64,000 bases of DNA from Desulfosediminicola flagellatus. Lineage in GTDB: Bacteria > Desulfobacterota > Desulfobulbia > Desulfobulbales > Desulfocapsaceae. This document shows positions 1-64,000 of the stretch, one piece after another. Below the pieces are notes generated by a model, which was not told the DNA's origin, searched no databases, and saw nothing but the letters and a program-made list of their open reading frames with translations. How positions within the stretch are numbered: position 1 is the stretch's first letter; each line of letters opens with the position of its first letter. Made by a program: the position numbers and the translations under genes. The stretch covers positions 3,805,501 through 3,869,500 of the forward strand of contig NZ_CP050698.1 in NCBI RefSeq assembly GCF_005116655.2. Direction: 5' to 3'.

Positions 1-606
1 CTCTTTATTATGGGTGTTACCAGCCTTGTTGAGAGTTCAGCCGTTGGAGCAGCAACCGCAACTGTGGCTGCGCTGCTAAAAGGTCGCCTCAGCAAAAAAG
101 TTATAGACGACACTCTACTCAAAACGCTGAGTGTCAGCTGTATGTTTATGTGGATCATCCTTGCAGCACTCTGTTTCGGCGCAGTATTTGACGGGCTTGG
201 AGCCGTTCACGCCATCGAAGCGCTGTTTCTCGACACCTGGGGCCTCAGCCCTTGGGGTGTACTCATCATGATGCAGGTTTCCTATATCATCATGGGAATG
301 TTCCTTGACGATACAGCTATGCTGGTCATTGTTGCACCGCTCTATATCCCGCTGGTCAAAGCACTTGGCTTCAACCCGATCTGGTACGGCGTCCTCTACA
401 CCGTAACCTGTCAGATCGCCTATATGACCCCGCCTTTTGGCTATAATCTGTTTTTGATGAAAGCCATGGCACCAAAAGATATTTCTCTTATAGATATCTA
501 CAGTTCTATCATACCGTTTGTTATAATCATGTGTATCGGATTGGGCGTTGTGATGATTTTCCCGGATATTGCTCTCTGGCTGCCTCAGACCTACTACGCC
601 CGTTAA
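1..606 (+). CDS. TRAP transporter large permease, DctM-type (3' part)
   Basis: Only the last ~201 codons are present; the frame is open to the left window edge, so the true start lies outside. The product is very hydrophobic with several membrane helices, and it carries the DctM-like stretches MGMFLDDTAMLVIVAPLYIP and AYMTPPFGYNLFLMK. In TRAP transporters this is the large membrane subunit (12-13 helices) that drives uptake of organic acids or related solutes with a sodium gradient, together with a periplasmic binding protein and a small permease, both presumably upstream. The gene ends 40 bp before eutB on the same strand, so it is probably cotranscribed with eutBC. Ethanolamine or a related amine is therefore a possible substrate, but that rests on position only. 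Confidence 0.88.
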   Translation, partial: LFIMGVTSLVESSAVGAATATVAALLKGRLSKKVIDDTLLKTLSVSCMFMWIILAALCFGAVFDGLGAVHAIEALFLDTWGLSPWGVLIMMQVSYIIMGMFLDDTAMLVIVAPLYIPLVKALGFNPIWYGVLYTVTCQIAYMTPPFGYNLFLMKAMAPKDISLIDIYSSIIPFVIIMCIGLGVVMIFPDIALWLPQTYYAR

Positions 607-646
607 TACACACAAAAATTATGAAAAGACGTATAAACCGATCACT

Positions 647-2008
647 ATGGCTCATAATGGAGATTTCAAACGGATGAACCTCAAACACCTTCTTGCCAAA
701 GCCACACCGCTTCGTTCCGGAGATGTGCTTGCAGGTATCGCCGCAGAAAATGAAGAGGAACGGGTCCTGGCCCAGATGGCTCTGGCTGAAGTGCCGCTGA
801 CCCGTTTCCTCGAAGAGTTTGTCATCCCATATGAGACCGATGAAGTTACCCGGCTCATAATTGATACCCATGACAAAGAAGCCTTTGCACCAATCAAAGG
901 CTTCTCTGTTGGCGAGTTCCGTGACTGGCTGCTGACTGATGAGGTAGACACGGAAATACTTGCCCAGATTACCGACGGCATCACACCGGAGATGGCTGCA
1001 GCCGTCTCCAAACTTATGCGGGTACAGGACCTGATCCTTGTTGCCGCAAAATGTAGTGTTGTCACACGGTTTCGCAATACCATCGGGTTACCGGGTACAT
1101 TTTCCGTACGTCTTCAACCCAATCACCCGACTGACGACCTCAAGGGCATAGCCGCCTCCACTCTTGACGGGCTCTGTTACGGCTGTGGCGATGCTGTTAT
1201 AGGCATTAATCCGGCCACCGATAATGTGGATAACATAAACCGGATGCTGGACCTACTCAACTCCATCATCCAAACCAATGGGATACCAACTCAAAGTTGT
1301 GTCCTCACTCATGTTACCACAACCATGGAGGCGATTCGTCAGGGTGCACCTGTAGACCTCTGCTTCCAATCAATAGCGGGTTCTGAAAAAGCCAATGCAA
1401 GCTTTGGTGTTAACCTTAGCTTATTACAGGAAGCATATGAGGCTACCCTCTCACTCAATCGCGGATCAATAGGCAACAATGTGATGTACTTTGAGACAGG
1501 TCAGGGCAGTGCCCTTTCCGCCAACTGCCATCATGGTGTTGACCAGCAGACGCTTGAGGCTCGTGCCTACGCAGTGGCCAAAAAATTCAAGCCTCTGCTC
1601 GTTAATACGGTAGTCGGCTTTATCGGACCTGAATATCTGTATAACGGCAAACAAATCCAGCGCGCAGGCCTTGAAGACCACTTCTGTGGAAAACTGCTTG
1701 GCGTGCCGATGGGTGTTGATGTCTGCTACACAAATCACGCTGAGGCAGATCAGGATGATATGGATGTACTGCTTACCCTGCTTGGCACCGCAGGCTGTAA
1801 CTTTATCATGGGGGTGCCTGGTGCAGATGACATCATGCTCAACTACCAGTCCACCTCATTTCATGATGCAGCCTATATACGCAAACTACTCGATCTAAAA
1901 CCCGCTCCCGAATTCGAAACATGGCTGGAAAAACTGGCAATACATGACAATGGTCGTTTATTGCCTATCGAAAAGACCAACAGACTCCTTGCACTTACCG
2001 GAGAATGA
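647..2008 (+). CDS. eutB: Ethanolamine ammonia-lyase large subunit EutB
   Basis: Adenosylcobalamin-dependent enzyme that, with EutC, splits ethanolamine into acetaldehyde and ammonia. The sequence follows E. coli EutB closely from LRSGDVLAGIAAENEEER through FETGQGSALSA, NTVVGFIGPEYLYN, GLEDHFCGKL, CYTNHAEADQDD and DDIMLNYQSTSFHD. Starting at the ATG at 647 gives 453 residues, the same length as the E. coli protein. An ATG at 674 has a better-placed GGAG but would trim the N terminus; the open frame upstream to 569 overlaps the transporter gene and is not needed. The stop lies 4 bp before eutC. No microcompartment shell, EutA reactivase or aldehyde dehydrogenase gene is seen in the window, so acetaldehyde may be handled by enzymes elsewhere. 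Confidence 0.96.
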   Translation: MAHNGDFKRMNLKHLLAKATPLRSGDVLAGIAAENEEERVLAQMALAEVPLTRFLEEFVIPYETDEVTRLIIDTHDKEAFAPIKGFSVGEFRDWLLTDEVDTEILAQITDGITPEMAAAVSKLMRVQDLILVAAKCSVVTRFRNTIGLPGTFSVRLQPNHPTDDLKGIAASTLDGLCYGCGDAVIGINPATDNVDNINRMLDLLNSIIQTNGIPTQSCVLTHVTTTMEAIRQGAPVDLCFQSIAGSEKANASFGVNLSLLQEAYEATLSLNRGSIGNNVMYFETGQGSALSANCHHGVDQQTLEARAYAVAKKFKPLLVNTVVGFIGPEYLYNGKQIQRAGLEDHFCGKLLGVPMGVDVCYTNHAEADQDDMDVLLTLLGTAGCNFIMGVPGADDIMLNYQSTSFHDAAYIRKLLDLKPAPEFETWLEKLAIHDNGRLLPIEKTNRLLALTGE

Positions 2009-2012
2009 TCCA

Positions 2013-2804
2013 ATGAACGAGAAGTTATTGCCAAACCAGATTATCACTCCCGATCCATGGTCAAATCTGAAAACATTTACCGAAGCTCGAATCGGGCTTG
2101 GCCGCTGCGGCACCAGCCTGCCGCTTTCAGAAAGCCTGAAATTCAAACTCGCCCACGCCAAGGCCCGTGATGCTGTACATAAGCCTGTCGACACAAAAAC
2201 GCTCGTTGATGTACTTACAGCAGCGGAACTTGAAGTCCTGCAGCTTAACAGCTGTGTAACTGATAGAATGGAGTATCTTACACGTCCGGATAAAGGCAGG
2301 ACTCTCAGTGATGAATCGTTATCGCTGTTAGCTCATCAACCAACAGTTTTTGATATCTCTATTATAATCTGTGACGGTTTATCTGCCCCGGCGATTGATC
2401 AAAGCGCAGCACAGGTGGTACTTGGCTTTACCAGAATCATTTCTCACACCTCGCTTACCTACGCCCCCATCTGCCTGGTGACAAACGGCAGAGTGGCGAT
2501 AGGAGATCATATCGGCAGTCAACTCAAAGCAAAAATGACCGTCATGCTAATTGGTGAACGACCGGGTCTCAGCTCCCCCAACTCACTCGGCGCCTACCTC
2601 ACCTATAATCCCCAAACCGGAACGACAGACGAAGCGCGTAATTGTATCTCAAATATTCGGCCTGGTGGATTAAGCAACGAAGAAGCGATGAGAAAGATTG
2701 CCTTCCTGGTGGAGAAAGGTTTACAGATGAGAGAAACAGGAGTTGGTCTAAAAGATACCATGTCTCATGATTACCTGCCTATGGCCAACCTGAGAATTAC
2801 CTGA
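2013..2804 (+). CDS. eutC: Ethanolamine ammonia-lyase small subunit EutC
   Basis: Small subunit that helps bind adenosylcobalamin and completes the active site with EutB. The ATG at 2013 has a good GGAG nine bases upstream (inside the end of eutB) and gives 263 residues, somewhat shorter than E. coli EutC (295), whose N-terminal region is variable. Family stretches seen include TEARIGLGRCGTSLP, FKLAHAKARDAVH, ICDGLSAPAIDQSA, GDHIGSQLKAKMTVMLIGER and ISNIRPGGLSNEEAMRKI. It is translationally linked to eutB and is the last gene of the TRAP-eutBC group; the following 780 bp holds no clear gene and no obvious T-tailed terminator. Confidence 0.95.
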   Translation: MNEKLLPNQIITPDPWSNLKTFTEARIGLGRCGTSLPLSESLKFKLAHAKARDAVHKPVDTKTLVDVLTAAELEVLQLNSCVTDRMEYLTRPDKGRTLSDESLSLLAHQPTVFDISIIICDGLSAPAIDQSAAQVVLGFTRIISHTSLTYAPICLVTNGRVAIGDHIGSQLKAKMTVMLIGERPGLSSPNSLGAYLTYNPQTGTTDEARNCISNIRPGGLSNEEAMRKIAFLVEKGLQMRETGVGLKDTMSHDYLPMANLRIT

Positions 2805-3586
2805 AGAGCTCCCCCCTCTAAAATTTGATTACTCCAGCCCGCAATACCTAACTTCTTTATGGACCACATACAAGCAAGGAGTATTCAGATTATATTTGGA
2901 CGATAGAGGTATACTATTAGTAGACACTCAAACTTTCCAATTATTAGAGTACCACGCACAAACTGTTAGTCACTGTAAGGGATGAAGTTAGGCTCTTTTT
3001 GCGAAGAGTTTATCCGGCAACAAAAAAACAGTTTATGGCAGAAATACCACAATGGAGTGTGTCTTTATACATCCTGTTGAAAGTAAAACGGATTGCTCCC
3101 ACCGGAATAGCATCTACAATCAGGGCGTTCACTCATATGCTATTGGTGCTCTAAATAGCTTACGGTTTACAATATGTCGAAACCACCAAACATCATGCCA
3201 GAGAGGCTACAAACACAGGTATTCACGCGACAACATAAATGTTTATCCGGAAGTAATACGTCGTAGTTCTATGCTGTTACCCTAATGAATTTCGAGCAGA
3301 TGATATGTAGATATGAATCATTGAGCTTTGCAACAAACAGAACAAAAAAAGATAACCGTTAGAAAAAATTTGAGTGTATTTGTAGCAGGGCTCGTCGTCA
3401 TGGAACAACAACAAACAACTACTCCGACAAATAGCCACCCATAATGGCGTGCTTTTTGCTTGTCAAAAAAATACAGAACATCTTAAATAGCTGGAAGTTA
3501 AATCAGAATACATAAATCCTTTTCAACAGGATTTATTTATTCTTGCGTAATTGAGTTCAAGATCATTTTTGAACAATGGGGGAAAT
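2805..3586. other. Gene-poor stretch after eutC
   Basis: AT-rich sequence with no convincing gene. A 77-codon frame at 3052-3285 has no ribosome binding site and an unbiased composition, and it matches nothing I recognise. The only structured element is the short hairpin at 3512-3536 just ahead of the small gene at 3587. The region could be decayed coding DNA, but I cannot identify a parent gene. Confidence 0.5.
3512..3536. repeat. Short perfect hairpin
   Basis: A 9-bp perfect inverted repeat (arms ATAAATCCT and AGGATTTAT) with a 7-base loop, followed by TTATTC. It sits 50 bp ahead of the small gene at 3587. It could be a weak terminator or a leader hairpin; the T-run is poor. Confidence 0.4.
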
Positions 3587-3727
3587 ATGAACCCGAGACA
3601 AGCAATTCGCATCCTGATGCTCAGCCCCTGTTACTGGTTACTGAACGTAGCAGCCAGAAGAAAATTGGTATCGGAATACTGTACCACCTACCGCAAAGTC
3701 ATCAAAACAAAGCCAAAACGTAAGTAG
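3587..3727 (+). CDS. Small basic protein of 46 residues, unknown function
   Basis: An ATG preceded at ideal distance by GGGGGA opens a 46-codon frame. The product begins MNPRQAIRILMLSPCYWLLN, continues with AARRKLVSEYC and ends in a lysine/arginine-rich tail. The strong ribosome binding site, the compact order (hydrophobic helix-like start, a short charged helix, a basic tail) and isolation between two larger genes argue for a real small gene. The closing KTKPKRK is suited to nucleic acid or membrane-surface contact, but that is inference. It stands alone, 30 bp from the convergent end of the EamA gene. I do not recognise a named family. Confidence 0.5.
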   Translation: MNPRQAIRILMLSPCYWLLNVAARRKLVSEYCTTYRKVIKTKPKRK

Positions 3728-3757
3728 TATTATCCTGAAATTGAAAAGATAATCGCC

Positions 3758-4660
3758 TCATGCCTCCTTCGGCAAATGTATTTCGCTGTCTGCAGCATTG
3801 CGCTTATCGACTTTGTCATAAATCGTTGCGACAACTGCAATTAAGATCAGACCTGCTCCGAGATAGCCAAGCAGGTTGAAATACTCTCCCAAAAAGACAT
3901 ATGCAGTTATTGCAGCAATTACCGGCTCAAGCGTGGCAACAATTGATGCTCTTCCCGCTTCTAAATGTTTGAGCCCGTTGTAATAGAGATAATTTGCTAA
4001 ATATGTTGAAACTATCGATACGCTGACCAGTGCAACCCAGGCCAGCATCGTTTTATGACTGAATTCGACAAAAGGCAAAATTCCAAGTGCGCCAATGGGC
4101 AGGACATAGAGAAAAAGGTTGGCCGCAGAATACTTCTTCGAGAAATATTTACCCACCGTATAGTAAAGCGAATAACAAAACCCCGCAGTTAATCCAGACG
4201 CCAGTGCAATGAGGCCAAGCGATTCGCCGCTACTCACATTGCCACCGGATCGTGAAATCATAAAAACTCCGGAAATCACAAAAATCACGGCTAAGAGTTT
4301 AATTAAGGTTAACCGTTCTCGATAAATAAAATACGAACAGAGCACCACCCAGGCCGGTGCGGTATAAAGCAACACTGAAGCGAGCGCAGCACCTCCCGAT
4401 TTCACCGCATACTGATAGGAGATATAGAAGAGAGAAATCCCAAACAGGGCGAACACTGTCAATAGCGGCAGATCTTTGAGATCAACCCGTGTTTGCCCAA
4501 ACCTGACGGCCTGTGTTCCGAAGCAGATCCATGTGAGAACGGCCCGCCAGAAGGCAACCTCCATTGGTTGAATGCCCTGACTAAAAGCCAGACTCGAAAA
4601 TATGCCGATAAGTCCCCAGCACGCCGCAGCCGATATGATAAAAAGGTATCCTGTAAACAT
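3758..4660 (-). CDS. EamA/DMT-superfamily transporter
   Basis: A 300-residue membrane protein with two tandem EamA halves, about ten predicted helices. The N-terminal half has SAAACWGLIGIFSSLAFSQG and FWRAVLTWI. The second half ends in the family-typical HLEAGRASIVATLEPVIAAI followed by FLGEYFNLLGYLGAGLILIA. Members of the drug/metabolite transporter family mostly export amino acids or metabolites; the substrate cannot be told from sequence. It stands alone: the small gene at 3587 converges on it, and the chemoreceptor remnant starts about 120 bp upstream on the other strand. No strong ribosome binding site is visible before the ATG at 4660, so a slightly different start is possible. Confidence 0.88.
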   Translation of the reverse strand: MFTGYLFIISAAACWGLIGIFSSLAFSQGIQPMEVAFWRAVLTWICFGTQAVRFGQTRVDLKDLPLLTVFALFGISLFYISYQYAVKSGGAALASVLLYTAPAWVVLCSYFIYRERLTLIKLLAVIFVISGVFMISRSGGNVSSGESLGLIALASGLTAGFCYSLYYTVGKYFSKKYSAANLFLYVLPIGALGILPFVEFSHKTMLAWVALVSVSIVSTYLANYLYYNGLKHLEAGRASIVATLEPVIAAITAYVFLGEYFNLLGYLGAGLILIAVVATIYDKVDKRNAADSEIHLPKEA

Positions 4661-4781
4661 TCGAATATGTTTACCAACAGAGAATAAAACTGCAAACGTA
4701 TTTATGATCAGTCCATTACAAAAACACCATTGATTCCCCTGCGGATGATACCCTGCGTGAAGAAATCCAGATCAGATATGA

Positions 4782-5027
4782 CATAGACCACAGATAGCAG
4801 CAGGGAGACTACAGGGAATTGCATCGGTGCTATCCAGCAATGCAACTGAAACCCTTGTTAAGTCAAACAAGGTTGCTGAAGCTACGGCTGACATGAACAA
4901 GAAGATGAATGATCTTGGCGAAGCAGCAAGTGCGATCAGCGCTGTTACTGAAACGATTACCGAGATTTCTGAGCAGACCAATCTGTTGGAGCTCAACGCC
5001 ACTATCGAGGCGGCCAGAGCTGGATAA
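4782..5027 (+). pseudogene. Methyl-accepting chemotaxis protein fragment
   Basis: The reading frame encodes only part of a chemoreceptor signalling domain: [40 protein letters not shown], then [20 protein letters not shown] followed by A-G-stop. In intact receptors EAARAGE continues into the CheA/CheW-contact hairpin and the second methylation helix; here a TAA cuts the protein at that point. In frame upstream there is a stop at 4779, with no sensor or membrane domain. It is therefore a remnant, not a working receptor. No partner fragment of the missing C-terminal half was found within the next kilobase. Confidence 0.75.
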
Positions 5028-5039
5028 GCAGCTATATGC

Positions 5040-5134
5040 ATACTATCGAAGTCTCACCTCGTTTTCTTGTCTGTAAACATTTTTTATAGCATAACAACAA
5101 CATGAGACCGTCAGCCCAGACTTCGAGATAGTAT
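5040..5134. repeat. Imperfect inverted repeat beyond the rhamnose operon
   Basis: ATACTATCGAAGTCT at 5040-5054 is matched in reverse by AGACTTCGAGATAGTAT at 5118-5134, with one two-base insertion. The pair encloses about 60 bp including TTTTTTATAGC. It lies just after the chemoreceptor break and past the 3' end of the minus-strand rhamnose operon, so it may be a terminator-like structure or the ends of a small decayed element. Confidence 0.4.
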
Positions 5135-5214
5135 CCGACAAGCCCGTTCTCAACGCTGACTTTTACCTCCACTCACTTAGATGTTAATGGCACAGCATAG
5201 AGGAAAATGACTTC

Positions 5215-5460
5215 TTAGCCACCGGCAATGGCTGGAAACAAAATCAAAACATCACCATTCGTTAGAACGGCATCGCTTTTTACGATTTTCTCATTAAGAG
5301 ATATTGTACGGACCTTATCAACAGGCATCCCCAGTTGTAGAACCAACTGCTCTATTGTCGCATCTTCCTGCATCACAATATCACATGTGGGCTTATCTGT
5401 TGCGTAGGGTTTATATACTGCTAATGAAGCGAAAAGTTTAACAGAAATCGTGATAGTCAT
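5215..5460 (-). CDS. MoaD/ThiS-family small sulfur-carrier protein
   Basis: An 81-residue ubiquitin-fold protein from the ATG at 5460. It shows the family pattern: an initial strand ITISVKLFASL, a central DATIEQLVLQLGMP, and NGDVLILFPAIAGG with a C-terminal Gly-Gly. That Gly-Gly is the residue pair which, in MoaD and ThiS, is adenylated and thiocarboxylated to deliver sulfur for molybdopterin or thiamine. Small MoaD-like genes are often found beside aldehyde:ferredoxin oxidoreductase genes, as here (the oxidoreductase ends 96 bp upstream), suggesting a role in its pterin cofactor. An in-frame ATG at 5502 or TTG at 5511 would add an N-terminal tail, but no start has a strong ribosome binding site. 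It is probably the last gene of the rhamnose operon. Confidence 0.82.
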   Translation of the reverse strand: MTITISVKLFASLAVYKPYATDKPTCDIVMQEDATIEQLVLQLGMPVDKVRTISLNEKIVKSDAVLTNGDVLILFPAIAGG

Positions 5461-5489
5461 ATGTGATTTATGGAGCTTGCGATCAACTA

Positions 5490-5539
5490 TTGAAGATGAC
5501 ATGTACTTCAAATTGTGTGTGAAAAAATGTCATCTTCAA
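5490..5539. repeat. 13-bp perfect inverted repeat between the AOR and MoaD-like genes
   Basis: Arms TTGAAGATGACAT (5490-5502) and ATGTCATCTTCAA (5527-5539) are perfectly complementary around a 24-base loop. On the minus-strand transcript this would form a stem just after the oxidoreductase stop; its 3' arm contains the alternative ATG at 5502 of the MoaD-like gene. It could protect the upstream mRNA, tune translation of the downstream gene, or bind a protein as DNA. Confidence 0.5.
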
Positions 5540-5556
5540 AGGCTGTGTTATCTGTT

Positions 5557-7398
5557 TTAGAATACACCGAGTGAGTCTACTGTATCCTGCTTAGGAACTC
5601 CATTCTGATCCCAGCCCCGCAGATCGTAATATCGATCCAGTGCGGCATCAAAATCGTGAGGGTACTTCCCGGCACGACTACCTTCTTCGCTTGGTTTAAA
5701 GATAATTGCTGGCAGCGTATCGTCTTTACGATCAATACCGTACGTAACATTTACCAACCGTTGCAGAGTAAAGATTCTTTCCGCTGTCTGCAACATATCA
5801 TCCATCGTCCATTCCCAACCAGTGATGGCATTGACACTATCTAACAGAACGGTCATCGAATATCCGCCAAACAACATGAATTTGCAATGGCAAATGGCTT
5901 GAGTAAGGGTTCCGTAATCCTGATATTTGGCAGCAACAAACTCAGAATTTTCCATTTGAAAACGATCGACAATTTCGGTAACACCAGCTTCAGGCAGTAA
6001 AAAGCCTGCAGTGGCGACCTGTGGATTGCCGCGCTCGTGATGGGGACCTACACTTCCAGTTGCATAATTCAAGGCAAGCGAGAAATATGCACGAGGATCA
6101 TGGGCTGGCAAATCCAATCCTTTTACGTGCGGCGCCAGCTCCAACGCCTTGTCACCAAGCTGCTTTGCAGCGGGAACAATTCCATCTGCAAACAGTTCGC
6201 CAAAGCCGGGTTTTCTATTACCAAGATCATGGATCAAAGCGATCATGTTCTCTTTGTCACCCCACTTAAGCTCTACCCCACCGATATCTGCCGGCTTGAT
6301 ATAACCGTTTTCCAGACAATCCATAGTGAATGCGAGGAATGAACCCATAGAAATACAATCAACGCCGTATCTGTTACAGAGGTCGTTCATATGGGACAGG
6401 GCTTTGACATCATCCATCAGACAACTGTTACCCAGCATTCCCAGAGATTCATATTCAGGCCCCGGGCCCTTCATCTTGTATGCTTCTGGTTCAGATATTT
6501 CAATGTCACGATGACAGCCAACTACGCAGTACGCGCAGCCATGGGGCTTTGCATTAAGTGTATCTGTATAATTGGGAGAGCCAAGCTTCTCTGCACCTTC
6601 AGGCCAATGTGCTTCACGCCAGTTCTTGGTTGGGGTGTCACCGTCCGCATCACAGCCAACCTCAACAAATGGTGTACCATGCAATCTCAACCAGTCTTTG
6701 GTGTTTTCGTGAACAGTTTTCCCTATATTCTTGTTGATCCCATTGAGTTTTTCCTGATCATGAACAGGGACATTCTGGCTGCCTTTGGTGACAACGGCTT
6801 TCAGGTTTTTGGAGCCCATTACCGCTCCGAGACCGCACCTTCCTGCAAAGCTGTGCTTGTCAACAACGATACAGGCAATAGCAACCGTATTTTCACCAGC
6901 CTGACCAATGGTGCATATACTGGCTTTTTCAAGTCCACTATCCTCTAGAATCTGATCTGAAGAATCAAAGGCATCCTGTCCCCAGTACTTTGCTGCATCA
7001 CGAATTTCTATCGTGTTGTCGTGAATGAGTAGATATGACGGTGTGGCTGCTTTTCCCTGAATGATCAGTGCATCATAGCCGCTACGCTTTAAAGCAACTC
7101 CCCAACCGGCCCCAGCTGCACTTTCACCAAATATCCCGGTAACGGGTGATTTGGCAACAACGGTAAATTTTGCTGCCCCAGTTTGTCTGGCTGCCTGCAA
7201 AGGTCCTGTGGAGAAAATTAACCGATTTTCATCATCAAGCGCACCCACTTCCGGGCCAACTTCATCATAAAGTACTTTGGCTCCATAACCACCACCACCT
7301 AAGTAACGCTTCCATATTTCTTCTGGTACACGTTCTTCAGTAATCGTTCCAGATGTTAAATCAACGCGTAATACCTTTTCCCAAAAACCATTTCCCAT
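5557..7398 (-). CDS. Aldehyde:ferredoxin oxidoreductase family protein
   Basis: Tungsten (or molybdenum) bis-pterin enzyme that oxidises aldehydes to acids and reduces ferredoxin. The start at 7398 is fixed by AGGAG eight bases upstream and gives 613 residues, the usual family size. The N-terminal pterin-binding domain shows LRVDLTSGTITEERVPEEIW, YLGGGGYGAKVL and LIFSTGPL. The [4Fe-4S] cysteines are visible as CAYCVVGC and the later cysteine(s) in QAICHCKFMLFGG. The family also includes enzymes with other substrates, so the aldehyde is not set by sequence. Its position, 41 bp after the rhamnose mutarotase gene and on the same strand as the whole rhamnose operon, points to L-lactaldehyde, the product of rhamnulose-1-phosphate aldolase. 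A MoaD-like gene follows. Confidence 0.93.
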   Translation of the reverse strand: MGNGFWEKVLRVDLTSGTITEERVPEEIWKRYLGGGGYGAKVLYDEVGPEVGALDDENRLIFSTGPLQAARQTGAAKFTVVAKSPVTGIFGESAAGAGWGVALKRSGYDALIIQGKAATPSYLLIHDNTIEIRDAAKYWGQDAFDSSDQILEDSGLEKASICTIGQAGENTVAIACIVVDKHSFAGRCGLGAVMGSKNLKAVVTKGSQNVPVHDQEKLNGINKNIGKTVHENTKDWLRLHGTPFVEVGCDADGDTPTKNWREAHWPEGAEKLGSPNYTDTLNAKPHGCAYCVVGCHRDIEISEPEAYKMKGPGPEYESLGMLGNSCLMDDVKALSHMNDLCNRYGVDCISMGSFLAFTMDCLENGYIKPADIGGVELKWGDKENMIALIHDLGNRKPGFGELFADGIVPAAKQLGDKALELAPHVKGLDLPAHDPRAYFSLALNYATGSVGPHHERGNPQVATAGFLLPEAGVTEIVDRFQMENSEFVAAKYQDYGTLTQAICHCKFMLFGGYSMTVLLDSVNAITGWEWTMDDMLQTAERIFTLQRLVNVTYGIDRKDDTLPAIIFKPSEEGSRAGKYPHDFDAALDRYYDLRGWDQNGVPKQDTVDSLGVF

Positions 7399-7439
7399 TT
7401 TTTCATCTCCTATAGCTAATGTTGCCTGAATCTCGAACA

Positions 7440-7754
7440 TCAATCCATATGAAAAACTTGCGTGAGTGATCGAGATACCGGACTGTTATCCTCATTTGTC
7501 TTCATGATTGGAGCCATGTACTCCCACCATCTGCGCATTATTTCATTATCTGGTAATGAATCCATCGCATGGTTGCTCGTCCGTTTCAACACTGCGAAAA
7601 GGATATTCGTTTCCTCATCAAGATAAATGGTGTAGTCGCTTATGCCTGCATCTTTGAGCAGACCGGTAAGTTCCGGCCAGATTGTTTCATGCCGGAGCTT
7701 GTATTCGTGCTTTTGACCAGGGTTAAGTTGCATTGCAAAGGCTATTTTTTCCAT
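7440..7754 (-). CDS. rhaM: L-rhamnose mutarotase
   Basis: Interconverts alpha- and beta-L-rhamnose so that the isomerase receives its preferred anomer. From the ATG at 7754, preceded by AAGGGG, it is 104 residues, the normal family length. Features seen are AFAMQLNPGQKHEYKLRHE near the N terminus (a catalytic histidine lies in this segment in the family), the central ISDYTIYLDEETNILFAVLK, and MRRWWEYMAPIM near the end. A GTG at 7763 would overlap the ribosome binding site and is less likely. The gene follows the permease stop by two bases, and the equivalent gene in rhizobial rhamnose operons (rhaU) also follows rhaQ. Confidence 0.95.
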   Translation of the reverse strand: MEKIAFAMQLNPGQKHEYKLRHETIWPELTGLLKDAGISDYTIYLDEETNILFAVLKRTSNHAMDSLPDNEIMRRWWEYMAPIMKTNEDNSPVSRSLTQVFHMD

Positions 7755-7756
7755 TT

Positions 7757-8761
7757 CTAGCACCCCTTTTGCGTAAAAAACTTACCAAACAGTATTGGTA
7801 GAACCAGTGAAGCAACCAGAAGGACGCCAGTGAAAATCGACATGATAATTCCTGGAATATTTATAAGCTGCATACCGAACTGAACCATGCCAATCAAGAA
7901 CACAGCGAGAATCACACCTGGAATTTTTCCACTCCCTCCAAAAATACTGACACCACCAAGGATGGCGATTGTAATCACCTCAAGCTCCCAGCTACCGGCC
8001 ATATTCGGCCTGGCGGTAGATATCCGTGAAACCAGAAACACCGCTGCCATGGCGGACATGAAGCCATTCAGGGTAAGCAGAGCCAAACGATAATTGTTTA
8101 CCTTGATACCACTGTATCGTGCAGTCACAGGGTTGTTACCGATTGCATAGAGGCGGCGTCCAAAAACAGTATGGTGCAGGAAATACCACGCCACTGCGGC
8201 GAGTAGTATGAACGTAAGAAACTGAGCAGGAACGAGATCAGAAAAGAAATATGTTTGGCCAATAGCCTCAAAACTTTTAGGAAAATCGGTATAGGCCTTA
8301 TCCCCTAAGATGATAAAGGCTATACCTCTGTATAGAGACATGGTGCCGATAGTGACGATAATAGATGGCAGTTCAAGTTTGGTGACCAGCAAGCCATTGA
8401 CAGCTCCCGCTAGAGTTCCGGTTGCTAAACCAGTAGCAACGATAGCCCATGTATCGAGACCATTGGCTGCAGCGAACCCCATCATCACACCGGATAAGGC
8501 AATAATTGAAGCTACAGAAATGTCAATCTCTCTGCCAATAATGACAAGGGTCATACTTAAAACGATAATTGCCTTTTCTGAAAAGTTCTGGGTACTGTCG
8601 GCAAGATTATATACATCAAGAAAGTATGGGGACAATCCACTGTTTACGCAAACTACTATTATTAGCAATAAGAGCAACAACGCCTCACGCGAGCGCAACC
8701 TATCGGTAAATTGCCGGGGAAGCCGGTCAGGGATCATGTAATCTTTTTTGGATGTTTGCAT
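7757..8761 (-). CDS. rhaQ: Rhamnose ABC transporter permease RhaQ-like
   Basis: Membrane subunit of a carbohydrate-uptake-2 (ribose/rhamnose type) ABC importer. The 334-residue protein has a cytoplasmic N-terminal tail and about eight to ten helices, with the family stretches GREIDISVASIIALSGVMMG, PSIIVTIGTMSLYRGIAFII, GRRLYAIGNNPVTARYSGI and ITIAILGGVSIFGGSGKIPG. It is the second permease gene in the order SBP-ATPase-permease-permease-mutarotase, matching rhaSTPQU of Rhizobium. It starts 15 bp after the preceding permease and ends two bases before rhaM, so the genes are translated from one message. Confidence 0.9.
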   Translation of the reverse strand: MQTSKKDYMIPDRLPRQFTDRLRSREALLLLLLIIVVCVNSGLSPYFLDVYNLADSTQNFSEKAIIVLSMTLVIIGREIDISVASIIALSGVMMGFAAANGLDTWAIVATGLATGTLAGAVNGLLVTKLELPSIIVTIGTMSLYRGIAFIILGDKAYTDFPKSFEAIGQTYFFSDLVPAQFLTFILLAAVAWYFLHHTVFGRRLYAIGNNPVTARYSGIKVNNYRLALLTLNGFMSAMAAVFLVSRISTARPNMAGSWELEVITIAILGGVSIFGGSGKIPGVILAVFLIGMVQFGMQLINIPGIIMSIFTGVLLVASLVLPILFGKFFTQKGC

Positions 8762-8776
8762 TGTTACTTTACTCCT

Positions 8777-9754
8777 TTAGTGAACCCTGAGAATCTGCAT
8801 TCCTTTTTGCTTTCGACCACGTGAATTCACGATAACCGCAGCAAGGATAGCTGTACCTGAAACCGCCATTTGCCAGAAAGGTGAAATACCCATAACCGGC
8901 AGAGCATTTTGAAGGACCCCAAGAAACAGTGCCCCAAGGACAGCCCCAAACACGGTACCCGTACCACCGGCAATTCCTACACCGCCAATTACACAGGCAG
9001 CTACCGTCAATAGCTCAAATCCCAAAGCGATTTCAGTATAGGCGATGGCAAAGCGGGCCACCCACAAATAGCCACAGAGGCCAGCCAAAGCTCCAGTTAT
9101 CGCGTATACCGCAAACAACCTTCTTTTGGTGTTAATACCTACATAGTCAGTAGCCGCAGGATTACCTCCAATGGCATAGAGTTCCCTGCCGAAACGTGTA
9201 TGATGCATAACAATCACACCCAGCACTGATATTATGATGCCAATTGCAGCAAGATTGGTCAGACCGGCAAAGCGATCTAGAGGGAAAGCTGTGAAAGATG
9301 CTGGCATTTCTTGAGAATTAACCCATTGCCCGCCAGAGAGTACAAAGACCATGCCTCTGTAGATAGTCATAGCACCTAGCGACACAACAATTGCCGGAAT
9401 ACCAAGCAAAGCAATAAACACACCGTTCAGCATGCCAAGAAGCAATCCTGAGAGCACTGCACAAGCGATAATCAGAGCAAGGTTCGTGTCTGGCCAGTGC
9501 ATGCCTATAAGTGCTGCAATCATACCGGTCAGCGCAATGTTGGCAGCTACTGTCAGATCAATCCCCCTGGTGAGTATGACCATCATCTGAGCCGACGCCA
9601 TGATCATGAGAATAGCGCTATCGGTTAAAACCGAGTCCCACGTCTCAAGTGATAAGAATGATGGCGAGGCAATCCCAACAGCAATGGAAAAGAGGGCAGT
9701 AAAAAGGACGAGCTGCCCCTCTCGGGAACGTAATATCCTTTTAAGATAATTCAT
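8777..9754 (-). CDS. rhaP: Rhamnose ABC transporter permease RhaP-like
   Basis: Membrane subunit of the same importer, 325 residues from the ATG at 9754, which has GGAGGAG at ideal spacing. Longer in-frame extension to 9826 would overlap the ATPase gene and is not needed. Conserved stretches include MASAQMMVILTRGIDLTVAA, GIPAIVVSLGAMTIYRGMVF, FGRELYAIGGNPAATDYVGI and VAACVIGGVGIAGGTGTVFG. It pairs with the RhaQ-like permease to form the transmembrane channel, with the double-domain ATPase as motor. The gene starts 13 bp after the ATPase stop. Confidence 0.9.
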   Translation of the reverse strand: MNYLKRILRSREGQLVLFTALFSIAVGIASPSFLSLETWDSVLTDSAILMIMASAQMMVILTRGIDLTVAANIALTGMIAALIGMHWPDTNLALIIACAVLSGLLLGMLNGVFIALLGIPAIVVSLGAMTIYRGMVFVLSGGQWVNSQEMPASFTAFPLDRFAGLTNLAAIGIIISVLGVIVMHHTRFGRELYAIGGNPAATDYVGINTKRRLFAVYAITGALAGLCGYLWVARFAIAYTEIALGFELLTVAACVIGGVGIAGGTGTVFGAVLGALFLGVLQNALPVMGISPFWQMAVSGTAILAAVIVNSRGRKQKGMQILRVH

Positions 9755-9767
9755 GGTCTCTCCTCCA

Positions 9768-11279
9768 CTATTTGAGTCCGGTGGCCAGGGCGACCACTTG
9801 CTCTTGATTGGTTTCCTTTGCCACAAGGGTTGCTCGGATCAGACCTTCTCGCATAACCACAATCCGGTCTGACAGCCCCATAACTTCAGGAAGATCAGAG
9901 GAGACCATTATGACAGACAATCCTGACTCAACAAGTTCGGCAATGAAATTGTGCAGCATAGCCTTGGCTCCCACATCAATTCCCTTCGTGGGCTCATCGA
10001 GAATGATGATTCGGGGCTCAGAGCCGAGCCATTTGCCAATAACTACCTTTTGCTGGTTTCCTCCAGAAAGTTCGCCGACAAGTTGCGCAAGACTATGGGC
10101 TTTAAGCTTAAGGCGTGACGCATAACGGCGGGCAAATGAATTTTCTTTTTCAGGGTTAAGTCGAAGACCACCTGAAATTTCGGGAAGGGAGGTCAAGGTA
10201 ATGTTATCTCGAACGGACATGGCCAGGATTGCTCCACTTTGCTGACGATCTTCAGGAACATATGCCACCCCTTTTGAAATGGCATCTTCAGCTGTTTTAG
10301 GATAAAAATCCTCGCCATCAAGAGTTATGTTTCCCGACGATGGTCGAGTCAGACCAAAGATAGCATGCATCAGTTCCGATCTACCTGAACCTACAAGGCC
10401 ATAGAAGCCGAGGACTTCACCTTTCCTGAGATCAAAGGAGATATCTTTGAATTCTGTAGGATGGCAAAGATTGTTTACAGATAGCAATGGTTCACCTGTC
10501 ACAGTAGTCCGGGAGCGATATTCGTTCTCCACAGGGCGACCAGCCATCATGTGCACGAGTTCATCCTCGTTAACACCTGCAATTTCTCCTTCGCCGACAA
10601 AAGCGCCGTCTCGAAAAACAACAAACGTGTCAGAAATTGAGAAGATGTCATCAAAACGATGGGAGATAAACAGAATTCCAGTGCCCTCGTCGCGAAGCTT
10701 ACGTACGATCAGGAATAGTTCATCAACTTCTTTCTGGGAAAGAGCCGCAGTGGGCTCATCCATAATAAGGATACGCGCGTCATGGGAAAGAGCTTTGGCG
10801 ACTTCTACCAGATGCTTTTGAGCTACACTCAAGTCTTTAAGTGGTGTCTGTGGTGTGAAATCAACAATATCAAGCCGTTTCAGCAAGTCTCCTGTTTCGG
10901 AGTGCATGCGTTTCCAGTCGAGAAGGCCATTGTTCTTAACAACCTGATGGCCCATGAAGATATTCTCTGTAACCGAGAGTTCGCTGAACATGATCGTTTC
11001 CTGGTGAATAGCAGCAATGCCATCACCCCATGCTTCCTGAGCACTGTGGTAGGAAACCTGTTGACCGTTTCTCAGGATTTTTCCGGAGGTGGGTTGATAG
11101 ACGCCGGTCAGGATCTTCACTAAGGTCGATTTACCTGCACCGTTTTCTCCTAAAAGCGCCAGCACTTCGCCAGGATTAACTCGAAGCTGCACCCCATCAA
11201 GGGCGCGGACTCCAGGGAATTCCTTGGTAATATTCCGGACTTCTAGAAGCGGCGTGGTTTGCGTTCGATCTGTACTCAT
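9768..11279 (-). CDS. rhaT: Rhamnose ABC transporter ATPase RhaT-like (two ABC domains)
   Basis: Sugar-importer ATPase of the RbsA/XylG type, 503 residues from the ATG at 11279 (AGGGAG upstream). The first domain has Walker A GENGAGKSTLVKILTG, a modified signature LSVAQKHLVEVAKAL and Walker B ILIMDEPTAAL. The second has a degenerate Walker A (GLVGSGRSELMHAIFG, no lysine), a standard signature LSGGNQQKVVIGKWL and Walker B IIILDEPTKGID. One full and one degenerate site is normal for this family. The symbol follows the rhizobial naming, where RhaT is the ATPase; E. coli RhaT is an unrelated symporter. It is preceded by the binding-protein gene and followed by both permeases. Confidence 0.92.
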   Translation of the reverse strand: MSTDRTQTTPLLEVRNITKEFPGVRALDGVQLRVNPGEVLALLGENGAGKSTLVKILTGVYQPTSGKILRNGQQVSYHSAQEAWGDGIAAIHQETIMFSELSVTENIFMGHQVVKNNGLLDWKRMHSETGDLLKRLDIVDFTPQTPLKDLSVAQKHLVEVAKALSHDARILIMDEPTAALSQKEVDELFLIVRKLRDEGTGILFISHRFDDIFSISDTFVVFRDGAFVGEGEIAGVNEDELVHMMAGRPVENEYRSRTTVTGEPLLSVNNLCHPTEFKDISFDLRKGEVLGFYGLVGSGRSELMHAIFGLTRPSSGNITLDGEDFYPKTAEDAISKGVAYVPEDRQQSGAILAMSVRDNITLTSLPEISGGLRLNPEKENSFARRYASRLKLKAHSLAQLVGELSGGNQQKVVIGKWLGSEPRIIILDEPTKGIDVGAKAMLHNFIAELVESGLSVIMVSSDLPEVMGLSDRIVVMREGLIRATLVAKETNQEQVVALATGLK

Positions 11280-11388
11280 GTCGCAACTCCCTGATGCTTC
11301 TACGAGGATGTATTTCTTGCCTGAAAATTTCCATGAGCATTTTGAGTTACAAATGCTCATGGATTGGTTGAGTAATGAGAAATGCTAA

Positions 11389-12390
11389 CTAGAAAACTTC
11401 AGACCATTCATCGATATTTTCAGCATTGAAAACAAATGGAGCGCCCATGATCATCAAGCCATTGTCTCTCACAGTGATTTCACCCATCCTGCCCGCTTCA
11501 ACGTTCTCGTCCTTCTTGCCTCTCAGCTTTTCCTCGATAATAGCTTTCATGATGTAAACAGAACTGTACCCAAGATCTGAGGGGTTCCAGAGAGCGAAGT
11601 TTTTAACCACATCCTTTTTGACATAACCGGCAACCTCAGAAGGGAGTCCAAGACCAGTTACAAAAACTGTTCCGGTTTTTCCCTCATCAATGACAGCTTT
11701 TGCAGACGCAGGGAAGCCAACAGAGGTCGGTGCTTCAATACCTTTGAGTTCAGGGAATTTGCGTATAAGTGCTTGAGCTTCGCGGTAGCTCTTGTCTGTC
11801 TGGTCATCACCGTACGTTACAGCTACCAGTTTCATGTCTTTGTATTTTGGATCAGTTTTCAGCGCTTCTTCCATGAATCCGATCCATTCATTCTGGTTAG
11901 TTGCCTGGGAAGATGCACTGACGATGGCAAATTCGCCGGTATAATCCATGGCCTGCCCCATGAGTTCGACCTGCTGGGTGCCAATGAATTTGGAATCAGA
12001 CGGCGCCAGGTGTACGATACGACCATCTTCTGCAATACCGGAGTCAAAAGACATTACAGGAATGCCGCGTTTAATAGCTTTTTTGGTGATGGTCACCAGA
12101 GAATCAGGGTCATTGGCTGAGATAATGATGCCATCAACCTTTTGGGCAATAAGTGACCGGATAATCTCGATTTGTCCTTCTGCTGTTGGTGTCGTTGGAC
12201 CTGTATAGATGACTTCGACTCCACCGAGTTCTTTCGCTGCTTCCTGGGCACCACGATTGGCAGCCTCAAAAAAGCCGTTACCAAGGTTTTTTACGATAAG
12301 AGCGATTTTCATTTCTTTTGCCATAACAGGCGAGACAAAGCCCAGAACAGCAAAGAGCAGCATCACGGAAATCATTTTTCTGTAAATCAT
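11389..12390 (-). CDS. rhaS: Rhamnose ABC transporter substrate-binding protein RhaS-like
   Basis: Periplasmic sugar-binding protein of the Peripla_BP_4 type, 333 residues from the ATG at 12390, which has CGGAGGAG just upstream. A Sec signal peptide is clear: basic MIYRK, hydrophobic MISVMLLFAVLGFVSP, then cleavage near VMA-KE. The mature protein begins MKIALIVKNLGNGFFEAANR and has the typical EIIRSLIAQKVDGIIISAND and AKAVIDEGKTGTVFVTGLG. It delivers rhamnose to RhaPQ. The symbol follows the rhizobial naming; E. coli RhaS is an unrelated regulator. A hairpin lies in the 89-bp gap before it. Confidence 0.92.
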   Translation of the reverse strand: MIYRKMISVMLLFAVLGFVSPVMAKEMKIALIVKNLGNGFFEAANRGAQEAAKELGGVEVIYTGPTTPTAEGQIEIIRSLIAQKVDGIIISANDPDSLVTITKKAIKRGIPVMSFDSGIAEDGRIVHLAPSDSKFIGTQQVELMGQAMDYTGEFAIVSASSQATNQNEWIGFMEEALKTDPKYKDMKLVAVTYGDDQTDKSYREAQALIRKFPELKGIEAPTSVGFPASAKAVIDEGKTGTVFVTGLGLPSEVAGYVKKDVVKNFALWNPSDLGYSSVYIMKAIIEEKLRGKKDENVEAGRMGEITVRDNGLMIMGAPFVFNAENIDEWSEVF

Positions 12391-12417
12391 GGGTTCTCCT
12401 CCGAAAAACAGTTGTGA

Positions 12418-12438
12418 ACCAGGTTTCCCGTACCTGGT
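12418..12438. repeat. Intercistronic hairpin before the binding-protein gene
   Basis: ACCAGGT and ACCTGGT form a 7-bp perfect inverted repeat with a 7-base loop in the gap between rhaD and rhaS, upstream of rhaS on the minus-strand message. Hairpins in such gaps often stabilise the mRNA of abundant binding proteins; that role is inferred here. Confidence 0.4.
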
Positions 12439-12479
12439 ACAGTAAATTCCCCACCACCATAAAGCGGGGATGGTATCGT

Positions 12480-13295
12480 TCAATCAAGCACACCCGTTTG
12501 CGGGGTCACATTGAAGGTCTTGGCAAGGGCTTTAAGTTGTTCAGTGGAGATAGCTTGTTGTTTACCTCCGGCAGCCATAACCTTCAGCAACATCTCTGCT
12601 GCTTTTTCAGCAGTTTCAATCAGGCCAAAAACCTGATCCATATTTTTACCGGCTCCAAAAATTCCATGGTGTGCCCAGAGAACTAAATGGTGCTTTTCCA
12701 TAAGACGTGCAGTCTCATGGCCGATATCAAGCTGCCCAGGCAGCATCCAGTCTAAAATTCCTATTCCATCCGGAAACAGTACCAGGCACTCACTCATCAT
12801 TTCCCACAATTCCCGGGTAACCGTCGCCATATCAAGAGGCAGCACAAAGGAAAGGGCGATGAGGTTAGTGGTATGGGTATGCAGGACAACCGTATCCTGC
12901 CCCCCACTTGCTTTTTTACGAGCAACATGTGACAAAAGATGTGAAGGCAGTTCGCTGGTGGGGCGGCCCCCAGTGGAATATCCCCAAACTACCGAGTATG
13001 TTTCCCCGTTTGGGTTTATGTGAACAATGCCAAGACTTTCTAACGGCGAACTCGCTATGTTACGAAAAAAAACACCTGTCCCGGTGACCAGAAAATAATC
13101 CCCCGCAAGATCCGGCATAGCAAAGGGCAATGTAACTTCCTGCCCAACACAGAGACTTTTTTCAAAAGGAAGCATTTCTTTTGGAGTTATCCGAATAGAA
13201 ATATTTCCTCCGTTTGCCTCTCCCCAACCTTTGGCATAAATTTGCTCTGAAACTCTTGTCATGTCCGTCAGAAACGGCGCTTTTAAAATATCCAT
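12480..13295 (-). CDS. rhaD: Rhamnulose-1-phosphate aldolase
   Basis: Zinc class II aldolase that cleaves L-rhamnulose 1-phosphate to dihydroxyacetone phosphate and L-lactaldehyde. The 271-residue protein lines up along its length with E. coli RhaD (274): KGWGEANGGNISIRI, VTGTGVFFRNI, LGIVHINPNGE, RPTSELPSHLLSH, VVLHTHTTNLIALSFVL (metal-binding histidines), ECLVLFPDGIGILDWMLPG and LVLWAHHGIFGAG. It sits between rhaA (8 bp upstream) and the transporter genes. The pathway continues through glycolysis for DHAP and, probably, through the operon's aldehyde oxidoreductase for lactaldehyde. Confidence 0.96.
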   Translation of the reverse strand: MDILKAPFLTDMTRVSEQIYAKGWGEANGGNISIRITPKEMLPFEKSLCVGQEVTLPFAMPDLAGDYFLVTGTGVFFRNIASSPLESLGIVHINPNGETYSVVWGYSTGGRPTSELPSHLLSHVARKKASGGQDTVVLHTHTTNLIALSFVLPLDMATVTRELWEMMSECLVLFPDGIGILDWMLPGQLDIGHETARLMEKHHLVLWAHHGIFGAGKNMDQVFGLIETAEKAAEMLLKVMAAGGKQQAISTEQLKALAKTFNVTPQTGVLD

Positions 13296-13303
13296 TGTGT
13301 ATC

Positions 13304-14575
13304 CTATTTGCGGGCGTCTTCCGTCCGGGTTTCATAATTCCTGACAGCTTCAAGCCAGGCGCGTCCCACAGGAACTCCGCGTGAAAGGCAGTAGTAGTCC
13401 CATACCGCACCAAAGGGCATGGTCTTCAGTTCTTCAAGCAGCACTAATCTGTCGGTGTAGTTAAACGTCTGTTCTGCCTTGACCAGTTGTTCAGTGTTTT
13501 CCAACAGGCCAAACAGCAATGCTTTTTGCGTATTTCGTGTGCCGATTACCCAAGCAGCTATCCGGTTAATACTGGCATCAAAAAAGTCCAGACCAATATG
13601 GATTCGATCCATTTGGCCGGAGCGAACAATCTCATGAGCAATAGCCACAAGTTCATCATCAAAAATGACAACGTGGTCGCTATCCCATCGCAGCGGACGG
13701 CTGACATGAAGCAGCAGTCCCTCCAGAAAAAGAAGTGAGGATGAAATTTTATTGGATATGACCTCAGTAGGATGAAAATGACCGGCATCGAGACAAAGCA
13801 GCGTGTTTCGGGTAGTGGCATATCCCATATAAAATTCGTGGGAACCAATGACACAGGCTTCAGATCCAATGCCAAAAAGTTTGCTCTCAACAGCATCCAG
13901 ATTATGTTCTTTCGAGATTGCTTCTAAGAGAATGGTATCAAGAGATTCCAACAGGAGCTGACGCGGTGTCATCCGATCTACAGGATTATCTTTAAAGCCA
14001 TCAGCAATCCATATATTGGTCACACAAGGAGTACCAAGCTTCTTACCGAAAGCTGCACCGATACGTCGGCTCGCTTTGCAGTGTTCAATCCAATAATCCC
14101 GTATTCCCTTGTCTGGGTGACTTAAGGTAAAGCCATCGGCACTGTTAGGATGAGAAAAGAGCGTTGGGTTGAAATCGAGACCCATTTTCTTTTCGTGTGC
14201 CCAGTCCATCCAGGCAGTAAAATGCTCAGGGCCGAGATCTGTACGATCAACAGCCTTCCCTCCCGTTTCGGCATAGATAGCATGCAAATTGAGACGATGG
14301 GTTCCTGGGATAAGGGATAATGCCATATCCAGATCTAAACGCAGCTCATCAGCATTTCGAGCTTTACCAGGATAAGCTCCGGTGACCATTATTCCGCCAG
14401 TGAGGTGTTCGTCAGGAGCTTCAAAGCCACCCACATCATCACCCTGCCAGCAATGCAAAGAAATTGGCAAACTATCCAGAACGGACATAGCCTCTTCTGT
14501 ATTTATACCCCACTCGCCATAAGCCTCCTGGGCCATGCGGTAAGAATCAGTGACTGCTTTTTCGTTCTGTTTCAT
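13304..14575 (-). CDS. rhaA: L-rhamnose isomerase
   Basis: Converts L-rhamnose to L-rhamnulose, a metal-dependent TIM-barrel enzyme. The 423-residue protein matches the family size (E. coli 419). Motifs seen are [13 protein letters not shown] near the start, [28 protein letters not shown], the metal-site region [36 protein letters not shown] and [20 protein letters not shown]. The ATG at 14575 has AAGGA just upstream. It follows the regulator-kinase fusion by 20 bp and precedes rhaD by 8 bp. Confidence 0.96.
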
Positions 14576-14595
14576 GACTATTCCTTCATTCCTTT

Positions 14596-16863
14596 CTAGG
14601 AGGTTGGTGAATTCAGCTCTAGAAAACGTTCATACGCCTGGTCGATTTCCGGTGTGATTTCCGGCTCAAATCTTCTGGGAGGAAATGACTGACCAATAAT
14701 CCTCCGGGCCTCGTCCACATCAGAAATGGCTCCGGTTGCCAGGAATTGGGCAAGTGCATTGCCAAGAGCTGTAGCTTCTATCGGGCCGGCAAGTACAGGT
14801 ATGCCGATTGCCGAAGCAGTAAGTTGATTGAGGAGGTCTGCTTGTGAGCCACCGCCTACTACATGAAGTATATTTATGGTTCTGCCAGTTAATGTGCTGA
14901 GTTGCTTAATGATTCTACGATAGAGTAAACTCAGGCTGTCATATGCACATCTCGCTAAGGCACCGGGAGTTTCTGGAATCGGTTGGTTAGTTTCCTGGCA
15001 AAACATTTGAATTTCATTGACCATATTAACGGGGCTGAAAAAACGCATATCACTCGGGTCAATAAGAGAAGAATATCCGGATTCGGCTGTAGCCATTTCT
15101 GCTAAATCAGCAAATGAATAGCGACCTCCAAGAACTCGAACAATTTCCTGAATAATCCACAGGCCATTAATGTTTTTAAGGAAACGATAGGTGTTGCCAT
15201 AGCCTCCCTCGTTGGTCCAGTTGGCAGCCAAAGCTTCCGAACCGTTAATCGGGGTCTTTAACTCCACCCCAAGTAACGACCAGGTCCCGGAACTCAAAAA
15301 AGCCCAGTCATCACCAGACGCAGGAACAGCCAAAATAGCCGAAGCAGTGTCGTGTGAGGCGGGGGCAATTACTCGCAGCCCGGACAGTCCTGTTTTTTTG
15401 CAAAGTTCAGGCAGAAGGGTGCCAATTTCTGTTCCCGGCTCAACAGGTACTTGCAGTGCTGTTTCTGGCAAAGCAAGTGTGTCGAGCAGATCGGTATCCC
15501 AGAGATTGTCTTTTAAATTCAACATCTGGCTGGTTGAAGCCATTGTCGTTTCGATACTCGCCACGCCAGAGAGTAAAAAATGAAAATAATCAGCGGTAAA
15601 AAGAAGTTGATGGGTTTTGCTCAGCAATTCTGGTTGAGCAAGGGTTTGCGCGTAGAGCTGATAGAGGGTGTTGAACTCTAGAAACTGAATACCCGTCTTG
15701 TTGTATACGTGTTTTCTGGAAATTTGTTCCTGAGTGAAACGTTCGATCATTTCACGTGTACGTTCGTCACGGTAAGCTACAGGACGTTCGAGAAGTGCCC
15801 CCTTCTCATCTAAGAGAACGTAATCAACGCCCCAGGCATCTACACCAATACTCTCGTACTTTTTGCCACTTTTCCCTGCTACACGGAGTCCTTTAATAAC
15901 CTCAGAAAAGAGACGTTCATGCTGCCAGCAAAGACTGCCACCCTCTCTTTTTGGACTATTTTCCATGCGACAAAGTTCATGCATCGTGAGTTTGTCATTT
16001 CGCAATTCTACATCAATAAGGCGACCACTGGAGGCCCCGAAATCAAGAGCCAGACATCTTGAGATGTCTTTTTTAGCGGTTTTTGTCGGATATAATTCCG
16101 CAATAACCACTTTTACACCTGCCTCTTCGAGCATTTTTCGAGACGCCTCATCTATGTTCTCATCAGTAACGACAGCAAAAACTTTACTTAATGGACACAT
16201 GATGATGCTTTTTCTGGTAGTGAATTTGCTACTGTCGGCAAGAATGACAAGCTTTTCACTTTGACTAATGAGTTTCTGCTCAGCATGCACCAGCAGCGGA
16301 TCACCTTCCATTATCCCCCAGGGAGAAATCCCCTGACAGCCGGTAAAGAAAATATCACCAAAAAAATTAGGGGCTTCGCTTTCAAGATGTCCAAGAATGA
16401 TCATGTGATTGTGGAAGACTTCTCCACCAGATACGAAGCATCTGTTGCTGGTTTTCCTAGAGACATACTCAACTATTGGCAGTGAGTTGGTAAGAATGGT
16501 CAAGCCAGTAACGGGAAGGTTCTCAGCCACATGCCATGTGGTTGTACCACCGTTAATAATTATACTTTCATTGCCGGAAAGAAGTGTAGCCGCTGCTCTG
16601 CCTATTGCTTTTTTTGCGTCAGCATTTCGTAATTCTTCCGATGAAAAAGGTGCGGTAACAAGTCGAGATTCCTCTACCGGTTGATCTGCTGATGCGATTC
16701 CACCTCGTACTTTCCTGAGTTGTTTCGTAGAGGCAAGATAGTCAATATCTCTTCTGAGAGTAGATTCCGAAGTGTCAATTACTTCTAACAGCTCCTCTAG
16801 AGAAATAGCCTCTTTCTTTTTCAGTTGCTTGATGATGGCGATATGTCGTTGATGTCGTAGCAT
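14596..16863 (-). CDS. Fused DeoR-family regulator and rhamnulokinase
   Basis: A single 755-codon frame holds two whole proteins. Residues 1-57 are a DeoR winged-helix domain ([14 protein letters not shown], recognition-helix segment [14 protein letters not shown]), and about 75-258 the DeoR effector domain with [12 protein letters not shown] and ILADSSKF. Residues 268-755 are a full FGGY kinase of RhaB type and length, with [43 protein letters not shown] and [20 protein letters not shown]. No second start with a ribosome binding site marks the junction. The kinase phosphorylates L-rhamnulose; the DeoR part likely controls this operon, which it heads. In rhizobia RhaR (DeoR) and RhaK are separate proteins. 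ACAGGA precedes the ATG at 16863. Confidence 0.93.
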
Positions 16864-16886
16864 AGTATCCTGTTAACCTTTTCCCA

Positions 16887-16943
16887 ATGTCATTGTCAAT
16901 CATTAAATTTCATTTAATGTCATATTATTTCATTTTATGTCAG
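16887..16943. promoter_or_regulatory. Phased repeats upstream of the rhamnose operon, likely regulator sites
   Basis: The hexamer ATGTCA occurs at 16887, 16917 and 16937, spaced 30 and 20 bp apart, that is on the same DNA face. The last two belong to longer near-identical units TTTCATTTAATGTCAT (16908-16923) and TTTCATTTTATGTCAG (16928-16943). On the minus strand, a TTGACA lies among them. DeoR proteins commonly bind such spaced direct repeats, so these are candidate operators for the regulator-kinase fusion starting 24 bp away. Confidence 0.6.
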
Positions 16944-17621
16944 TGCAGTTATATAAATGATTACAAACAAAATCAATTTCACAAAACCCTATATAATCAA
17001 TAAATCTTGGCAGTTAGCCTCATAGAGCCACGTTGCTCCATGTCATCATAAACAATAATCGTATTAGCTTGTTCATAATTCTGAAATTTTATGACATGTT
17101 TTGAAAGAAACCAGAGAAAACTGTTAACTTTCATAGCCAGTCATTTGTTTTTTCTATAGTTAGATGCGTGAATTTTGAAGCAAACTGAAAGGAAGGTCTT
17201 ATCGAAGAGATAAAATGCTTGAGAAAATGAGAGATTATCGATCTGAATCAGGTTGTTAATAGGAGAAATCTAATCTCGCCCCCATGTCTCTCTCAAAAAG
17301 ATACGGTTGATCATAACGAGTTCTGGTTGAAAATATTGTTGATTACTGCTGAATTTCAGAGGTTGGCAAGAGTGGGCAATGCCGTATTTATTTAAAAATT
17401 GTAGAAAGAAGAGGGCACCGAATAGCTGTTTTCTTTGGTCGCTTGCTCATTGCCTTCGTTCAAGGACACTAAGAAATCCAGTACATCTTCTTGTGATACC
17501 TCAAGATGTAATTTTTCTTTTTTTTTTTTTTGGGGGGGGGAAAGGAGGGGTAACGTTACTGAAGATCTTTAGGTGTAATCGAAGTTTTTGTCAGTTGGCT
17601 CCAGCCTGTGGAGTTATGTCG
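16944..17621. other. Non-coding stretch between the rhamnose operon and the cytochrome gene
   Basis: About 680 bp, AT-rich, with no gene I can support. A 101-codon plus-strand frame at 17379-17684 reads through the T/G homopolymer tract and looks accidental. The far end holds the hairpin behind the cytochrome gene; the near end carries the promoter region of the rhamnose operon. Confidence 0.5.
17518..17540. repeat. T14-G9 homopolymer junction
   Basis: Fourteen T directly followed by nine G, then AAAGGAGGGG. No real gene spans it. It lies about 120 bp beyond the 3' end of the minus-strand cytochrome gene. It may vary in length between cells or reflect a sequencing problem at homopolymers. 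Confidence 0.85.
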
Positions 17622-17651
17622 AGGAGGTCCGCTGACAGCAACGGACCTCCT
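17622..17651 (-). terminator. Hairpin after the tetraheme cytochrome gene
   Basis: AGGAGGTCCG and CGGACCTCCT form a 10-bp perfect GC-rich stem with a 10-base loop, 7 bp beyond the cytochrome stop. No T-run follows on the minus strand, so it may act as an mRNA 3' end stabiliser or a weak terminator. Confidence 0.55.
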
Positions 17652-17658
17652 TACCTAT

Positions 17659-18054
17659 CTATTTTTTGTAGTTGGGATAGTTGAATGAGTGGCAACCAGC
17701 GCAAAGCGGTTTGCTCTCCTGGTGTTCGCCATGACATTCCATACACGGCACATCTTTGCCGTAGTGCATGTTGTTATGGGGGTTCTGCCATTTTTCATCT
17801 TCAGGGCGAGCTGTTGTCTCTATCAATTCATTCCCGTCATGACAATCCAGGCAGGCAAAATCCGCGGGAAATGTTGTCGGCTTTGAATTGTCATGGCATG
17901 AATCGCAGGATTTCCCATCATAAAGGTCGGCGTGATAGCTTCGTCCTTTTTTATCTCCGTATTGCTGCAAGGTTTCTCCTGCAAAACTCATCCCGGCAAT
18001 AAACACAACACCTACTGCTATAAGAAATATATTTAACTTCAATTGTGGTTTCAT
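17659..18054 (-). CDS. Periplasmic tetraheme cytochrome c, flavocytochrome partner
   Basis: A 131-residue protein from the ATG at 18054 (AAGGAG five bases upstream). It has a Sec signal peptide (MKPQLKLNIFLIAVGVVF then cleavage near SFA-GE) and four CXXCH heme sites: CDSCH, CLDCH, CMECH and CAGCH, plus extra histidines (NPHNNMH, GEHQE) for bis-His ligation. This is the fold type of the heme domain of Shewanella flavocytochrome c3 and of small tetraheme cytochromes. It lies 22 bp after a fumarate-reductase-like flavoprotein gene, so the two likely form a split flavocytochrome that passes electrons from the membrane quinol pool or other cytochromes to the flavin subunit. Confidence 0.9.
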   Translation of the reverse strand: MKPQLKLNIFLIAVGVVFIAGMSFAGETLQQYGDKKGRSYHADLYDGKSCDSCHDNSKPTTFPADFACLDCHDGNELIETTARPEDEKWQNPHNNMHYGKDVPCMECHGEHQESKPLCAGCHSFNYPNYKK

Positions 18055-18076
18055 CACTTCTCCTTCTTTAGCGCAA

Positions 18077-19600
18077 TTATGATTTCATCATCGTTCTGGC
18101 CGCAGTCATTCCCATAACCATGCAGTCAGGAATTGAGCAACTGCCCAATCGGCTTACTCCGTGCATTCCGCCAGTAACCTCACCACCTGCATACAGTCCA
18201 GGGATCGGTTTCCAGGTATTTGAATCAATAACATGGGCATCTACGTCAATTTGGGCACCACCTTGACAATAATGAACCTTAGGCCAGTTTCTCACGACAA
18301 CAAAAGGAGCTTGAAGGTATTTTCCCTCAGCTTTGGCCATTGGCTTGCCAAACTGCTCGTCAACGCCCGACTTTACATAACCGTTATATTCTTCAACCTG
18401 AGCTTTGAGCGGCTCCAGCGGAATCTTATAGTGAGCAGCAACTTCCTCAATAGAGTCAAATTTCCAGCCGACACCGTACTTGAGCACCTTTTTCAATGTT
18501 GGATGTTCTTTGGCATGCTCGTAACTGGTGATAGTAATTGGTGGGAGAGGGTTGCCCTTGTCGTCACGACAGGCAAGCTGGGCATCAGAACGTGTTTTCC
18601 TGTCTGCAATTTCGTTCATGAACCGCTTACCTGTTTTAATATAAACGGAAATTGAATGGGCGAAGTTATATATTGAATAATTAGAAACATAGCCAAACCC
18701 ATCCTCATCCGGTGAGGCCCACGGTCCTGTTTGTATATGCGCCATGTGAACTGGGACGGCACCGACACGGAACATTTCAAGTAATGCTTCACCTGTTGCA
18801 CTGGGTGGATTGGTGGAAGGGACTTCTTCAGTGAGAGTTGGATCTTGGGCTTTGCGGAGCTCAACATTTCTTGCAAAACCACCCGTTGCAATTAAAACTC
18901 CTCTCTGGGCACGGACATTTACTTCAGTGCCCTCAACCCCGCGGTCATAATAGTGTCCCGTCAGTATTTTTGCCCCAATAACAGTTCCTTTCTCATCAAA
19001 AACAAGACTGTCAAACTTGGCCCGGGAAACTAATTTAACGCCCAGCTTTTTACATTGGTTTACAAGGGGCTGGATTATTCCAGCTCCGCACGCAACTGTC
19101 GTCTGGTAAGTACGTGGAACTGAGTGGCCACCCAATTGCTGTAGATATGGGAAATATTCACTTCCAGCGTCAAGCGTCATCTGGAGCGCTTCATTTGCGT
19201 GTTTGGCAACATGCAGCAAGAGATCCTCATACGCCACACCACGGCCAGCTTTCATCTGGTCAGCAGTCATCGTTTCAGGTGAATCTTTAACTCCTTTTTC
19301 CTTCTGTAGCGGTGAATTTGGTACCGCAAACAGCCCACCGTTAAAGGTGGAGTTCCCGCCAAAATATGGCATCTTGTCATACACGACGACATCTTTTGCT
19401 CCAAGCTTTTTTGCCTCAATAGCTGCTGCGAGTCCTGTAAAACCTGAGCCGATTATTACAACTTCGTGCTCTTCTCCCCACTTAACATTGCTTTCACTGG
19501 CCACAGCGTTTAACGCCGGAGCAGTCAGAGCGGCTGCACCAGCCATACCCATACCGGCGAGAAACTTACGACGATCTGCCTGATATCCTTTTTTTGCCAT
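18077..19600 (-). CDS. Tat-exported flavoprotein reductase, flavocytochrome c flavin-subunit family
   Basis: A 507-residue FAD protein of the fumarate reductase/urocanate reductase family. A twin-arginine signal (ADRRKFLAGMGMAGAAALTA) sends it to the periplasm. Then follow the dinucleotide-binding EVVIIGSGFTGLAAAIEAK and NSTFNGGLFAVPNS. The substrate-side segment KTGKRFMNEIADRKTRSDAQ keeps arginines where fumarate reductases have their proton-donating arginine, and GEVTGGMHGVSRLGSCSI keeps the second active-site arginine. The segment HHTMGG of Shewanella fumarate reductase is replaced by HYCQGG, so the substrate is probably not fumarate. Heme sites are absent and are supplied by the cytochrome gene 22 bp downstream. 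GGGAG precedes the ATG. Confidence 0.88.
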   Translation of the reverse strand: MAKKGYQADRRKFLAGMGMAGAAALTAPALNAVASESNVKWGEEHEVVIIGSGFTGLAAAIEAKKLGAKDVVVYDKMPYFGGNSTFNGGLFAVPNSPLQKEKGVKDSPETMTADQMKAGRGVAYEDLLLHVAKHANEALQMTLDAGSEYFPYLQQLGGHSVPRTYQTTVACGAGIIQPLVNQCKKLGVKLVSRAKFDSLVFDEKGTVIGAKILTGHYYDRGVEGTEVNVRAQRGVLIATGGFARNVELRKAQDPTLTEEVPSTNPPSATGEALLEMFRVGAVPVHMAHIQTGPWASPDEDGFGYVSNYSIYNFAHSISVYIKTGKRFMNEIADRKTRSDAQLACRDDKGNPLPPITITSYEHAKEHPTLKKVLKYGVGWKFDSIEEVAAHYKIPLEPLKAQVEEYNGYVKSGVDEQFGKPMAKAEGKYLQAPFVVVRNWPKVHYCQGGAQIDVDAHVIDSNTWKPIPGLYAGGEVTGGMHGVSRLGSCSIPDCMVMGMTAARTMMKS

Positions 19601-19750
19601 TTTAGAAGCTCCCTTTTAATATATTGGTCCTGTCTTGCTACTTTTCAGAAAAGGATTGCAACCTTTTCCTGAGAAATAACGTTATGCCTATCTGGAAGCA
19701 GCAGCATAGCTTGTAGTTGTGAGTTTTTGTAGGGGGAGAATCGGGTGTAT

Positions 19751-19774
19751 TTCGGGTATAATAGTATACCCGAA
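19751..19774. promoter_or_regulatory. Perfect dyad upstream of the exported flavoprotein gene
   Basis: TTCGGGTATA, a 4-base spacer and TATACCCGAA form a perfect 24-bp dyad, with a related half-site TCGGGTGTAT directly before it (19741-19750). It lies 150 bp ahead of the flavoprotein-cytochrome genes and just past the stop of the second flavoprotein gene. It is a good candidate binding site for the PAS-LuxR regulator encoded nearby. Confidence 0.6.
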
Positions 19775-19820
19775 GAGTATATGAAGAGAGTTGTGTTAAC
19801 GTTCGGTTATTGAATCACAA

Positions 19821-21236
19821 CTATACGTTCTCGTTTTCAGCGACAGCATTGACTCCTGCAATACGACCGAAAACAATACACTCAACGATAGAGTTGCTTC
19901 CCAAGCGACTGGCTCCATGTATTCCGCCTGTAACCTCCCCAGCTGCATAAAGACCTGGGATAGGAAGTCCTTCAGATACAGAGAGAACCTGAGCCTTTGA
20001 ATTTATTCGTATTCCTCCCATGCAATAGTGAACTTTGGGAAGAAGTCGGATGGAATAATACGGAGGGGTTGTTAGAGGCTTGAGATCTTTAGGTAGCGAT
20101 TTTTCAAATTCAGTATCACAGCCATGCCCCAGATACATGTTATAATTTCGAACGGTTTCAATCAAAGATGCCTCTGGAATCATATTGCTTTTTGCCAATT
20201 CTTCTATAGAATCAAACGCTTGAACGACGCCTCTTTTCAGGCATTTATCAAGAGTAGTCGCATACTTGACTCCTTGGGAATCCACGATGGCAACTGGTGC
20301 TCGATCCTTAAGAAGCATGGCATCTGTTCGCAATCTGCGATCAGACATTTCATTTACAAATCGCTTTCCTGTTTTGGCATCAACCATTATTCCGTATGGA
20401 AATCCTGCAAGAAGTGTAAAAAGAGAGCCGACCCCCCATCCTTTTTCGTCTAACGATGCCCAAGGACCTAGCTGAATCCAGCAAAGTTGGAGTGGTGTTG
20501 CACCAACTTCTAGTGCTGCAATGAGACCTTCAGCCGTAGCTCCTTTATGGTTTGTTGTGTCAATATTATTATTTAGCCGAGGATCTTGAATAAGCCGGAA
20601 TTTGACATCACTTCCGAACCCGCCCGTAGCAAGAACAACTGCTTTTTTTGCTCGTATGTGCTGAGTGATTCCGGATTGTTCATGGGGGAAGTGGTAATCA
20701 GATTGCACTTCTATCCCTTCAATCCGATCATTGGCCCCGGAAATCATCCTATTTAACCGGGTTTTAATTTTAATAGGAATTTCCAGCTGCCGACACTTAC
20801 TGAGCATCGGTTGAATTATCCCTGAACCTGAACCACTTTTCGTTGTGTATGTGCGAGGGACAGAATGTCCCCCGAGATGATTGAGGTTCTCTTTGTATTG
20901 AACAGCAAGGTTCTCAATAGACCAATGAAGTGCAGATAACGACTGATCTGCTACAACTTGAGCAAGTTCAGGATGGTTGAGGTTCATTCCAGCATTTAAC
21001 ATATCCTGATGCATGAGGTCAGGGCTATCAACAATCCCATCTCTTGTTTGAAGTGGAGAGCCTGCTACTGCAAATAAGCCGCCGCTTATAGCAGAATTAC
21101 CACCTGGAGTGCGCATTTTTTCAATCACAACAACATCTGCGCCTTTCTCTTTTGCTTCGATGGCAGCAGCAAGGCCAGCAAAGCCGGACCCTATGATGAC
21201 AACATCGTACTCTTCAGTCCATTTTTTGGTTCTCAC
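19821..21236 (-). CDS. Second flavoprotein of the fumarate reductase-like family, no export signal
   Basis: A 471-residue FAD protein starting at a GTG (21236) with AAGGAT nine bases upstream. It lacks a signal peptide and heme sites, so it should be cytoplasmic. The order of motifs matches the exported relative: EYDVVIIGSGFAGLAAAIEA, GGNSAISGGLFAVAGSP, KTGKRFVNEMSDRRLRTDAM, KVHYCMGGIRI and GEVTGGIHGASRLGSNSIVE. It is alike enough to be a duplicate, but its active-site segment HYCMGG differs slightly from HYCQGG, and it has no cytochrome beside it. It starts 38 bp after the PAS-LuxR regulator stop and is probably cotranscribed with it. Substrate unknown; a related cytoplasmic reductase or a sensor-linked enzyme are both possible. 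Confidence 0.85.
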   Translation of the reverse strand: MRTKKWTEEYDVVIIGSGFAGLAAAIEAKEKGADVVVIEKMRTPGGNSAISGGLFAVAGSPLQTRDGIVDSPDLMHQDMLNAGMNLNHPELAQVVADQSLSALHWSIENLAVQYKENLNHLGGHSVPRTYTTKSGSGSGIIQPMLSKCRQLEIPIKIKTRLNRMISGANDRIEGIEVQSDYHFPHEQSGITQHIRAKKAVVLATGGFGSDVKFRLIQDPRLNNNIDTTNHKGATAEGLIAALEVGATPLQLCWIQLGPWASLDEKGWGVGSLFTLLAGFPYGIMVDAKTGKRFVNEMSDRRLRTDAMLLKDRAPVAIVDSQGVKYATTLDKCLKRGVVQAFDSIEELAKSNMIPEASLIETVRNYNMYLGHGCDTEFEKSLPKDLKPLTTPPYYSIRLLPKVHYCMGGIRINSKAQVLSVSEGLPIPGLYAAGEVTGGIHGASRLGSNSIVECIVFGRIAGVNAVAENENV

Positions 21237-21274
21237 AGTGACGAAATCCTTAAATCCAGTGTATCTTTTTTTTG

Positions 21275-22960
21275 TTATTTGGAGTCAATGTTTTTTTCTG
21301 CAAGAAAAGCATAAAGATTGATATCCTGACCACGCAAACCGAGCTTTTTCCTGATATTTTTCCGATGAGACTGGATAGTTTCAAATGCTAGGTTCATAGT
21401 GTTACCAATCTCCTTACCGCTTAAACCTGCCTTGATGAATTGACATATGCGAAGCTCCGTTTTGCTCAGCTTCAATAAATTGCTATCCAGAGGACAATCA
21501 AAGCCTGTTGTCAGGGAAGTCAGCTGATCTTGAACAAGGGTTAAGTAACTTGAGCGGATATCTTCATCTTTCTCATTCGCAACTTTCGCTATTCCAGGCA
21601 AAATCGATGATCGGATGCGTGAAGAAATCCCGTATTCAACCTCTTTTCTCTGCTCTTCAATCGTTGCAAGTACATTACGTAATGTCACATTCATTTCTTC
21701 AGCATTCTGCCTTTGTCTAACCAGTCGTGTTTCTAATTCTTTCTGTTTGGAAATGTCCGAGACAATAATTGGCCAGAATTCTTGATCATCCAGGTCCATA
21801 AAAGCAATAGTTATCATACACGGAAACTGCCGACCATCTACATAGCTTCCCGCCAACTCTAAACTACGAATTTCTCCATCAGTGATTGTATCACGAGAAT
21901 GAGCCATCATCTTCAGGCCGCTTTCATCGGTCAACACTTGAAAAGAAGTGCCAACCAAGACCTCTAAAGGAATACCGAACATCTCACTTGCCATCATATT
22001 GGCTTCTACGACCTCTAGATCATTATCAAGAAGGAGTATGCCCTGCCCTACTGATTGAAAGATTGTGTCAATAATCACCTGTGATCTCGATAAATCACGG
22101 TTCTTTTCTACCACCCGATATTCCAAATCGTTCCGGTTGTCGACCATGTAAGTGATATCACTTAATATTAACAAAGCTCCTTCAGCAGGAGAGTCCATGC
22201 ATGATAAAGATTTTACCTGCAAGTTAAAATATTGGTTAACTCCTGAAAGTGGAAGAATGAATTCCTGATTCGTATCTGCCTGAGTATACGAAAACAATTG
22301 CTCGATATTACTGCAAGGAAGACCTAAAACTGTCCAACATGGACAATCAATAATTTTTTGACCTGAGAATCGGATTTTTGCTTCGGGATTAATCTCTGTG
22401 ATACAGCCTTTACCGTCAGTTATTATTACCAAATTGGAAGTAGAGTCAAAAATGCTCTTATATGTTGCTTTCTCTTTTGCCAGAATTTTACTACTGCGTT
22501 TTTCTTCTGAGGTAACATCGTGAGACTCTACAGTATGCCACGATTTTAAGACCTCAAGTTCGATGCAATCACCAATTTTGCCTAAAGCTCTTGATAGACT
22601 TCTTTTAGAAGTGTCGCTGGCTACAAGTTTGTCACTGCAATCGACTAAAAAAGACCATATTTTTTTAATGTTGTATATGAATTCGACTTGGCTGATGCCT
22701 TCGACGTTATAGGCGGCAGCAACCTTGGTAAAATTTGAGATTTCCTCAGAAAGGGCGTGGTTCCATACCTGGTAGTCGTCATTATAATCACGTGGAGTAA
22801 TTTTTTTGAGTCCATTGATTATCTGTAGAGTAGCTACGTTTAATCTTTGTCTGGAAATTAGACGTTTACTATCGTCCTCATAATCCTGATTATAGCATTC
22901 CCACGTATCCGATAGCGGTATAGATGAGTCCTCAAGTTGCTCTAGTAACCTCTCGATCAT
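21275..22960 (-). CDS. PAS-domain LuxR-type transcriptional regulator
   Basis: A 561-residue cytoplasmic regulator. The N-terminal ~170 residues are helical and unassigned. Two PAS-like domains follow: about 165-275 (KSIFDSTSNLVIITDGKGCI, EINPEAKIRFSGQKIIDCPC) and about 295-405 (IIDTIFQSVGQGILLLDNDL, ANMMASEMFGIPLEVLVGTS, WPIIVSDISKQKELE). A coiled-coil linker leads to a C-terminal LuxR helix-turn-helix (LSKTELRICQFIKAGLSGKE, then FETIQSHRKNIRKKLGL). The cysteines in DCPCWTVLGLPC might bind a metal or cluster. There is no receiver or kinase domain, so it likely senses a ligand or redox state directly. It is upstream of the flavoprotein genes and presumably controls them. Confidence 0.88.
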   Translation of the reverse strand: MIERLLEQLEDSSIPLSDTWECYNQDYEDDSKRLISRQRLNVATLQIINGLKKITPRDYNDDYQVWNHALSEEISNFTKVAAAYNVEGISQVEFIYNIKKIWSFLVDCSDKLVASDTSKRSLSRALGKIGDCIELEVLKSWHTVESHDVTSEEKRSSKILAKEKATYKSIFDSTSNLVIITDGKGCITEINPEAKIRFSGQKIIDCPCWTVLGLPCSNIEQLFSYTQADTNQEFILPLSGVNQYFNLQVKSLSCMDSPAEGALLILSDITYMVDNRNDLEYRVVEKNRDLSRSQVIIDTIFQSVGQGILLLDNDLEVVEANMMASEMFGIPLEVLVGTSFQVLTDESGLKMMAHSRDTITDGEIRSLELAGSYVDGRQFPCMITIAFMDLDDQEFWPIIVSDISKQKELETRLVRQRQNAEEMNVTLRNVLATIEEQRKEVEYGISSRIRSSILPGIAKVANEKDEDIRSSYLTLVQDQLTSLTTGFDCPLDSNLLKLSKTELRICQFIKAGLSGKEIGNTMNLAFETIQSHRKNIRKKLGLRGQDINLYAFLAEKNIDSK

Positions 22961-24169
22961 TGCGGCTTTCCCAATTCAATCCTTTTCATGCGATTCAGAA
23001 TATATTCGAAAATTAGCAAGCTAACTTCTGGCCAGCGAGCCTAAGCAGGAAGAGTCTCATAGCTTTCTTCTACCATGAGGTTTCCTTTAAAACTTTCTTT
23101 TAATATAGATCAGCCAGGAGACTGTCCGATAATAGATAGTTCATCTCAAATCGAGACATTTTGATAATACCAAGCGGAGACATATATATGATATTTCCAG
23201 CATTGTTATTATCGAAATGACGAAGAATTGGGGAGAAAAGGCATTCTCGGGCAGTCTCCCAAGTCCAGAATCGCCGGAATTATACTGCATTTTGTCAGTT
23301 CTGCACATTTTCTGGTTGTTATAGGTTTCTTCAAGTTTTTCTCTAGTGTCATGTCATGTGTCAAATGTCGTAATAATGCGAAGCTTTTTCTCTTCCTGCA
23401 AGACACGACTGATTGAGCATAGCAGCGCTATGTAACAGAAGGAGTAACGAAGTCAGGAAGTGAAAAGGGCGAGCAGAATTAGACATCTGATGCATGACAG
23501 GACACTAGTATGAGGTATAGACCTGATCAACTTCAATTGCTGGGTATTATGATATTGTCAAAATCTTGCCAAAGTTGAAGCAAGAAGTTGATTAAACGTT
23601 GGTCAATCAAGGTAACTGGAGAATATATATTCTTAATGCTTTGATTTAAAATAGTTTTTATCAATCTATCGTACCATCATTTACTTTTTCCTGCTTCTAT
23701 GAAATTGCCCCTGAGCCAACTGGAATTCCATGTGTAGTAATACTGTTATGAATCTCTTTGTTGCATGGACCTTGGGTGACTTTTATTTGCTCCAACACAA
23801 TTAATGTATTTCACATTATGTTTATCTTCGAAGTAGATAGTAAGAATTATCAAATCGAATCTGCAACAGTGTCACTTTTTATCAAAATCACGAAGAGTTT
23901 GGGAGAGGTCATTCACAGACAACGTATAGGAGGCTATCCGACTCAGGAAACAATCTACTGCAAAATTTTATCATCGATGTCCCAATGTCTTGTGGACGAT
24001 CTCATAAGTTCGACAGACTTCTACATTGGTTAAAAAGAATCCATATTCTCGGCATAAATCGAGTGAGAAATCAAAATGATACCACGTGTTTTCTGCACGT
24101 AATGGTAAAAAATGCCAACTAACGTTAACGTAACTCTAATTTTGTTGCGCCACTTATACACTGTATATC
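22961..24169. other. Gene-poor stretch upstream of the regulator
   Basis: About 1.2 kb without a supportable gene. It holds the divergent promoter areas for the regulator (minus) and the 24.2-kb promoter (plus). A 91-codon frame at 23758-24033 has a non-ATG start, no ribosome binding site and no recognisable product. Patches near 23.2-23.5 kb read like decayed coding sequence but I cannot name a source. Confidence 0.45.
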
Positions 24170-24225
24170 TTGACAAAATAGCATTTTATTAGTTAGTAGC
24201 ATTGATGTTTACGTAAACATCAATG
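24170..24225 (+). promoter_or_regulatory. Promoter overlapped by a 26-bp perfect palindrome
   Basis: A consensus -35 TTGACA (24170-24175), 17 bp, and a weaker -10 TTAGTA (24193-24198). Directly after it, at the expected start site, is a perfect palindrome 24200-24225 whose left half is CATTGATGTTTAC, centred on ACGT. LacI-family repressors favour such CG-centred palindromes overlapping the start site. The likely target is the plus-strand gene(s) that follow, above all the CoA-transferase-like gene at 24802. Confidence 0.65.
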
Positions 24226-24304
24226 TTGATATGAGATCATAATCTAAATGATTGATGTCGAATTCAATTTTCAAAATGATCTCTTAACCAATAAGGGCCT
24301 CATT

Positions 24305-24715
24305 ATGGATTTCAGCAAGGAAAACCTACGTTCAGCTGCCTCTACAGGTGCCGACCAGCTTTCTCGAGCACATCTTCATGATGCAGCATGCAGATTTGCC
24401 TACTATCGGGTTTGTCAAACGAACACAGCTCTACAAGCAATACTCATTTTGAGTCAAAAACCTGACCGTAGAGAACAGGCGCCCTCCTTTTCTCCTCAGC
24501 TCAATCAAGAAAAATCAGTAACTACTCAGGAGCATTCCATCTGGAGTCTACGCTTACCTGGCCATGATCGGGTCGCTTTGCATTCGAAGGCATTGAAGTC
24601 TATGCCTATCGAAATTCTGCGCTTATCTACCAGCCTCCCCGCTTATTGCATATGGAACGCTGCTAAACATTTACAGCTCCTGGAAACAGGGAATTATCTG
24701 GTCTTACATGAATAG
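24305..24715 (+). CDS. Doubtful hypothetical protein
   Basis: A 136-codon frame from ATG 24305 with a loose AGGG upstream; an earlier in-frame ATG at 24248 directly follows the operator. The product (MDFSKENLRSAASTGADQLS at the start) matches no family I know, has no membrane helix and shows uneven composition. An 18-bp stretch inside it (24543-24560) recurs in non-coding DNA at 34500-34517, and another frame reads more protein-like in places, so this may be decayed or non-coding sequence between the promoter and the CoA-transferase gene. The alternative is a leader-region small gene under the same operator. Confidence 0.28.
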   Translation: MDFSKENLRSAASTGADQLSRAHLHDAACRFAYYRVCQTNTALQAILILSQKPDRREQAPSFSPQLNQEKSVTTQEHSIWSLRLPGHDRVALHSKALKSMPIEILRLSTSLPAYCIWNAAKHLQLLETGNYLVLHE

Positions 24716-24801
24716 TTATAAAAGATATTACGCAGCCTAAGAATGAATTAACCCATAGATCAGTCGGGTCACCTATCAATTAAACTACGTTTTACGGGTG
24801 A

Positions 24802-26970
24802 ATGATGAACGGAAAGACAGGTGTGATTTACAGTGACGTGGAGAAAAGTGTTGACGATGTCTTAAATTACATGGGGAACGAGATCAGTTTTGCTATGACC
24901 CTCGCCCTAGGTAAGCCTATTTTATTTATCAATGAACTGTACAGAAGGGCAAAAGAAGACTCGACGATTAAACTTAACATCGTCACTGCCCTCGCCCTGG
25001 AACGGCCAAGAATCAAAAGCGAAATTGAAAAAAGATTTATGGGCCCTCTAGTCGACCGAATATTCAACGGGACACCTGAATTTGATTACATGCATGACTT
25101 CCGTACAGGAAAGCTCCCGAAAAATGTAGAGATTTATGAGTTTTTCAACAAAGCCGGCGGCTACATGGAGACACCAGCCGCTCAGAGAAACCACCTGAAT
25201 TCGAATTATACCCACGTGATACGGGATGCGATGGATTTCGGTTGCAATGTTTTTGGCCAGCTTATCTCATGCCGTGAAATAGATGGAAAGACGATGTACT
25301 CCATGGGTTGCAATACCGATATTTGCATCGAGGCTATAAGAGAACTGCATAAGATGAGAGCCCAAGGCGCAAAGGTCGCGATCATCGGCGAAGTGAACAC
25401 CGAGTTACCTTTCATGTACGGAGACGCGGTGCTTACCGGGGACCAGTATGACATGCTTCTCCATGGGCCTGAATTCAACTACCCCTTGTTCGGTCCGCCT
25501 AAAGACTCTGTAAGCCTTAAAGACCATGCAATCGGTCTTCATGTCAGCACGTTGGTGAAAGACGGTGGAACTCTTCAGGTCGGGATCGGTGCTCTTGGCG
25601 ATGCCATTGCCGCAGGCTTAAGCATGAGACAGAACGAGAATGAAGAATACAACAGGGTATTGAAGGCGACTGGCATAGTCGACAAATATTCGGATTTGAT
25701 CGAGAAGATAGGAGGAACCGACAAATTTGAACAGGGTCTTTACGGCTCATCCGAGATGTTTGTCGACGCCTTTTTCCAGCTTTACAAGAGCGGTGTATTG
25801 AAGCGGAAAGTGTATGACAGCATACCGATTATGAAACTGGTGAATGCAGGGAAACTTGCTGCCGACAAAATACCTGCCGACATTATAGAACTCCTTATGG
25901 AAGTCGATGGTATTCATTCGGTATTAAAAGAAAAACATTTCAAAATGCTGTGTAAATACGGCATTCTCAAAGAGGGGCTGAAATTCGAAAACGGCTACAT
26001 TGTCGATGGAAACATCAGGATCTCTGCCGATTTTAACCGTCCGGAAAATGTTGAGGCGGTAAAGACTCTTTTAGGAAGCAAACTCAAGCTCGGCCAGGTA
26101 ATACTTGGTGCGTTCTTTATCGGTCCACGCGCCTTTTATAAAGCTCTTAACTCCATGAGCGAAGAGGAGCGAATGCAGTTTGGGATGTCAGGTGTGGAAA
26201 AAGTCAATCAGCTTTATGGCAATGAGGAACTTCGTACACTACAGAGAAAAGACGGTCGCTTTGTCAACGCCGGGATGATGGTAGATGTTTTCGGTGCCAT
26301 CACCTCAGACACACTTGAATGCGGACGGGTCGTAAGCGGTATCGGGGGGCAATATAACTTTGTCTCAATGGCCCACGCACTTCCCGACGGCAGACTTGTG
26401 ATGATGATTCGAAGCACTAGAAATACCTGTAAAAAAGTCAAGTCCAACATTGTGTATTCCTACGGTCACACGTCGATTCCGAAGCACCTCAGGGATATAA
26501 TTGTAACAGAATATGGTATTGCTGATGTCAGAGGGAAACCGGATTCGAAAATCATTGAAGAAATACTGAAAGTAACGGATTCACGATTTCAGGATGATCT
26601 GATTAAGGAAGCAAAACTTCATGGAAAACTGGCTCCAGATTTTGAACTTGCTCCTGAGTATAGAGAGAATTTTCCAGAGAAACTCGAAGCGTTACTTAAA
26701 CCTTTTCAAGCTGACGGTCACTTAGCACCTTTCCCATTCGGAACAGATTTTACAACTGAAGAAATAGCCATAGGCGGCTCACTTAAGGCCTTGGCGACAA
26801 AGAAAAAACCAGCAATTATTAAGGGTCTTGTTGCAGAACTGTTCAGACCCATTCCTCCTCGTGCAAAACCATACCTGGAACGAATGAGACTCGATAAGCC
26901 TACGACAGGTAAAGAAAAGATAATGCGGAAAGTTGTACTCTCGGCCATGAGGGCTCACGGAAAAATATAA
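24802..26970 (+). CDS. Acetyl-CoA hydrolase/transferase family protein, long form
   Basis: A 722-residue cytoplasmic protein related to class I CoA-transferases such as acetyl-CoA hydrolase and 4-hydroxybutyrate CoA-transferase. The C-terminal transferase domain is clear: VKDGGTLQVGIGALGDAIAA, GLYGSSEMFVDAFFQLYKSG (Glu318 is the likely catalytic glutamate that forms the CoA thioester), VSGIGGQYNFVSMAHALPDG, RNTCKKVKSNIVYSYGHTSI and DIIVTEYGIADVRGK. It is much longer than the usual 430-500 residues because of insertions around 285-480 and a longer C-terminal tail, a form seen as a separate subgroup. It should move CoA between short or medium-chain acids; the exact acids are unknown. It stands alone, downstream of the operator at 24200-24225. 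Confidence 0.88.
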   Translation: MMNGKTGVIYSDVEKSVDDVLNYMGNEISFAMTLALGKPILFINELYRRAKEDSTIKLNIVTALALERPRIKSEIEKRFMGPLVDRIFNGTPEFDYMHDFRTGKLPKNVEIYEFFNKAGGYMETPAAQRNHLNSNYTHVIRDAMDFGCNVFGQLISCREIDGKTMYSMGCNTDICIEAIRELHKMRAQGAKVAIIGEVNTELPFMYGDAVLTGDQYDMLLHGPEFNYPLFGPPKDSVSLKDHAIGLHVSTLVKDGGTLQVGIGALGDAIAAGLSMRQNENEEYNRVLKATGIVDKYSDLIEKIGGTDKFEQGLYGSSEMFVDAFFQLYKSGVLKRKVYDSIPIMKLVNAGKLAADKIPADIIELLMEVDGIHSVLKEKHFKMLCKYGILKEGLKFENGYIVDGNIRISADFNRPENVEAVKTLLGSKLKLGQVILGAFFIGPRAFYKALNSMSEEERMQFGMSGVEKVNQLYGNEELRTLQRKDGRFVNAGMMVDVFGAITSDTLECGRVVSGIGGQYNFVSMAHALPDGRLVMMIRSTRNTCKKVKSNIVYSYGHTSIPKHLRDIIVTEYGIADVRGKPDSKIIEEILKVTDSRFQDDLIKEAKLHGKLAPDFELAPEYRENFPEKLEALLKPFQADGHLAPFPFGTDFTTEEIAIGGSLKALATKKKPAIIKGLVAELFRPIPPRAKPYLERMRLDKPTTGKEKIMRKVVLSAMRAHGKI

Positions 26971-27130
26971 CATCTCAGGAAATATTTTGCCGCATTATCA
27001 AAATATTACAATCACAACAACAATGAGATAGTGCGTTGGTTGTTATTCCGGCCAAGGTAGCGTAGTAGAATAATCAGAAGTCTTTTTTATGGCTGATAGC
27101 GATATACCGAACTGTTAAGTAAGGCTTGTT

Positions 27131-27430
27131 ATGACTGAAAAAGAAAAATGCAAAAAACACGGAGACGTTTCCGTATGGATTGTCTGTAGACATGTGGCAG
27201 AAAGAAGTGCTGACACTGCAATCTTCAGCGAAAATCAGGATGCCCTTTGCTTCGAATGTGCCCATAATTTTCAAAACCTTACTGAGCTGGACGTGGTTGG
27301 CATGTGCGAAGAATGCTTAAAGGATTTCACCGCTGAATTGATGATAAGCACTCAAACTTTTGCCAACCTCAAAAATCGGGTCATAGGTCTTGAACATCTT
27401 AAGGGTGCGAGAAGTTTCGCCTCAGAATGA
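27131..27430 (+). CDS. Small cysteine-rich protein, probable zinc binding
   Basis: A 99-residue protein with paired Cys/His sites: CKKHG near the N terminus, IVCRHV, CFECAH and MCEEC. The spacing suggests one or two zinc ribbons, as in small bacterial proteins of unknown function that open with a Cys-x2-HG motif. No signal peptide or membrane helix. It stands alone 160 bp after the CoA-transferase gene and is followed by a clear terminator at 27493. It may be an accessory regulator or adaptor; no function can be assigned. Confidence 0.65.
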   Translation: MTEKEKCKKHGDVSVWIVCRHVAERSADTAIFSENQDALCFECAHNFQNLTELDVVGMCEECLKDFTAELMISTQTFANLKNRVIGLEHLKGARSFASE

Positions 27431-27492
27431 AAAATACTTGGAAGTATCCACTTTTACTTGACCACGCCAATCTTATTCTAAATCCAACGCAG

Positions 27493-27527
27493 AAAGCCCC
27501 AATTGAGCTTACGCTAATGGGGCTTTT
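27493..27527 (+). terminator. Rho-independent terminator
   Basis: AAAGCCCCA pairs perfectly with TGGGGCTTT across a 16-base loop that can itself form a short stem, followed by TTTT on the plus strand. It lies 63 bp after the zinc-ribbon gene. The A-run on the other arm may also serve the minus-strand PcfJ-like gene that ends at 27590. Confidence 0.8.
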
Positions 27528-27589
27528 CATATCTCTTGTGTTCTACTAAAAGAGATGGTCTCGTAACAATATAGTATTTGCACTGTTTC

Positions 27590-28057
27590 TTAATGACAAT
27601 CTCCTTCAGAATTCATCAGCCTGACAACTTCATGGGCAATATAATAAAGCTCTGTCGCCCAGTATTCTGTGTGCGGCCCCCCCTCATCATCAATGGTTTC
27701 AAGCGATTCTTCCAGCACCTCAGAGTTTGCCGGTCCATAACATTGGTCAAAATGCCAATATCCCTGGTCACTGATGAGGCCAAGAGTTGCCAAACGTTCA
27801 CCTGATCTACTTCGAATTGAGAAAATACAGTATTCAAGGTCGGCACAGGAACGAGTATAACTGCTACAGCAGTTACTCATCCAATATGCTTCAGACTTGA
27901 GTAATTTAGAAGAAGTCAAAGGAATGATAAAATAATCACCGATAATTGTTTCAGGTAATTTGCAATCCCACTTCCCTGTTATCTTTTTTTCGGTTCCATT
28001 TGCCAAGTCATCTGTAAAAAGTCTATTCAGTTCATTTACTCTGGCTTGTAATAACAT
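27590..28057 (-). CDS. Small PcfJ-like protein
   Basis: A 155-residue protein from an ATG with GGAG seven bases upstream. The core WMSNCCSSYTRSCADLEYCI, FSIRSRSGERLATLGL and FDQCYGPAN follows the pattern of PcfJ-type domains (a conserved Cys and Tyr-x-x-x-C segment, then FSIR..G...ATL and Q..G..N). PcfJ domains are common on plasmids, phages and conjugative elements, and their role is not established. The N-terminal half is only a short extension here, so this is a minimal single-domain form. It lies next to another phage-type gene on the same strand. Confidence 0.6.
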   Translation of the reverse strand: MLLQARVNELNRLFTDDLANGTEKKITGKWDCKLPETIIGDYFIIPLTSSKLLKSEAYWMSNCCSSYTRSCADLEYCIFSIRSRSGERLATLGLISDQGYWHFDQCYGPANSEVLEESLETIDDEGGPHTEYWATELYYIAHEVVRLMNSEGDCH

Positions 28058-28125
28058 GTTTTTTCTCCTGCTGATGGGTGAAACTCAAGTGTGAAAGCTC
28101 TAACTCATTTCGGGACGAAAATGTG

Positions 28126-28569
28126 TTATATGTAGAGGTTTTGCTGTTCAATCGTTCTTTCCACGCATCCCTGGTGATAATCTTCCATTGTCATACAACC
28201 ATGCAGACCAGCGCATCTTTCACAGAGGTGGCGATACCACTCAGGCGCACATACGAACAATCCGATAGCCGGTTCACCATCTAACTCGCAAACAGATTGA
28301 GATTGTTCTTCTGCCTCTTCAATCAAACTCCGAATGACAGCATCACAACCATTGGCGTAAATACGTAATGCTCCCATCTTTTGTTTGACCTGAATAATCT
28401 CAAATTTGGTTACACAAACCCGATCACTGCGATAATGACGGATCTGTTCAGCGAAATTTGTAAGTATATCGAACCAGCCATCCTGGCATTCAAAGCCATA
28501 TACCAGTGAATCCTGGTTAAACAGGTCCGGATACTTTTGAAATAGCTTTTCAGTTTTTTCGAAATTCAT
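28126..28569 (-). CDS. Phage/plasmid-type hypothetical protein
   Basis: A 147-residue protein with GGAGG seven bases before its ATG. It has FECQDGWFDIL, a long helix, VKQKMGALRIYANG and a C-terminal cysteine set (VCELDGEPAI, LCERCAGLHGC). Proteins with the same order (ECGDGWF-type start, VKEKFGTLRFY-type centre, Cys-pair C terminus) are found in phages and plasmids without known function. The cysteines probably bind zinc. It sits upstream of the PcfJ-like gene, so the two may be a small transferred cassette. Confidence 0.6.
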   Translation of the reverse strand: MNFEKTEKLFQKYPDLFNQDSLVYGFECQDGWFDILTNFAEQIRHYRSDRVCVTKFEIIQVKQKMGALRIYANGCDAVIRSLIEEAEEQSQSVCELDGEPAIGLFVCAPEWYRHLCERCAGLHGCMTMEDYHQGCVERTIEQQNLYI

Positions 28570-28851
28570 TTGAATACCTCCTCAGAAGTGTTAAGCACGC
28601 TGTCCTGTACCAGCCTTTACACATGACTATGCCATAGGAGGGTTATCATATAGTGACTACCCTGATATTTTTTTTCATTTTTCTTTAAAATATATGGAAA
28701 CGAAAAAAGCCCCTGTTGCTTAAGCACTACTTCAATACAAGCCCATCAACATGGTGCTTATGACAGCGCCCGCTGATAAAGCGATACTTGGTAAACCGTA
28801 ACAGCAGCTTGGTTGCAAAGTTTATTCTGGAGGGGTGAAGTTTCAAACACA

Positions 28852-29049
28852 ATGCTTGAGAGCGAATTCATAGGTCCGGAAGAACATGTTGTAATTCCTT
28901 CTGATAAGGAATTCGCCGAAGCCAAGAGCTACCCAATTGATAAACTTCGTGAATATCGATGGATTATGCGTGAAGTGGGCTTAGGAGATGAAATAATCGA
29001 TTTAGCGGTACACAATAATTATTGGATAATCAGGGATGAACTTTCCTGA
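28852..29049 (+). CDS. Small hypothetical protein
   Basis: From the ATG at 28852 the product has 65 residues: MLESEFIGPEEHVVIPSDKE, a charged middle and the ending LAVHNNYWIIRDELS. A GGAGGGG lies about 16 bp upstream, far for this ATG, so an in-frame TTG at 28813 is not excluded. Acidic, soluble, no motif I recognise. It stands in the cassette of small phage-type genes, divergent from the gene at 28126. Confidence 0.45.
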   Translation: MLESEFIGPEEHVVIPSDKEFAEAKSYPIDKLREYRWIMREVGLGDEIIDLAVHNNYWIIRDELS

Positions 29050-29112
29050 AAAGTTGAATCAGTGTGTTGATGAGGTGCTGCGTTATACTAAAACGTCAGA
29101 TGTGCATAAAAA

Positions 29113-29145
29113 AATCCCCGATTACGATTTCCGTAATCGGGGATT
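29113..29145 (-). terminator. Strong terminator behind the first 61-residue gene
   Basis: A 14-bp perfect stem (arms AATCCCCGATTACG and CGTAATCGGGGATT) with a 5-base loop, followed on the minus strand by a run of seven T. It lies 29 bp beyond the stop of the gene at 29174-29359. Confidence 0.9.
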
Positions 29146-29173
29146 GAACGATCTATGCTGAAACTAAGAAGGT

Positions 29174-29359
29174 TTACCAGGTGTCACCTACTACCTGACT
29201 GGTGTCGAGACAATGCTCTTTCTGCTTTAGGCTGAGGCCCTTCTTCTCGTCAAAATTCTCCACATCTTTATGATAACAGGCGTATTCTTTACCATCTTTA
29301 TCCTGTACAAATTCCATTTTCTGATATTCGCCTGAAATAATTTGTCCGCGCATACTCAT
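29174..29359 (-). CDS. 61-residue protein of unknown family, copy 1
   Basis: The ATG at 29359 has GGAG six bases upstream and gives MSMRGQIISGEYQKMEFVQD, then KDGKEYACYHKDV, and HCLDTSQVVGDTW at the end. It is a paralog of the gene at 36071-36256: same length and clearly alike over the whole length, with conserved MSMRGQIIS, VQDKDGKE, ACYH and a single further cysteine in CLD. No signal peptide or membrane helix; charged and probably a compact soluble protein. It has its own promoter and strong terminator and so is a single-gene unit. Its twin lies at the far side of the lipid cluster in the same orientation. Function unknown. Confidence 0.75.
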   Translation of the reverse strand: MSMRGQIISGEYQKMEFVQDKDGKEYACYHKDVENFDEKKGLSLKQKEHCLDTSQVVGDTW

Positions 29360-29460
29360 ATTTATCTCCAATCGTGTATTTTAAGCTATTCTAATAAGAA
29401 GCGAGGGGAGTCAATTCACCCCGTTTTCATTTCACTCACTGTTCAGCAAGCTGTTTGCCC

Positions 29461-29531
29461 TGCTGTCATGTTTATAATATAGACACAATTGCCTTTGACA
29501 CAATGAGTACAGATAACTAGTAAAATACTAG
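29461..29531 (-). promoter_or_regulatory. Promoter region of copy 1, shared with copy 2
   Basis: Minus strand: a -10-like TATTAT lies 18 bp after TTGTGT inside the conserved block at 29461-29486, which matches the block at 36356-36381 in all but one of 26 bases. The block ends about 102 bp before the start codon. Upstream of the -35 is CTAGTA-aaa-TACTAG (29517-29531), a short dyad placed where an activator would bind. Confidence 0.65.
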
Positions 29532-29555
29532 CGAATGCTATCATTCCCTTTCATG

Positions 29556-30044
29556 TCATTTTGGCAGAACACGATTTGCAAAATGCATTACGAGCGGCCA
29601 GAGAACTGCCCATATCAGAGAAATAACGGCTAACGCCCAGATTGTATCCCAGCCAAAACCCGCAGCACCAACTCTAACACCTGCCCAATACGCAAGAGGA
29701 CCTCCAATAGCACCAAATACTGATGATAGAACCGGTCGTCCTTTAAGCCAGTTCAAACTATGGTGCGGCAGCGTTGCAAGCAATAGCCAGATAATTGCCA
29801 GCCAGAGAGGAATGGGAAAAGCCAGCACATTGAACTGCAGACAACCAATGGCATGGAGTGTGCCGTCAATAATAAGCCCAGCGAACAACAACAATCCCAT
29901 CATCTTAAGATCAGCTTTTTTATGCTTTGAGAAATACAGATGTACAACCAATAGAGGCAGTGCAATTGCTGCCCCTGTGTTTTCTTTGAATACAGCGAGG
30001 AACCAGCCTATTTGATAAATGGTGAAGTTCAGGAAAATATTCAT
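29556..30044 (-). CDS. DUF2878 family membrane protein
   Basis: A 162-residue protein with about five to six membrane helices (IYQIGWFLAVFKENTGAAIA, LLLFAGLIIDGTLHAIGCL, PLWLAIIWLLLATLPHHSLN, GAIGGPLAYWAGVRVGAAGF). The order and the HHSLNWL and GPLAYWAG segments fit DUF2878. Members are typically encoded together with cyclopropane-synthase-like, DUF1365 and flavin amine oxidase genes, as here, but their activity is not known. Its start overlaps the stop of the methyltransferase gene by 4 bp, so it is the last gene of the lipid operon. Confidence 0.88.
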   Translation of the reverse strand: MNIFLNFTIYQIGWFLAVFKENTGAAIALPLLVVHLYFSKHKKADLKMMGLLLFAGLIIDGTLHAIGCLQFNVLAFPIPLWLAIIWLLLATLPHHSLNWLKGRPVLSSVFGAIGGPLAYWAGVRVGAAGFGWDTIWALAVISLIWAVLWPLVMHFANRVLPK

Positions 30045-31297
30045 GATATAGTAGTAGCATTACGATTAGCTGGACGTGTAGCTACCACATGCACAACACT
30101 TATTGCACGTTCAAGAAATCCACCCTCACAGTAACAAAGGTAAAAATTCCATAAACGGTGAAATTTTTCATCATAGCCATACTTCTTCAATGACGGAAAA
30201 GCCTGATTGAATCGAAGCCTCCAGTCCTGAATCGTGCGGGCATAATCAAAACCAAAATCTTCAAGATGGCGGACCACCATATCAGTTTTTCTTGTCATTA
30301 AATCCAGCATGCGGTTATTGGACGGTATACACCCACCCGGGAAAATATGTCGCTGAATAAAATCTACACCTGTCACATATTGTTTATACTTCTGATCCTT
30401 GATAGTGATTGCCTGTAGCAGCATCTTGCCATCTTCCTTCAAGAGTTCATTGCATTTCTCAAAAAAACCGGGAAGGTATTCATGACCTACTGCTTCAATC
30501 ATTTCTATACTGACAAGTTTGTCAAATGTCCCTGTCAGCTCCCTGTAATCCTTTTGTATGAGGGTGATTTTATCTGTTAAGCCTGCCGCTTCAATTCGTG
30601 CTTTACCCTCTAGGTACTGGGCCTCTGAGATTGTTGTTGTCGTTATATGACAACCGTAATTTTCTGCGGCATACATGGCAAACCCACACCAGCCTGCACC
30701 AATTTCGATAACTCTATCCGTTGGCTGCAGATCAAGCTTTTTACATATTGTCTCAAGCTTATGGAGTGATGCTTCTTCAAGGCTGCTGTTTTCATCCTGA
30801 TATCTTGCCGCTGAATACATCATGGTCGGATCAAGAAAACTCTTATACATCTCGTTCCCCAAGTCATAATGGGAAAGGATATTACGTTTGGAGCCTGAAG
30901 CACTGTTACGATTCAGTTTATGGTTGAGCAGGCGAAAAGGGTGCAAAAGCCAGGCAAATCCCTGCTCCATCCTGTCAAGCAGTTCCATATTCAGCACCAT
31001 TATACGAACGAGAGCTGTGAGGTCATCAACCTCCCACATTTTATCTATGTATGCCTCCCCTGCACCTATCGAACCGCCGAAAAGCACCTTATTGTAGAAT
31101 ACAGGGTCTTTCACGTGAATATGAGCTGAGAGGTTAGGGTCGTTGCCAAAGACCTGAACATCGCTGCCGTCCTGCAGGGTAATCTCCCCATAGCGAACCT
31201 TGGCGATTAACTGCGTCACAAGAGCCTTGGCCCATTTGTCCATTCTGGAAAGAGGTTTGGTTACAACATGTTTTTCACTGGTAGCTGCACAGTTCAT
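30041..31297 (-). CDS. Cyclopropane-fatty-acid synthase-like SAM methyltransferase
   Basis: A 418-residue enzyme of the cyclopropane synthase family, which methylates double bonds of membrane phospholipid acyl chains. The N-terminal domain of the family is present. The SAM site is VIEIGAGWCGFAMYAAENYG, with SEAQYLEGKARIEAAGL, and catalytic-core motifs include LSHYDLGNEMYKSFLDPTMMYS, given here in two parts (LSHYDLGNEMYKSFL and DPTMMYS), IEMIEAVGHEYLPGFF, FIQRHIFPGGCIPS and YCEGGFLER. The context (flavin amine oxidase, DUF1365, SDR) differs from the lone cfa gene of E. coli and matches clusters known from light- and singlet-oxygen-stress regulons of other bacteria, so the product may be a modified fatty acid other than a plain cyclopropane. 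Confidence 0.92.
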   Translation of the reverse strand: MNCAATSEKHVVTKPLSRMDKWAKALVTQLIAKVRYGEITLQDGSDVQVFGNDPNLSAHIHVKDPVFYNKVLFGGSIGAGEAYIDKMWEVDDLTALVRIMVLNMELLDRMEQGFAWLLHPFRLLNHKLNRNSASGSKRNILSHYDLGNEMYKSFLDPTMMYSAARYQDENSSLEEASLHKLETICKKLDLQPTDRVIEIGAGWCGFAMYAAENYGCHITTTTISEAQYLEGKARIEAAGLTDKITLIQKDYRELTGTFDKLVSIEMIEAVGHEYLPGFFEKCNELLKEDGKMLLQAITIKDQKYKQYVTGVDFIQRHIFPGGCIPSNNRMLDLMTRKTDMVVRHLEDFGFDYARTIQDWRLRFNQAFPSLKKYGYDEKFHRLWNFYLCYCEGGFLERAISVVHVVATRPANRNATTIS

Positions 31298-32031
31298 GCT
31301 CTCTCCTTTTCATACGCAATATATGGAATTTTCTTCAAATAAATCTTCATCGCCTGCCAATAAATTCCAGCAACTACAAATGCTGTCATCACTGGTTTTT
31401 TGAAAATTTGCCTTCGCACTGTCTGCAGAGACAACGGTTCTCGTTTCAGTCGAAGACTTGCCTCGAAAATATGTCCCCGCTCATCATGAACACCAAGATT
31501 TATCGAAATTGCCTCATCCGGTGGTTCAATGATCCATGTATAAGTTTGATCAATCGGATTAAATGGTGATACACGAAACGCTTTCGGGTGGGTCGGGGTG
31601 TTATGATGATTGCCTACATAGTGCCCGTAATGATGGCGCTCATTCCAGGGAATATTTGAAACCTCAGCCAGAAAATGAGACATTTCCCCAGAATCATCAA
31701 AACCATAATAAAAATTTACAGGGCTAAAATAGAGGCCGAGGGTACACATGTTCATCAAACCGAACACCTTACCGCTCACCCGATGCCCTGTCAGTTCTTC
31801 CATCCTCTGCCTGACAGCATCAGCATGGGATGTTTGTTCATCACCAAGATAGTCTGTACGTCTATACTGGCTTATGGCCCACCTGGTCGTTGAAAACCAT
31901 CTGCCCAGGCTTTGTATATCCTCAATCCTGTCCAGATCTAAAAACCACATAAAGAATGGGTATTTAAAACTATGATTCTTCGGAATAAACCTGCTGTGAG
32001 CAATATGACCAACATAGATGGCTGATTTCAT
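31294..32031 (-). CDS. DUF1365 family protein
   Basis: A 245-residue protein matching DUF1365: SAIYVGHIAHSRFIPKNHSF, YPFFMWFLDLDRI, DAVRQRMEELTGHRVSGKVF, LGLYFSPVNFYYGFDDSG, EVSNIPWNERHHYG and HPKAFRVSPFNPIDQTYTW. The family is nearly always next to a flavin amine oxidase and a cyclopropane-synthase-like gene. It has been thought to act with them in acyl chain modification, but no reaction is established. Both ends overlap neighbours by 4 bp, showing tight translational coupling with the oxidase and the methyltransferase. Confidence 0.93.
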   Translation of the reverse strand: MKSAIYVGHIAHSRFIPKNHSFKYPFFMWFLDLDRIEDIQSLGRWFSTTRWAISQYRRTDYLGDEQTSHADAVRQRMEELTGHRVSGKVFGLMNMCTLGLYFSPVNFYYGFDDSGEMSHFLAEVSNIPWNERHHYGHYVGNHHNTPTHPKAFRVSPFNPIDQTYTWIIEPPDEAISINLGVHDERGHIFEASLRLKREPLSLQTVRRQIFKKPVMTAFVVAGIYWQAMKIYLKKIPYIAYEKERA

Positions 32032-33275
32032 AGGGCGACCTCAAGCATTTCACTTACCCGTAAACCGCTGCGAACACCGTCTTCATGAAACCCATTGAAC
32101 CAGTAAGCCCCGCAATAGTGAATGTGATTGACACCTGATATCTGCTGCCATTGCTCCTGTGCACGAACCATGGCTGGTGTGTAAATCGGATGCATATATC
32201 GGTATTCATTGATGACATGTTTACTGTCAATTTCCTGATTGAGCGTAACAAGATAGGTATGTTTTTTTTGTAATTGTTGTAGGATATTCATATTGTACGT
32301 GAGAATAGTCTGCTCTCTTGCCGCATCAATCATCCTGTAATTCCAGCTCGCCCACGCCTTTTTTCTGACAGGCAGATGTGAGGTGTCAGTATGGAGCACC
32401 ACCAGATTATCTGAAAAACTGAATTCCTGTAGTACTCGCTGCTCATCGTTTGATGGCTCACTCAGGATCTGTAACGCCTGATCTCCATGACAGGCAAAAA
32501 TCACATCATCATACATTTCCTCATTTTCTGCGGTCGTAACACGTACACCCTCAGCCAACCGTTCCACCCTTTTCACTGGATTACTTAATACTATCCTATC
32601 TTTGAACTTTGCGGTCAATGGTTCGATATAACTGCTTGATCCACCTTCAATAGTGTGCCATTGCGGCCGGTTCACTACATTAAGCAAGCCGTGATTATCA
32701 AAGAAGCGAACAAAGAAATGAAGGGGAAAATCACGACAGCTTTCAAGCCCCATTGACCAGATAGCAGAAATCATCGGCAGCAGATAATTGTCCTTAAAAA
32801 GTGATCCGTACTTTTCCCGAGCCAGGTATTGCCCTATTGTCAGGTCAGGCGAACTGGACGACTCTTTCCGAACATCTTTATTAAACCGAACGATATCCCG
32901 CAGCATGCCCCAGAATTTCGGGCGAAAATAGTTAGACTTTTGGGCAAAAAGGGAGCTGAAGGTATTACCGTTATACTCCAGATCAATCTCATCGTTCCGA
33001 ACTGAAAAACTCATTTCAGTCGGTTGATATGCTACCTTTAATTCATTTAACAGCTGTATGAAGTTTGGATAGGTATGGTCATTGAAAACAATAAATCCAG
33101 TATCGATTCGTGCCTCTTCATCATCTCTTGCAGCATCGACAGTATGCGTATGCCCCCCTATATAATCAGCAGCTTCATAGAGCGTAATATCATGGTCGTC
33201 AGCCAGTTTATATCCACATGTCAATCCTGAAATACCCGTACCGATTATAGCAATCTTTCTATGGTTTTTGACCAT
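32028..33275 (-). CDS. FAD-dependent amine oxidase-like desaturase family protein
   Basis: A 415-residue flavoprotein. The FAD-binding start is IAIIGTGISGLTCGYKLADD with YEAADYIGGHTHTVD, and the C-terminal flavin segment is HIHYCGAYWFNGFHEDGVRS. RIDTGFIVFNDHTYPNF and LPMISAIWSM are typical of the subgroup that sits with DUF1365 and cyclopropane-synthase genes. A relative in Rhodobacter takes part in making furan fatty acids, so oxidation of a methylated acyl chain is a reasonable guess here. The gene overlaps the SDR gene by 17 bp and DUF1365 by 4 bp. Confidence 0.92.
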   Translation of the reverse strand: MVKNHRKIAIIGTGISGLTCGYKLADDHDITLYEAADYIGGHTHTVDAARDDEEARIDTGFIVFNDHTYPNFIQLLNELKVAYQPTEMSFSVRNDEIDLEYNGNTFSSLFAQKSNYFRPKFWGMLRDIVRFNKDVRKESSSSPDLTIGQYLAREKYGSLFKDNYLLPMISAIWSMGLESCRDFPLHFFVRFFDNHGLLNVVNRPQWHTIEGGSSSYIEPLTAKFKDRIVLSNPVKRVERLAEGVRVTTAENEEMYDDVIFACHGDQALQILSEPSNDEQRVLQEFSFSDNLVVLHTDTSHLPVRKKAWASWNYRMIDAAREQTILTYNMNILQQLQKKHTYLVTLNQEIDSKHVINEYRYMHPIYTPAMVRAQEQWQQISGVNHIHYCGAYWFNGFHEDGVRSGLRVSEMLEVAL

Positions 33276-33990
33276 TTCTCATCATCCTTTGGGCCACATG
33301 GGTCCACAGCGAATGGGGTAACAGTGAGAGAATTTTTAATAAATAAGTGAAGCGCCTGGGAAAATGAATCTCAGGTTTCCTTTTGGCGATCCCTTTTCGA
33401 ATAGCACGGCTTGCCTCCTGCACGCTTACTTGAAAAGGCATCGGAAAATCATTTTTGTCGGTGAGCGGGGTTTTCACAAATCCGGGACAAACAAGACTCA
33501 CAGCTATATTTTCACGAAATAGAGCAAGTCTCAGAGTATTGATCAGATATTCGACCGCTGCTTTAGATGCACCATATGCTTCAGCTCGCGGTAAGGGAAC
33601 ATATGCTGCTGAAGAACCAACTCCAACAAGGTGAGGATTAATACCTTTTCGCAGAGCAGGTAAAATTCCCTCGATAGAAATGGCCATCGATTCAACATTT
33701 GCCCGCATCACCCGCTGAATCAATGCGCTATCGAAATCAGGATAATCTATATATTCGCAGGTTCCGGCATTGAGAATAGCCAGATCAATTGACGTCAGAG
33801 TGTTAAACCATTCCAAGGCTTCTGCTCTATTTGATAAGTCAATTTTCACAGCGTTAAAACCCAATTCAGCCAATTCATCAAGAACCTGTTGATTACGGCC
33901 GATAGTCCAAACTTCATGTCCTTCAGCCAGGTAATCAAGAGCAAGCTGTTTGCCAATCCCTGAGGTCGCACCAGTAATAAGAATTCTCAT
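33259..33990 (-). CDS. Short-chain dehydrogenase/reductase
   Basis: A 243-residue NAD(P)-dependent oxidoreductase with Rossmann start ILITGATSGIGKQLALDYLA, the NAG-type motif LAILNAGTCEYID, a catalytic serine region GVGSSAAYVPLP and the active-site YGASKAAVEYL. The HEVWTIGRN segment after the second strand suggests NADP(H) preference. It is part of the lipid operon, with a 4-bp overlap with the NTF2-like gene and 17 bp with the oxidase. The substrate is unknown; a keto or hydroxy intermediate of acyl modification is possible. Confidence 0.92.
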   Translation of the reverse strand: MRILITGATSGIGKQLALDYLAEGHEVWTIGRNQQVLDELAELGFNAVKIDLSNRAEALEWFNTLTSIDLAILNAGTCEYIDYPDFDSALIQRVMRANVESMAISIEGILPALRKGINPHLVGVGSSAAYVPLPRAEAYGASKAAVEYLINTLRLALFRENIAVSLVCPGFVKTPLTDKNDFPMPFQVSVQEASRAIRKGIAKRKPEIHFPRRFTYLLKILSLLPHSLWTHVAQRMMRNGQKP

Positions 33991-34403
33991 TGAGCTAATC
34001 TCCTGTTAATCATTTTCACCACAGGGCCGATAATCGGAAGGTGTTGATAGAGCATGGCACCAATGTCAAAATAATCTCTATGAAAATAGACTTTGTTTGC
34101 ACTGTCAAATTTCAGAAATGACGTTCCGGGAACAGTGACACGTTGTCCCGCATGTATCCTGGGATGTGCAAAAGTCATTAGCCATTGCACATACCCCTCT
34201 TTTTCCATCCACTGAGGATGCGAAAATTCAAATTGAATGTGATGTATATTGGCATAGAGATTCTCAAAATATTTGTGCAATTGAGTCAACCCTCTCAGTT
34301 CATGCACTGGATCTATAAAGTGTATCTCAGAACTGTATATATCATCAAGAAGATTAAGATGTTGAGCATTGAGTTTCTTATATGTTTCTAGAAATGCATC
34401 CAT
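33987..34403 (-). CDS. NTF2/SnoaL-like protein
   Basis: A 138-residue protein with the cone-shaped SnoaL/NTF2 pattern: an N-terminal helix FLETYKKLNAQHLNLLDDIY, FIDPVHELRGLTQLHKYFEN, then strands such as WMEKEGYVQWLMTFAHP, TSFLKFDSANKVYFHRDYF and YQHLPIIGPVVKMINRRL. Such proteins serve as cyclases, isomerases or non-catalytic partners. Members of this subgroup are found with SDR, amine oxidase and DUF1365 genes, as here. Its stop overlaps the SDR start by 4 bp. A 422-bp gap separates it from the next upstream gene. Confidence 0.85.
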   Translation of the reverse strand: MDAFLETYKKLNAQHLNLLDDIYSSEIHFIDPVHELRGLTQLHKYFENLYANIHHIQFEFSHPQWMEKEGYVQWLMTFAHPRIHAGQRVTVPGTSFLKFDSANKVYFHRDYFDIGAMLYQHLPIIGPVVKMINRRLAQ

Positions 34404-34825
34404 GATTCTGTTGTCCCCTGAGAGTATGTCGTGTTATAGCGATTGTTTCACAGAGCAAGGCGATTTTAAAAAATCAGGCACAGCCATTTAGCTGATATAG
34501 GAGTCTACGCTTACCTGCGAGCATTGATTTTATGAAAATAACGCAAATATGGGTTGGTAAGCGAAGAATCCGCAGAAAATGCATAATCCGCCAGACTCCT
34601 ATCTTTTGCCAGAATCATTTCCCCCTGGGTCCTTAATGAATATTTTCGAAATTTACGTTTTTAATCTATTATTCTGACCAGGTAGTATTCACCCTGAAAC
34701 GTAGCATTTGGCTCAAGATCAAGGCACGCTTGGGATTTTTACCGCAGGCACATATTTGATATTCTGAGGATAAAAATTTTAAGCGTACCACTGAGATTGC
34801 ACAAATGGTTGTTTTCGAATTGAAA
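34404..34825. other. Gap in the lipid cluster
   Basis: No gene is seen in this 422-bp interval. It divides the overlapping six-gene block from the two upstream genes and contains a nested inverted repeat (34497-34602). On the minus strand a second promoter for the six-gene block could lie here, but I cannot point to clear -35/-10 boxes. Confidence 0.5.
34497..34602. repeat. Nested inverted repeat, MITE- or REP-like
   Basis: Outer arms ATAGGAGTCT (34497-34506) and AGACTCCTAT (34593-34602) and inner arms GCTTACC (34509-34515) and GGTAAGC (34556-34562) give a 106-bp element. Its left end, GGAGTCTACGCTTACCTG (34500-34517), recurs exactly at 24543-24560. Confidence 0.55.
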
Positions 34826-35353
34826 TTAGTTATAACCATAGAGCAAGTTATCCCGCAGGCGCTCATCAATAGGTTCCTGTGGACCAAGCCATATCCCCAT
34901 ATAAATATTACCAAAATCTGCTGATTCTATTGAAACCAGTTCTTTCTGATTGAGGAGTAGAGTTGTCACCGCACTATCACCTTCATAACAGAGTTGATAA
35001 TTGTCACCCTCCTCAACAGATCTATAAGCTTTGTGGAATATGTTAATTTCTTTTTGGATAGTATTGAGAGTCGTTGGTGTATGCTGCCGTTTTAAGATGG
35101 TATTGGCACCCTCGATAAAGTTCTCAGGGGTTAAAGAAACATTGTAATCAAGCCGTAAGCATTTCGATATTTCCGGAGAGAGAATATTTTGTGTGTCGCC
35201 TGCATTTTTTGTATAGAGTGATGCATCGTACACCTTTATAAATCCAAGATATTTAACTATACCTTTGCCCCGCAACTGCATCTCTCCAATCTCAGCCATT
35301 GAGAAGCCTGAAGAGACAAAAAGAAAGATAACTGCCATTAATACTCTTTTCAT
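34826..35353 (-). CDS. Chalcone isomerase-like periplasmic protein
   Basis: A 175-residue protein with a Sec signal peptide (MKRVLMAVIFLFVSSGFSMA, cleaved before EIG). The mature part has LRGKGIVKYLGFIKVYDASL and later FGNIYMGIWLGPQEPIDERL followed by RDNLL, the hallmark ending of bacterial chalcone isomerase-like proteins. These are usually not flavonoid enzymes; several relatives bind fatty acids. In similar clusters this gene lies beside DUF3833, as here (13 bp apart). A role in handling a modified lipid in the periplasm is a fair inference. Confidence 0.88.
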   Translation of the reverse strand: MKRVLMAVIFLFVSSGFSMAEIGEMQLRGKGIVKYLGFIKVYDASLYTKNAGDTQNILSPEISKCLRLDYNVSLTPENFIEGANTILKRQHTPTTLNTIQKEINIFHKAYRSVEEGDNYQLCYEGDSAVTTLLLNQKELVSIESADFGNIYMGIWLGPQEPIDERLRDNLLYGYN

Positions 35354-35366
35354 TTATCTACCCCGT

Positions 35367-35897
35367 TTACTGCTTTGTTTTGTTAAACACAATGGTGATA
35401 TCTCCTACATGAAAACCAAACTTACTCATCGCAGTCTTGTTAATCAGTATATTGTCCGGCTGTAAAAACATCCAGTCATCGAGATACAGGGTGTATGTTG
35501 AATCATCAACCTTTACATCCAGGTAATACTTCCAATTGAGTGCGTTACCGTATGATTCTCCAGATGCCTTTCCGACAACGTCGTCAGCTGTTCCGCTTAA
35601 GATGTGTTCGCCATCACTGGATATAGTCCAGATCCTCTTTTGGATTTCACCATCGCTCCAGACGAAATCTTCATCGAGTATAAGCTCACCGCTCTCTGAA
35701 ATGTTACCGTCGATTTTCACTACAAATTGTCGCAAAAGTTTTCCTTTTCTGTCCTGCACTATCCCCCAACCTGTAGTTCCCCCCTGAAAGTATTCAAATA
35801 TATTGAATGCCGGCACGTTGTCACGATAGTCCCTCACATCCACTGTCGAACATCCAGTGAGAAGAAAAACAGTAATAATTGAAAGAAAAAATTTCAT
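35367..35897 (-). CDS. DUF3833 family lipoprotein
   Basis: A 176-residue exported lipoprotein: signal MKFFLSIITVFLLTGC with the lipobox LTGC, so Cys16 is the lipid-anchored residue. The body fits DUF3833: FEYFQGGTTGWGIVQDRKGK, LDEDFVWSDGEIQKRIW, GNALNWKYYLDVKVDD, LYLDDWMFLQPDNILINKTA and MSKFGFHVGDITIVFNK. AGGAGG stands at ideal spacing before the ATG. It is the first gene of the lipid cluster on the minus strand. The family has no known biochemical role, but the beta-rich sequence suggests lipid or small-molecule binding. Confidence 0.9.
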   Translation of the reverse strand: MKFFLSIITVFLLTGCSTVDVRDYRDNVPAFNIFEYFQGGTTGWGIVQDRKGKLLRQFVVKIDGNISESGELILDEDFVWSDGEIQKRIWTISSDGEHILSGTADDVVGKASGESYGNALNWKYYLDVKVDDSTYTLYLDDWMFLQPDNILINKTAMSKFGFHVGDITIVFNKTKQ

Positions 35898-36003
35898 TAA
35901 AGCCTCCTGAGATGCAGGTACTTTTGAAAAGGTTGGAGAAAATTAAAGAAGCAAATAACTATTAAAATATTACGTAGACTAGATTCCTCTTGAAGCTCAA
36001 ACA

Positions 36004-36041
36004 ATACAGCCTCTGTTGCTGGAATGCATCAGAGGCTGTAT
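36004..36041 (-). terminator. Hairpin behind the second 61-residue gene
   Basis: ATACAGCCTCTG (36004-36015) pairs perfectly with CAGAGGCTGTAT (36030-36041), 30 bp past the stop of the gene at 36071. The T-tract on the minus strand is weak (TTGTTT), so termination may be partial and some transcripts could run into the DUF3833 gene. Confidence 0.65.
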
Positions 36042-36070
36042 GTATTCAAGATAGCAGCTTCTGTCTTGCT

Positions 36071-36256
36071 TTACCAGGTGTCACCAGCAACCTGACTTAC
36101 ATCCAGACATCGCTTCTTTTGATCTTCGGTGAGTCCTTCTTTAGAATCAAATCCTTTTACGTCATCATGGTAACAGGCAAACTCTTTTCCGTCTTTATCC
36201 TGTACCCATTCCATTCTCTGATATTCTTTGGAAATGATTTGTCCGCGCATACTCAT
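36071..36256 (-). CDS. 61-residue protein of unknown family, copy 2
   Basis: MSMRGQIISKEYQRMEWVQD at the start, KDGKEFACYHDDV in the middle and RCLDVSQVAGDTW at the end; GGAG lies seven bases before the ATG. It is the twin of the gene at 29174-29359, alike along the entire length and in the upstream promoter block. The invariant cysteines in ACYH and CLD may be functional. It is 174 bp upstream of the DUF3833 gene on the same strand and separated from it by an imperfect terminator, so it might be partly cotranscribed with the lipid cluster. Function unknown. Confidence 0.75.
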   Translation of the reverse strand: MSMRGQIISKEYQRMEWVQDKDGKEFACYHDDVKGFDSKEGLTEDQKKRCLDVSQVAGDTW

Positions 36257-36355
36257 AGCAATCTCCGTTGTGTTTTTTATCTATATCTGTTTTCGAAGTT
36301 GATCATGCTACAAACCTGGAAAACTGTATTTTGCTTTTCAGCTGGCTACCTGCCT

Positions 36356-36440
36356 TGCTGTCATGTTTATACTATAGACACCAACAACACATCTTCAATA
36401 GGTATAGTATGAGTATATAATACTAGCTAATACTAGTATT
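36356..36440 (-). promoter_or_regulatory. Promoter region of copy 2, shared with copy 1
   Basis: The block 36356-36381 differs from 29461-29486 by one base and ends 100 bp before the start codon. On the minus strand it gives TTGAAG, 18 bp, TAGTAT. Upstream, ACTAG repeats (TACTAGCTAA and TACTAGTATT, 36421-36440) echo the CTAGTA dyad of copy 1. Confidence 0.65.
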
Positions 36441-37198
36441 GATTACCATCAGCCTCAAGTACTCAAAACCTGAGTCATACTCTCAAAGCCATTTATCCCA
36501 GATCATCTGCACCCAGACATGTAGATCACCCACCCGGCGTACGATTTGGGGATTTTTATAATGGATCAGTGAGATATCCTATATCTGCTTAGTGAAATGA
36601 TAGATATTATGAAGGAATACGCGATACGCACTCAGCTGGGTCAAATTGATATGAAACCCTTTACCAAGCTTATTGAGACCTGTAAGTTCAAGCAAACCCA
36701 CATGCCCCTGAATCTTAAATCGATCTTAAGTGGTAAACTCTTTAATGCGCTTAACAATGAAAGTTTTTTCGATGACATCGTAATCAATACATTCCTGTTT
36801 TCTGCTTTTCGCAACAGATACCTTATGATTACCGTCTCACACGAAATAGAAATCATCAAATACGTCCATAAGCCAGCTGGAAAATCGCCACACGATATGA
36901 CCATATCAACATCGCTGAGACACAGACCATCAAAATGATCTTAGAGAATAGGCGTTTTCTGGGGTTAGATGCTAGATGAACAGTATGTTCTCTAGGCCGA
37001 AAGCCCTGGGTATTTCGGAGTAATTATGAAGCACAACTTTTGTGAATATGCTGAAGACACTGGCACTGGAAACAATTGCAGACAAGTATTGGGTATGAGC
37101 AAGTAGTTGTCAATCTCTCTTTTTCTTGAGATTACAAAGGGTGGTGGATAATGCGATGACTGTAGTGCAGAATTGGCTGAGTTATCTCAAACCACAAA
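36441..37198. other. Weakly coding stretch before tRNA-Arg
   Basis: A 113-codon frame at 36597-36938 (plus) is listed separately as doubtful. A 26-codon frame at 37026-37106 has GGAG six bases before its ATG (MKHNFCEYAEDTGTGNNCRQ) and might be a small gene, but length alone gives no support. Nothing else is recognised. Confidence 0.4.
36597..36938 (+). CDS. Doubtful hypothetical protein
   Basis: A 113-codon frame (MIDIMKEYAIRTQLGQIDMK at the start, later MITVSHEIEIIKYVHKPAGK). No ribosome binding site is evident, no family is recognised, and the opposite strand is also open over most of the same span. The composition is not far from protein-like, so a lineage-specific or decaying gene is possible. 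Confidence 0.25.
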   Translation: MIDIMKEYAIRTQLGQIDMKPFTKLIETCKFKQTHMPLNLKSILSGKLFNALNNESFFDDIVINTFLFSAFRNRYLMITVSHEIEIIKYVHKPAGKSPHDMTISTSLRHRPSK

Positions 37199-37240
37199 AC
37201 AAAAAAAGGGATCACGTTAAATTAACGTAATCCCTTTTTT
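37199..37240. terminator. Bidirectional terminator after tRNA-Arg
   Basis: GGGATCACGTTAA and TTAACGTAATCCC form a 13-bp stem with one mismatch, flanked by seven A on one side and six T on the other. It lies just past the 3' end of the tRNA on the minus strand and would end the rng-tRNA transcript. Confidence 0.85.
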
Positions 37241-37245
37241 AAAGC

Positions 37246-37322
37246 TGGTACACCAGGAGCGATTCGAACGCCCGACCCCCTGATTCGTAGTCAGGTACTC
37301 TATCCAGCTGAGCTACTGGTGC
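37246..37322 (-). tRNA. tRNA-Arg (anticodon ACG)
   Basis: A 77-nt cloverleaf on the minus strand, CCA encoded. The acceptor arm is GCACCAG with CTGGTGT, the D arm contains AGCTCAGCTGGATAGAGTA, the anticodon stem CCTGA/TCAGG encloses CTACGAA (anticodon ACG, normally A34 edited to inosine), and the T arm has GTTCGAATC. It lies 40 bp after the RNase E/G gene and directly before a strong terminator. Confidence 0.97.
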
Positions 37323-37362
37323 TTCAGAAGTGGAGACTTTATACCGCAGTTTGTAACAGACA

Positions 37363-39945
37363 TCAAGCCTGTTTTTTCCCTATCGGTTCTTTTTCTGCTT
37401 TATGCAGTGTTATCTCATGCTCTACAGGAGTCATGCCTGGATCTCCGAGGATAATAATCTCGGTATCATAGCGTGTTTCATGCTCATGAATCTCAAGGCG
37501 TTTATTGTTCTGTAAATACTGAGCAACATCAAGCGGGAAATGACATTCAACCCGCTGCACATGTTTTCGGCTTGCTCCTGTTTGAATACGGCGCAGGTAG
37601 AATAATGCCAGCGTTTCAACTGAGCGAACTATTCCGCGCCCTTTACAATGCTGACAAACTCTGTAATTACCCGCCTCGATAGGAGATCCAAGCTTCTGAC
37701 GAGAGATCTGCATAAGACCGAATTTTGAAATACGGCTAAAATCAACTTTAGCTTTATCCCGCTTCATGGATACTTTGAGCTGACGCTCAACATCACGAAT
37801 ATGCTTCTTATTTCGCATATCGATGAAATCAACTACCACAAGCCCTCCAAGATCCCTCAAACGCAACTGACGTCCAATCTCACTTGCTGCCTCAAGATTA
37901 GCTTGATAGATGGACTGATCGAAATTTTTGCCTTTGCTTGTCGAACCTGAGTTTACATCAATTGCAACAAGTGCCTCAGTAGGATCGATTACAATTGAGC
38001 CTCCAGAAGGCAGGTTTACCCTTGGCTGATAGATTGATTCAATCTGGTCCTCTACACTGAACTGATTGAATATAGGTCGTGAGCCCTTGTGTAAACGAAC
38101 TTTTACATCACGTTGCTTACTTGGAAGTAATGAAATAAATTCTTTGACCTGCTCCATCGCTTCGAGGTCATCGACTAAAATTTCCTCAATGGAAGGATCA
38201 AAATGTTCGCGTAAAAAGCGAAGAACAGATTGATGATCTTCATAAACCTGGCCAACACCGTCCATTCCCTGTGCTTTCTTTTTAATCTCTTCCCAAAGAC
38301 GCAAAAGATAACCAACATCTCTTGCCAGGGCGGTCTTGGTTATATCGACACTCGCTGTACGTACAATCCAGCCGATTCCCTCAGGAATACCAAGCGAATT
38401 CATAGCGGTGCGTAACTGTGAACGACGCTCTTCTCCAGATATCTTACGACTTATTCCTGAAGAATCAGAGCCGGGCATAAGAACAACGCTTCGACCGGGA
38501 AGTGAGAGGTAGGTGGTCATATTGGCACCTTTTTTACCAACCTCTTCTTTCACGACCTGGACCATAACGTCCTGGCCCTTTTCCACAACATCAAGAATAG
38601 ACAACCTCTTCCACTGATGCGAATCTACCAGCCCTTGAATCTCATTGCTAAGTTCCTGCTTATAATATTCAGGGTGAATCTCGCTAAATGGCAGAAAGCC
38701 GTTCTTTTCAGTACCGTAATCGATAAAGGCGGCCTGAAGGTTTGGCTCAATGGCAACAATTCTTCCTTTGTAGATATTATTTTTGGTAAGAGCCCTGTTG
38801 ATGGTCGATACATGGATTGACTCAAGACGGCCATTCTCAAGGAGTGCGAGACGACACTCTTCAGGTTCTTCTGCGTTAATCAACAGCTTCAGAACAACAG
38901 ACTCTTTCTCGGATTCATCGTCTTCCGGCAAATCAGCGAGCGGCTTTTCACGTGTTGAATCGAGATTACTTGTTCTCTCCCAATCCTTCTGCTCCTTAGC
39001 GCCTGTTATATCTTCATCGTCATCCTGCTCGGCAGTATCAGGAGTATCAGCTTCATTCTCCGTTTTTGGCTGATCCTTTCTTCTTCCACGAGATCTGCGC
39101 TGAGAAGGTTTCCGTCTCCTCTTTTCAGGGGCAGCAACTTCTGTACTCTCAGCTTCACCTTCCGACCCGGTTACCTCAGGTTTGTCTACATCTTCGGGAG
39201 TTACTGAATCAACCGGAGTCACAACAGAATCTGAAACAGCAGGCGTTGCACTGTCTGTAGAAACAACATCCTCAGCCTGAGAATTGTCATTTCCCTCCTG
39301 CGGCACAGTCTTTTTTACAGGTGGTTTTCTTTTTCGCTGTGCCCGTCGTGGTGCTGGTGCTTTTGCTTCAACAGGCTCAGCAGCGTCACCTTCAACATCG
39401 CCTTCATTGATTGCAGGGGATGAGAGATCTGATGTTGCGAGAGGCTTCTCTTCAACCTCTCGCGGTTTTCTGCGAGGCGGACGTTTTCTAGGCTGCCGCT
39501 TCGGCTTAACAACGTCTTCTGTCACAACAGGTTCTTCTGTCACCACCTCAGGTGAACTGATAACTTCCGGTGTGCCAGTAACAATTGCGGTTTCTACCGT
39601 TTCCGGGGCAACTGCAACTTCTGCCTTTGGTTTGCGGGGAGCTCTTTTCCGTGGAGTTTTGGGCTTTTCTGCGACTTTTTCAGGCTTTTCTACAACTTCT
39701 TCAGGAACTGTAGGGGCTTGAGTTACAGGAGGCTGGTCTGCTTCTATCGACACCGACGCTTTTCGAGGTCTTCTTCCGGCAGGTTTTGCTTTAGGGGTTT
39801 CTTGAATAGCCGCTTTTTCAACAGGTTTCTGTTCTGCTGGTGCTACTTCAACGTCCTCAACTATCGTACTTTTCCACCACGCGCCTGTTGTTGCCTTGAT
39901 TCTTCTGCTTGGTTTTTTCTCTTCAGGTTTCTTTGTCTCTACCAT
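37363..39945 (-). CDS. rng: Ribonuclease E/G family protein with long N-terminal tail
   Basis: An 860-residue endoribonuclease that processes rRNA and starts mRNA decay. The ATG at 39945 has AAGGA upstream. Residues 1 to about 350 are low-complexity, rich in Pro, Glu, Lys and Arg, with basic blocks such as RRKPREVEEKP and KRRRKPSQRRSRGRR. The conserved core follows: S1 RNA-binding domain (KNNIYKGRIVAIEPNLQAAF, IDYGTEKNGFLPFSEIHPEY), catalytic aspartates in ALVAIDVNSGST and VVVDFIDMRN, and the zinc-link CQHCKGRG. E. coli RNase E has its disordered scaffold at the C terminus; here it is at the N terminus and the protein ends soon after the core. The tail probably anchors partners or RNA. tRNA-Arg follows. 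Confidence 0.94.
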   Translation of the reverse strand: MVETKKPEEKKPSRRIKATTGAWWKSTIVEDVEVAPAEQKPVEKAAIQETPKAKPAGRRPRKASVSIEADQPPVTQAPTVPEEVVEKPEKVAEKPKTPRKRAPRKPKAEVAVAPETVETAIVTGTPEVISSPEVVTEEPVVTEDVVKPKRQPRKRPPRRKPREVEEKPLATSDLSSPAINEGDVEGDAAEPVEAKAPAPRRAQRKRKPPVKKTVPQEGNDNSQAEDVVSTDSATPAVSDSVVTPVDSVTPEDVDKPEVTGSEGEAESTEVAAPEKRRRKPSQRRSRGRRKDQPKTENEADTPDTAEQDDDEDITGAKEQKDWERTSNLDSTREKPLADLPEDDESEKESVVLKLLINAEEPEECRLALLENGRLESIHVSTINRALTKNNIYKGRIVAIEPNLQAAFIDYGTEKNGFLPFSEIHPEYYKQELSNEIQGLVDSHQWKRLSILDVVEKGQDVMVQVVKEEVGKKGANMTTYLSLPGRSVVLMPGSDSSGISRKISGEERRSQLRTAMNSLGIPEGIGWIVRTASVDITKTALARDVGYLLRLWEEIKKKAQGMDGVGQVYEDHQSVLRFLREHFDPSIEEILVDDLEAMEQVKEFISLLPSKQRDVKVRLHKGSRPIFNQFSVEDQIESIYQPRVNLPSGGSIVIDPTEALVAIDVNSGSTSKGKNFDQSIYQANLEAASEIGRQLRLRDLGGLVVVDFIDMRNKKHIRDVERQLKVSMKRDKAKVDFSRISKFGLMQISRQKLGSPIEAGNYRVCQHCKGRGIVRSVETLALFYLRRIQTGASRKHVQRVECHFPLDVAQYLQNNKRLEIHEHETRYDTEIIILGDPGMTPVEHEITLHKAEKEPIGKKQA

Positions 39946-40791
39946 AAATATCCTTAACATCCGCCAGATCAGACTAGTCCTCACCCAACAGATATTCCAT
40001 CTTCTAAAACCATTATTTCACAAATGTTTGTTACACATCTGCGACAAAAAGGCTCCAGAACACATTAAATTCGCGATACCGGGTTAAATAAGAATAATCC
40101 CGTCGCGTCTACCAGCATACCCCCCATTCACGTCCTGTTAGCTGTAGTCTGCTCAGTTTCCCGTTTTTTTTCGGGCGAGCATTGCTTCAAAGCATTGATA
40201 GGAAAAGACGTGTCTGGAATAATATGCCTCCAGTTTTGTCAAATTTGAGGAATTTCAATCCTCCCGGGATGACCGGGCAGCACAGCCTGATCTCGTATTA
40301 ATTTCTTCCCGGTAGCACTTCTATACTCTCGGAAACATCAACCCAGAATGAGAAAACTCAAAACTGAAATGATGCTGCCGGAAGAATTCTTTTTACCCGT
40401 TACCATTACAAACAGGTACCTTATCTAAGAGCGTACCTGATATTGCTCTCTTAGTCCAATCTGGTGCGATTCTGATTCACAACCACTGGAGGTTTCCTTC
40501 AGGACAACGGGCGTATTATCATCCAAAAAAGCCATCTTTATACGATGAAATCTTAGCAGTTCCAAAAATAAAACAATTCCCTTTCATTATCAAGGTAAAT
40601 CTATGACTTTAAACTTGACACCGAAAGAGGAGAAACGTACAGTTCGATGTTTACTTTCTACTGTATTTTATGATGAAATATCAGTAATCCGAGAAACATC
40701 TGATTCTACAATTGTGACAAACTCAGCTACCATGCTCAAAACCTGCAAAAAAAACAGGCGAAAGCATGAAAACTTTCACAAGGAGTATACT
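39946..40791. other. Intergenic region between rng and lptD
   Basis: No gene is supported here. It carries divergent promoters for rng (minus) and lptD (plus). An imperfect stem, TTCTTCCCGGTAGCA (40303-40317) with TGCTGCCGGAAGAA (40373-40386), encloses about 55 bp and could be part of a structured leader. The lptD frame stays open back to 40603, but the favoured start is at 40792. Confidence 0.5.
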
Positions 40792-43110
40792 GTGACATCC
40801 TGCCCGGTAAAATGCTCTGGAACTAAAGCAGTTTTAACCTCTCTGGCCCTTTCAGCTTTTTTACTACCCACTGCTACCTGCCTTGCAGAGTCAGTGGCCA
40901 CAGCTGAATGGAATATTTCTGCGGACAAGATTACACGTTACGAAGATCCTAGAAGTATTGTCGCAGAAGGCAATATCATACTGGAAAAACGTGTAAAAAT
41001 TCCACCCAAAGCTATCCCTGTTGATACAGAGGTGACTGAGTGGGCGGAATTACTCGATGAGAAAACGCCACAGCAAGAAATAACAGCCGAGGAAATCGTC
41101 GAACTGACAGACGTTGAAGAGCAAGTCAAGACAACCCTTGTTATCAAGGCAGACTGGCTTACCTATGATGTTGATATGCAATCCATAAAAGCCAAAGGGA
41201 ATGTAGAGGTTTCCAGCGAAGATGACACCCTCATGGCCGATGAGGGAAGCGTTAAACTTGACACTGAGACTGGTTCCTTCACTGATGCTATTATCATCAG
41301 AAAAGAAGATTCCCTGCACCTCGAAGGAAAAACTATCGAGAAAACCGGGCTCAACACCTATCACATACAGGAAGGATGGGTCATTACCTGTAAGGTAGAC
41401 GAAGGCAAAACACCACCATGGTCATTTGCCAGCAAAGACACAACCATCAAGCAGGATGGCTATGCCGTAATGAAACATGCAACGTTCAATGTAAAAGGTG
41501 TACCGATATTTTATACCCCATACATGATCGTACCTGTAAAAAATACACGACAGACCGGTTTTCTTTTTCCTGAGGCTTCAAACTCTGGTTCCGGCGGTTT
41601 TAGCTTTAATGTGCCCTTCTTCATCAACCTGTCCAACTCAATGGACATAACACTTTTCCCTGAAATCTATTTTGATCGCGGTTTTATGCCTGGTGCTGAA
41701 TTCCGCTATGTCCGCAATGAAAACAATAAAGGCGTTTTCACCGGTAGTTATTTAAACGACAGTCTCTCAGGTACAGACCAATCCACTGAGTACTATGTGG
41801 ATACCGGATATAGCCATACTAACTCTGATCGTTACTGGGTTCGTGCCAAGGCTGACCACACTATTGGTGACAACTGGCAGACAAGACTTGACGTGGATAT
41901 AGTATCTGACAAAGATTACCTCTCGGAATTTAACAGTGGCTACACGGGATTCGACGATACGGACGATCGTTTTCAGGAGGTGTTCGGGCGAGGATTTGAA
42001 AACAAAACTGACACCACCAGACAAAATACTCTGAAATTTCTAAAAAGCTGGAGCGGTATCTCACTCGAAACCAACCTGCTTGCAATCAACGATGTTCGGG
42101 AAGATGAAACCAACCCGACCCCACTCTGGAAACTTCCTGATATACAATTTTCGGGGGTCCTTCCCGTCTCAACAACCGGCATCTCTTTTGAGTGGGATGC
42201 AGATTATATTAATTACTGGCGTGAAGACGGCATAGGTGCTCATCGTTTTGATATCCACCCCAACATTAGTTCTTCGATCCCGCTTTCACCATATCTTGAA
42301 TCCCGTGCAGAACTCGGTGTACGTGAAACATATTACATAGTTCAGGAGTACGGCGATTCCACATGGGATAAAGACGATACTCAGGACAGGCTGACCGCAA
42401 ATTTTGAGTTTGAGGTATCCAGCACAGTGATGAGAAATTTTGCTCTCTCCGGAGAATCCTTTGATTCTGTTGATCACTTAATGCAGCCTTTTGTCAAATA
42501 TGAATATATCCCTGATGTTGACCAGGACGATCTCCCGCAGTTCGATTCAGTGGATACTATCAGCGAGGCGAATCAAATCACCTACGGTATAGACAACTTC
42601 TTTAACGTATTCTCAGGAACTGCCACGCGGGAGTATGGATACTTTAAAATTAACCAGAGTTACAGTCTGCTTGATCCTGAAGATGGAGAAGAAGACGAAC
42701 CGTTCTCTGATGTGCAAATCCAGTTGGCTGTCACTCCCATCGAGAAACTCCATTTTGAATATGATACTAACATAGATGTGTATGGTGATGGGTTTGTCAG
42801 ACATAGCTTTGAAGGACAGTATACAAACTCTCGGGGCGACTTTTTCAGCGTAGATTACAGCTTCACCAAAGACAGTGTCGAACAGATAAACGCCACCATT
42901 CACGCAGATTTATCTGCTAAATGGGCTACAGAACTCGAAGTTGAGCACTCTATTTCTGAAAGTGAAACCAATGTGGCCAACTTCTCACTGCTCTATACAG
43001 AATTATGCTGGTCTGTAAAAATGCAGACGAAGTACACTCCGTCAGACACAACGTTTCTGGTTGTATTTAACCTTGCCAATATTGGTATGCCATTTGGCGC
43101 CAGTTTTTAA
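40792..43110 (+). CDS. lptD: LPS-assembly protein LptD
   Basis: Outer-membrane beta-barrel that, with LptE, inserts lipopolysaccharide into the outer leaflet. The start is a GTG at 40792 with a perfect AAGGAG six bases upstream; it gives a signal peptide (TSCPVKCSGTKAVLTSLALS, cleaved near CLA-ES) and 772 residues. The frame upstream to 40603 lacks a signal and a ribosome binding site. The N-terminal OstA-type domain has ADKITRYEDPRSIVAEGNII, TYDVDMQSIKAKGNVEVSSE and GSFTDAIIIRKED, interrupted by an acidic insert of about 45 residues. The barrel shows PVKNTRQTGFLFPEASNSGS and ends in LANIGMPFGASF. Cysteine spacing differs from E. coli. Confidence 0.92.
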   Translation: MTSCPVKCSGTKAVLTSLALSAFLLPTATCLAESVATAEWNISADKITRYEDPRSIVAEGNIILEKRVKIPPKAIPVDTEVTEWAELLDEKTPQQEITAEEIVELTDVEEQVKTTLVIKADWLTYDVDMQSIKAKGNVEVSSEDDTLMADEGSVKLDTETGSFTDAIIIRKEDSLHLEGKTIEKTGLNTYHIQEGWVITCKVDEGKTPPWSFASKDTTIKQDGYAVMKHATFNVKGVPIFYTPYMIVPVKNTRQTGFLFPEASNSGSGGFSFNVPFFINLSNSMDITLFPEIYFDRGFMPGAEFRYVRNENNKGVFTGSYLNDSLSGTDQSTEYYVDTGYSHTNSDRYWVRAKADHTIGDNWQTRLDVDIVSDKDYLSEFNSGYTGFDDTDDRFQEVFGRGFENKTDTTRQNTLKFLKSWSGISLETNLLAINDVREDETNPTPLWKLPDIQFSGVLPVSTTGISFEWDADYINYWREDGIGAHRFDIHPNISSSIPLSPYLESRAELGVRETYYIVQEYGDSTWDKDDTQDRLTANFEFEVSSTVMRNFALSGESFDSVDHLMQPFVKYEYIPDVDQDDLPQFDSVDTISEANQITYGIDNFFNVFSGTATREYGYFKINQSYSLLDPEDGEEDEPFSDVQIQLAVTPIEKLHFEYDTNIDVYGDGFVRHSFEGQYTNSRGDFFSVDYSFTKDSVEQINATIHADLSAKWATELEVEHSISESETNVANFSLLYTELCWSVKMQTKYTPSDTTFLVVFNLANIGMPFGASF

Positions 43111-43155
43111 AAACCGACAAATCAATCAGCAAAAGTTTTTTGTAGAGAGAAACGT

Positions 43156-44118
43156 ATGTATTTTGACATATTCAATGGTGATGCAGACGGCATTTGTGCG
43201 CTGCACCAACTCCGCCTCGCGGCACCTCGTCCTGAAGCTCGGCTTATCACCGGTGTAAAGCGGGATATAACCCTGCTTGCCAAAGCTGAGCTGGCTGCTA
43301 TTGAACAATGCACCCTTACTGTGCTTGATATATCACTTGATAGCAACAGAGAACCTCTGCTAAGCCTGCTTAATCGTGGCAATAATATATTTTATTATGA
43401 TCATCATGCGGCTACCGACATTCCTCATTCAAAACTTCTGGAAACACATATCCTAGCATCAGCTGATACGTGCACCTCTCTGATTGTAAGTAAAGCACTC
43501 GATAATCGATATGCTGGATGGGCCATATGCGGCGTATATGGCGACAATCTCCACGATCAGGCACAAAAACTGGCCGCAACACTATCACTCTCTGATACAG
43601 AAACTGATCAGTTACGTGAAATAGGTGAGTTATTGAATTACAATGGCTACGGCACCATACCTGCTGACCTCCACTATCACCCTGAAGAGTTATATCGTGC
43701 GGTTGCACCGTTTGAGAATCCATTCGAATTCTTTACTAATTCTGAACATCTCACCACACTTCGTAAGGGGTATGATGCTGATATCGCTTCAGCCTTAAAT
43801 TGCAAAGAATATAACCCTAAGGGAAAGAATAGAATCTTCATTCTTCCCAATGCCCCCTGGGCCCGCCGGGTTTCCGGTGTTTTTGCCAACATGAAGGCAA
43901 GAGAACAGCCGGATTCCGCCCATGCGCTTATCACTGAAAACGATGATGGAACGCTTCGTATCAGTGTGCGGGCTCCTCTCAATAACAAGAAAAATGCAGT
44001 CACCCTCTGCAAACAATTCCCAACAGGTGGTGGCCGTGAAGCAGCAGCAGGAATTAACAGCATACCGGAATCGTTGTTTGACGACTTCATTCAAGCATTC
44101 AACACCACATACTCTTAA
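43156..44118 (+). CDS. DHH family phosphoesterase
   Basis: A 320-residue cytoplasmic protein. The N-terminal DHH domain has the metal-binding IFNGDADGICALHQLRLA and YYDHHAAT, and the DHHA1-like C-terminal domain has QFPTGGGREAAAGINS. The family includes nanoRNases, c-di-nucleotide phosphodiesterases and RecJ-type exonucleases. The short length and lack of an extra sensor domain favour a nanoRNase or acetyltransferase-free stand-alone form, but the substrate is not decided by sequence. It follows lptD by 45 bp and is followed by two lytic transglycosylases on the same strand. Confidence 0.85.
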   Translation: MYFDIFNGDADGICALHQLRLAAPRPEARLITGVKRDITLLAKAELAAIEQCTLTVLDISLDSNREPLLSLLNRGNNIFYYDHHAATDIPHSKLLETHILASADTCTSLIVSKALDNRYAGWAICGVYGDNLHDQAQKLAATLSLSDTETDQLREIGELLNYNGYGTIPADLHYHPEELYRAVAPFENPFEFFTNSEHLTTLRKGYDADIASALNCKEYNPKGKNRIFILPNAPWARRVSGVFANMKAREQPDSAHALITENDDGTLRISVRAPLNNKKNAVTLCKQFPTGGGREAAAGINSIPESLFDDFIQAFNTTYS

Positions 44119-44181
44119 CCGCAGGAAATTATACAAACAGGTGATGATCCGAGAATTTACAAACAGAGCCTTCTAAAACAC

Positions 44182-45249
44182 ATGAGATCATTACCCACAG
44201 CGACAACGCCTTCTTGCCTGATGATCTATCTAGTGATCACTCTGTCCTTTATCCTCTTTGCCACACCTTCAACACAAGCAGCACCTCCAGCTGAATCCAC
44301 GCCTACATCAAAAGAGCACAACCAACGTATAGATATTGATAGCGAAAAGTATAGAGAACTCTTTGCAGAACTCATAGACACCCATGGGTTTGAACAGAAT
44401 CAACTCAGGAGACTTTTTGCCGGTGTTACGCTTAGCCCTACAGTATTATCTTTGATCGACAATCAACAGCCGACATCTTCGTTCAATTTCTACCTCAAAC
44501 TCATTTTCACACCAGCAATAATTGAGGTTGCCAAACAGCAACTTACCGACCATAAACTGCTTCTTGATAACATTGAAACTGAGTTCGGCGTTGATCGTGA
44601 GTATATCATCGCAATCTGGGCAATCGAAACGCGATTCGGTCAGAATACCGGTAAATATAATGTCTTCCAGACGCTCAACACACTATTTGACGCATATCCG
44701 CGAAGGTCTCAATTTTTCAAAAATCAATTAGTTCATTTTCTGCTCTTATGCCGTGAAAATAGTATCGAACCGAAAACCGTGAAGGGTTCGTACGCCGGTG
44801 CTTTCGGCCAGACACAGTTCATCCCCTCAAGCTTTCGTGAATTTGCTGTAAGCTTTGACGGAGATACAAAGCGGGATGTTTTCACCTCGGTCCCTGACAT
44901 TCTTGCTTCAATAGCCAATTATCTTAAAAGGCATCATTGGGTCCTTGACGGCCCAGTTTTCGCTGATCTTGGCAAAAACCTTAAGTCAGAACTGTTGGTC
45001 GACACATATATGAAAGGGAGCAAAGGAAGAATCTCATGGCAGCAATTATCAGAGAATCAGCAAAAACAACTGCCACATCCGCCTGATAATAAACCACTTA
45101 CGATTATCGGCCTGGAAGTAAGTCCGCTACTGGGAGGCGGAAAAAGGTATTTTGCTGCATACACAAACTTCAGGGCCATTACTGCCTGGAATCACTCAAA
45201 CAGGTATGCCATGGCAGTAAGTCAGCTTGCAATGGCATTGGCCAGATAA
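44182..45249 (+). CDS. mltB: Lytic murein transglycosylase B
   Basis: Cleaves peptidoglycan glycan strands with formation of 1,6-anhydromuramic acid, in the periplasm. The 355-residue protein has an N-terminal signal (CLMIYLVITLSFILFATPST, cleavage near TQA-AP; no lipobox, so probably soluble or signal-anchored). The SLT_2 core is clear: IIAIWAIETRFGQNTGKYNV with the catalytic glutamate in AIETRFG, TLFDAYPRRSQFFKNQLVHF, GSYAGAFGQTQFIPSSFREF, and FRAITAWNHSNRYAMAVSQL near the end. No ribosome binding site is obvious before the ATG at 44182, so an internal ATG at 44221 is possible. Confidence 0.92.
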   Translation: MRSLPTATTPSCLMIYLVITLSFILFATPSTQAAPPAESTPTSKEHNQRIDIDSEKYRELFAELIDTHGFEQNQLRRLFAGVTLSPTVLSLIDNQQPTSSFNFYLKLIFTPAIIEVAKQQLTDHKLLLDNIETEFGVDREYIIAIWAIETRFGQNTGKYNVFQTLNTLFDAYPRRSQFFKNQLVHFLLLCRENSIEPKTVKGSYAGAFGQTQFIPSSFREFAVSFDGDTKRDVFTSVPDILASIANYLKRHHWVLDGPVFADLGKNLKSELLVDTYMKGSKGRISWQQLSENQQKQLPHPPDNKPLTIIGLEVSPLLGGGKRYFAAYTNFRAITAWNHSNRYAMAVSQLAMALAR

Positions 45250-45263
45250 CACACTTTGCTATT

Positions 45264-46478
45264 ATGTTTTGGATGAACGCTCTATCTGGTCGCTCTTTTT
45301 TAATTGCTATTCGTTTTCTTTGCCTTGTAACTCTTCTTTTTCAAATCAGTGGATGCTCACAACAGCATCGCACTCCGCTAGTGCCTGTACCAACGCCCGA
45401 ACTCCCTTTCTTTACTGATGACGGAGACAGAGCCGACCTGCTTGCATGTGCTCTTAGCCATAGAAACTATCTAACCAACCTACCCGAAGGTCACCATCTG
45501 ACAGTCGCCAATCACACTTACCCACGCCAGTGGTTATTACATTCTGTCGATGAGCTGATATCAATACTTCGATCCACGCCTGACACTCTGGAAATTCACA
45601 ATAGAATAGCTCATGATTTTGATATTTTTATGGCGACGGGTAGAAAAGATGAAACCATAGGTACCATGCTGGTTACCGGATATTTCGAGCCGCTCTTTGA
45701 GGGCAGCTTGTCGGAAACTGAACAATTCAAATATCCATTGTATTCCAAACCGGCTTCACTGGTAACACAAACAGCACCAGAATCGCAGATGACATCGGTT
45801 GGCAGAATTGATGTACACGGCAATTTTACCAATTACTGGACACGAGCTGAAATTGAAAACAATCAGCCTCTCAAGGGTGATGAACTCGTCTACCTTAAAG
45901 ATCCATTTGAAGCTTTTCTCCTGCATGTCCAAGGGTCTGGAAAAATCCTTCTGCCTGACGGAAACCAGCGATCTGTTCGATTTGCCGGTCACAACGGGCA
46001 CAGCTACAACAGCATAGGAAAATTGCTGGTTGATGAGGGTAAAATCAGCTTGAAGGAAGCTTCCATTCCGACGATACGCAGCTATTTCAACTCACATCCG
46101 GCTGAACAAAAACGAATTCTGCACCACAACCCACGCTTTATCTTTTTTGCCTGGGGAGATGATAAACCACCCAGAGGAAATCTTGGCCAACCCCTGACCA
46201 AAGGCCGCTCCATCGCAATTGACCAGTCCAGCCTCCCCCCCGAACTCTTTGGATGGCTGCAAACGAAAAGACCTTTGGTGAATACAGACGGTTTAATCCT
46301 TGAATGGGTATCGACCAGCCGATTTGTCTTTCCTCAGGATACCGGATCTGCTATTGAGGGGGCCGGTCGGGTAGACCTGTTCTGGGGTAACGGCCTCTAT
46401 GCTGAAGTTGCTGCAGGTAACATGAAGGAAAAGGGAAAACTCTACTTTTTCATAAAGAAAGGTTTCTTGAGATATTGA
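45264..46478 (+). CDS. mltA: Membrane-bound lytic murein transglycosylase A
   Basis: A 404-residue lipoprotein enzyme that cuts peptidoglycan. The signal ends in FQISGC, with the anchor cysteine at position 31. The MltA core shows VTGYFEPLFEGSLSE, YPLYSKP, the 3D-type barrel ending in GLILEWVSTSRFVFPQDTGS, and AIEGAGRVDLFWGNG, where the second aspartate is the catalytic acid of the family. It starts 14 bp after mltB, so the two transglycosylases form one unit. They may trim glycan for cell growth or for inserting envelope machinery. Confidence 0.93.
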   Translation: MFWMNALSGRSFLIAIRFLCLVTLLFQISGCSQQHRTPLVPVPTPELPFFTDDGDRADLLACALSHRNYLTNLPEGHHLTVANHTYPRQWLLHSVDELISILRSTPDTLEIHNRIAHDFDIFMATGRKDETIGTMLVTGYFEPLFEGSLSETEQFKYPLYSKPASLVTQTAPESQMTSVGRIDVHGNFTNYWTRAEIENNQPLKGDELVYLKDPFEAFLLHVQGSGKILLPDGNQRSVRFAGHNGHSYNSIGKLLVDEGKISLKEASIPTIRSYFNSHPAEQKRILHHNPRFIFFAWGDDKPPRGNLGQPLTKGRSIAIDQSSLPPELFGWLQTKRPLVNTDGLILEWVSTSRFVFPQDTGSAIEGAGRVDLFWGNGLYAEVAAGNMKEKGKLYFFIKKGFLRY

Positions 46479-46550
46479 TCAATGACATCCGAAAATCTGT
46501 AATAACACGCTATTCAGTAATAATATCTACGTAAAGGAGGGGCAGGAACC

Positions 46551-47354
46551 ATGTCACATTATCCGCTGATCACCCTGACCACTGACTTCGGACTTACAGA
46601 CGAATATGTAGCTTCAATGAAAGGAGTTATTTATACCATACTCCCTGAAGCACGCATTGTAGATATCTGCCATAGCATTCCACCCCAGGATGTTGCTTCA
46701 GCCAGCTTCATCTTCGGAAGGGCTTACAGCTATTTCCCGCATGGCACCGTGCATATAATCGTTGTAGACCCGGGAGTAGGATCAGCCCGTTCAATACTTG
46801 CCATTGAAGCTGGCGGACAGTTCTTCATCGCACCAGATAACGGAACACTCAGCGCAGTACTTGAGCGTCATAAAAATGTGAAACTCTACACAATAAGTAA
46901 TACAAAACTCTATCGGGAAAATACAACTTCAACGTTTCATGGAAGAGATATCATGGCGCCTGTTGCAGCACGTGTTGCCGGCGGGTTATCACTTTCCGAA
47001 ACAGGAAAACGTATACAACCTGAAGATTGCGTCAAACTAGACGATTACACTCCTCACGTGCAGAGTGATTCGATTCACGGCAAAGTGATCCATATTGATA
47101 ATTTTGGAAACATCTGCACCAATATCACATCTTCACTCATTAAAAACTTAGGGTCGAATCAAACGATTTTAATAAAAATCGGTGACGTACATATTCATGG
47201 ATTAGCCTCAAGCTATGCTGTTGCGGAACCCAATCAACCTCTTGCACTCTATGACAGCCATAACCACCTTGAAATCGCAATCAATTGCGGCTCTGCAGCT
47301 GAAAATTTACATATAGCCAGGGGCGATACCGTGAGTGTTCATATTACACAGTAA
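46551..47354 (+). CDS. SAM hydroxide adenosyltransferase (SAM hydrolase, former DUF62)
   Basis: A 267-residue enzyme that splits S-adenosylmethionine to adenosine and methionine using water; the family is related to chlorinase and fluorinase. Motifs are LITLTTDFGLTDEYVASMKG at the start (with the substrate-binding aspartates), VDICHSIPPQDVASASF, VHIIVVDPGVGSARSILAIE, FIAPDNGTLS, TFHGRDIMAPVAARV and IDNFGNICTNI. GGAGGGGCAGG lies before the ATG. The true cellular role of this family is not settled. It ends the lptD-to-here plus-strand run and is followed by a strong terminator. Confidence 0.92.
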   Translation: MSHYPLITLTTDFGLTDEYVASMKGVIYTILPEARIVDICHSIPPQDVASASFIFGRAYSYFPHGTVHIIVVDPGVGSARSILAIEAGGQFFIAPDNGTLSAVLERHKNVKLYTISNTKLYRENTTSTFHGRDIMAPVAARVAGGLSLSETGKRIQPEDCVKLDDYTPHVQSDSIHGKVIHIDNFGNICTNITSSLIKNLGSNQTILIKIGDVHIHGLASSYAVAEPNQPLALYDSHNHLEIAINCGSAAENLHIARGDTVSVHITQ

Positions 47355-47358
47355 AATT

Positions 47359-47402
47359 AAAAAAATGGTGCATATCGACCTGATCGATATGCACCATTTT
47401 TT
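47359..47402. terminator. Bidirectional terminator between SAM hydrolase gene and aroA
   Basis: An 18-bp perfect stem (inner arms GGTGCATATCGA and TCGATATGCACC, then A/T flanks) with a 5-base loop. The poly-A and poly-T flanks let it work for both converging genes. Confidence 0.93.
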
Positions 47403-47424
47403 ACACTGCTATCACATACGTTGA

Positions 47425-48693
47425 TTATTTCAACAAAGCAAAGCGTTCCCAGAAATCAGGGAACGATTTTGCAACACACCCCTCACCGGTAATCTTAACA
47501 CCTGGAACTCTAAGACCTGCAACAGCAAAACACATCGCCATGCGATGGTCATTGTATGTCTCAATCTCAGCACCATGCAGACTCTTACCACCATCACCGT
47601 GAATGATCATCGAATCAGGAAATTCTTCAACTTTTGCACCAAGCTTGGTAAGCTCAGTGACTACAGCGTTTAATCGGTCACATTCTTTAATACGTAAATG
47701 AGCGATATTTTTAATCTCAGTTTTTCCTTCCGCAAAAGCAGCGACAACAGCAAGTGTAGGAACAACATCCGGCATATCAGCCATATCAACAGTAATGCCC
47801 TGCAACGGCTTACTTCCCTTTACGGTTATCCCGTTTCCTTCCTTTATCACTTCACAACCCATGCGTCCAAGCAGAGGTACAAGCATAGCGTCTCCCTGAA
47901 GCGAAGGCACAGGAACATTACTTACGGTCACACTACCACCAGTGACAGCAGCCGCAGCCCAGAAATAGGAGGCATTGGAAGCATCGCCCTCTACATTGTA
48001 ATCCATCGCTTTATAGCAACCCTGCGGGATAGTGAACGAGCTATAATCGCTAGCACATTCAACAACAATGCCAAAATCTGCCATTACAGAAAGAGTCATT
48101 GCAACGTAAGGCTTAGAGAACACTTCGCCTTCAACCTTCAATGTCGCTGGTTTTGCGGCATAAGGCGCTACCAAAAGCAATGATGAGAGATACTGACTGC
48201 TCTTGCCTTCAGGCAAAACCGTTTCGCCACCAAGCAATCCGTTTGCATTGATGTTCAGTGGCGGGCAGTCTGTTCCTTTCTCTGATGAAATATCCACTCC
48301 CCATCCCTGCAACGCCTGCATCAGCGGCCCAATCGGACGCTCATACATTCTCTCGTCGCCGTCAATAACATATGAGCTGTTTCCAAGAGAGGCAACCGAG
48401 GTGAGAAAGCGGGTGGCTGTCCCGTTGTTACCAAGAAAAATTGATTCTTTTGTTGGGCTGATAACACCAGCTTTACCCTCAACAGTCCAGAAATCATCTC
48501 CTTTGGTGATCGTCATACCCATCTGTGCCAGTGCACCAGATGAGTATTCAGTATCTTCACTAGCGAGTGGACCCATGAGCCTACTGGTGCCCTCAGCAAG
48601 TGAAGCTGCAATGAGTGCTCGCTGCGTAAGGCTTTTAGAACCTGGCACTGCAAGGGTTACGTCAACTTTTCCTACTGGTGTAATTTCAATCAT
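47425..48693 (-). CDS. aroA: 3-phosphoshikimate 1-carboxyvinyltransferase (EPSP synthase)
   Basis: Sixth step of the shikimate pathway: joins shikimate 3-phosphate and PEP. The 422-residue protein has normal length and motifs: VPGSKSLTQRALIAASLAEG (substrate-binding Lys and Ser), FLGNNGTATRFLTS, GDERMYERPIGPLMQAL, SSQYLSSLLLVAPY, VEGDASNASYFWAAA, MADMPDVVPTLAVVAAFAEG and TYNDHRMAMCFAVAG. LGNNGTATR replaces the common LGNAGTAMR, a feature of class II-like forms. It lies 50 bp after aroE on the same strand, so aroE-aroA are cotranscribed. Confidence 0.96.
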   Translation of the reverse strand: MIEITPVGKVDVTLAVPGSKSLTQRALIAASLAEGTSRLMGPLASEDTEYSSGALAQMGMTITKGDDFWTVEGKAGVISPTKESIFLGNNGTATRFLTSVASLGNSSYVIDGDERMYERPIGPLMQALQGWGVDISSEKGTDCPPLNINANGLLGGETVLPEGKSSQYLSSLLLVAPYAAKPATLKVEGEVFSKPYVAMTLSVMADFGIVVECASDYSSFTIPQGCYKAMDYNVEGDASNASYFWAAAAVTGGSVTVSNVPVPSLQGDAMLVPLLGRMGCEVIKEGNGITVKGSKPLQGITVDMADMPDVVPTLAVVAAFAEGKTEIKNIAHLRIKECDRLNAVVTELTKLGAKVEEFPDSMIIHGDGGKSLHGAEIETYNDHRMAMCFAVAGLRVPGVKITGEGCVAKSFPDFWERFALLK

Positions 48694-48742
48694 CTAAAAA
48701 CTGTCCCTTGTATAGAAAATGAGGTGAAACACCCCTCACATA

Positions 48743-49573
48743 TTAAATATTTCCAGTCGCTTTCAACAACGCATTTCGCATTACATCGACCGGCGCTGTT
48801 TTCCCGCTCCAGAGTTCAAACTGGGCGACCCCCTGGTACAATAGCATCTCCAACCCTGTAACCACCTGACAGCCTGCTGCCTCTGCATCAGTAAGCAAAC
48901 GGGTTTTAAGTGGCGAGTAGACGATATCCATTACAACCGCGTATGCCCGAAGGGCATCTGGCGACACCAGAGTCGCATCAATATCCGGAGTCATGCCGAC
49001 AGATGTCGCATTAATGAGAATATCTGCTTCAAGTTTGTCAACCTCAGACAGGGAATACCATGGACAACCCAATTCTTTAGCCAATTCCCTACCCCGGTTT
49101 TCAGTTCTGCTGCAAAGAGACATCGTGGCTCCTGCCTCTAAGAGCCCGAATCCGATTGCCCTTGCAGCTCCGCCCGCCCCGAGAACAACAACAGACTTCT
49201 CCGCGAGATCCATTTTTGCCATTAATGCTCTATTGGCACCAATCCAGTCGGTGTTTGACCCATGTAATTCACGCCCTCTCACAGTCTCGACAACATGCAG
49301 GGTATTAACTGCCCCAATGCGTTCAGCTACAGGGTCAATATGATCCAAAAAAGGAATCACCGTCTCTTTATGAGGAATAGTAACGCTTGCGCCATGCATC
49401 CCGAGGGCTTTCAGGCCCGGCAGAGCAATTGCCACATCCTCGACCGGTAAGGGAACATACACTCCATTCTCGCCAATCTCTGCAAATGCACTGTTTTGCA
49501 TTACTGGACTCATCGAGTGGCTCACAGGATTGCCAATAATTCCATAAACTTTTGTTTTTCCATCTATGTTCAC
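48743..49573 (-). CDS. aroE: Shikimate dehydrogenase
   Basis: NADP-dependent reduction of 3-dehydroshikimate. The 276-residue protein has YGIIGNPVSHSMSPVMQNSA at the start (substrate serines), GASVTIPHKETV with the catalytic lysine, AVNTLHV, GSNTDWIGANRAL with the catalytic aspartate, VVLGAGGAARAIGFGLLEAG for NADP, and INATSVGMTP. GSNTDWIG keeps the catalytic Asp although G-x-N-T-D-x-x-G is usually followed by Y or F. It is upstream of aroA, behind the pyr genes. Confidence 0.96.
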   Translation of the reverse strand: MNIDGKTKVYGIIGNPVSHSMSPVMQNSAFAEIGENGVYVPLPVEDVAIALPGLKALGMHGASVTIPHKETVIPFLDHIDPVAERIGAVNTLHVVETVRGRELHGSNTDWIGANRALMAKMDLAEKSVVVLGAGGAARAIGFGLLEAGATMSLCSRTENRGRELAKELGCPWYSLSEVDKLEADILINATSVGMTPDIDATLVSPDALRAYAVVMDIVYSPLKTRLLTDAEAAGCQVVTGLEMLLYQGVAQFELWSGKTAPVDVMRNALLKATGNI

Positions 49574-49706
49574 TGCGCATCCTCTGTATTTTCGAATAAG
49601 CCAAAACCTCTAAGACCAAAAGTGTCGGCTGATGTACGTAAGGTTGCGACTTGCCCTCGGCTGGATATGGTCATTTTCTGTCTTTGCAACCAATGTAAAT
49701 CTTTCA

Positions 49707-50663
49707 TTAGTCCTTAATCCAGTCTAGCTTCAATCCGCCAATAACATCACGAACAGACTCAATACCGTCTTCCTCCTGGACATACTTTGCAATACCTTCG
49801 ACAACCTCTTCACTGGCTCTCGGGTTTACAAAGTTTGCTGTCCCAATCTGAACAGCAGATGCTCCGGCAAGCATAAATTCGAGTGCATCTTCGGCGGTCT
49901 CAATCCCACCTATTCCAATGATAGGTATCGACACGGCCCCAGCCACTTCATAAACCATTCTTAGCGCAACCGGCTTAATGGCCGGACCAGAGAGACCACC
50001 GATCACATTAGCCAGTACAGGACGTTTCTTCTTCAGGTCAATTGCCATTCCGATAAGCGTATTAATCAGCGATATAGAGTCTGCACCTGCGTCCTCCACT
50101 GCTCTTGCCATTTCACGAATATCTGTAACATTAGGAGATAGCTTTACAATAACAGGTACAGAACATGTTTCTTTAACGGCCTTAGTTACTGCAGCAGCCA
50201 TCTTGGGATCACCACCAAACGCCACACCACCCTCTTTAACATTAGGACAGCTGATATTTACCTCGATTCCGGCAACTCCCGGAACACCTTCAAGCCTTGC
50301 GGTAATTTCTCGGTACTCTTCTACAGAACCTCCAAGGATATTCACAATAGCAGGAACATTAAGCCCATTGAGGTATGGCATCTTTTCGGTAATAAACCGA
50401 TCAACACCTACATTCTGCAAACCGATTGCATTGAGCATTCCGCATGCTGTCTCGACAATCCTCGGTGGTGGATTGCCAGGTCGTGGGAAAAGAGATATTC
50501 CTTTAACAATAACGGCTCCGAGTCGATGCAAATTCATCAGCCTTTCGAATTCACGTGCATAACCGAATGTGCCAGACGCGGTCATAACAGGATTATTCAA
50601 CTCAAGACTGCCGATTTTTACGCGAAGATCCGGTCCGGCAGTTGTATCCTTTACAAATTCCAT
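49707..50663 (-). CDS. pyrD: Dihydroorotate dehydrogenase B, catalytic subunit
   Basis: FMN enzyme of pyrimidine synthesis, class 1B, which oxidises dihydroorotate and passes electrons through PyrK to NAD. The 318-residue protein shows NPVMTASGTFGYAREFERLM, GVAGIEVNISCPNVKEGGVA with the catalytic cysteine, VPVIVKLSPNVTDIREMARA, LSGPAIKPVALRMVYEVAGA and IPIIGIGGIETAEDALEFML. Its start overlaps the 3' end of pyrK by 13 bp, confirming the heterotetrameric B type suited to anaerobes. A 133-bp gap follows before aroE. Confidence 0.96.
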   Translation of the reverse strand: MEFVKDTTAGPDLRVKIGSLELNNPVMTASGTFGYAREFERLMNLHRLGAVIVKGISLFPRPGNPPPRIVETACGMLNAIGLQNVGVDRFITEKMPYLNGLNVPAIVNILGGSVEEYREITARLEGVPGVAGIEVNISCPNVKEGGVAFGGDPKMAAAVTKAVKETCSVPVIVKLSPNVTDIREMARAVEDAGADSISLINTLIGMAIDLKKKRPVLANVIGGLSGPAIKPVALRMVYEVAGAVSIPIIGIGGIETAEDALEFMLAGASAVQIGTANFVNPRASEEVVEGIAKYVQEEDGIESVRDVIGGLKLDWIKD

Positions 50664-51442
50664 TCCAGCTCCTTTGATTCAAATACAGGCCCATCAAGGC
50701 AGACATGTACGTACTTGCCATCACCTACAGGTCTGTTGCAACCGAGACAGGCTCCCATTCCGCAGGCCATTACGCTCTCAACACTTACCTGGCATCTAAG
50801 ATTTTCTTTTTCACAGAACTTACTGATTGCACCCATCATAGGTTCGGGTCCACAGGCATACACTAGTGTATCAGCTGAAAGTTGAAGTCCCTTCAATGCA
50901 TCGGTTACGAAACCCTTCTCACCGAATGAGCCATCATCAGTGGTGGCAATTGTACGCATACCAATCTGTTTAAAGTCTTCAACAAGAGGTTCAACCTCAC
51001 CCTTTGAGCGACCACCGAGGATAATAGTATCGGCTGCATTACGCGCCTTCTTCCTGCGGCTGATCTCTTTTGCAAGAAACAGCATAGGTGCAATACCCAA
51101 TCCGCCACCAATAATGCAGACAGGTGCTACATCATTAATTCTAAATCCTTTTCCAAGAGGTCCGAATACAGAAAGCTCCTCACCTTCCCGGGCATGAGCA
51201 AGCAGTTCAGTTCCCCTGCCCACTATCTTGAAATAGATCTGAATATGTCCACTCGTATCTGACTGGTGGATTGAAAATGGTCGACGGAGCATTGGATCTT
51301 TACCCGCTGCAGTCCGAATCATAACAAACTGACCCGGCTTACAAGAACCTGCAATATCAGGTGCTTTAAGCGTCAGGCGCACATTGTCTTCAGACAGCTG
51401 TTCAACACGGGTAACTATTGTTTTTTCCTGATATTGTGGCAT
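50651..51442 (-). CDS. pyrK: Dihydroorotate dehydrogenase B, electron transfer subunit
   Basis: A 263-residue FAD and [2Fe-2S] protein that links PyrD to NAD. The ferredoxin-reductase-like fold is shown by VRLTLKAPDIAGSCKPGQFV, MLRRPFSIH (FAD), FGPLGKGF, VCIIGGGLGIAPMLFLAKEI (NAD) and YACGPEPMM. The C-terminal cluster site is CGMGACLGC with a fourth cysteine in YVHVCLDGPVF. It is the first gene of the pyrK-pyrD-aroE-aroA run and is divergent from the prepilin peptidase gene. Confidence 0.95.
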   Translation of the reverse strand: MPQYQEKTIVTRVEQLSEDNVRLTLKAPDIAGSCKPGQFVMIRTAAGKDPMLRRPFSIHQSDTSGHIQIYFKIVGRGTELLAHAREGEELSVFGPLGKGFRINDVAPVCIIGGGLGIAPMLFLAKEISRRKKARNAADTIILGGRSKGEVEPLVEDFKQIGMRTIATTDDGSFGEKGFVTDALKGLQLSADTLVYACGPEPMMGAISKFCEKENLRCQVSVESVMACGMGACLGCNRPVGDGKYVHVCLDGPVFESKELEWNL

Positions 51443-51511
51443 AGTTACGTATACACTTTTGAGTGGATTTTTAATTTAAACGACTCTTTATCTTATCGAA
51501 TGAGGCAGTGG

Positions 51512-52306
51512 ATGGTTGCAGCAGAATCTCTTATACTCGTATTTTCGGCACTTTTCGGTGCCATTGTCGGGAGTTTTTTGAATGTGGTAATTCTACGGTT
51601 ACCTAAGGAGGACACCTCTATCGTTTTCCCTGCTTCGCATTGTCCTAAATGTGAACATCCGCTAGCTTGGTATGAGAATATACCTGTTATCAGCTATATT
51701 GTCCAACTTGGAAAATGTCGACACTGCAAAACTTCTATTTCCCTGCAATACCCGACTGTTGAATTGATCATGGCTGTCTTGACTGCAGCCCTCGTCAACC
51801 ACTTTGGGCTCTCAGCTGCTTTTGCCGGATACTTTATCTTCACTGCTGCACTCATTGCCATTATCTATATTGACATCCATTTGCAGATCATTCCAGATGT
51901 AATTAGCCTGCCCGGCATAGTCCTTGGATTTTTATTCTCATTCATTAACCCCTATGTAAGCTGGCAGAGCTCATTGATCGGTATACTTGCAGGAGGCGGG
52001 ATTCTATTTGCTATAGCTGAAGGCTACGCGTATCTCCGGAAAATGGAAGGAATGGGTGGTGGCGATATTAAACTCCTGGCAATGCTTGGTGCTTTTCTTG
52101 GCTGGCAATCACTGCCCTTTATCTTTCTAGCAAGTTCGTTAAGCGGGTCGATTGTAGGCCTTATGGCTATGCCTATTCAAAAAAAAGGTGGTCAGACACG
52201 TATTCCATTCGGGCCATTTTTATCATTGGCAGGTCTTTGCTATATGTTTTTTTCCACACAAATACTCTACTACTTCAACCTCTATCTCAATGGCCAATGG
52301 CCTTAA
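51512..52306 (+). CDS. pilD: Prepilin peptidase (type IV leader peptidase/N-methyltransferase)
   Basis: Inner-membrane aspartic protease that removes prepilin leaders and methylates the new N terminus. The ATG at 51512 with GAGG upstream gives 264 residues; an ATG at 51500 is nearly equivalent. Motifs: GAIVGSFLNVVILRLPKEDT, the zinc-type pairs CPKCEHPLAWYENIPVISYI and CRHC, IIYIDIHLQIIPDVI with the first catalytic aspartate, and GMGGGDIKLLAMLGAFLGW with the GxGD aspartate. About seven to eight helices. No pilus genes are in view, so it serves pili or a type II secretion system encoded elsewhere. Confidence 0.93.
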   Translation: MVAAESLILVFSALFGAIVGSFLNVVILRLPKEDTSIVFPASHCPKCEHPLAWYENIPVISYIVQLGKCRHCKTSISLQYPTVELIMAVLTAALVNHFGLSAAFAGYFIFTAALIAIIYIDIHLQIIPDVISLPGIVLGFLFSFINPYVSWQSSLIGILAGGGILFAIAEGYAYLRKMEGMGGGDIKLLAMLGAFLGWQSLPFIFLASSLSGSIVGLMAMPIQKKGGQTRIPFGPFLSLAGLCYMFFSTQILYYFNLYLNGQWP

Positions 52307-52341
52307 CACAGATTTCTCATCAAAAAAGTCCACGTCGGAGC

Positions 52342-52382
52342 ACAAGCCACGCCGCTGTAGCAAACTACCACATGTGGCTTGT
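52342..52382. repeat. Inverted repeat between convergent genes
   Basis: ACAAGCCAC (52342-52350) and GTGGCTTGT (52374-52382) form a perfect 9-bp stem around 23 bases; a second, shorter AACAC/GTGTT pair follows. There is no T-tract. The pair lies between the converging prepilin peptidase and flavodoxin-like genes, so a role in 3' end formation is possible. Confidence 0.45.
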
Positions 52383-52439
52383 AACACTACTCCTTCGGAA
52401 AACGTCGTGTTCTCCAAAGGGTGAGTGACTAAGCATAAA

Positions 52440-53090
52440 TCACTTGCCCATGTCACCTTTACTCATAAGCCGGTTAACCATCATCTTTCCCTGCTCAAGA
52501 GCATCAGCACACTGCTCTTTACTATGACCGTATCTTGGATAACGCCTTCTGAACCATGACGATTCAAGTCGTGGAAGCTTTCCCATCAACTGCAAAAACA
52601 AACCGATCGTTCGCCAGGGTTCCGAAGAACAGTGAAGGTAGACAATTGGTCTAGTGACCTTACCTCCAAGTTTATTCAGAATAAATTTTAATCCCCAATA
52701 ATGTGTCCGCCAATATGATCTACATGATATAAACGGAACAATAGTTGTCCCTTCACAAAGATCCCGACCGTACTTGTCAAGAAATGCTAAAACCGGCCCG
52801 CTTGGGCTATACGACCATGTTGGTCCGGCGATAATTACCAGGTCCCATTTTTCATATACGATATCATTTACTTGATTGACGGGAACACGCCAGCGAAAAA
52901 ACGAATACACCATGACTTTTGCCATCATAGCCCATGAAGTAAAAGGAAACGGCAGCTGGTCGACAGGCTGCAGTCTTTCCGTTACCACTTCGTGGTTACT
53001 CTGCTCAAGACCACAGACAAGACGCTGTATGAGTAATTGTGTCTGACCAGAGAATGAATAATAAACAATCAGAACCCGTTTTTTGCTCAC
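52440..53090 (-). CDS. Flavodoxin-like protein
   Basis: A 216-residue protein that begins KKRVLIVYYSFSGQTQLLIQ, the FMN-phosphate loop of flavodoxin-like folds, and has WDLVIIAGPTWSYSPSGPVL and TTIVPFISCRSYWRTHYWGL for the isoalloxazine side. The C terminus is extended by about 60 residues rich in Arg, Trp and Pro compared with flavodoxins. Relatives are annotated as flavodoxin family or NAD(P)H-dependent reductase proteins; the partner is unknown. It is a single gene behind dsrP, with a terminator between. Confidence 0.82.
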   Translation of the reverse strand: MSKKRVLIVYYSFSGQTQLLIQRLVCGLEQSNHEVVTERLQPVDQLPFPFTSWAMMAKVMVYSFFRWRVPVNQVNDIVYEKWDLVIIAGPTWSYSPSGPVLAFLDKYGRDLCEGTTIVPFISCRSYWRTHYWGLKFILNKLGGKVTRPIVYLHCSSEPWRTIGLFLQLMGKLPRLESSWFRRRYPRYGHSKEQCADALEQGKMMVNRLMSKGDMGK

Positions 53091-53160
53091 TGCTCAACCT
53101 TTGAAAAAAATTATCTTCCCGCCAAATCGCATATTTCGCACAATATACCAAATTTTTAGC

Positions 53161-53198
53161 AAAAAAAAAGCCCCCGATTTCTCGGGGGCTTTTTTTTA
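53161..53198. terminator. Terminator at the end of dsrMKJOP
   Basis: AAAAGCCCCCGA and TCGGGGGCTTTT form a strong 12-bp-plus stem with a 4-base loop and long A and T flanks on either side. It lies 15 bp after the dsrP stop and ends the dsr operon on the minus strand. Confidence 0.93.
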
Positions 53199-53212
53199 GA
53201 CCATAATTTTAC

Positions 53213-54391
53213 TTAGTGGCCTTCAACCTCATGCTCTACGCCAACGGCAATTTTGTAAAGAATGGTTACAATCGCAAGTCCGGTTGCCCAGATACCAAGA
53301 GCGATACCAATCTCATTAGCTGTTGGGTAGTACTCAACAATTTCATTCAATGGATTCACTACAAGTCCACCGAATACAAAACCAAGACCTTTATCAAGCC
53401 AGAGCGCTACAAAAATAGCAATACAACCAAATCCTATAAGGACCTCGTTGTACATTTTTGTGATTTTCATGTAGCCGAACAGACCAAGAGCACCAAAGCA
53501 CAGTAAAGTAGATGCCCACATGAACGGAACAAGGTTATTATACACATGTCCGCCATGATCAAGACCAAAGAACAAATATTCAAGAGCATGTTTGTGGCCG
53601 GGAATATTTGAATACCAACCTACAAAGAACTCTAAGACAACAAAGAACGCGTTAATTATTGCAGCATACATAATAATGGTAGTCAGCTTATTAATCGCTT
53701 CTTTACCAGCATCAAAGTTTGCAACGCGCTTCATAATAATACATGCCAGAACGATAAGTGCAGGTCCTGCAGCAAACGCAGACGCAAGGAATCGCGGTGC
53801 GGTAATCGCGGAAAGCCAGAAGTGACGACCAGGCAGACCACAATAGAGCATAGCAGTTACGGTATGAATGGAAACAGCAAACGGAATGGAAATATATACG
53901 AAGATATAAACCCACTTCGGAGGCTTAACCTGCTTACGCTCTGCAGTGAGGATAACCCAACCGCAAATAACGTTCAGCGAGAGATAACCCAGCAGAACCA
54001 CCATATCCCAGAACAACATGGAATTAGGGGTCGGGTGGAAAATCATGTTCAGGCCACGCTGTACCTGTCCGATATCAGCAAGGATGAACATCAGACACAT
54101 AACGATAGCTGCAATGGCAAGAAACTCGCCAAGGATAGTTATACGTCCAAATACTTTGTAGTTATGAATATAGTACGGAAGGACCAGCATCAACCCTCCA
54201 GCCGCAACACCAACCAGAAAAGTAAACTGAGAAATGTAAAGACCCCATGAGAGATCACGTCCCATTCCGGTCAGTCCCATACCAAATGTAAACTGTCTAA
54301 AATAACAAACAGCCCCTACTGCGATGAATGCGCCTAGAAATGCAAGCCACATCCAATAGGCATTATTGCCTTTCAATGCTTTTTCTAACAT
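53213..54391 (-). CDS. dsrP: DsrP, membrane subunit of the DsrMKJOP complex
   Basis: A 392-residue polytopic NrfD-type protein with about ten helices (FLGAFIAVGAVCYFRQFTFG, FTFLVGVAAGGLMLVLPYYI, AFLASAFAAGP-like segment SAITAPRFLASAFAAGPALI, VVLEFFVGWYSNIPG). It works with the iron-sulfur protein DsrO in quinone redox chemistry, handing electrons between the menaquinone pool and the periplasmic side. It is the last gene of the operon, 7 bp after dsrO, and is followed by a strong terminator. Confidence 0.95.
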   Translation of the reverse strand: MLEKALKGNNAYWMWLAFLGAFIAVGAVCYFRQFTFGMGLTGMGRDLSWGLYISQFTFLVGVAAGGLMLVLPYYIHNYKVFGRITILGEFLAIAAIVMCLMFILADIGQVQRGLNMIFHPTPNSMLFWDMVVLLGYLSLNVICGWVILTAERKQVKPPKWVYIFVYISIPFAVSIHTVTAMLYCGLPGRHFWLSAITAPRFLASAFAAGPALIVLACIIMKRVANFDAGKEAINKLTTIIMYAAIINAFFVVLEFFVGWYSNIPGHKHALEYLFFGLDHGGHVYNNLVPFMWASTLLCFGALGLFGYMKITKMYNEVLIGFGCIAIFVALWLDKGLGFVFGGLVVNPLNEIVEYYPTANEIGIALGIWATGLAIVTILYKIAVGVEHEVEGH

Positions 54392-54398
54392 GACGACC

Positions 54399-55238
54399 TC
54401 ACACTATGTAAAAGACTGACGGTTTCGTTCCAAGAGAAGGCTTCCTCTGGATCGTATGTTCCTCATCAAGGACCTTCCTGATCTCGGATTCCGGATCATT
54501 AAGATCACCGAAAACAATAGCTCCGGTTTCCTTGACCGCTTCTACACACGCAGGCTCCATGCCCTGTGCGAGACGCTCTCCACAGAGATTACATTTTTCG
54601 ACGACACCGCGCATACGGGTCGGGAAATCCGGATTGATGTCCGCTGTTTTAATATGAGGACGTGGGTCAAACCAGTTAAAGCTACGTGCACCGTATGGAC
54701 AGCCCATCATACAGAAACGACATCCGATACAGCGATGGTAGTCCATGGCAATGATGCCGTTTTTCTCAAGTTTAAAAGTCGCCTTGGTAGGACATACACG
54801 AACACATGGCGGCTCATCACAGTGATTACAGAGTACGAGAAAGTCGTTCTCCTTAGTGACCTTGGAAGAATGATATGAAGAATGCTCAGGAAACGCATTT
54901 TCAAAAGGAGTCTTCCATACCCACTTAATTTCACTTTTCTTACTGTCAATCTGCGGAATATTATGAGCGTGATTACAGGCAGCTACAGCCTTATCAAGCA
55001 ACTCTGGTTTTCCGTAAAACTTACGCATATCGATAACAAGTCCAAGGCGTACACCTTGTGGTGCCTCGACAGCGTGTGCATCAGCGCTATGGGTATCCGC
55101 CGCAGCTGCACCGTGTGCTGCAGGTGCGGTAGATGCAACTGCAGGAGTTGCTGTCAGTTTGATAACCGCAGGGGCGCTGATTCCGGCAAGTGCAGTAGCA
55201 CCTGCCATCTTTAGGAATTTTCTTCTTTTATTATCCAT
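54399..55238 (-). CDS. dsrO: DsrO, periplasmic iron-sulfur subunit
   Basis: A 279-residue protein with a twin-arginine signal (NKRRKFLKMAGATALAGISA). An Ala/His-rich linker follows (APAAHGAAAADTHSADAHAV). The ferredoxin-type cluster sites are CNHCDEPPCVRVCPTKATF, CIGCRFCMMGCPYGARSF, CNLCGERLAQGMEPACVEAV and others, enough for several [4Fe-4S] clusters. It pairs with DsrP and is thought to link to the cytochrome DsrJ. The start overlaps the dsrJ stop by one base (TAATG). Confidence 0.95.
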   Translation of the reverse strand: MDNKRRKFLKMAGATALAGISAPAVIKLTATPAVASTAPAAHGAAAADTHSADAHAVEAPQGVRLGLVIDMRKFYGKPELLDKAVAACNHAHNIPQIDSKKSEIKWVWKTPFENAFPEHSSYHSSKVTKENDFLVLCNHCDEPPCVRVCPTKATFKLEKNGIIAMDYHRCIGCRFCMMGCPYGARSFNWFDPRPHIKTADINPDFPTRMRGVVEKCNLCGERLAQGMEPACVEAVKETGAIVFGDLNDPESEIRKVLDEEHTIQRKPSLGTKPSVFYIV

Positions 55239-55636
55239 TAGAGCGTCTCCTTCTTGGATGCTAACTGTGCAGGTGTCAAATGGCAGTTCCAGCAGTATGG
55301 CTTTACATCTGCGTATTCATGACAGGAATCACAAAATTTTTCTTTATTGGAATGGCATTGCATACATGCCAACTGCAGTCCTTTGCGATATTCCTTACCA
55401 TCTACTGTTATCGAAACTCGCTCACCATTGCGCAGTACATCATCACGCCACTCATTGAGGATTTTCATGTGCTTGGCACGCATCTCACTAGCTGGTGCTA
55501 CACACTGTTTTTCTCCGCCAGGCGGTAATTCTGGTGTTGGCACAGGGCCTGCGGATAAACCGTTGTACCAGAAGGGAAATGTCACGAAGAAGACCAAGAT
55601 AACAAGGCCCGGTATTACTGTTCGTTTATTGTACAT
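55238..55636 (-). CDS. dsrJ: DsrJ, triheme cytochrome c
   Basis: A 132-residue protein anchored by its uncleaved N-terminal helix (VIPGLVILVFFVTFPFWYNG), facing the periplasm. Three heme sites are seen: CMQCH, CDSCH and CWNCH. Cys45 in KQCVAPASEMRAKHM corresponds to the cysteine that gives one DsrJ heme an unusual His/Cys ligation in Allochromatium. The partner and the direction of electron flow are not settled. Between dsrK (31 bp upstream) and dsrO. Confidence 0.95.
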   Translation of the reverse strand: MYNKRTVIPGLVILVFFVTFPFWYNGLSAGPVPTPELPPGGEKQCVAPASEMRAKHMKILNEWRDDVLRNGERVSITVDGKEYRKGLQLACMQCHSNKEKFCDSCHEYADVKPYCWNCHLTPAQLASKKETL

Positions 55637-55667
55637 GAGTCAGACTCCTATATTCTGGTCAGGTTTA

Positions 55668-57302
55668 TCACACCAAGGTGCGCAAGCCTTCATCGAGATT
55701 AGCTCTATTTTCGCCTTCGCCTTCCTGAACGATAGCGTTACCGACAAGCTCAGATACACCACAAACACCAACTTCTGGTGTCCAGTAGTTATTGAGAGAG
55801 GTCAGCGTAGCACGATCGATTGCACAAACACAGGAGAGCATATTGACGTCAAACTTATCACGAACGTACTGAACGGCATTCGCACGTGGATAACCTGCAC
55901 GCATCCTGAGCTCCATGATCTCATCTGTATTCAGACCAGTTCCGGAACCACAGCAGAAAGTCTGTTCACGAATGGTGTTTTCAGGCATCTCAACCCAGTC
56001 AACAACATGATCAAGAACGTAACGAGGCTCATCAAGAAGACCCATTGCACGGGAAGTGTTACAGGAATCATGGAAAGTAGCCTTCACATGTGCATTACGG
56101 CTCTTATCAAATTTGAGTTTTCCATGCTTGATAAGATCAGCTGTAAACTCTGTTACATGAACCATCTTTGTAGATGCTGCATTCTGGAACTTGGTACCGG
56201 TCATTGGAGATACTGGAACTTCCAGGAAGTCAGCAGGTCCGTTCATGGTATCCATGTACTGATGAAGTACACGCCACATGTGTCCACACTCACCACCGAT
56301 GATGTACTTAACTCCAAGACGCTCTGCTTCTGCATACATCTTGGCGTTCAGTTTTTTCATGGTCTCATTATTGGTGAAGAGACCGAAGTTACCACCCTCA
56401 GACGCATAGGTTGACCAGGTATAATCCAGACCAATTGCCTCAAAGAGAATCATGTAACCCATAGCTGTATACAGCCCTGGCTCAGCAAAAATATCTGCAG
56501 ACGGTGTAATGAACAGAACCTCAGCACCTTTACGGTTAAAGGTCACGTTTGGACGAACACCTGTCAGATTTTCAACATCATCTACCAGGAATTCAGCGTT
56601 ATCCTTAAAAGTGTGTGGCTGCAGACCCATATGGTTACCGGTACGGTTGGAGTTGGAGGCAGGCTCCAGAATCCAGTTAATACCAATACCGACAAGGTGA
56701 AGAAGCTCACGAAGCATCATTGTGATTTCAGCTGTATCGATACCGTATGGGCAGAAAACTGAACAGCGACGACACTCGGTACACTGATACGAGTACATGA
56801 ACCACTCTTTCAGTACACCTACTGTCATTTCACGTCCACCGACCATCTTACCGAGAATTTTACCACCGAGGGTGAAATCATTACGGTAGACAGAACGGAG
56901 AAGTTCTGCACGAAGAACAGGCATGTTCTTAGGATCACCGGTACCGAGGAAGAAGTGACATTTATCGGCACAGGCACCACAGCGTACACAACAGTCCATG
57001 AATATCTTCAGGGAACGAAACTTGTCCAGACGTTCTTTAAGACCATTAAGGATTATATCCTTCCAGTCTTCAGGTAATTTCCAGTCATCGTCTTCTGGAT
57101 TCCACTCACGGGCGTTTGGAAAGTACAGGCCCTTCTGGCTGTTGAGGTACTCTACTTTTTCAGCTTTCGCAGGGTATGCATAATTGCCTGGCTTGAAAAC
57201 AGCCGGAATATCCATCCAATCCTTGGTGGGTACGGCTCCAGTTGCCAAGGATGGTCCCTGCACTACGCTTTTAGATAATTGTTCTAATTTTGGAACTGAC
57301 AT
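55668..57302 (-). CDS. dsrK: DsrK, catalytic iron-sulfur subunit (HdrD-like)
   Basis: A 544-residue cytoplasmic protein related to heterodisulfide reductase HdrD. Two ferredoxin-like [4Fe-4S] sites, CCVRCGACADKCHFFLGT and CTECRRCSVFCPYGID, are followed by two CCG-type domains with FHDSCNTSRAMG and EQTFCCGSGTGLN, which form the noncubane cluster centre. With DsrM it is thought to use menaquinol electrons to reduce the DsrC trisulfide, the product of sulfite reduction by DsrAB. It starts 38 bp after dsrM. DsrAB and DsrC are not in this window. Confidence 0.97.
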   Translation of the reverse strand: MSVPKLEQLSKSVVQGPSLATGAVPTKDWMDIPAVFKPGNYAYPAKAEKVEYLNSQKGLYFPNAREWNPEDDDWKLPEDWKDIILNGLKERLDKFRSLKIFMDCCVRCGACADKCHFFLGTGDPKNMPVLRAELLRSVYRNDFTLGGKILGKMVGGREMTVGVLKEWFMYSYQCTECRRCSVFCPYGIDTAEITMMLRELLHLVGIGINWILEPASNSNRTGNHMGLQPHTFKDNAEFLVDDVENLTGVRPNVTFNRKGAEVLFITPSADIFAEPGLYTAMGYMILFEAIGLDYTWSTYASEGGNFGLFTNNETMKKLNAKMYAEAERLGVKYIIGGECGHMWRVLHQYMDTMNGPADFLEVPVSPMTGTKFQNAASTKMVHVTEFTADLIKHGKLKFDKSRNAHVKATFHDSCNTSRAMGLLDEPRYVLDHVVDWVEMPENTIREQTFCCGSGTGLNTDEIMELRMRAGYPRANAVQYVRDKFDVNMLSCVCAIDRATLTSLNNYWTPEVGVCGVSELVGNAIVQEGEGENRANLDEGLRTLV

Positions 57303-57340
57303 CGCTATTTAATCCTTATAAGCAAGTATTGGGAGAATGG

Positions 57341-58363
57341 TTATTCCTCATCTTTCTTCGGAGGCAACTCTTTCTCGACAGGAAGACCGGCTTCTACCAT
57401 GTACTCACGGAATTCATCTTCATACCCGGCATAAGAATGCGGAAGGATACGAGGGTTCCATGGGTTGATGTGGCGAACTTCACGGCTGTTGTTTTTCATG
57501 TTCCGGGTAGGACTCATGAAAACGCCACCCATGTGCATCAGCTTACTCCATGGGAAGTATGCAGCCAGTACGCAAACAAGGAAGAGGTGAATATAGAAGA
57601 TTGCACCCAGCTCAACCTGAATAGTCGGCTGAAGTGTAACAATGCCTACCGCCAACTGCTTAATAGCAGTGATATCGACATCGGTGCGCAGGAAGTATCT
57701 CATCAGAATTCCGGAAATGGCGATTGCGAAAAGCAATACCAGCGGGAAGTAGTCATTCAGAAGAGATATGTAACGCACCTTTGAGTTATAGATACGTCGC
57801 GCAAACAGAAAGGCTACACCGGCAACAATACCAGCATCGGTAATATACCATGTCGGATTTCCAATTGAATAGAAACCATCTATCCAGTCAAGTGCGCTGA
57901 TAAGTACCGGTACCGGCTCGAGAAAGAATCTCATATGCCTGAGTACAATCAACAGAAAAGAGTAATGGAATACAATGGCAAACAACCAGAGCCATTTTGA
58001 AGATTCATACGTAATCTTCGGTCCGTCGTGCATTTCCGCATGAGTATTTCTGAAGAGTGACCTGAAGGTCAGTATCTCCAGAGCCATCCTTGCAACAACC
58101 TGAGTTGTTGTATGCGGCGCCTCAAGCTTGTTGTGCTTGATGAAATCAAGCGATTTTCCCTGACCACAGGTAGTCTGAATCGAAAATGGCACAGGGGTCT
58201 TTGCCCACTGTACAATCCGATAAACGAAACCACCTACGAAGAGCATAATGGCCACGTAAGGGAAGAAGACACCAAAGATGTACTGAAATCCCGGTATCTG
58301 GGACCCTAGCCAGGCAATCACGACTAAGGCAATGACCGCCAGAAATGATAAGGCATACTTCAT
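57341..58363 (-). CDS. dsrM: DsrM, cytochrome b subunit
   Basis: A 340-residue membrane protein related to the NarI cytochrome b. An N-terminal pair of helices (ALSFLAVIALVVIAWLGSQI, VFFPYVAIMLFVGGFVYRIV) is followed by the NarI-type bundle with histidines for two b hemes (WLWLFAIVFHYSFLLIVLRH, IFYIHLFLVCVLAAYFPWSK, KLMHMGGVF). It accepts electrons from menaquinol and passes them to DsrK. It is the first gene of dsrMKJOP; the RsbRD-like gene lies 82 bp upstream on the same strand. Confidence 0.96.
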   Translation of the reverse strand: MKYALSFLAVIALVVIAWLGSQIPGFQYIFGVFFPYVAIMLFVGGFVYRIVQWAKTPVPFSIQTTCGQGKSLDFIKHNKLEAPHTTTQVVARMALEILTFRSLFRNTHAEMHDGPKITYESSKWLWLFAIVFHYSFLLIVLRHMRFFLEPVPVLISALDWIDGFYSIGNPTWYITDAGIVAGVAFLFARRIYNSKVRYISLLNDYFPLVLLFAIAISGILMRYFLRTDVDITAIKQLAVGIVTLQPTIQVELGAIFYIHLFLVCVLAAYFPWSKLMHMGGVFMSPTRNMKNNSREVRHINPWNPRILPHSYAGYEDEFREYMVEAGLPVEKELPPKKDEE

Positions 58364-58445
58364 TTCTTACCTCGCTTCAATTGAACTTGTTTTGGAAACC
58401 GCACGAAGGCCATATATCTCCCCGCACTGAGACCAGTTAATTTAC

Positions 58446-58979
58446 CTATACCGATTTTAAAAAGTCCTGCGTATCTTCATTCATCAATTTGGAAGGGCAT
58501 TTACTGTCCGTAAGGATGCTACTACCGGATTTGATTTCAGCAATGCGAACTTTGTACAGCCGCTCACGTGACTCCATATAAATATCGAATGCTGCTAAAA
58601 CTGCCAGATCAACTGCAAATTCGAAATCATAGAGTTCCTGAACAAAACGGGATCGCTCTTTATCTGCTGCAAATATCTCACGAGTAATATGCTTCACTGC
58701 ATTCAGAGGAGCTACGGCCTGTGCTGGTGTAAACTCCTGCACGGCACGTACCCGCATAAGGGTATCAACCGGCGCCTTAACTTCCTCGGGATCACCTCCC
58801 GTGGAAAGGACAACAAACAGCCTGTCCAATGACTCGCTGACTGCTGCACCAATAGGATTTGCAAATTTGTTTTTTTCCTTAGACAAGAACTCTGTGGAAT
58901 TATATGTAGACAGGGTGTACTCAATCCAACGATCAACTATTTTTTCCCTATAATTCCGAAATGCTTCTGCAAGATCCAT
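58446..58979 (-). CDS. RsbRD N-terminal-like regulator ahead of dsrMKJOP
   Basis: A 177-residue, all-helical cytoplasmic protein. Features such as FRNYREKIVDRWIEYTLSTY, NPIGAAVSESLDRLFVVLST, TPAQAVAPLNAVKHITREIF and FEFAVDLAVLAAFDIYMESR at the end of the bundle resemble the globin-like N-terminal domain of RsbRD, a sensory part of stressosome proteins. No STAS domain follows. A gene of this sort precedes dsrMKJOP in other sulfate reducers too, which suggests a sensor or regulator of the membrane complex, but its partner and signal are unknown. Confidence 0.8.
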   Translation of the reverse strand: MDLAEAFRNYREKIVDRWIEYTLSTYNSTEFLSKEKNKFANPIGAAVSESLDRLFVVLSTGGDPEEVKAPVDTLMRVRAVQEFTPAQAVAPLNAVKHITREIFAADKERSRFVQELYDFEFAVDLAVLAAFDIYMESRERLYKVRIAEIKSGSSILTDSKCPSKLMNEDTQDFLKSV

Positions 58980-59117
58980 TCACTCAATGCCTCTGGTAGA
59001 TTGTTGCTTACGTTAATGTCCATCCAAAAGGCGCAATAATCCAACTGAATGACCATTCACAAAAGCGCACTTCTATCATCTTTCCCGGTCTTTTTCAAGA
59101 CTATTTTTGAAAGGAAA

Positions 59118-59151
59118 AGTCCCGCAAAAACGTCTAATTCCAAGCGGGACT
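59118..59151 (-). terminator. Terminator after the Prc-type protease gene
   Basis: AGTCCCGC (59118-59125) and GCGGGACT (59144-59151) form a perfect 8-bp stem with an 18-base loop, 20 bp past the protease stop, followed on the minus strand by TTTTCC. Confidence 0.65.
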
Positions 59152-59170
59152 CACTGAATGTAAAGCATTC

Positions 59171-61273
59171 CTACAGGTTGATTATATCAAGAATTACCCT
59201 TGAGGCCTCTCCCACATATGGATCATCGAGAATCTCTTCAAGCCACTCTTTCTTTTTCTCTTCCGGTGTAGCTGTATCAGTCTCAAAATCGTCGTCAGCC
59301 CCCTCTTCGTCGCGGTATTTTTTATAGAAAACCCCGATTTTCTCCCTGGCTTTCCGAGCTTCTTCAAGCTTGGCACGAATGTCATCGATATCTACAGATA
59401 CGAGAGTGTCTTTGGCACGTTCTTCAGCTTTAGCAGACTCTTCAACAATTGTTTTAAACCCTTGATCATCTCCGATTCTCGCAAGACTTCTTGCATTCAA
59501 CTTCTCAATATTTAAACGTTTGGGAGATGCTGAATAATCGACGGGGTCAATACGATCCCATGGCAGCGAGTATTCCAGATACCTCTCGCCAGACTCGATA
59601 TGCTTTAATAAACTTGGTAAAACGACATCAGGTTCAACACCTTTATATTGTGTTGAACCACCGGTAACACGATAAAATTTCTGAATCATGACCTTTAAAG
59701 CGCCAAGATCTTCATATGTTCTGAGATGCAGCAATGGAATATTTTCATTGAGATCAATTATCGTCTGCACAGTGCCTTTACCATGAGTATGTACGTCTCC
59801 CATAATCACAGCCCTGCCATAATCCTGCAGAGCGCCGGCAACAATCTCAGATGCTGAAGCAGAGAATTTATTTACCAAAACAACTAGAGGACCATCGAAT
59901 TCAACACCATAATTTTCATCCCGAAGAATTCTTTCTGCACCATTGCTGTTCTTGACCTGAACAACGGGCCCATGATCGATAAACAACCCGGTCACCTCGA
60001 CAGCATCAACGAGTGCACCACCACCATTATTTCGCAAATCAAGAATGACACCTTTAACACCCTGAGCAACGAGAGACTTCAACTCTTTTCTCGTGTCAGC
60101 ACTTGAGTTTCGACCACCCTGATTGCCATTTTTTTCGAAATCCCGGTAAAAACTCGGGATAAAAATATAGCCGATCTTACTACCATCCGGCGCATCAATG
60201 ACAGCACTCTTTACAAATGTCTCTTCAATCTGAACAACATCGCGCGTAATAGGGATAATATCTTTTACACCATCAGGCTTACGCACAGTAAGACGAACTT
60301 CAGTTCCCTTAGGACCACGTATAAGCCTTACCGCATCCCGCAATCTCATATCAGTGATGTCAACAGGTTCCTCAGGACCTTCGGCCACCTGAAGAATGAT
60401 ATCTTCTGCCTCAAGCCGCCCCTGACGCGCTGAAGCACTGCCTGGGATAATACGCACGACCTTAATCAAGCCATCGTCTTCACGAAGTAAGGCACCAATA
60501 CCTTCCAGACTGCCACGCATATTAATATCAAACTGTTCTTTACTTGCCGGTGGGATATAGTTTGTATGAGGATCAAATGCTCGGGTTACCGCATTAAAGA
60601 ATCTATCGTAATGATCCTGGAGCGTTTCCTGATTAAGCCTGTGGAAAAAATTACGGTTTCTCTTCGCTACTTTTTCGTAGGTTTCATCCCACAACTCACT
60701 ATCGCTTTTTTTGACTTTCTCACTCTTCTGGTCTGCTTCAAGATCAAGAAAACGGTTATTGAGCTGAACCTGCAATATTTTTTTCCAGCGTTCTCGTAAC
60801 TGCTCCAAATCGGCAACATACTCTACATTGTCGGGATCACTTTCCAATGTACCCTTAGCTTTCGGATCAACTCTCTCTACCAGTATCTCCTCAACCATTT
60901 TTTCTACCTGAGCGATACGCTCATTTATAATAGAAAACCCGGCATCAGGCAGAGTAATTGATCCTCGCTTAAGATTATCATCTATATACGGGGCAAATGC
61001 CCGAAGCTGGTCTACATCTTTTTTCAACAAAAAACGTTTCTGATAATCCAGCTGTTTGATATACAGTGTGAAGGCAGCTTCAGCGAGATCATCATCCATC
61101 ACTTTGTCACTAAAATGCATGACAGGCAACTGCCGGCTGATCATATAACCGATAAGCCTGTTGCGCTTTTGATCGACTTCGCCTTTTTCCTGAGCGAACA
61201 GGGAATTACTACCGAGATGAGAAACCAGCAGCAACATGCAACACGCAATAATAAACCGAAAAAACATTTTCAT
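59171..61273 (-). CDS. Carboxy-terminal processing protease, Prc/Tsp type
   Basis: A 700-residue periplasmic serine protease that degrades proteins from their C termini. The signal peptide MKMFFRFIIACCMLLLVSHL is cleaved near LFA-QE. Residues about 30-240 form the N-terminal helical domain of the Prc type. A PDZ domain lies at about 250-345 (MRGSLEGIGALLREDDGLIK, VRIIPGSASARQGRLEAEDI). The S41 core has LDLRNNGGGALVDAVEVTGL, KFSASASEIVAGALQDYG (Ser473 by alignment with the E. coli nucleophile) and THGKGTVQTIIDL (Lys499). The C-terminal ~150 residues are charged. It stands alone, with its own terminator. Confidence 0.93.
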   Translation of the reverse strand: MKMFFRFIIACCMLLLVSHLGSNSLFAQEKGEVDQKRNRLIGYMISRQLPVMHFSDKVMDDDLAEAAFTLYIKQLDYQKRFLLKKDVDQLRAFAPYIDDNLKRGSITLPDAGFSIINERIAQVEKMVEEILVERVDPKAKGTLESDPDNVEYVADLEQLRERWKKILQVQLNNRFLDLEADQKSEKVKKSDSELWDETYEKVAKRNRNFFHRLNQETLQDHYDRFFNAVTRAFDPHTNYIPPASKEQFDINMRGSLEGIGALLREDDGLIKVVRIIPGSASARQGRLEAEDIILQVAEGPEEPVDITDMRLRDAVRLIRGPKGTEVRLTVRKPDGVKDIIPITRDVVQIEETFVKSAVIDAPDGSKIGYIFIPSFYRDFEKNGNQGGRNSSADTRKELKSLVAQGVKGVILDLRNNGGGALVDAVEVTGLFIDHGPVVQVKNSNGAERILRDENYGVEFDGPLVVLVNKFSASASEIVAGALQDYGRAVIMGDVHTHGKGTVQTIIDLNENIPLLHLRTYEDLGALKVMIQKFYRVTGGSTQYKGVEPDVVLPSLLKHIESGERYLEYSLPWDRIDPVDYSASPKRLNIEKLNARSLARIGDDQGFKTIVEESAKAEERAKDTLVSVDIDDIRAKLEEARKAREKIGVFYKKYRDEEGADDDFETDTATPEEKKKEWLEEILDDPYVGEASRVILDIINL

Positions 61274-61388
61274 AAGAACAAGTTCGGAAATGGGAGTATG
61301 ATAGATATCGGTACGCTGGCCTCACCGTCAGGGCCGCTCACAACACATACCAGAAACATGCAATACATTCTACGCTAACTACATATAC

Positions 61389-61724
61389 ATGAAACAATTA
61401 CAGACCGAAATCAAGGAGTTTATAGAGCAGCGTGACTGGCAACGGTTTCATTCTCCTAAAAACCTTGCCATGGCACTCAGTGTTGAGACTGCTGAATTGG
61501 TGGAAATTTTCCAGTGGCTCACACCTGCACAAAGCCATAATGTCAGCTCCGACACCCTCGTGCATATCGAGGAAGAAATCGGAGATATAATGATTTACCT
61601 CACAACGCTTGCTGCAGCCTTCGACCTTGATCCGGTTTCAGCTGCTCACAAAAAGCTGATTAAGAACGCAGAGAAATATCCTGCAAAGGACAAAGATGCT
61701 TCAAAAGAAAAAAATGCAGATTAA
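61389..61724 (+). CDS. MazG-like nucleotide pyrophosphohydrolase
   Basis: A 111-residue all-helical protein of the MazG/dCTPase type. FIEQRDWQRFHSPKNLAMAL, SVETAELVEIFQW and HIEEEIGDIMIYLTTLAAAF carry the E-x-x-E and E-x-x-D metal-binding helices. Small members hydrolyse non-canonical or deoxynucleoside triphosphates to monophosphate and pyrophosphate. The C-terminal tail (KYPAKDKDASKEKNAD) is lysine-rich. It is divergent from the protease gene and overlaps the 3' end of the next minus-strand gene by 4 bp. Confidence 0.88.
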   Translation: MKQLQTEIKEFIEQRDWQRFHSPKNLAMALSVETAELVEIFQWLTPAQSHNVSSDTLVHIEEEIGDIMIYLTTLAAAFDLDPVSAAHKKLIKNAEKYPAKDKDASKEKNAD

Positions 61725-62221
61725 TTTTTCTCTTCACATAATTGTGCTATCCCTTCAGGGAGCATATGACTGACAAGACCGACTGATAAAGCAAATTCGT
61801 TGAGCTCTTCAAAAGTGCAGTTAACAGCAGAACAGGGAGAACCCTTGGTCACTTCTACCGATTCCGCCTCTAAAAAATTCAGCAAAGAGACAGCAACCTC
61901 TTTTGCGTATGCATGCTCATCAAGGCCCTGACGTTTACAGAACTTCTGAAATCGCTGATAATTGACTATAGTCCGTTTAACACCGCGATACATAGCAGTA
62001 TTGCGATTTTCAGGCAGTATATCTCGTAAAATAATCTCCTTGAAACGTTCACGAGCGGCTTCAAGGAGCGGTGTGAAGTCAATCTCAGACTGTGCTAACC
62101 GGGGTCCATCCTTCGCTTTAGTCAAAAAGTATACAGAAGAGTTATACGCTATTTCAGGAATTTCACCTGAGTACCTCACCACAAACCACTCATTCTCTAA
62201 ATGTTCAAAAACCTTACTCAC
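61721..62221 (-). CDS. Conserved hypothetical protein coupled to hemA
   Basis: A 166-residue soluble protein with no signal peptide. The N terminus reads HLENEWFVVRYSGEIPEIAY and the middle FKEIILRDILPENRNTAMYR with GVKRTIVNYQRFQKFC; two cysteines close together (SPCSAVNCTF) stand in the C-terminal part. It overlaps the stop of hemA by 4 bp, so it is translated from the same message, and may be an accessory factor of early tetrapyrrole synthesis or cytochrome assembly. I recognise no named family. Confidence 0.7.
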   Translation of the reverse strand: MSKVFEHLENEWFVVRYSGEIPEIAYNSSVYFLTKAKDGPRLAQSEIDFTPLLEAARERFKEIILRDILPENRNTAMYRGVKRTIVNYQRFQKFCKRQGLDEHAYAKEVAVSLLNFLEAESVEVTKGSPCSAVNCTFEELNEFALSVGLVSHMLPEGIAQLCEEKN

Positions 62222-63504
62222 TTTTCAGTTCCGTCACCAAGACCAAAAATAGTACGTATATTCTCAACTTTCAGCTGACTATTATCGCGACCGCCGCAAT
62301 CCTCGCTTTTCAGATATTGCAAGGGATCGTAAAGAATTTTTGAAGCTATTGCACCTGCCATTTTCTCTAGCGACTTTCTTTCCTTTTCAGAAATACTTGT
62401 GAGCCTTGACAGGGACTTTTCCAGCTCCTGCCTGCAGATCGCATCCGCTTTTTTATGTAATTCCTGAATTGTCGGTGTAAGCGACATGCCCTCATACCAC
62501 CGCTCAAATTTCAGCGTTTCCTCATCAACAATTCGTGTAGCTTTAAGCGCTTCTTTATCACGTTCTGTTCTATTCATTTCAACAACCTGACTCAGGTCGT
62601 CAATATCATACAGGTAGATATTTTCAAGGTCATTCAAGTGAGGATCAAGATCACGGGGAACGGCAATATCTATAAAGAACAAGGGCTTGTTGCGGCGAGT
62701 CTTCATCACCGGTTTCACCTCTTCCTTATGAAGGATGATATTAGGTGCACCGGTTGAACTTATAATAATGTCAGCTTTCTCAAGCTGAACCAGCAATTCA
62801 TCGAACGAAGCAGCTTTCCCGTTGAACTTTTGCGCGAGATCAACAGCTCTTGAAAAAGTACGGTTGGCGACAGTAACAGAGACCGCCCCCTGGCCTACAA
62901 GATGCTGCGCAGCCAGCTCGGCCATCTCACCGGCGCCAAGAAGCAGTACATGTTTATCACTCAAATCACCAAAAATCTTTCGTGCGAGTTCAACAGCTGC
63001 TGAGCTGATAGAAACCGCAGAAGATCCTATACCGGTCTCAGTCCGTATTCGTTTGGCCACAGAAAATGATTTATGCAAAAGCCTGTTCAACAGTGGACCA
63101 GCGCAATGGTATTCAGCCGCATAACGATACGCTTCTTTCAACTGACCAAGGATCTGTGCTTCTCCGACAACAAGAGAATCAAGACTTGCTGACACATTAA
63201 ACAAATGGTTCACTGCATCCCTGCCTGTGTAGTTATAAATGTATTTCCTACACTCATCGGCAGAAAGGTTATCCCCGAAAAGAAATGCAATAAGCTTCTC
63301 TTCAAGCTCTGCTCCCGGCACACCAACCACAAGTACCTCAACCCTGTTACAGGTTGAGAGCAGATAACATTCTTTGCATCCCGGAATATTCTTCAACATC
63401 TGCAACGGTTCTTCATAACCACTGGACAGTGCTATTTTCTCACGTATCTCCACCGGAGTTGTCTTATGGTTCACTCCAAGCAGAATAAAACTTTCACTGG
63501 CCAT
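62218..63504 (-). CDS. hemA: Glutamyl-tRNA reductase
   Basis: First step of the C5 heme pathway: reduces glutamyl-tRNA to glutamate 1-semialdehyde. From the ATG at 63504 (GGAGG 11 bases upstream) it has 428 residues. Motifs are FILLGVNHKTTPVEIREKIA, LLSTCNRVEVLVVG with the catalytic cysteine, SLDSLVVGEAQILGQLKEAY, HVLLLGAGEMAELAAQHLVG for NADPH and KADIIISSTGAPNIIL. An open extension to 63537 would overlap the upstream gene further and is not needed. Upstream is a ccsA/hemX-type gene overlapping by 11 bp, the order found in many bacteria (hemX-hemA). Confidence 0.96.
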   Translation of the reverse strand: MASESFILLGVNHKTTPVEIREKIALSSGYEEPLQMLKNIPGCKECYLLSTCNRVEVLVVGVPGAELEEKLIAFLFGDNLSADECRKYIYNYTGRDAVNHLFNVSASLDSLVVGEAQILGQLKEAYRYAAEYHCAGPLLNRLLHKSFSVAKRIRTETGIGSSAVSISSAAVELARKIFGDLSDKHVLLLGAGEMAELAAQHLVGQGAVSVTVANRTFSRAVDLAQKFNGKAASFDELLVQLEKADIIISSTGAPNIILHKEEVKPVMKTRRNKPLFFIDIAVPRDLDPHLNDLENIYLYDIDDLSQVVEMNRTERDKEALKATRIVDEETLKFERWYEGMSLTPTIQELHKKADAICRQELEKSLSRLTSISEKERKSLEKMAGAIASKILYDPLQYLKSEDCGGRDNSQLKVENIRTIFGLGDGTEK

Positions 63505-64000
63505 AAGTCTGTACGCCTCCGAGCGGATACATGACACCCCAGAGGGTAAATAATACTATAGCAAATCCAACAATAGCCATTATAGCAGCACGTTTTCCAC
63601 GCCAGCCAGCAGTAAATCGCTGATGGATCTGCAGCAGGTAAACAAACCAGGTAATCATTGACCAGATTTCTTTAGGATGCCATTGCCAATAGGTACCCCA
63701 TGCCTGCCGAGTCCATAATGAGCCTGTTACCATACCTAAGGTCAGGAAAACAAATCCTGTTGCCAAACAATGACTATTTAACTGATCCAGCGCATCAAGC
63801 GATGGTAAACGCTGAAAGAAATACCCGAACTTTCGGCTTTTCAGCTCACGATCCTGAAGCAAATACATCAGGCCACCGCAAAAAGCGAGTGAGAAAAATG
63901 CATAGGCAAAAAGTGATAATCCTGCATGCCATGGCAGCCATAAACTCTGGTGGATAGGTTTTAACGGCATAATGTCTCTAGATGCAAATGCCGCGGCAGT
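63494..64000 (-). CDS. Cytochrome c assembly protein, CcsA/HemX type (3' part)
   Basis: The frame is open to the right window edge, so the start lies outside; about 168 codons are present. Several membrane helices are seen (LPWHAGLSLFAYAFFSLAFC, CLATGFVFLTLGMVTGSLW, MAIVGFAIVLFTLWGVMYPL). The segment WGTYWQWHPKEIWSMITWFV is the tryptophan-rich heme-handling motif of the CcmC/CcsA/HemX superfamily. The protein either takes part in attaching heme to c-type cytochromes (system II) or, as HemX, adjusts HemA levels. The overlap with hemA favours the HemX role, while the many c-type cytochromes of this organism need the former. Confidence 0.88.
   Translation of the reverse strand, partial: TAAAFASRDIMPLKPIHQSLWLPWHAGLSLFAYAFFSLAFCGGLMYLLQDRELKSRKFGYFFQRLPSLDALDQLNSHCLATGFVFLTLGMVTGSLWTRQAWGTYWQWHPKEIWSMITWFVYLLQIHQRFTAGWRGKRAAIMAIVGFAIVLFTLWGVMYPLGGVQTYGQ

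Follow-up and report, generated by a model that had tools for sequence, protein, structure and literature searches.

An aldehyde oxidoreductase of the AOR family as the putative L-lactaldehyde oxidase of a rhamnose operon in the sulfate reducer Desulfosediminicola flagellatus

The rhamnose operon of D. flagellatus ends with a gene for an aldehyde oxidoreductase of the AOR family followed by a gene for a MoaD/ThiS-like sulfur carrier. On balance, the AOR seems to serve this operon mainly by oxidising L-lactaldehyde to L-lactate, with ferredoxin as electron acceptor, a reading favoured here with some reserve. It builds on gene content, gene order and its conservation, the conserved residues of the protein and the presence of dsrA and LUD-domain genes. 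The likelihoods given in the text to this reading and to its rivals overlap and are not exclusive shares. The window, that is, the whole stretch of DNA analysed, is 64 kb long (G000:C1:3805501-3869500) and belongs to a genome of 6.75 Mb in one contig.

Organisation of the rhamnose operon

The operon occupies the minus strand and runs from 16863 down to 5215. It begins with a DeoR-family regulator fused to a rhamnulokinase (14596-16863, 755 aa), in which the HTH_DeoR, DeoRC, FGGY_N and FGGY_C domains are recognised and which scores 553 bits with TIGR02627 (cut-off 528). Next come the L-rhamnose isomerase RhaA/RhaI (13304-14575; TIGR01748, 676 bits, cut-off 585) and the rhamnulose-1-phosphate aldolase RhaD, the source of L-lactaldehyde (12480-13295; NF002963, 347 bits, cut-off 170; with TIGR02624 it stays below the cut-off, at 352 against 401 bits). 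The transporter consists of the rhamnose-binding protein RhaS (11389-12483; TIGR02637, 413.6 bits, cut-off 342), the sugar ABC ATPase RhaT with two ABC_tran domains (9768-11360) and the permeases RhaP (8777-9826) and RhaQ (7757-8761), both assigned to PF02653; the real starts of RhaS and RhaP are probably internal. The L-rhamnose mutarotase RhaM (7440-7763; TIGR02625, 120.9 bits, cut-off 99.6) precedes the AOR gene (5557-7398), which starts with an ATG at 7398 behind a GGAG, and the MoaD/ThiS-like gene (5215-5460; alternative start TTG at 5511). Isomerase, kinase, aldolase, transporter and mutarotase are thus all of the rhamnose type, as in RhaABD-type operons.

All these genes, on a single strand and spaced by -59 to +96 nt (41 nt between RhaM and AOR, 96 nt between AOR and the MoaD-like gene), are presumably cotranscribed. 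The first-pass annotation had placed the AOR and MoaD/ThiS-like genes at the close of a rhamnose operon, and both gene order and domain scores confirm this; its coordinates were exact, since the MoaD-like gene ends at 5215 and the start codon of AOR is at 7398. It was also right that AldA and FucO have no gene here: no aldehyde dehydrogenase (ALDH) or iron-containing alcohol dehydrogenase (Fe-ADH) gene is found among the open reading frames of the operon.

A putative promoter and operator lie at 16864-16942 on the same strand, where a weak -35/-10 match (16893-16864) is preceded by two exact TGACANWAAATGAAA repeats (16908-16922 and 16928-16942); in the promoter scan, promoter-like sites were no more numerous than in shuffles. 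These two repeats before the first operon gene are the only exact matches in the 64 kb window, and no operator-like TGACANWAAATGAAA site precedes AOR. A relaxed form of the motif precedes both rha loci of the Desulfobulbaceae MAG SZUA-575 (G031) and is absent from the other loci compared. Since the motif was derived from the same sequences in which it was counted, this distribution is a description rather than an independent test.

Of the two rha loci of SZUA-575, the second (L066, G031:C22:1-3265) has the same start of regulator, kinase and isomerase, and its contig ends inside the isomerase gene. In both loci, regulator and kinase are two genes (260 and 502 aa) with a stop, a Shine-Dalgarno sequence and an ATG at their boundary. 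As the junction in the window is remodelled and not the product of a one-base shift, the DeoR-rhamnulokinase fusion seems to be genuine. Upstream of the window operon, on the same strand, 18077-22960 encodes two flavocytochrome c-type FAD proteins and a PAS-LuxR regulator.

The AOR protein and its MoaD-like partner

The AOR gene encodes a single-subunit protein of 613 aa, which the Pfam domains AFOR_N (238 bits, cut-off 29.8) and AFOR_C (365 bits, cut-off 27) together cover over its full length. Its closest solved structures are AORs, namely 9mqx (381 bits), 9g7j (344 bits) and 1aor of Pyrococcus furiosus (337 bits), with 8c0z, the Aromatoleum AOR, at 270 bits. In an alignment of four orthologs and a 46% identical relative (n=5), residues C288, C291, C295, C505, E317 and H454 are invariant, and they align with C288, C291, C295, C494, E313 and H448 of the P. 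furiosus enzyme. In AORs the four cysteines hold the 4Fe-4S cluster, and the Glu and His are catalytic. The window AOR thus shares with 1aor, 9g7j and 9mqx the full-length alignment, the CxxCxxxC...C ligands, the catalytic Glu/His and the single subunit. It differs from them in its distance (337-381 bits over ~600 residues), in its sugar-operon context and in having a residue other than Glu at the position of P. furiosus E332, which we take to be a ligand of the bridging iron between subunits. The metal of the window enzyme is probably tungsten. We know of no biochemically studied member of its clade.

Two other identities were considered and rejected. The GAPOR model NF040818 gives 27 bits against a cut-off of 1300; YdhV of Escherichia coli (NF007354, PRK09849), though the best NCBIfam match, gives 213 bits against 868 and represents a different subfamily.

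The AorABC(DE) system of Aromatoleum aromaticum has a catalytic subunit of the same family and, likewise, putative cofactor-maturation genes in the operon (PMC6365974). Unlike it, the operon described here lacks genes for AorA (Fe-S) and AorC (FAD): no AorA-like or AorC-like subunit gene was found near AOR among the window open reading frames or in the three orthologous loci. An NAD-linked complex of the AorABC type was rejected for these loci since its partner subunits are absent, and direct reduction of NAD by the window AOR is therefore not expected. With no FAD or extra Fe-S subunit encoded beside it, the window AOR is most naturally seen as a single-subunit enzyme linked to ferredoxin. 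For the Aromatoleum AOR, which oxidises a broad variety of aldehydes, ferredoxin has been suggested as the natural acceptor (PMC6365974).

The neighbouring MoaD/ThiS-like protein has the ubiquitin fold of sulfur carriers (PF02597, 33 bits, cut-off 22.5) and a C-terminal Gly-Gly; it reaches only 23 bits with the canonical MoaD equivalog TIGR01682 (cut-off 66). Its gene follows AOR in all four orthologous loci, and identity is far lower among the MoaD-like proteins (40-50%) than among the AORs (74-81%). The SZUA-575 protein (L028:11925-12164) ends in Ala-Gly rather than Gly-Gly. In G001, a genome of the same genus, a further AOR occurs with MoaD-like and ThiF/MoeB-like proteins (L037:5651-8524).

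The D. flagellatus genome holds seven AORs, and the operon AOR is 28-34% identical to the other six. One of these (L040, G000:C1:4074000-4092000) stands immediately before an ALDH gene, with an apparent trimethylamine-methyltransferase-like gene and a glycyl-radical-like enzyme as neighbours. A different AOR subgroup is clustered in two genera (L038 in G001, L039 in G019) with genes named by eye: lactate-racemase-like, altronate-dehydratase-like and hydroxyisobutyrate-dehydrogenase-like ones and organic-acid transporters; by its gene content, this looks like an uncharacterised acid-degradation cluster.

Distribution of the operon and of the AOR-MoaD pair

Only 3 of the 395 genomes sampled in the phylum encode rhamnose isomerase, as do 2 of the 258 in the order, namely the window genome and SZUA-575. 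The latter belongs to a different genus and, judged by DsrA identities, falls outside the three same-genus genomes; when the genome contigs were scanned once with the window AOR, it was the sole return. At its locus L028 the order RhaR-K-I-D-S-T-P-Q-M-AOR-MoaD is identical to that of the window; most of the proteins are 63-79% identical (AOR 77%), and past MoaD the two loci carry unrelated genes. The same order in two genera with different genes past MoaD argues strongly for real membership of the pair in the operon. A chance adjacency of AOR is unlikely because the genome has seven AORs and the order recurs in a second genus.

The survey of Desulfobacterota rhamnose operons proposed in the first-pass annotation gave a divided picture. 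Both operons within the order contain AOR, whereas in two Desulfobacterota outside it (G304 and G398), where RhaA, the kinase and the aldolase are present, no AOR is adjacent. The notion that the enzyme forms a subgroup tied to rhamnose did not hold: G001 and G003, both of the same genus as D. flagellatus, carry orthologous AOR-MoaD pairs (AOR 77% and 81% identical, respectively) and have no rhamnose isomerase. In G001 the pair lies between genes of histidine degradation and a response-regulator-like gene, and in G003 its neighbours are another AOR, a sigma-54 activator and a cobalamin adenosyltransferase-like gene (partly named by eye). In the AOR tree, the window protein is sister to that of G003, its closest ortholog; the placement of G001 and SZUA-575 is not settled by the tree. 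Since this closest ortholog occurs without RhaA, rhamnose is not the sole selective reason for the enzyme, and AOR, being retained in genomes that lack rhamnose isomerase, probably acts on more aldehydes than lactaldehyde alone.

These observations are shared by another explanation, namely that AOR is a broad-range scavenger of small aldehydes, serving detoxification and electron recovery, which is housed in the rha operon and serves several aldehyde supplies, with lactaldehyde as one of them. Besides the orthologs in G001 and G003, it draws on the next relative of the protein (G331, 46%), which adjoins glycyl-radical enzymes, one of them close to the trans-4-hydroxyproline dehydratase model, and on the Aromatoleum enzyme, whose range is broad and for whose type a primary role in detoxification has been proposed (PMC6365974). 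However, the position of AOR inside the rha operon was kept in two genera while the neighbours past MoaD changed, and a general capacity is already provided by six other AORs and several ALDHs. We regard this explanation as unlikely, though of appreciable weight. The distribution fits vertical inheritance of AOR within the family, combined with either a loss of the rhamnose genes from G001 and G003 or several separate recruitments. So AOR may be a broad small-aldehyde enzyme that the operon recruited, or one that outlasted the sugar genes where these were lost.

The differing flanks of the pair in D. flagellatus, G001 and G003, and past MoaD also in SZUA-575, could be taken to mean that AOR-MoaD inserted behind the rha operon as an unrelated mobile pair and has no functional tie to it. 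This is scarcely credible. The full operon including the pair is common to two genera at comparable divergence, and the GC content of the pair agrees with that of the remaining operon (45.7 vs 46.5%). Moreover, the AOR tree groups the window protein with that of the same-genus G003 and not with that of SZUA-575, so the pair has not simply moved between the two rha operons recently. Plasmid-borne AORs, among the matches listed, are at most 36% identical to the window AOR.

Other aldehydes and other sinks for lactaldehyde

The window also contains genes for ethanolamine ammonia-lyase, EutB and EutC, at 569-2804, downstream of TRAP transporter genes. They score over their cut-offs, no acetaldehyde dehydrogenase such as EutE stands beside them, and no ALDH gene lies between EutBC and AOR, so that AOR might be supposed to serve acetaldehyde formed from ethanolamine. 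This is very improbable, given that EutBC is on the opposite strand some 2.4 kb away, beyond a transporter gene and a segment in which no gene is recognisable, that it is not next to AOR in SZUA-575, G001 or G003, and that acetylating acetaldehyde dehydrogenase-like genes are present elsewhere in the genome.

A different possibility is that the bulk of the lactaldehyde is consumed by an Fe-ADH, which would reduce it to 1,2-propanediol, or by a general ALDH, which would oxidise it, with AOR as a minor side route. Six full-length and several CoA-acylating ALDHs were counted in the genome, along with nine Fe-ADHs and one weak match resembling dehydroquinate synthase. ALDHs and Fe-ADHs are often promiscuous, and a backup role for them is therefore possible. 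The anaerobic product in Escherichia coli and Salmonella is 1,2-propanediol (PMC3870299). Against this stand the lack of any such gene in the operon and the scores of the enzymes scanned: among the ALDHs scanned individually, a set without the ALDH-like genes L088 and L091, none passes the AldA model NF007497 (best 333 bits, cut-off 500), and none of the Fe-ADHs scanned passes the lactaldehyde reductase/FucO model TIGR02638 (best 418 bits, cut-off 523). For L099 and L101, no NCBIfam match was obtained at the threshold used. The first-pass annotation would have counted a rhamnose-induced lactaldehyde dehydrogenase elsewhere in the genome as evidence against AOR; no specialised enzyme emerged from the scan, and unspecialised ALDHs and Fe-ADHs could share the job. 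The sole microcompartment locus examined (L103, G000:C1:4525000-4544900, at 4.53-4.55 Mb) is of the choline trimethylamine-lyase type, with CutC at 1660 bits, and a rhamnose/propanediol microcompartment route was rejected for it. Taken as the main fate of lactaldehyde, the ALDH and Fe-ADH routes are distinctly unlikely.

Proposed pathway and comparison with known systems

In the preferred reading, with AOR as the lactaldehyde oxidase of the operon, L-rhamnose would be taken up by RhaSTPQ, epimerised by RhaM, isomerised by RhaA and phosphorylated by the kinase half of the fusion protein, and RhaD would cleave the product into DHAP and L-lactaldehyde. AOR would then convert L-lactaldehyde and water into L-lactate at a bis-pterin metal centre, probably containing tungsten; the two electrons released would travel via the one [4Fe-4S] cluster of the enzyme and reduce two ferredoxins. 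In AOR chemistry the aldehyde/acid couple lies well below ferredoxin, which makes this stoichiometry feasible. The MoaD-like protein may supply the dithiolene sulfur of the pterin cofactor. LUD-domain genes of the lactate utilisation type occur at several sites of the genome, and hence lactate from AOR could be used: LUD-type lactate dehydrogenases would oxidise it and the electrons would go to sulfate. That the organism is a sulfate reducer, as stated earlier from the window, is supported by a dsrA above the curated cut-off. A stricter version, a ferredoxin-reducing branch dedicated to deoxyhexose breakdown in these sulfate reducers, in which AOR is the only oxidant of L-lactaldehyde from rhamnose, each rhamnose yields reduced ferredoxin and lactate, and tungsten is required for growth on this sugar, is held tentatively and given slightly less than an even chance.

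The isomerase, kinase, aldolase, transport, mutarotase and L-lactaldehyde itself are common to the window and the classical pathway, represented by AldA/FucO in E. coli, RhaZ in Salmonella and RhaEW in Bacillus and Chloroflexus (PMC3870299). The difference lies in the last step, assigned here to a pterin/4Fe-4S AOR and not to an NAD-linked ALDH, a RhaW domain or an Fe-ADH. The lactaldehyde enzymes were described as the most variable downstream part of the pathway in the 2013 rhamnose survey, which lists AldA, RhaO/FucO, RhaEW (RhaW) and RhaZ; neither 'ferredoxin' nor 'Desulf' occurs in its text, and no ferredoxin-linked enzyme is given for this step (PMC3870299). A full-text literature search found no paper on an AOR acting on lactaldehyde, which is weak evidence as subscription papers are poorly covered; in a Moorella paper, the passages on rhamnose and on AOR are unrelated to each other. 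A ferredoxin-linked AOR route for rhamnose-derived lactaldehyde is absent from the rhamnose-pathway literature searched and would make a local variant of the known pathway, its putative substrate being deduced from the gene context.

If this reading is true, a ferredoxin-linked oxidase would conserve energy that is lost in the NAD-linked or reductive routes, and the use of a sugar would be tied to the supply of tungsten. Lactate, a favoured electron donor of sulfate reducers, would be fed from a sugar of plants and algae, and one of the many bacterial AORs without a physiological substrate would gain one.
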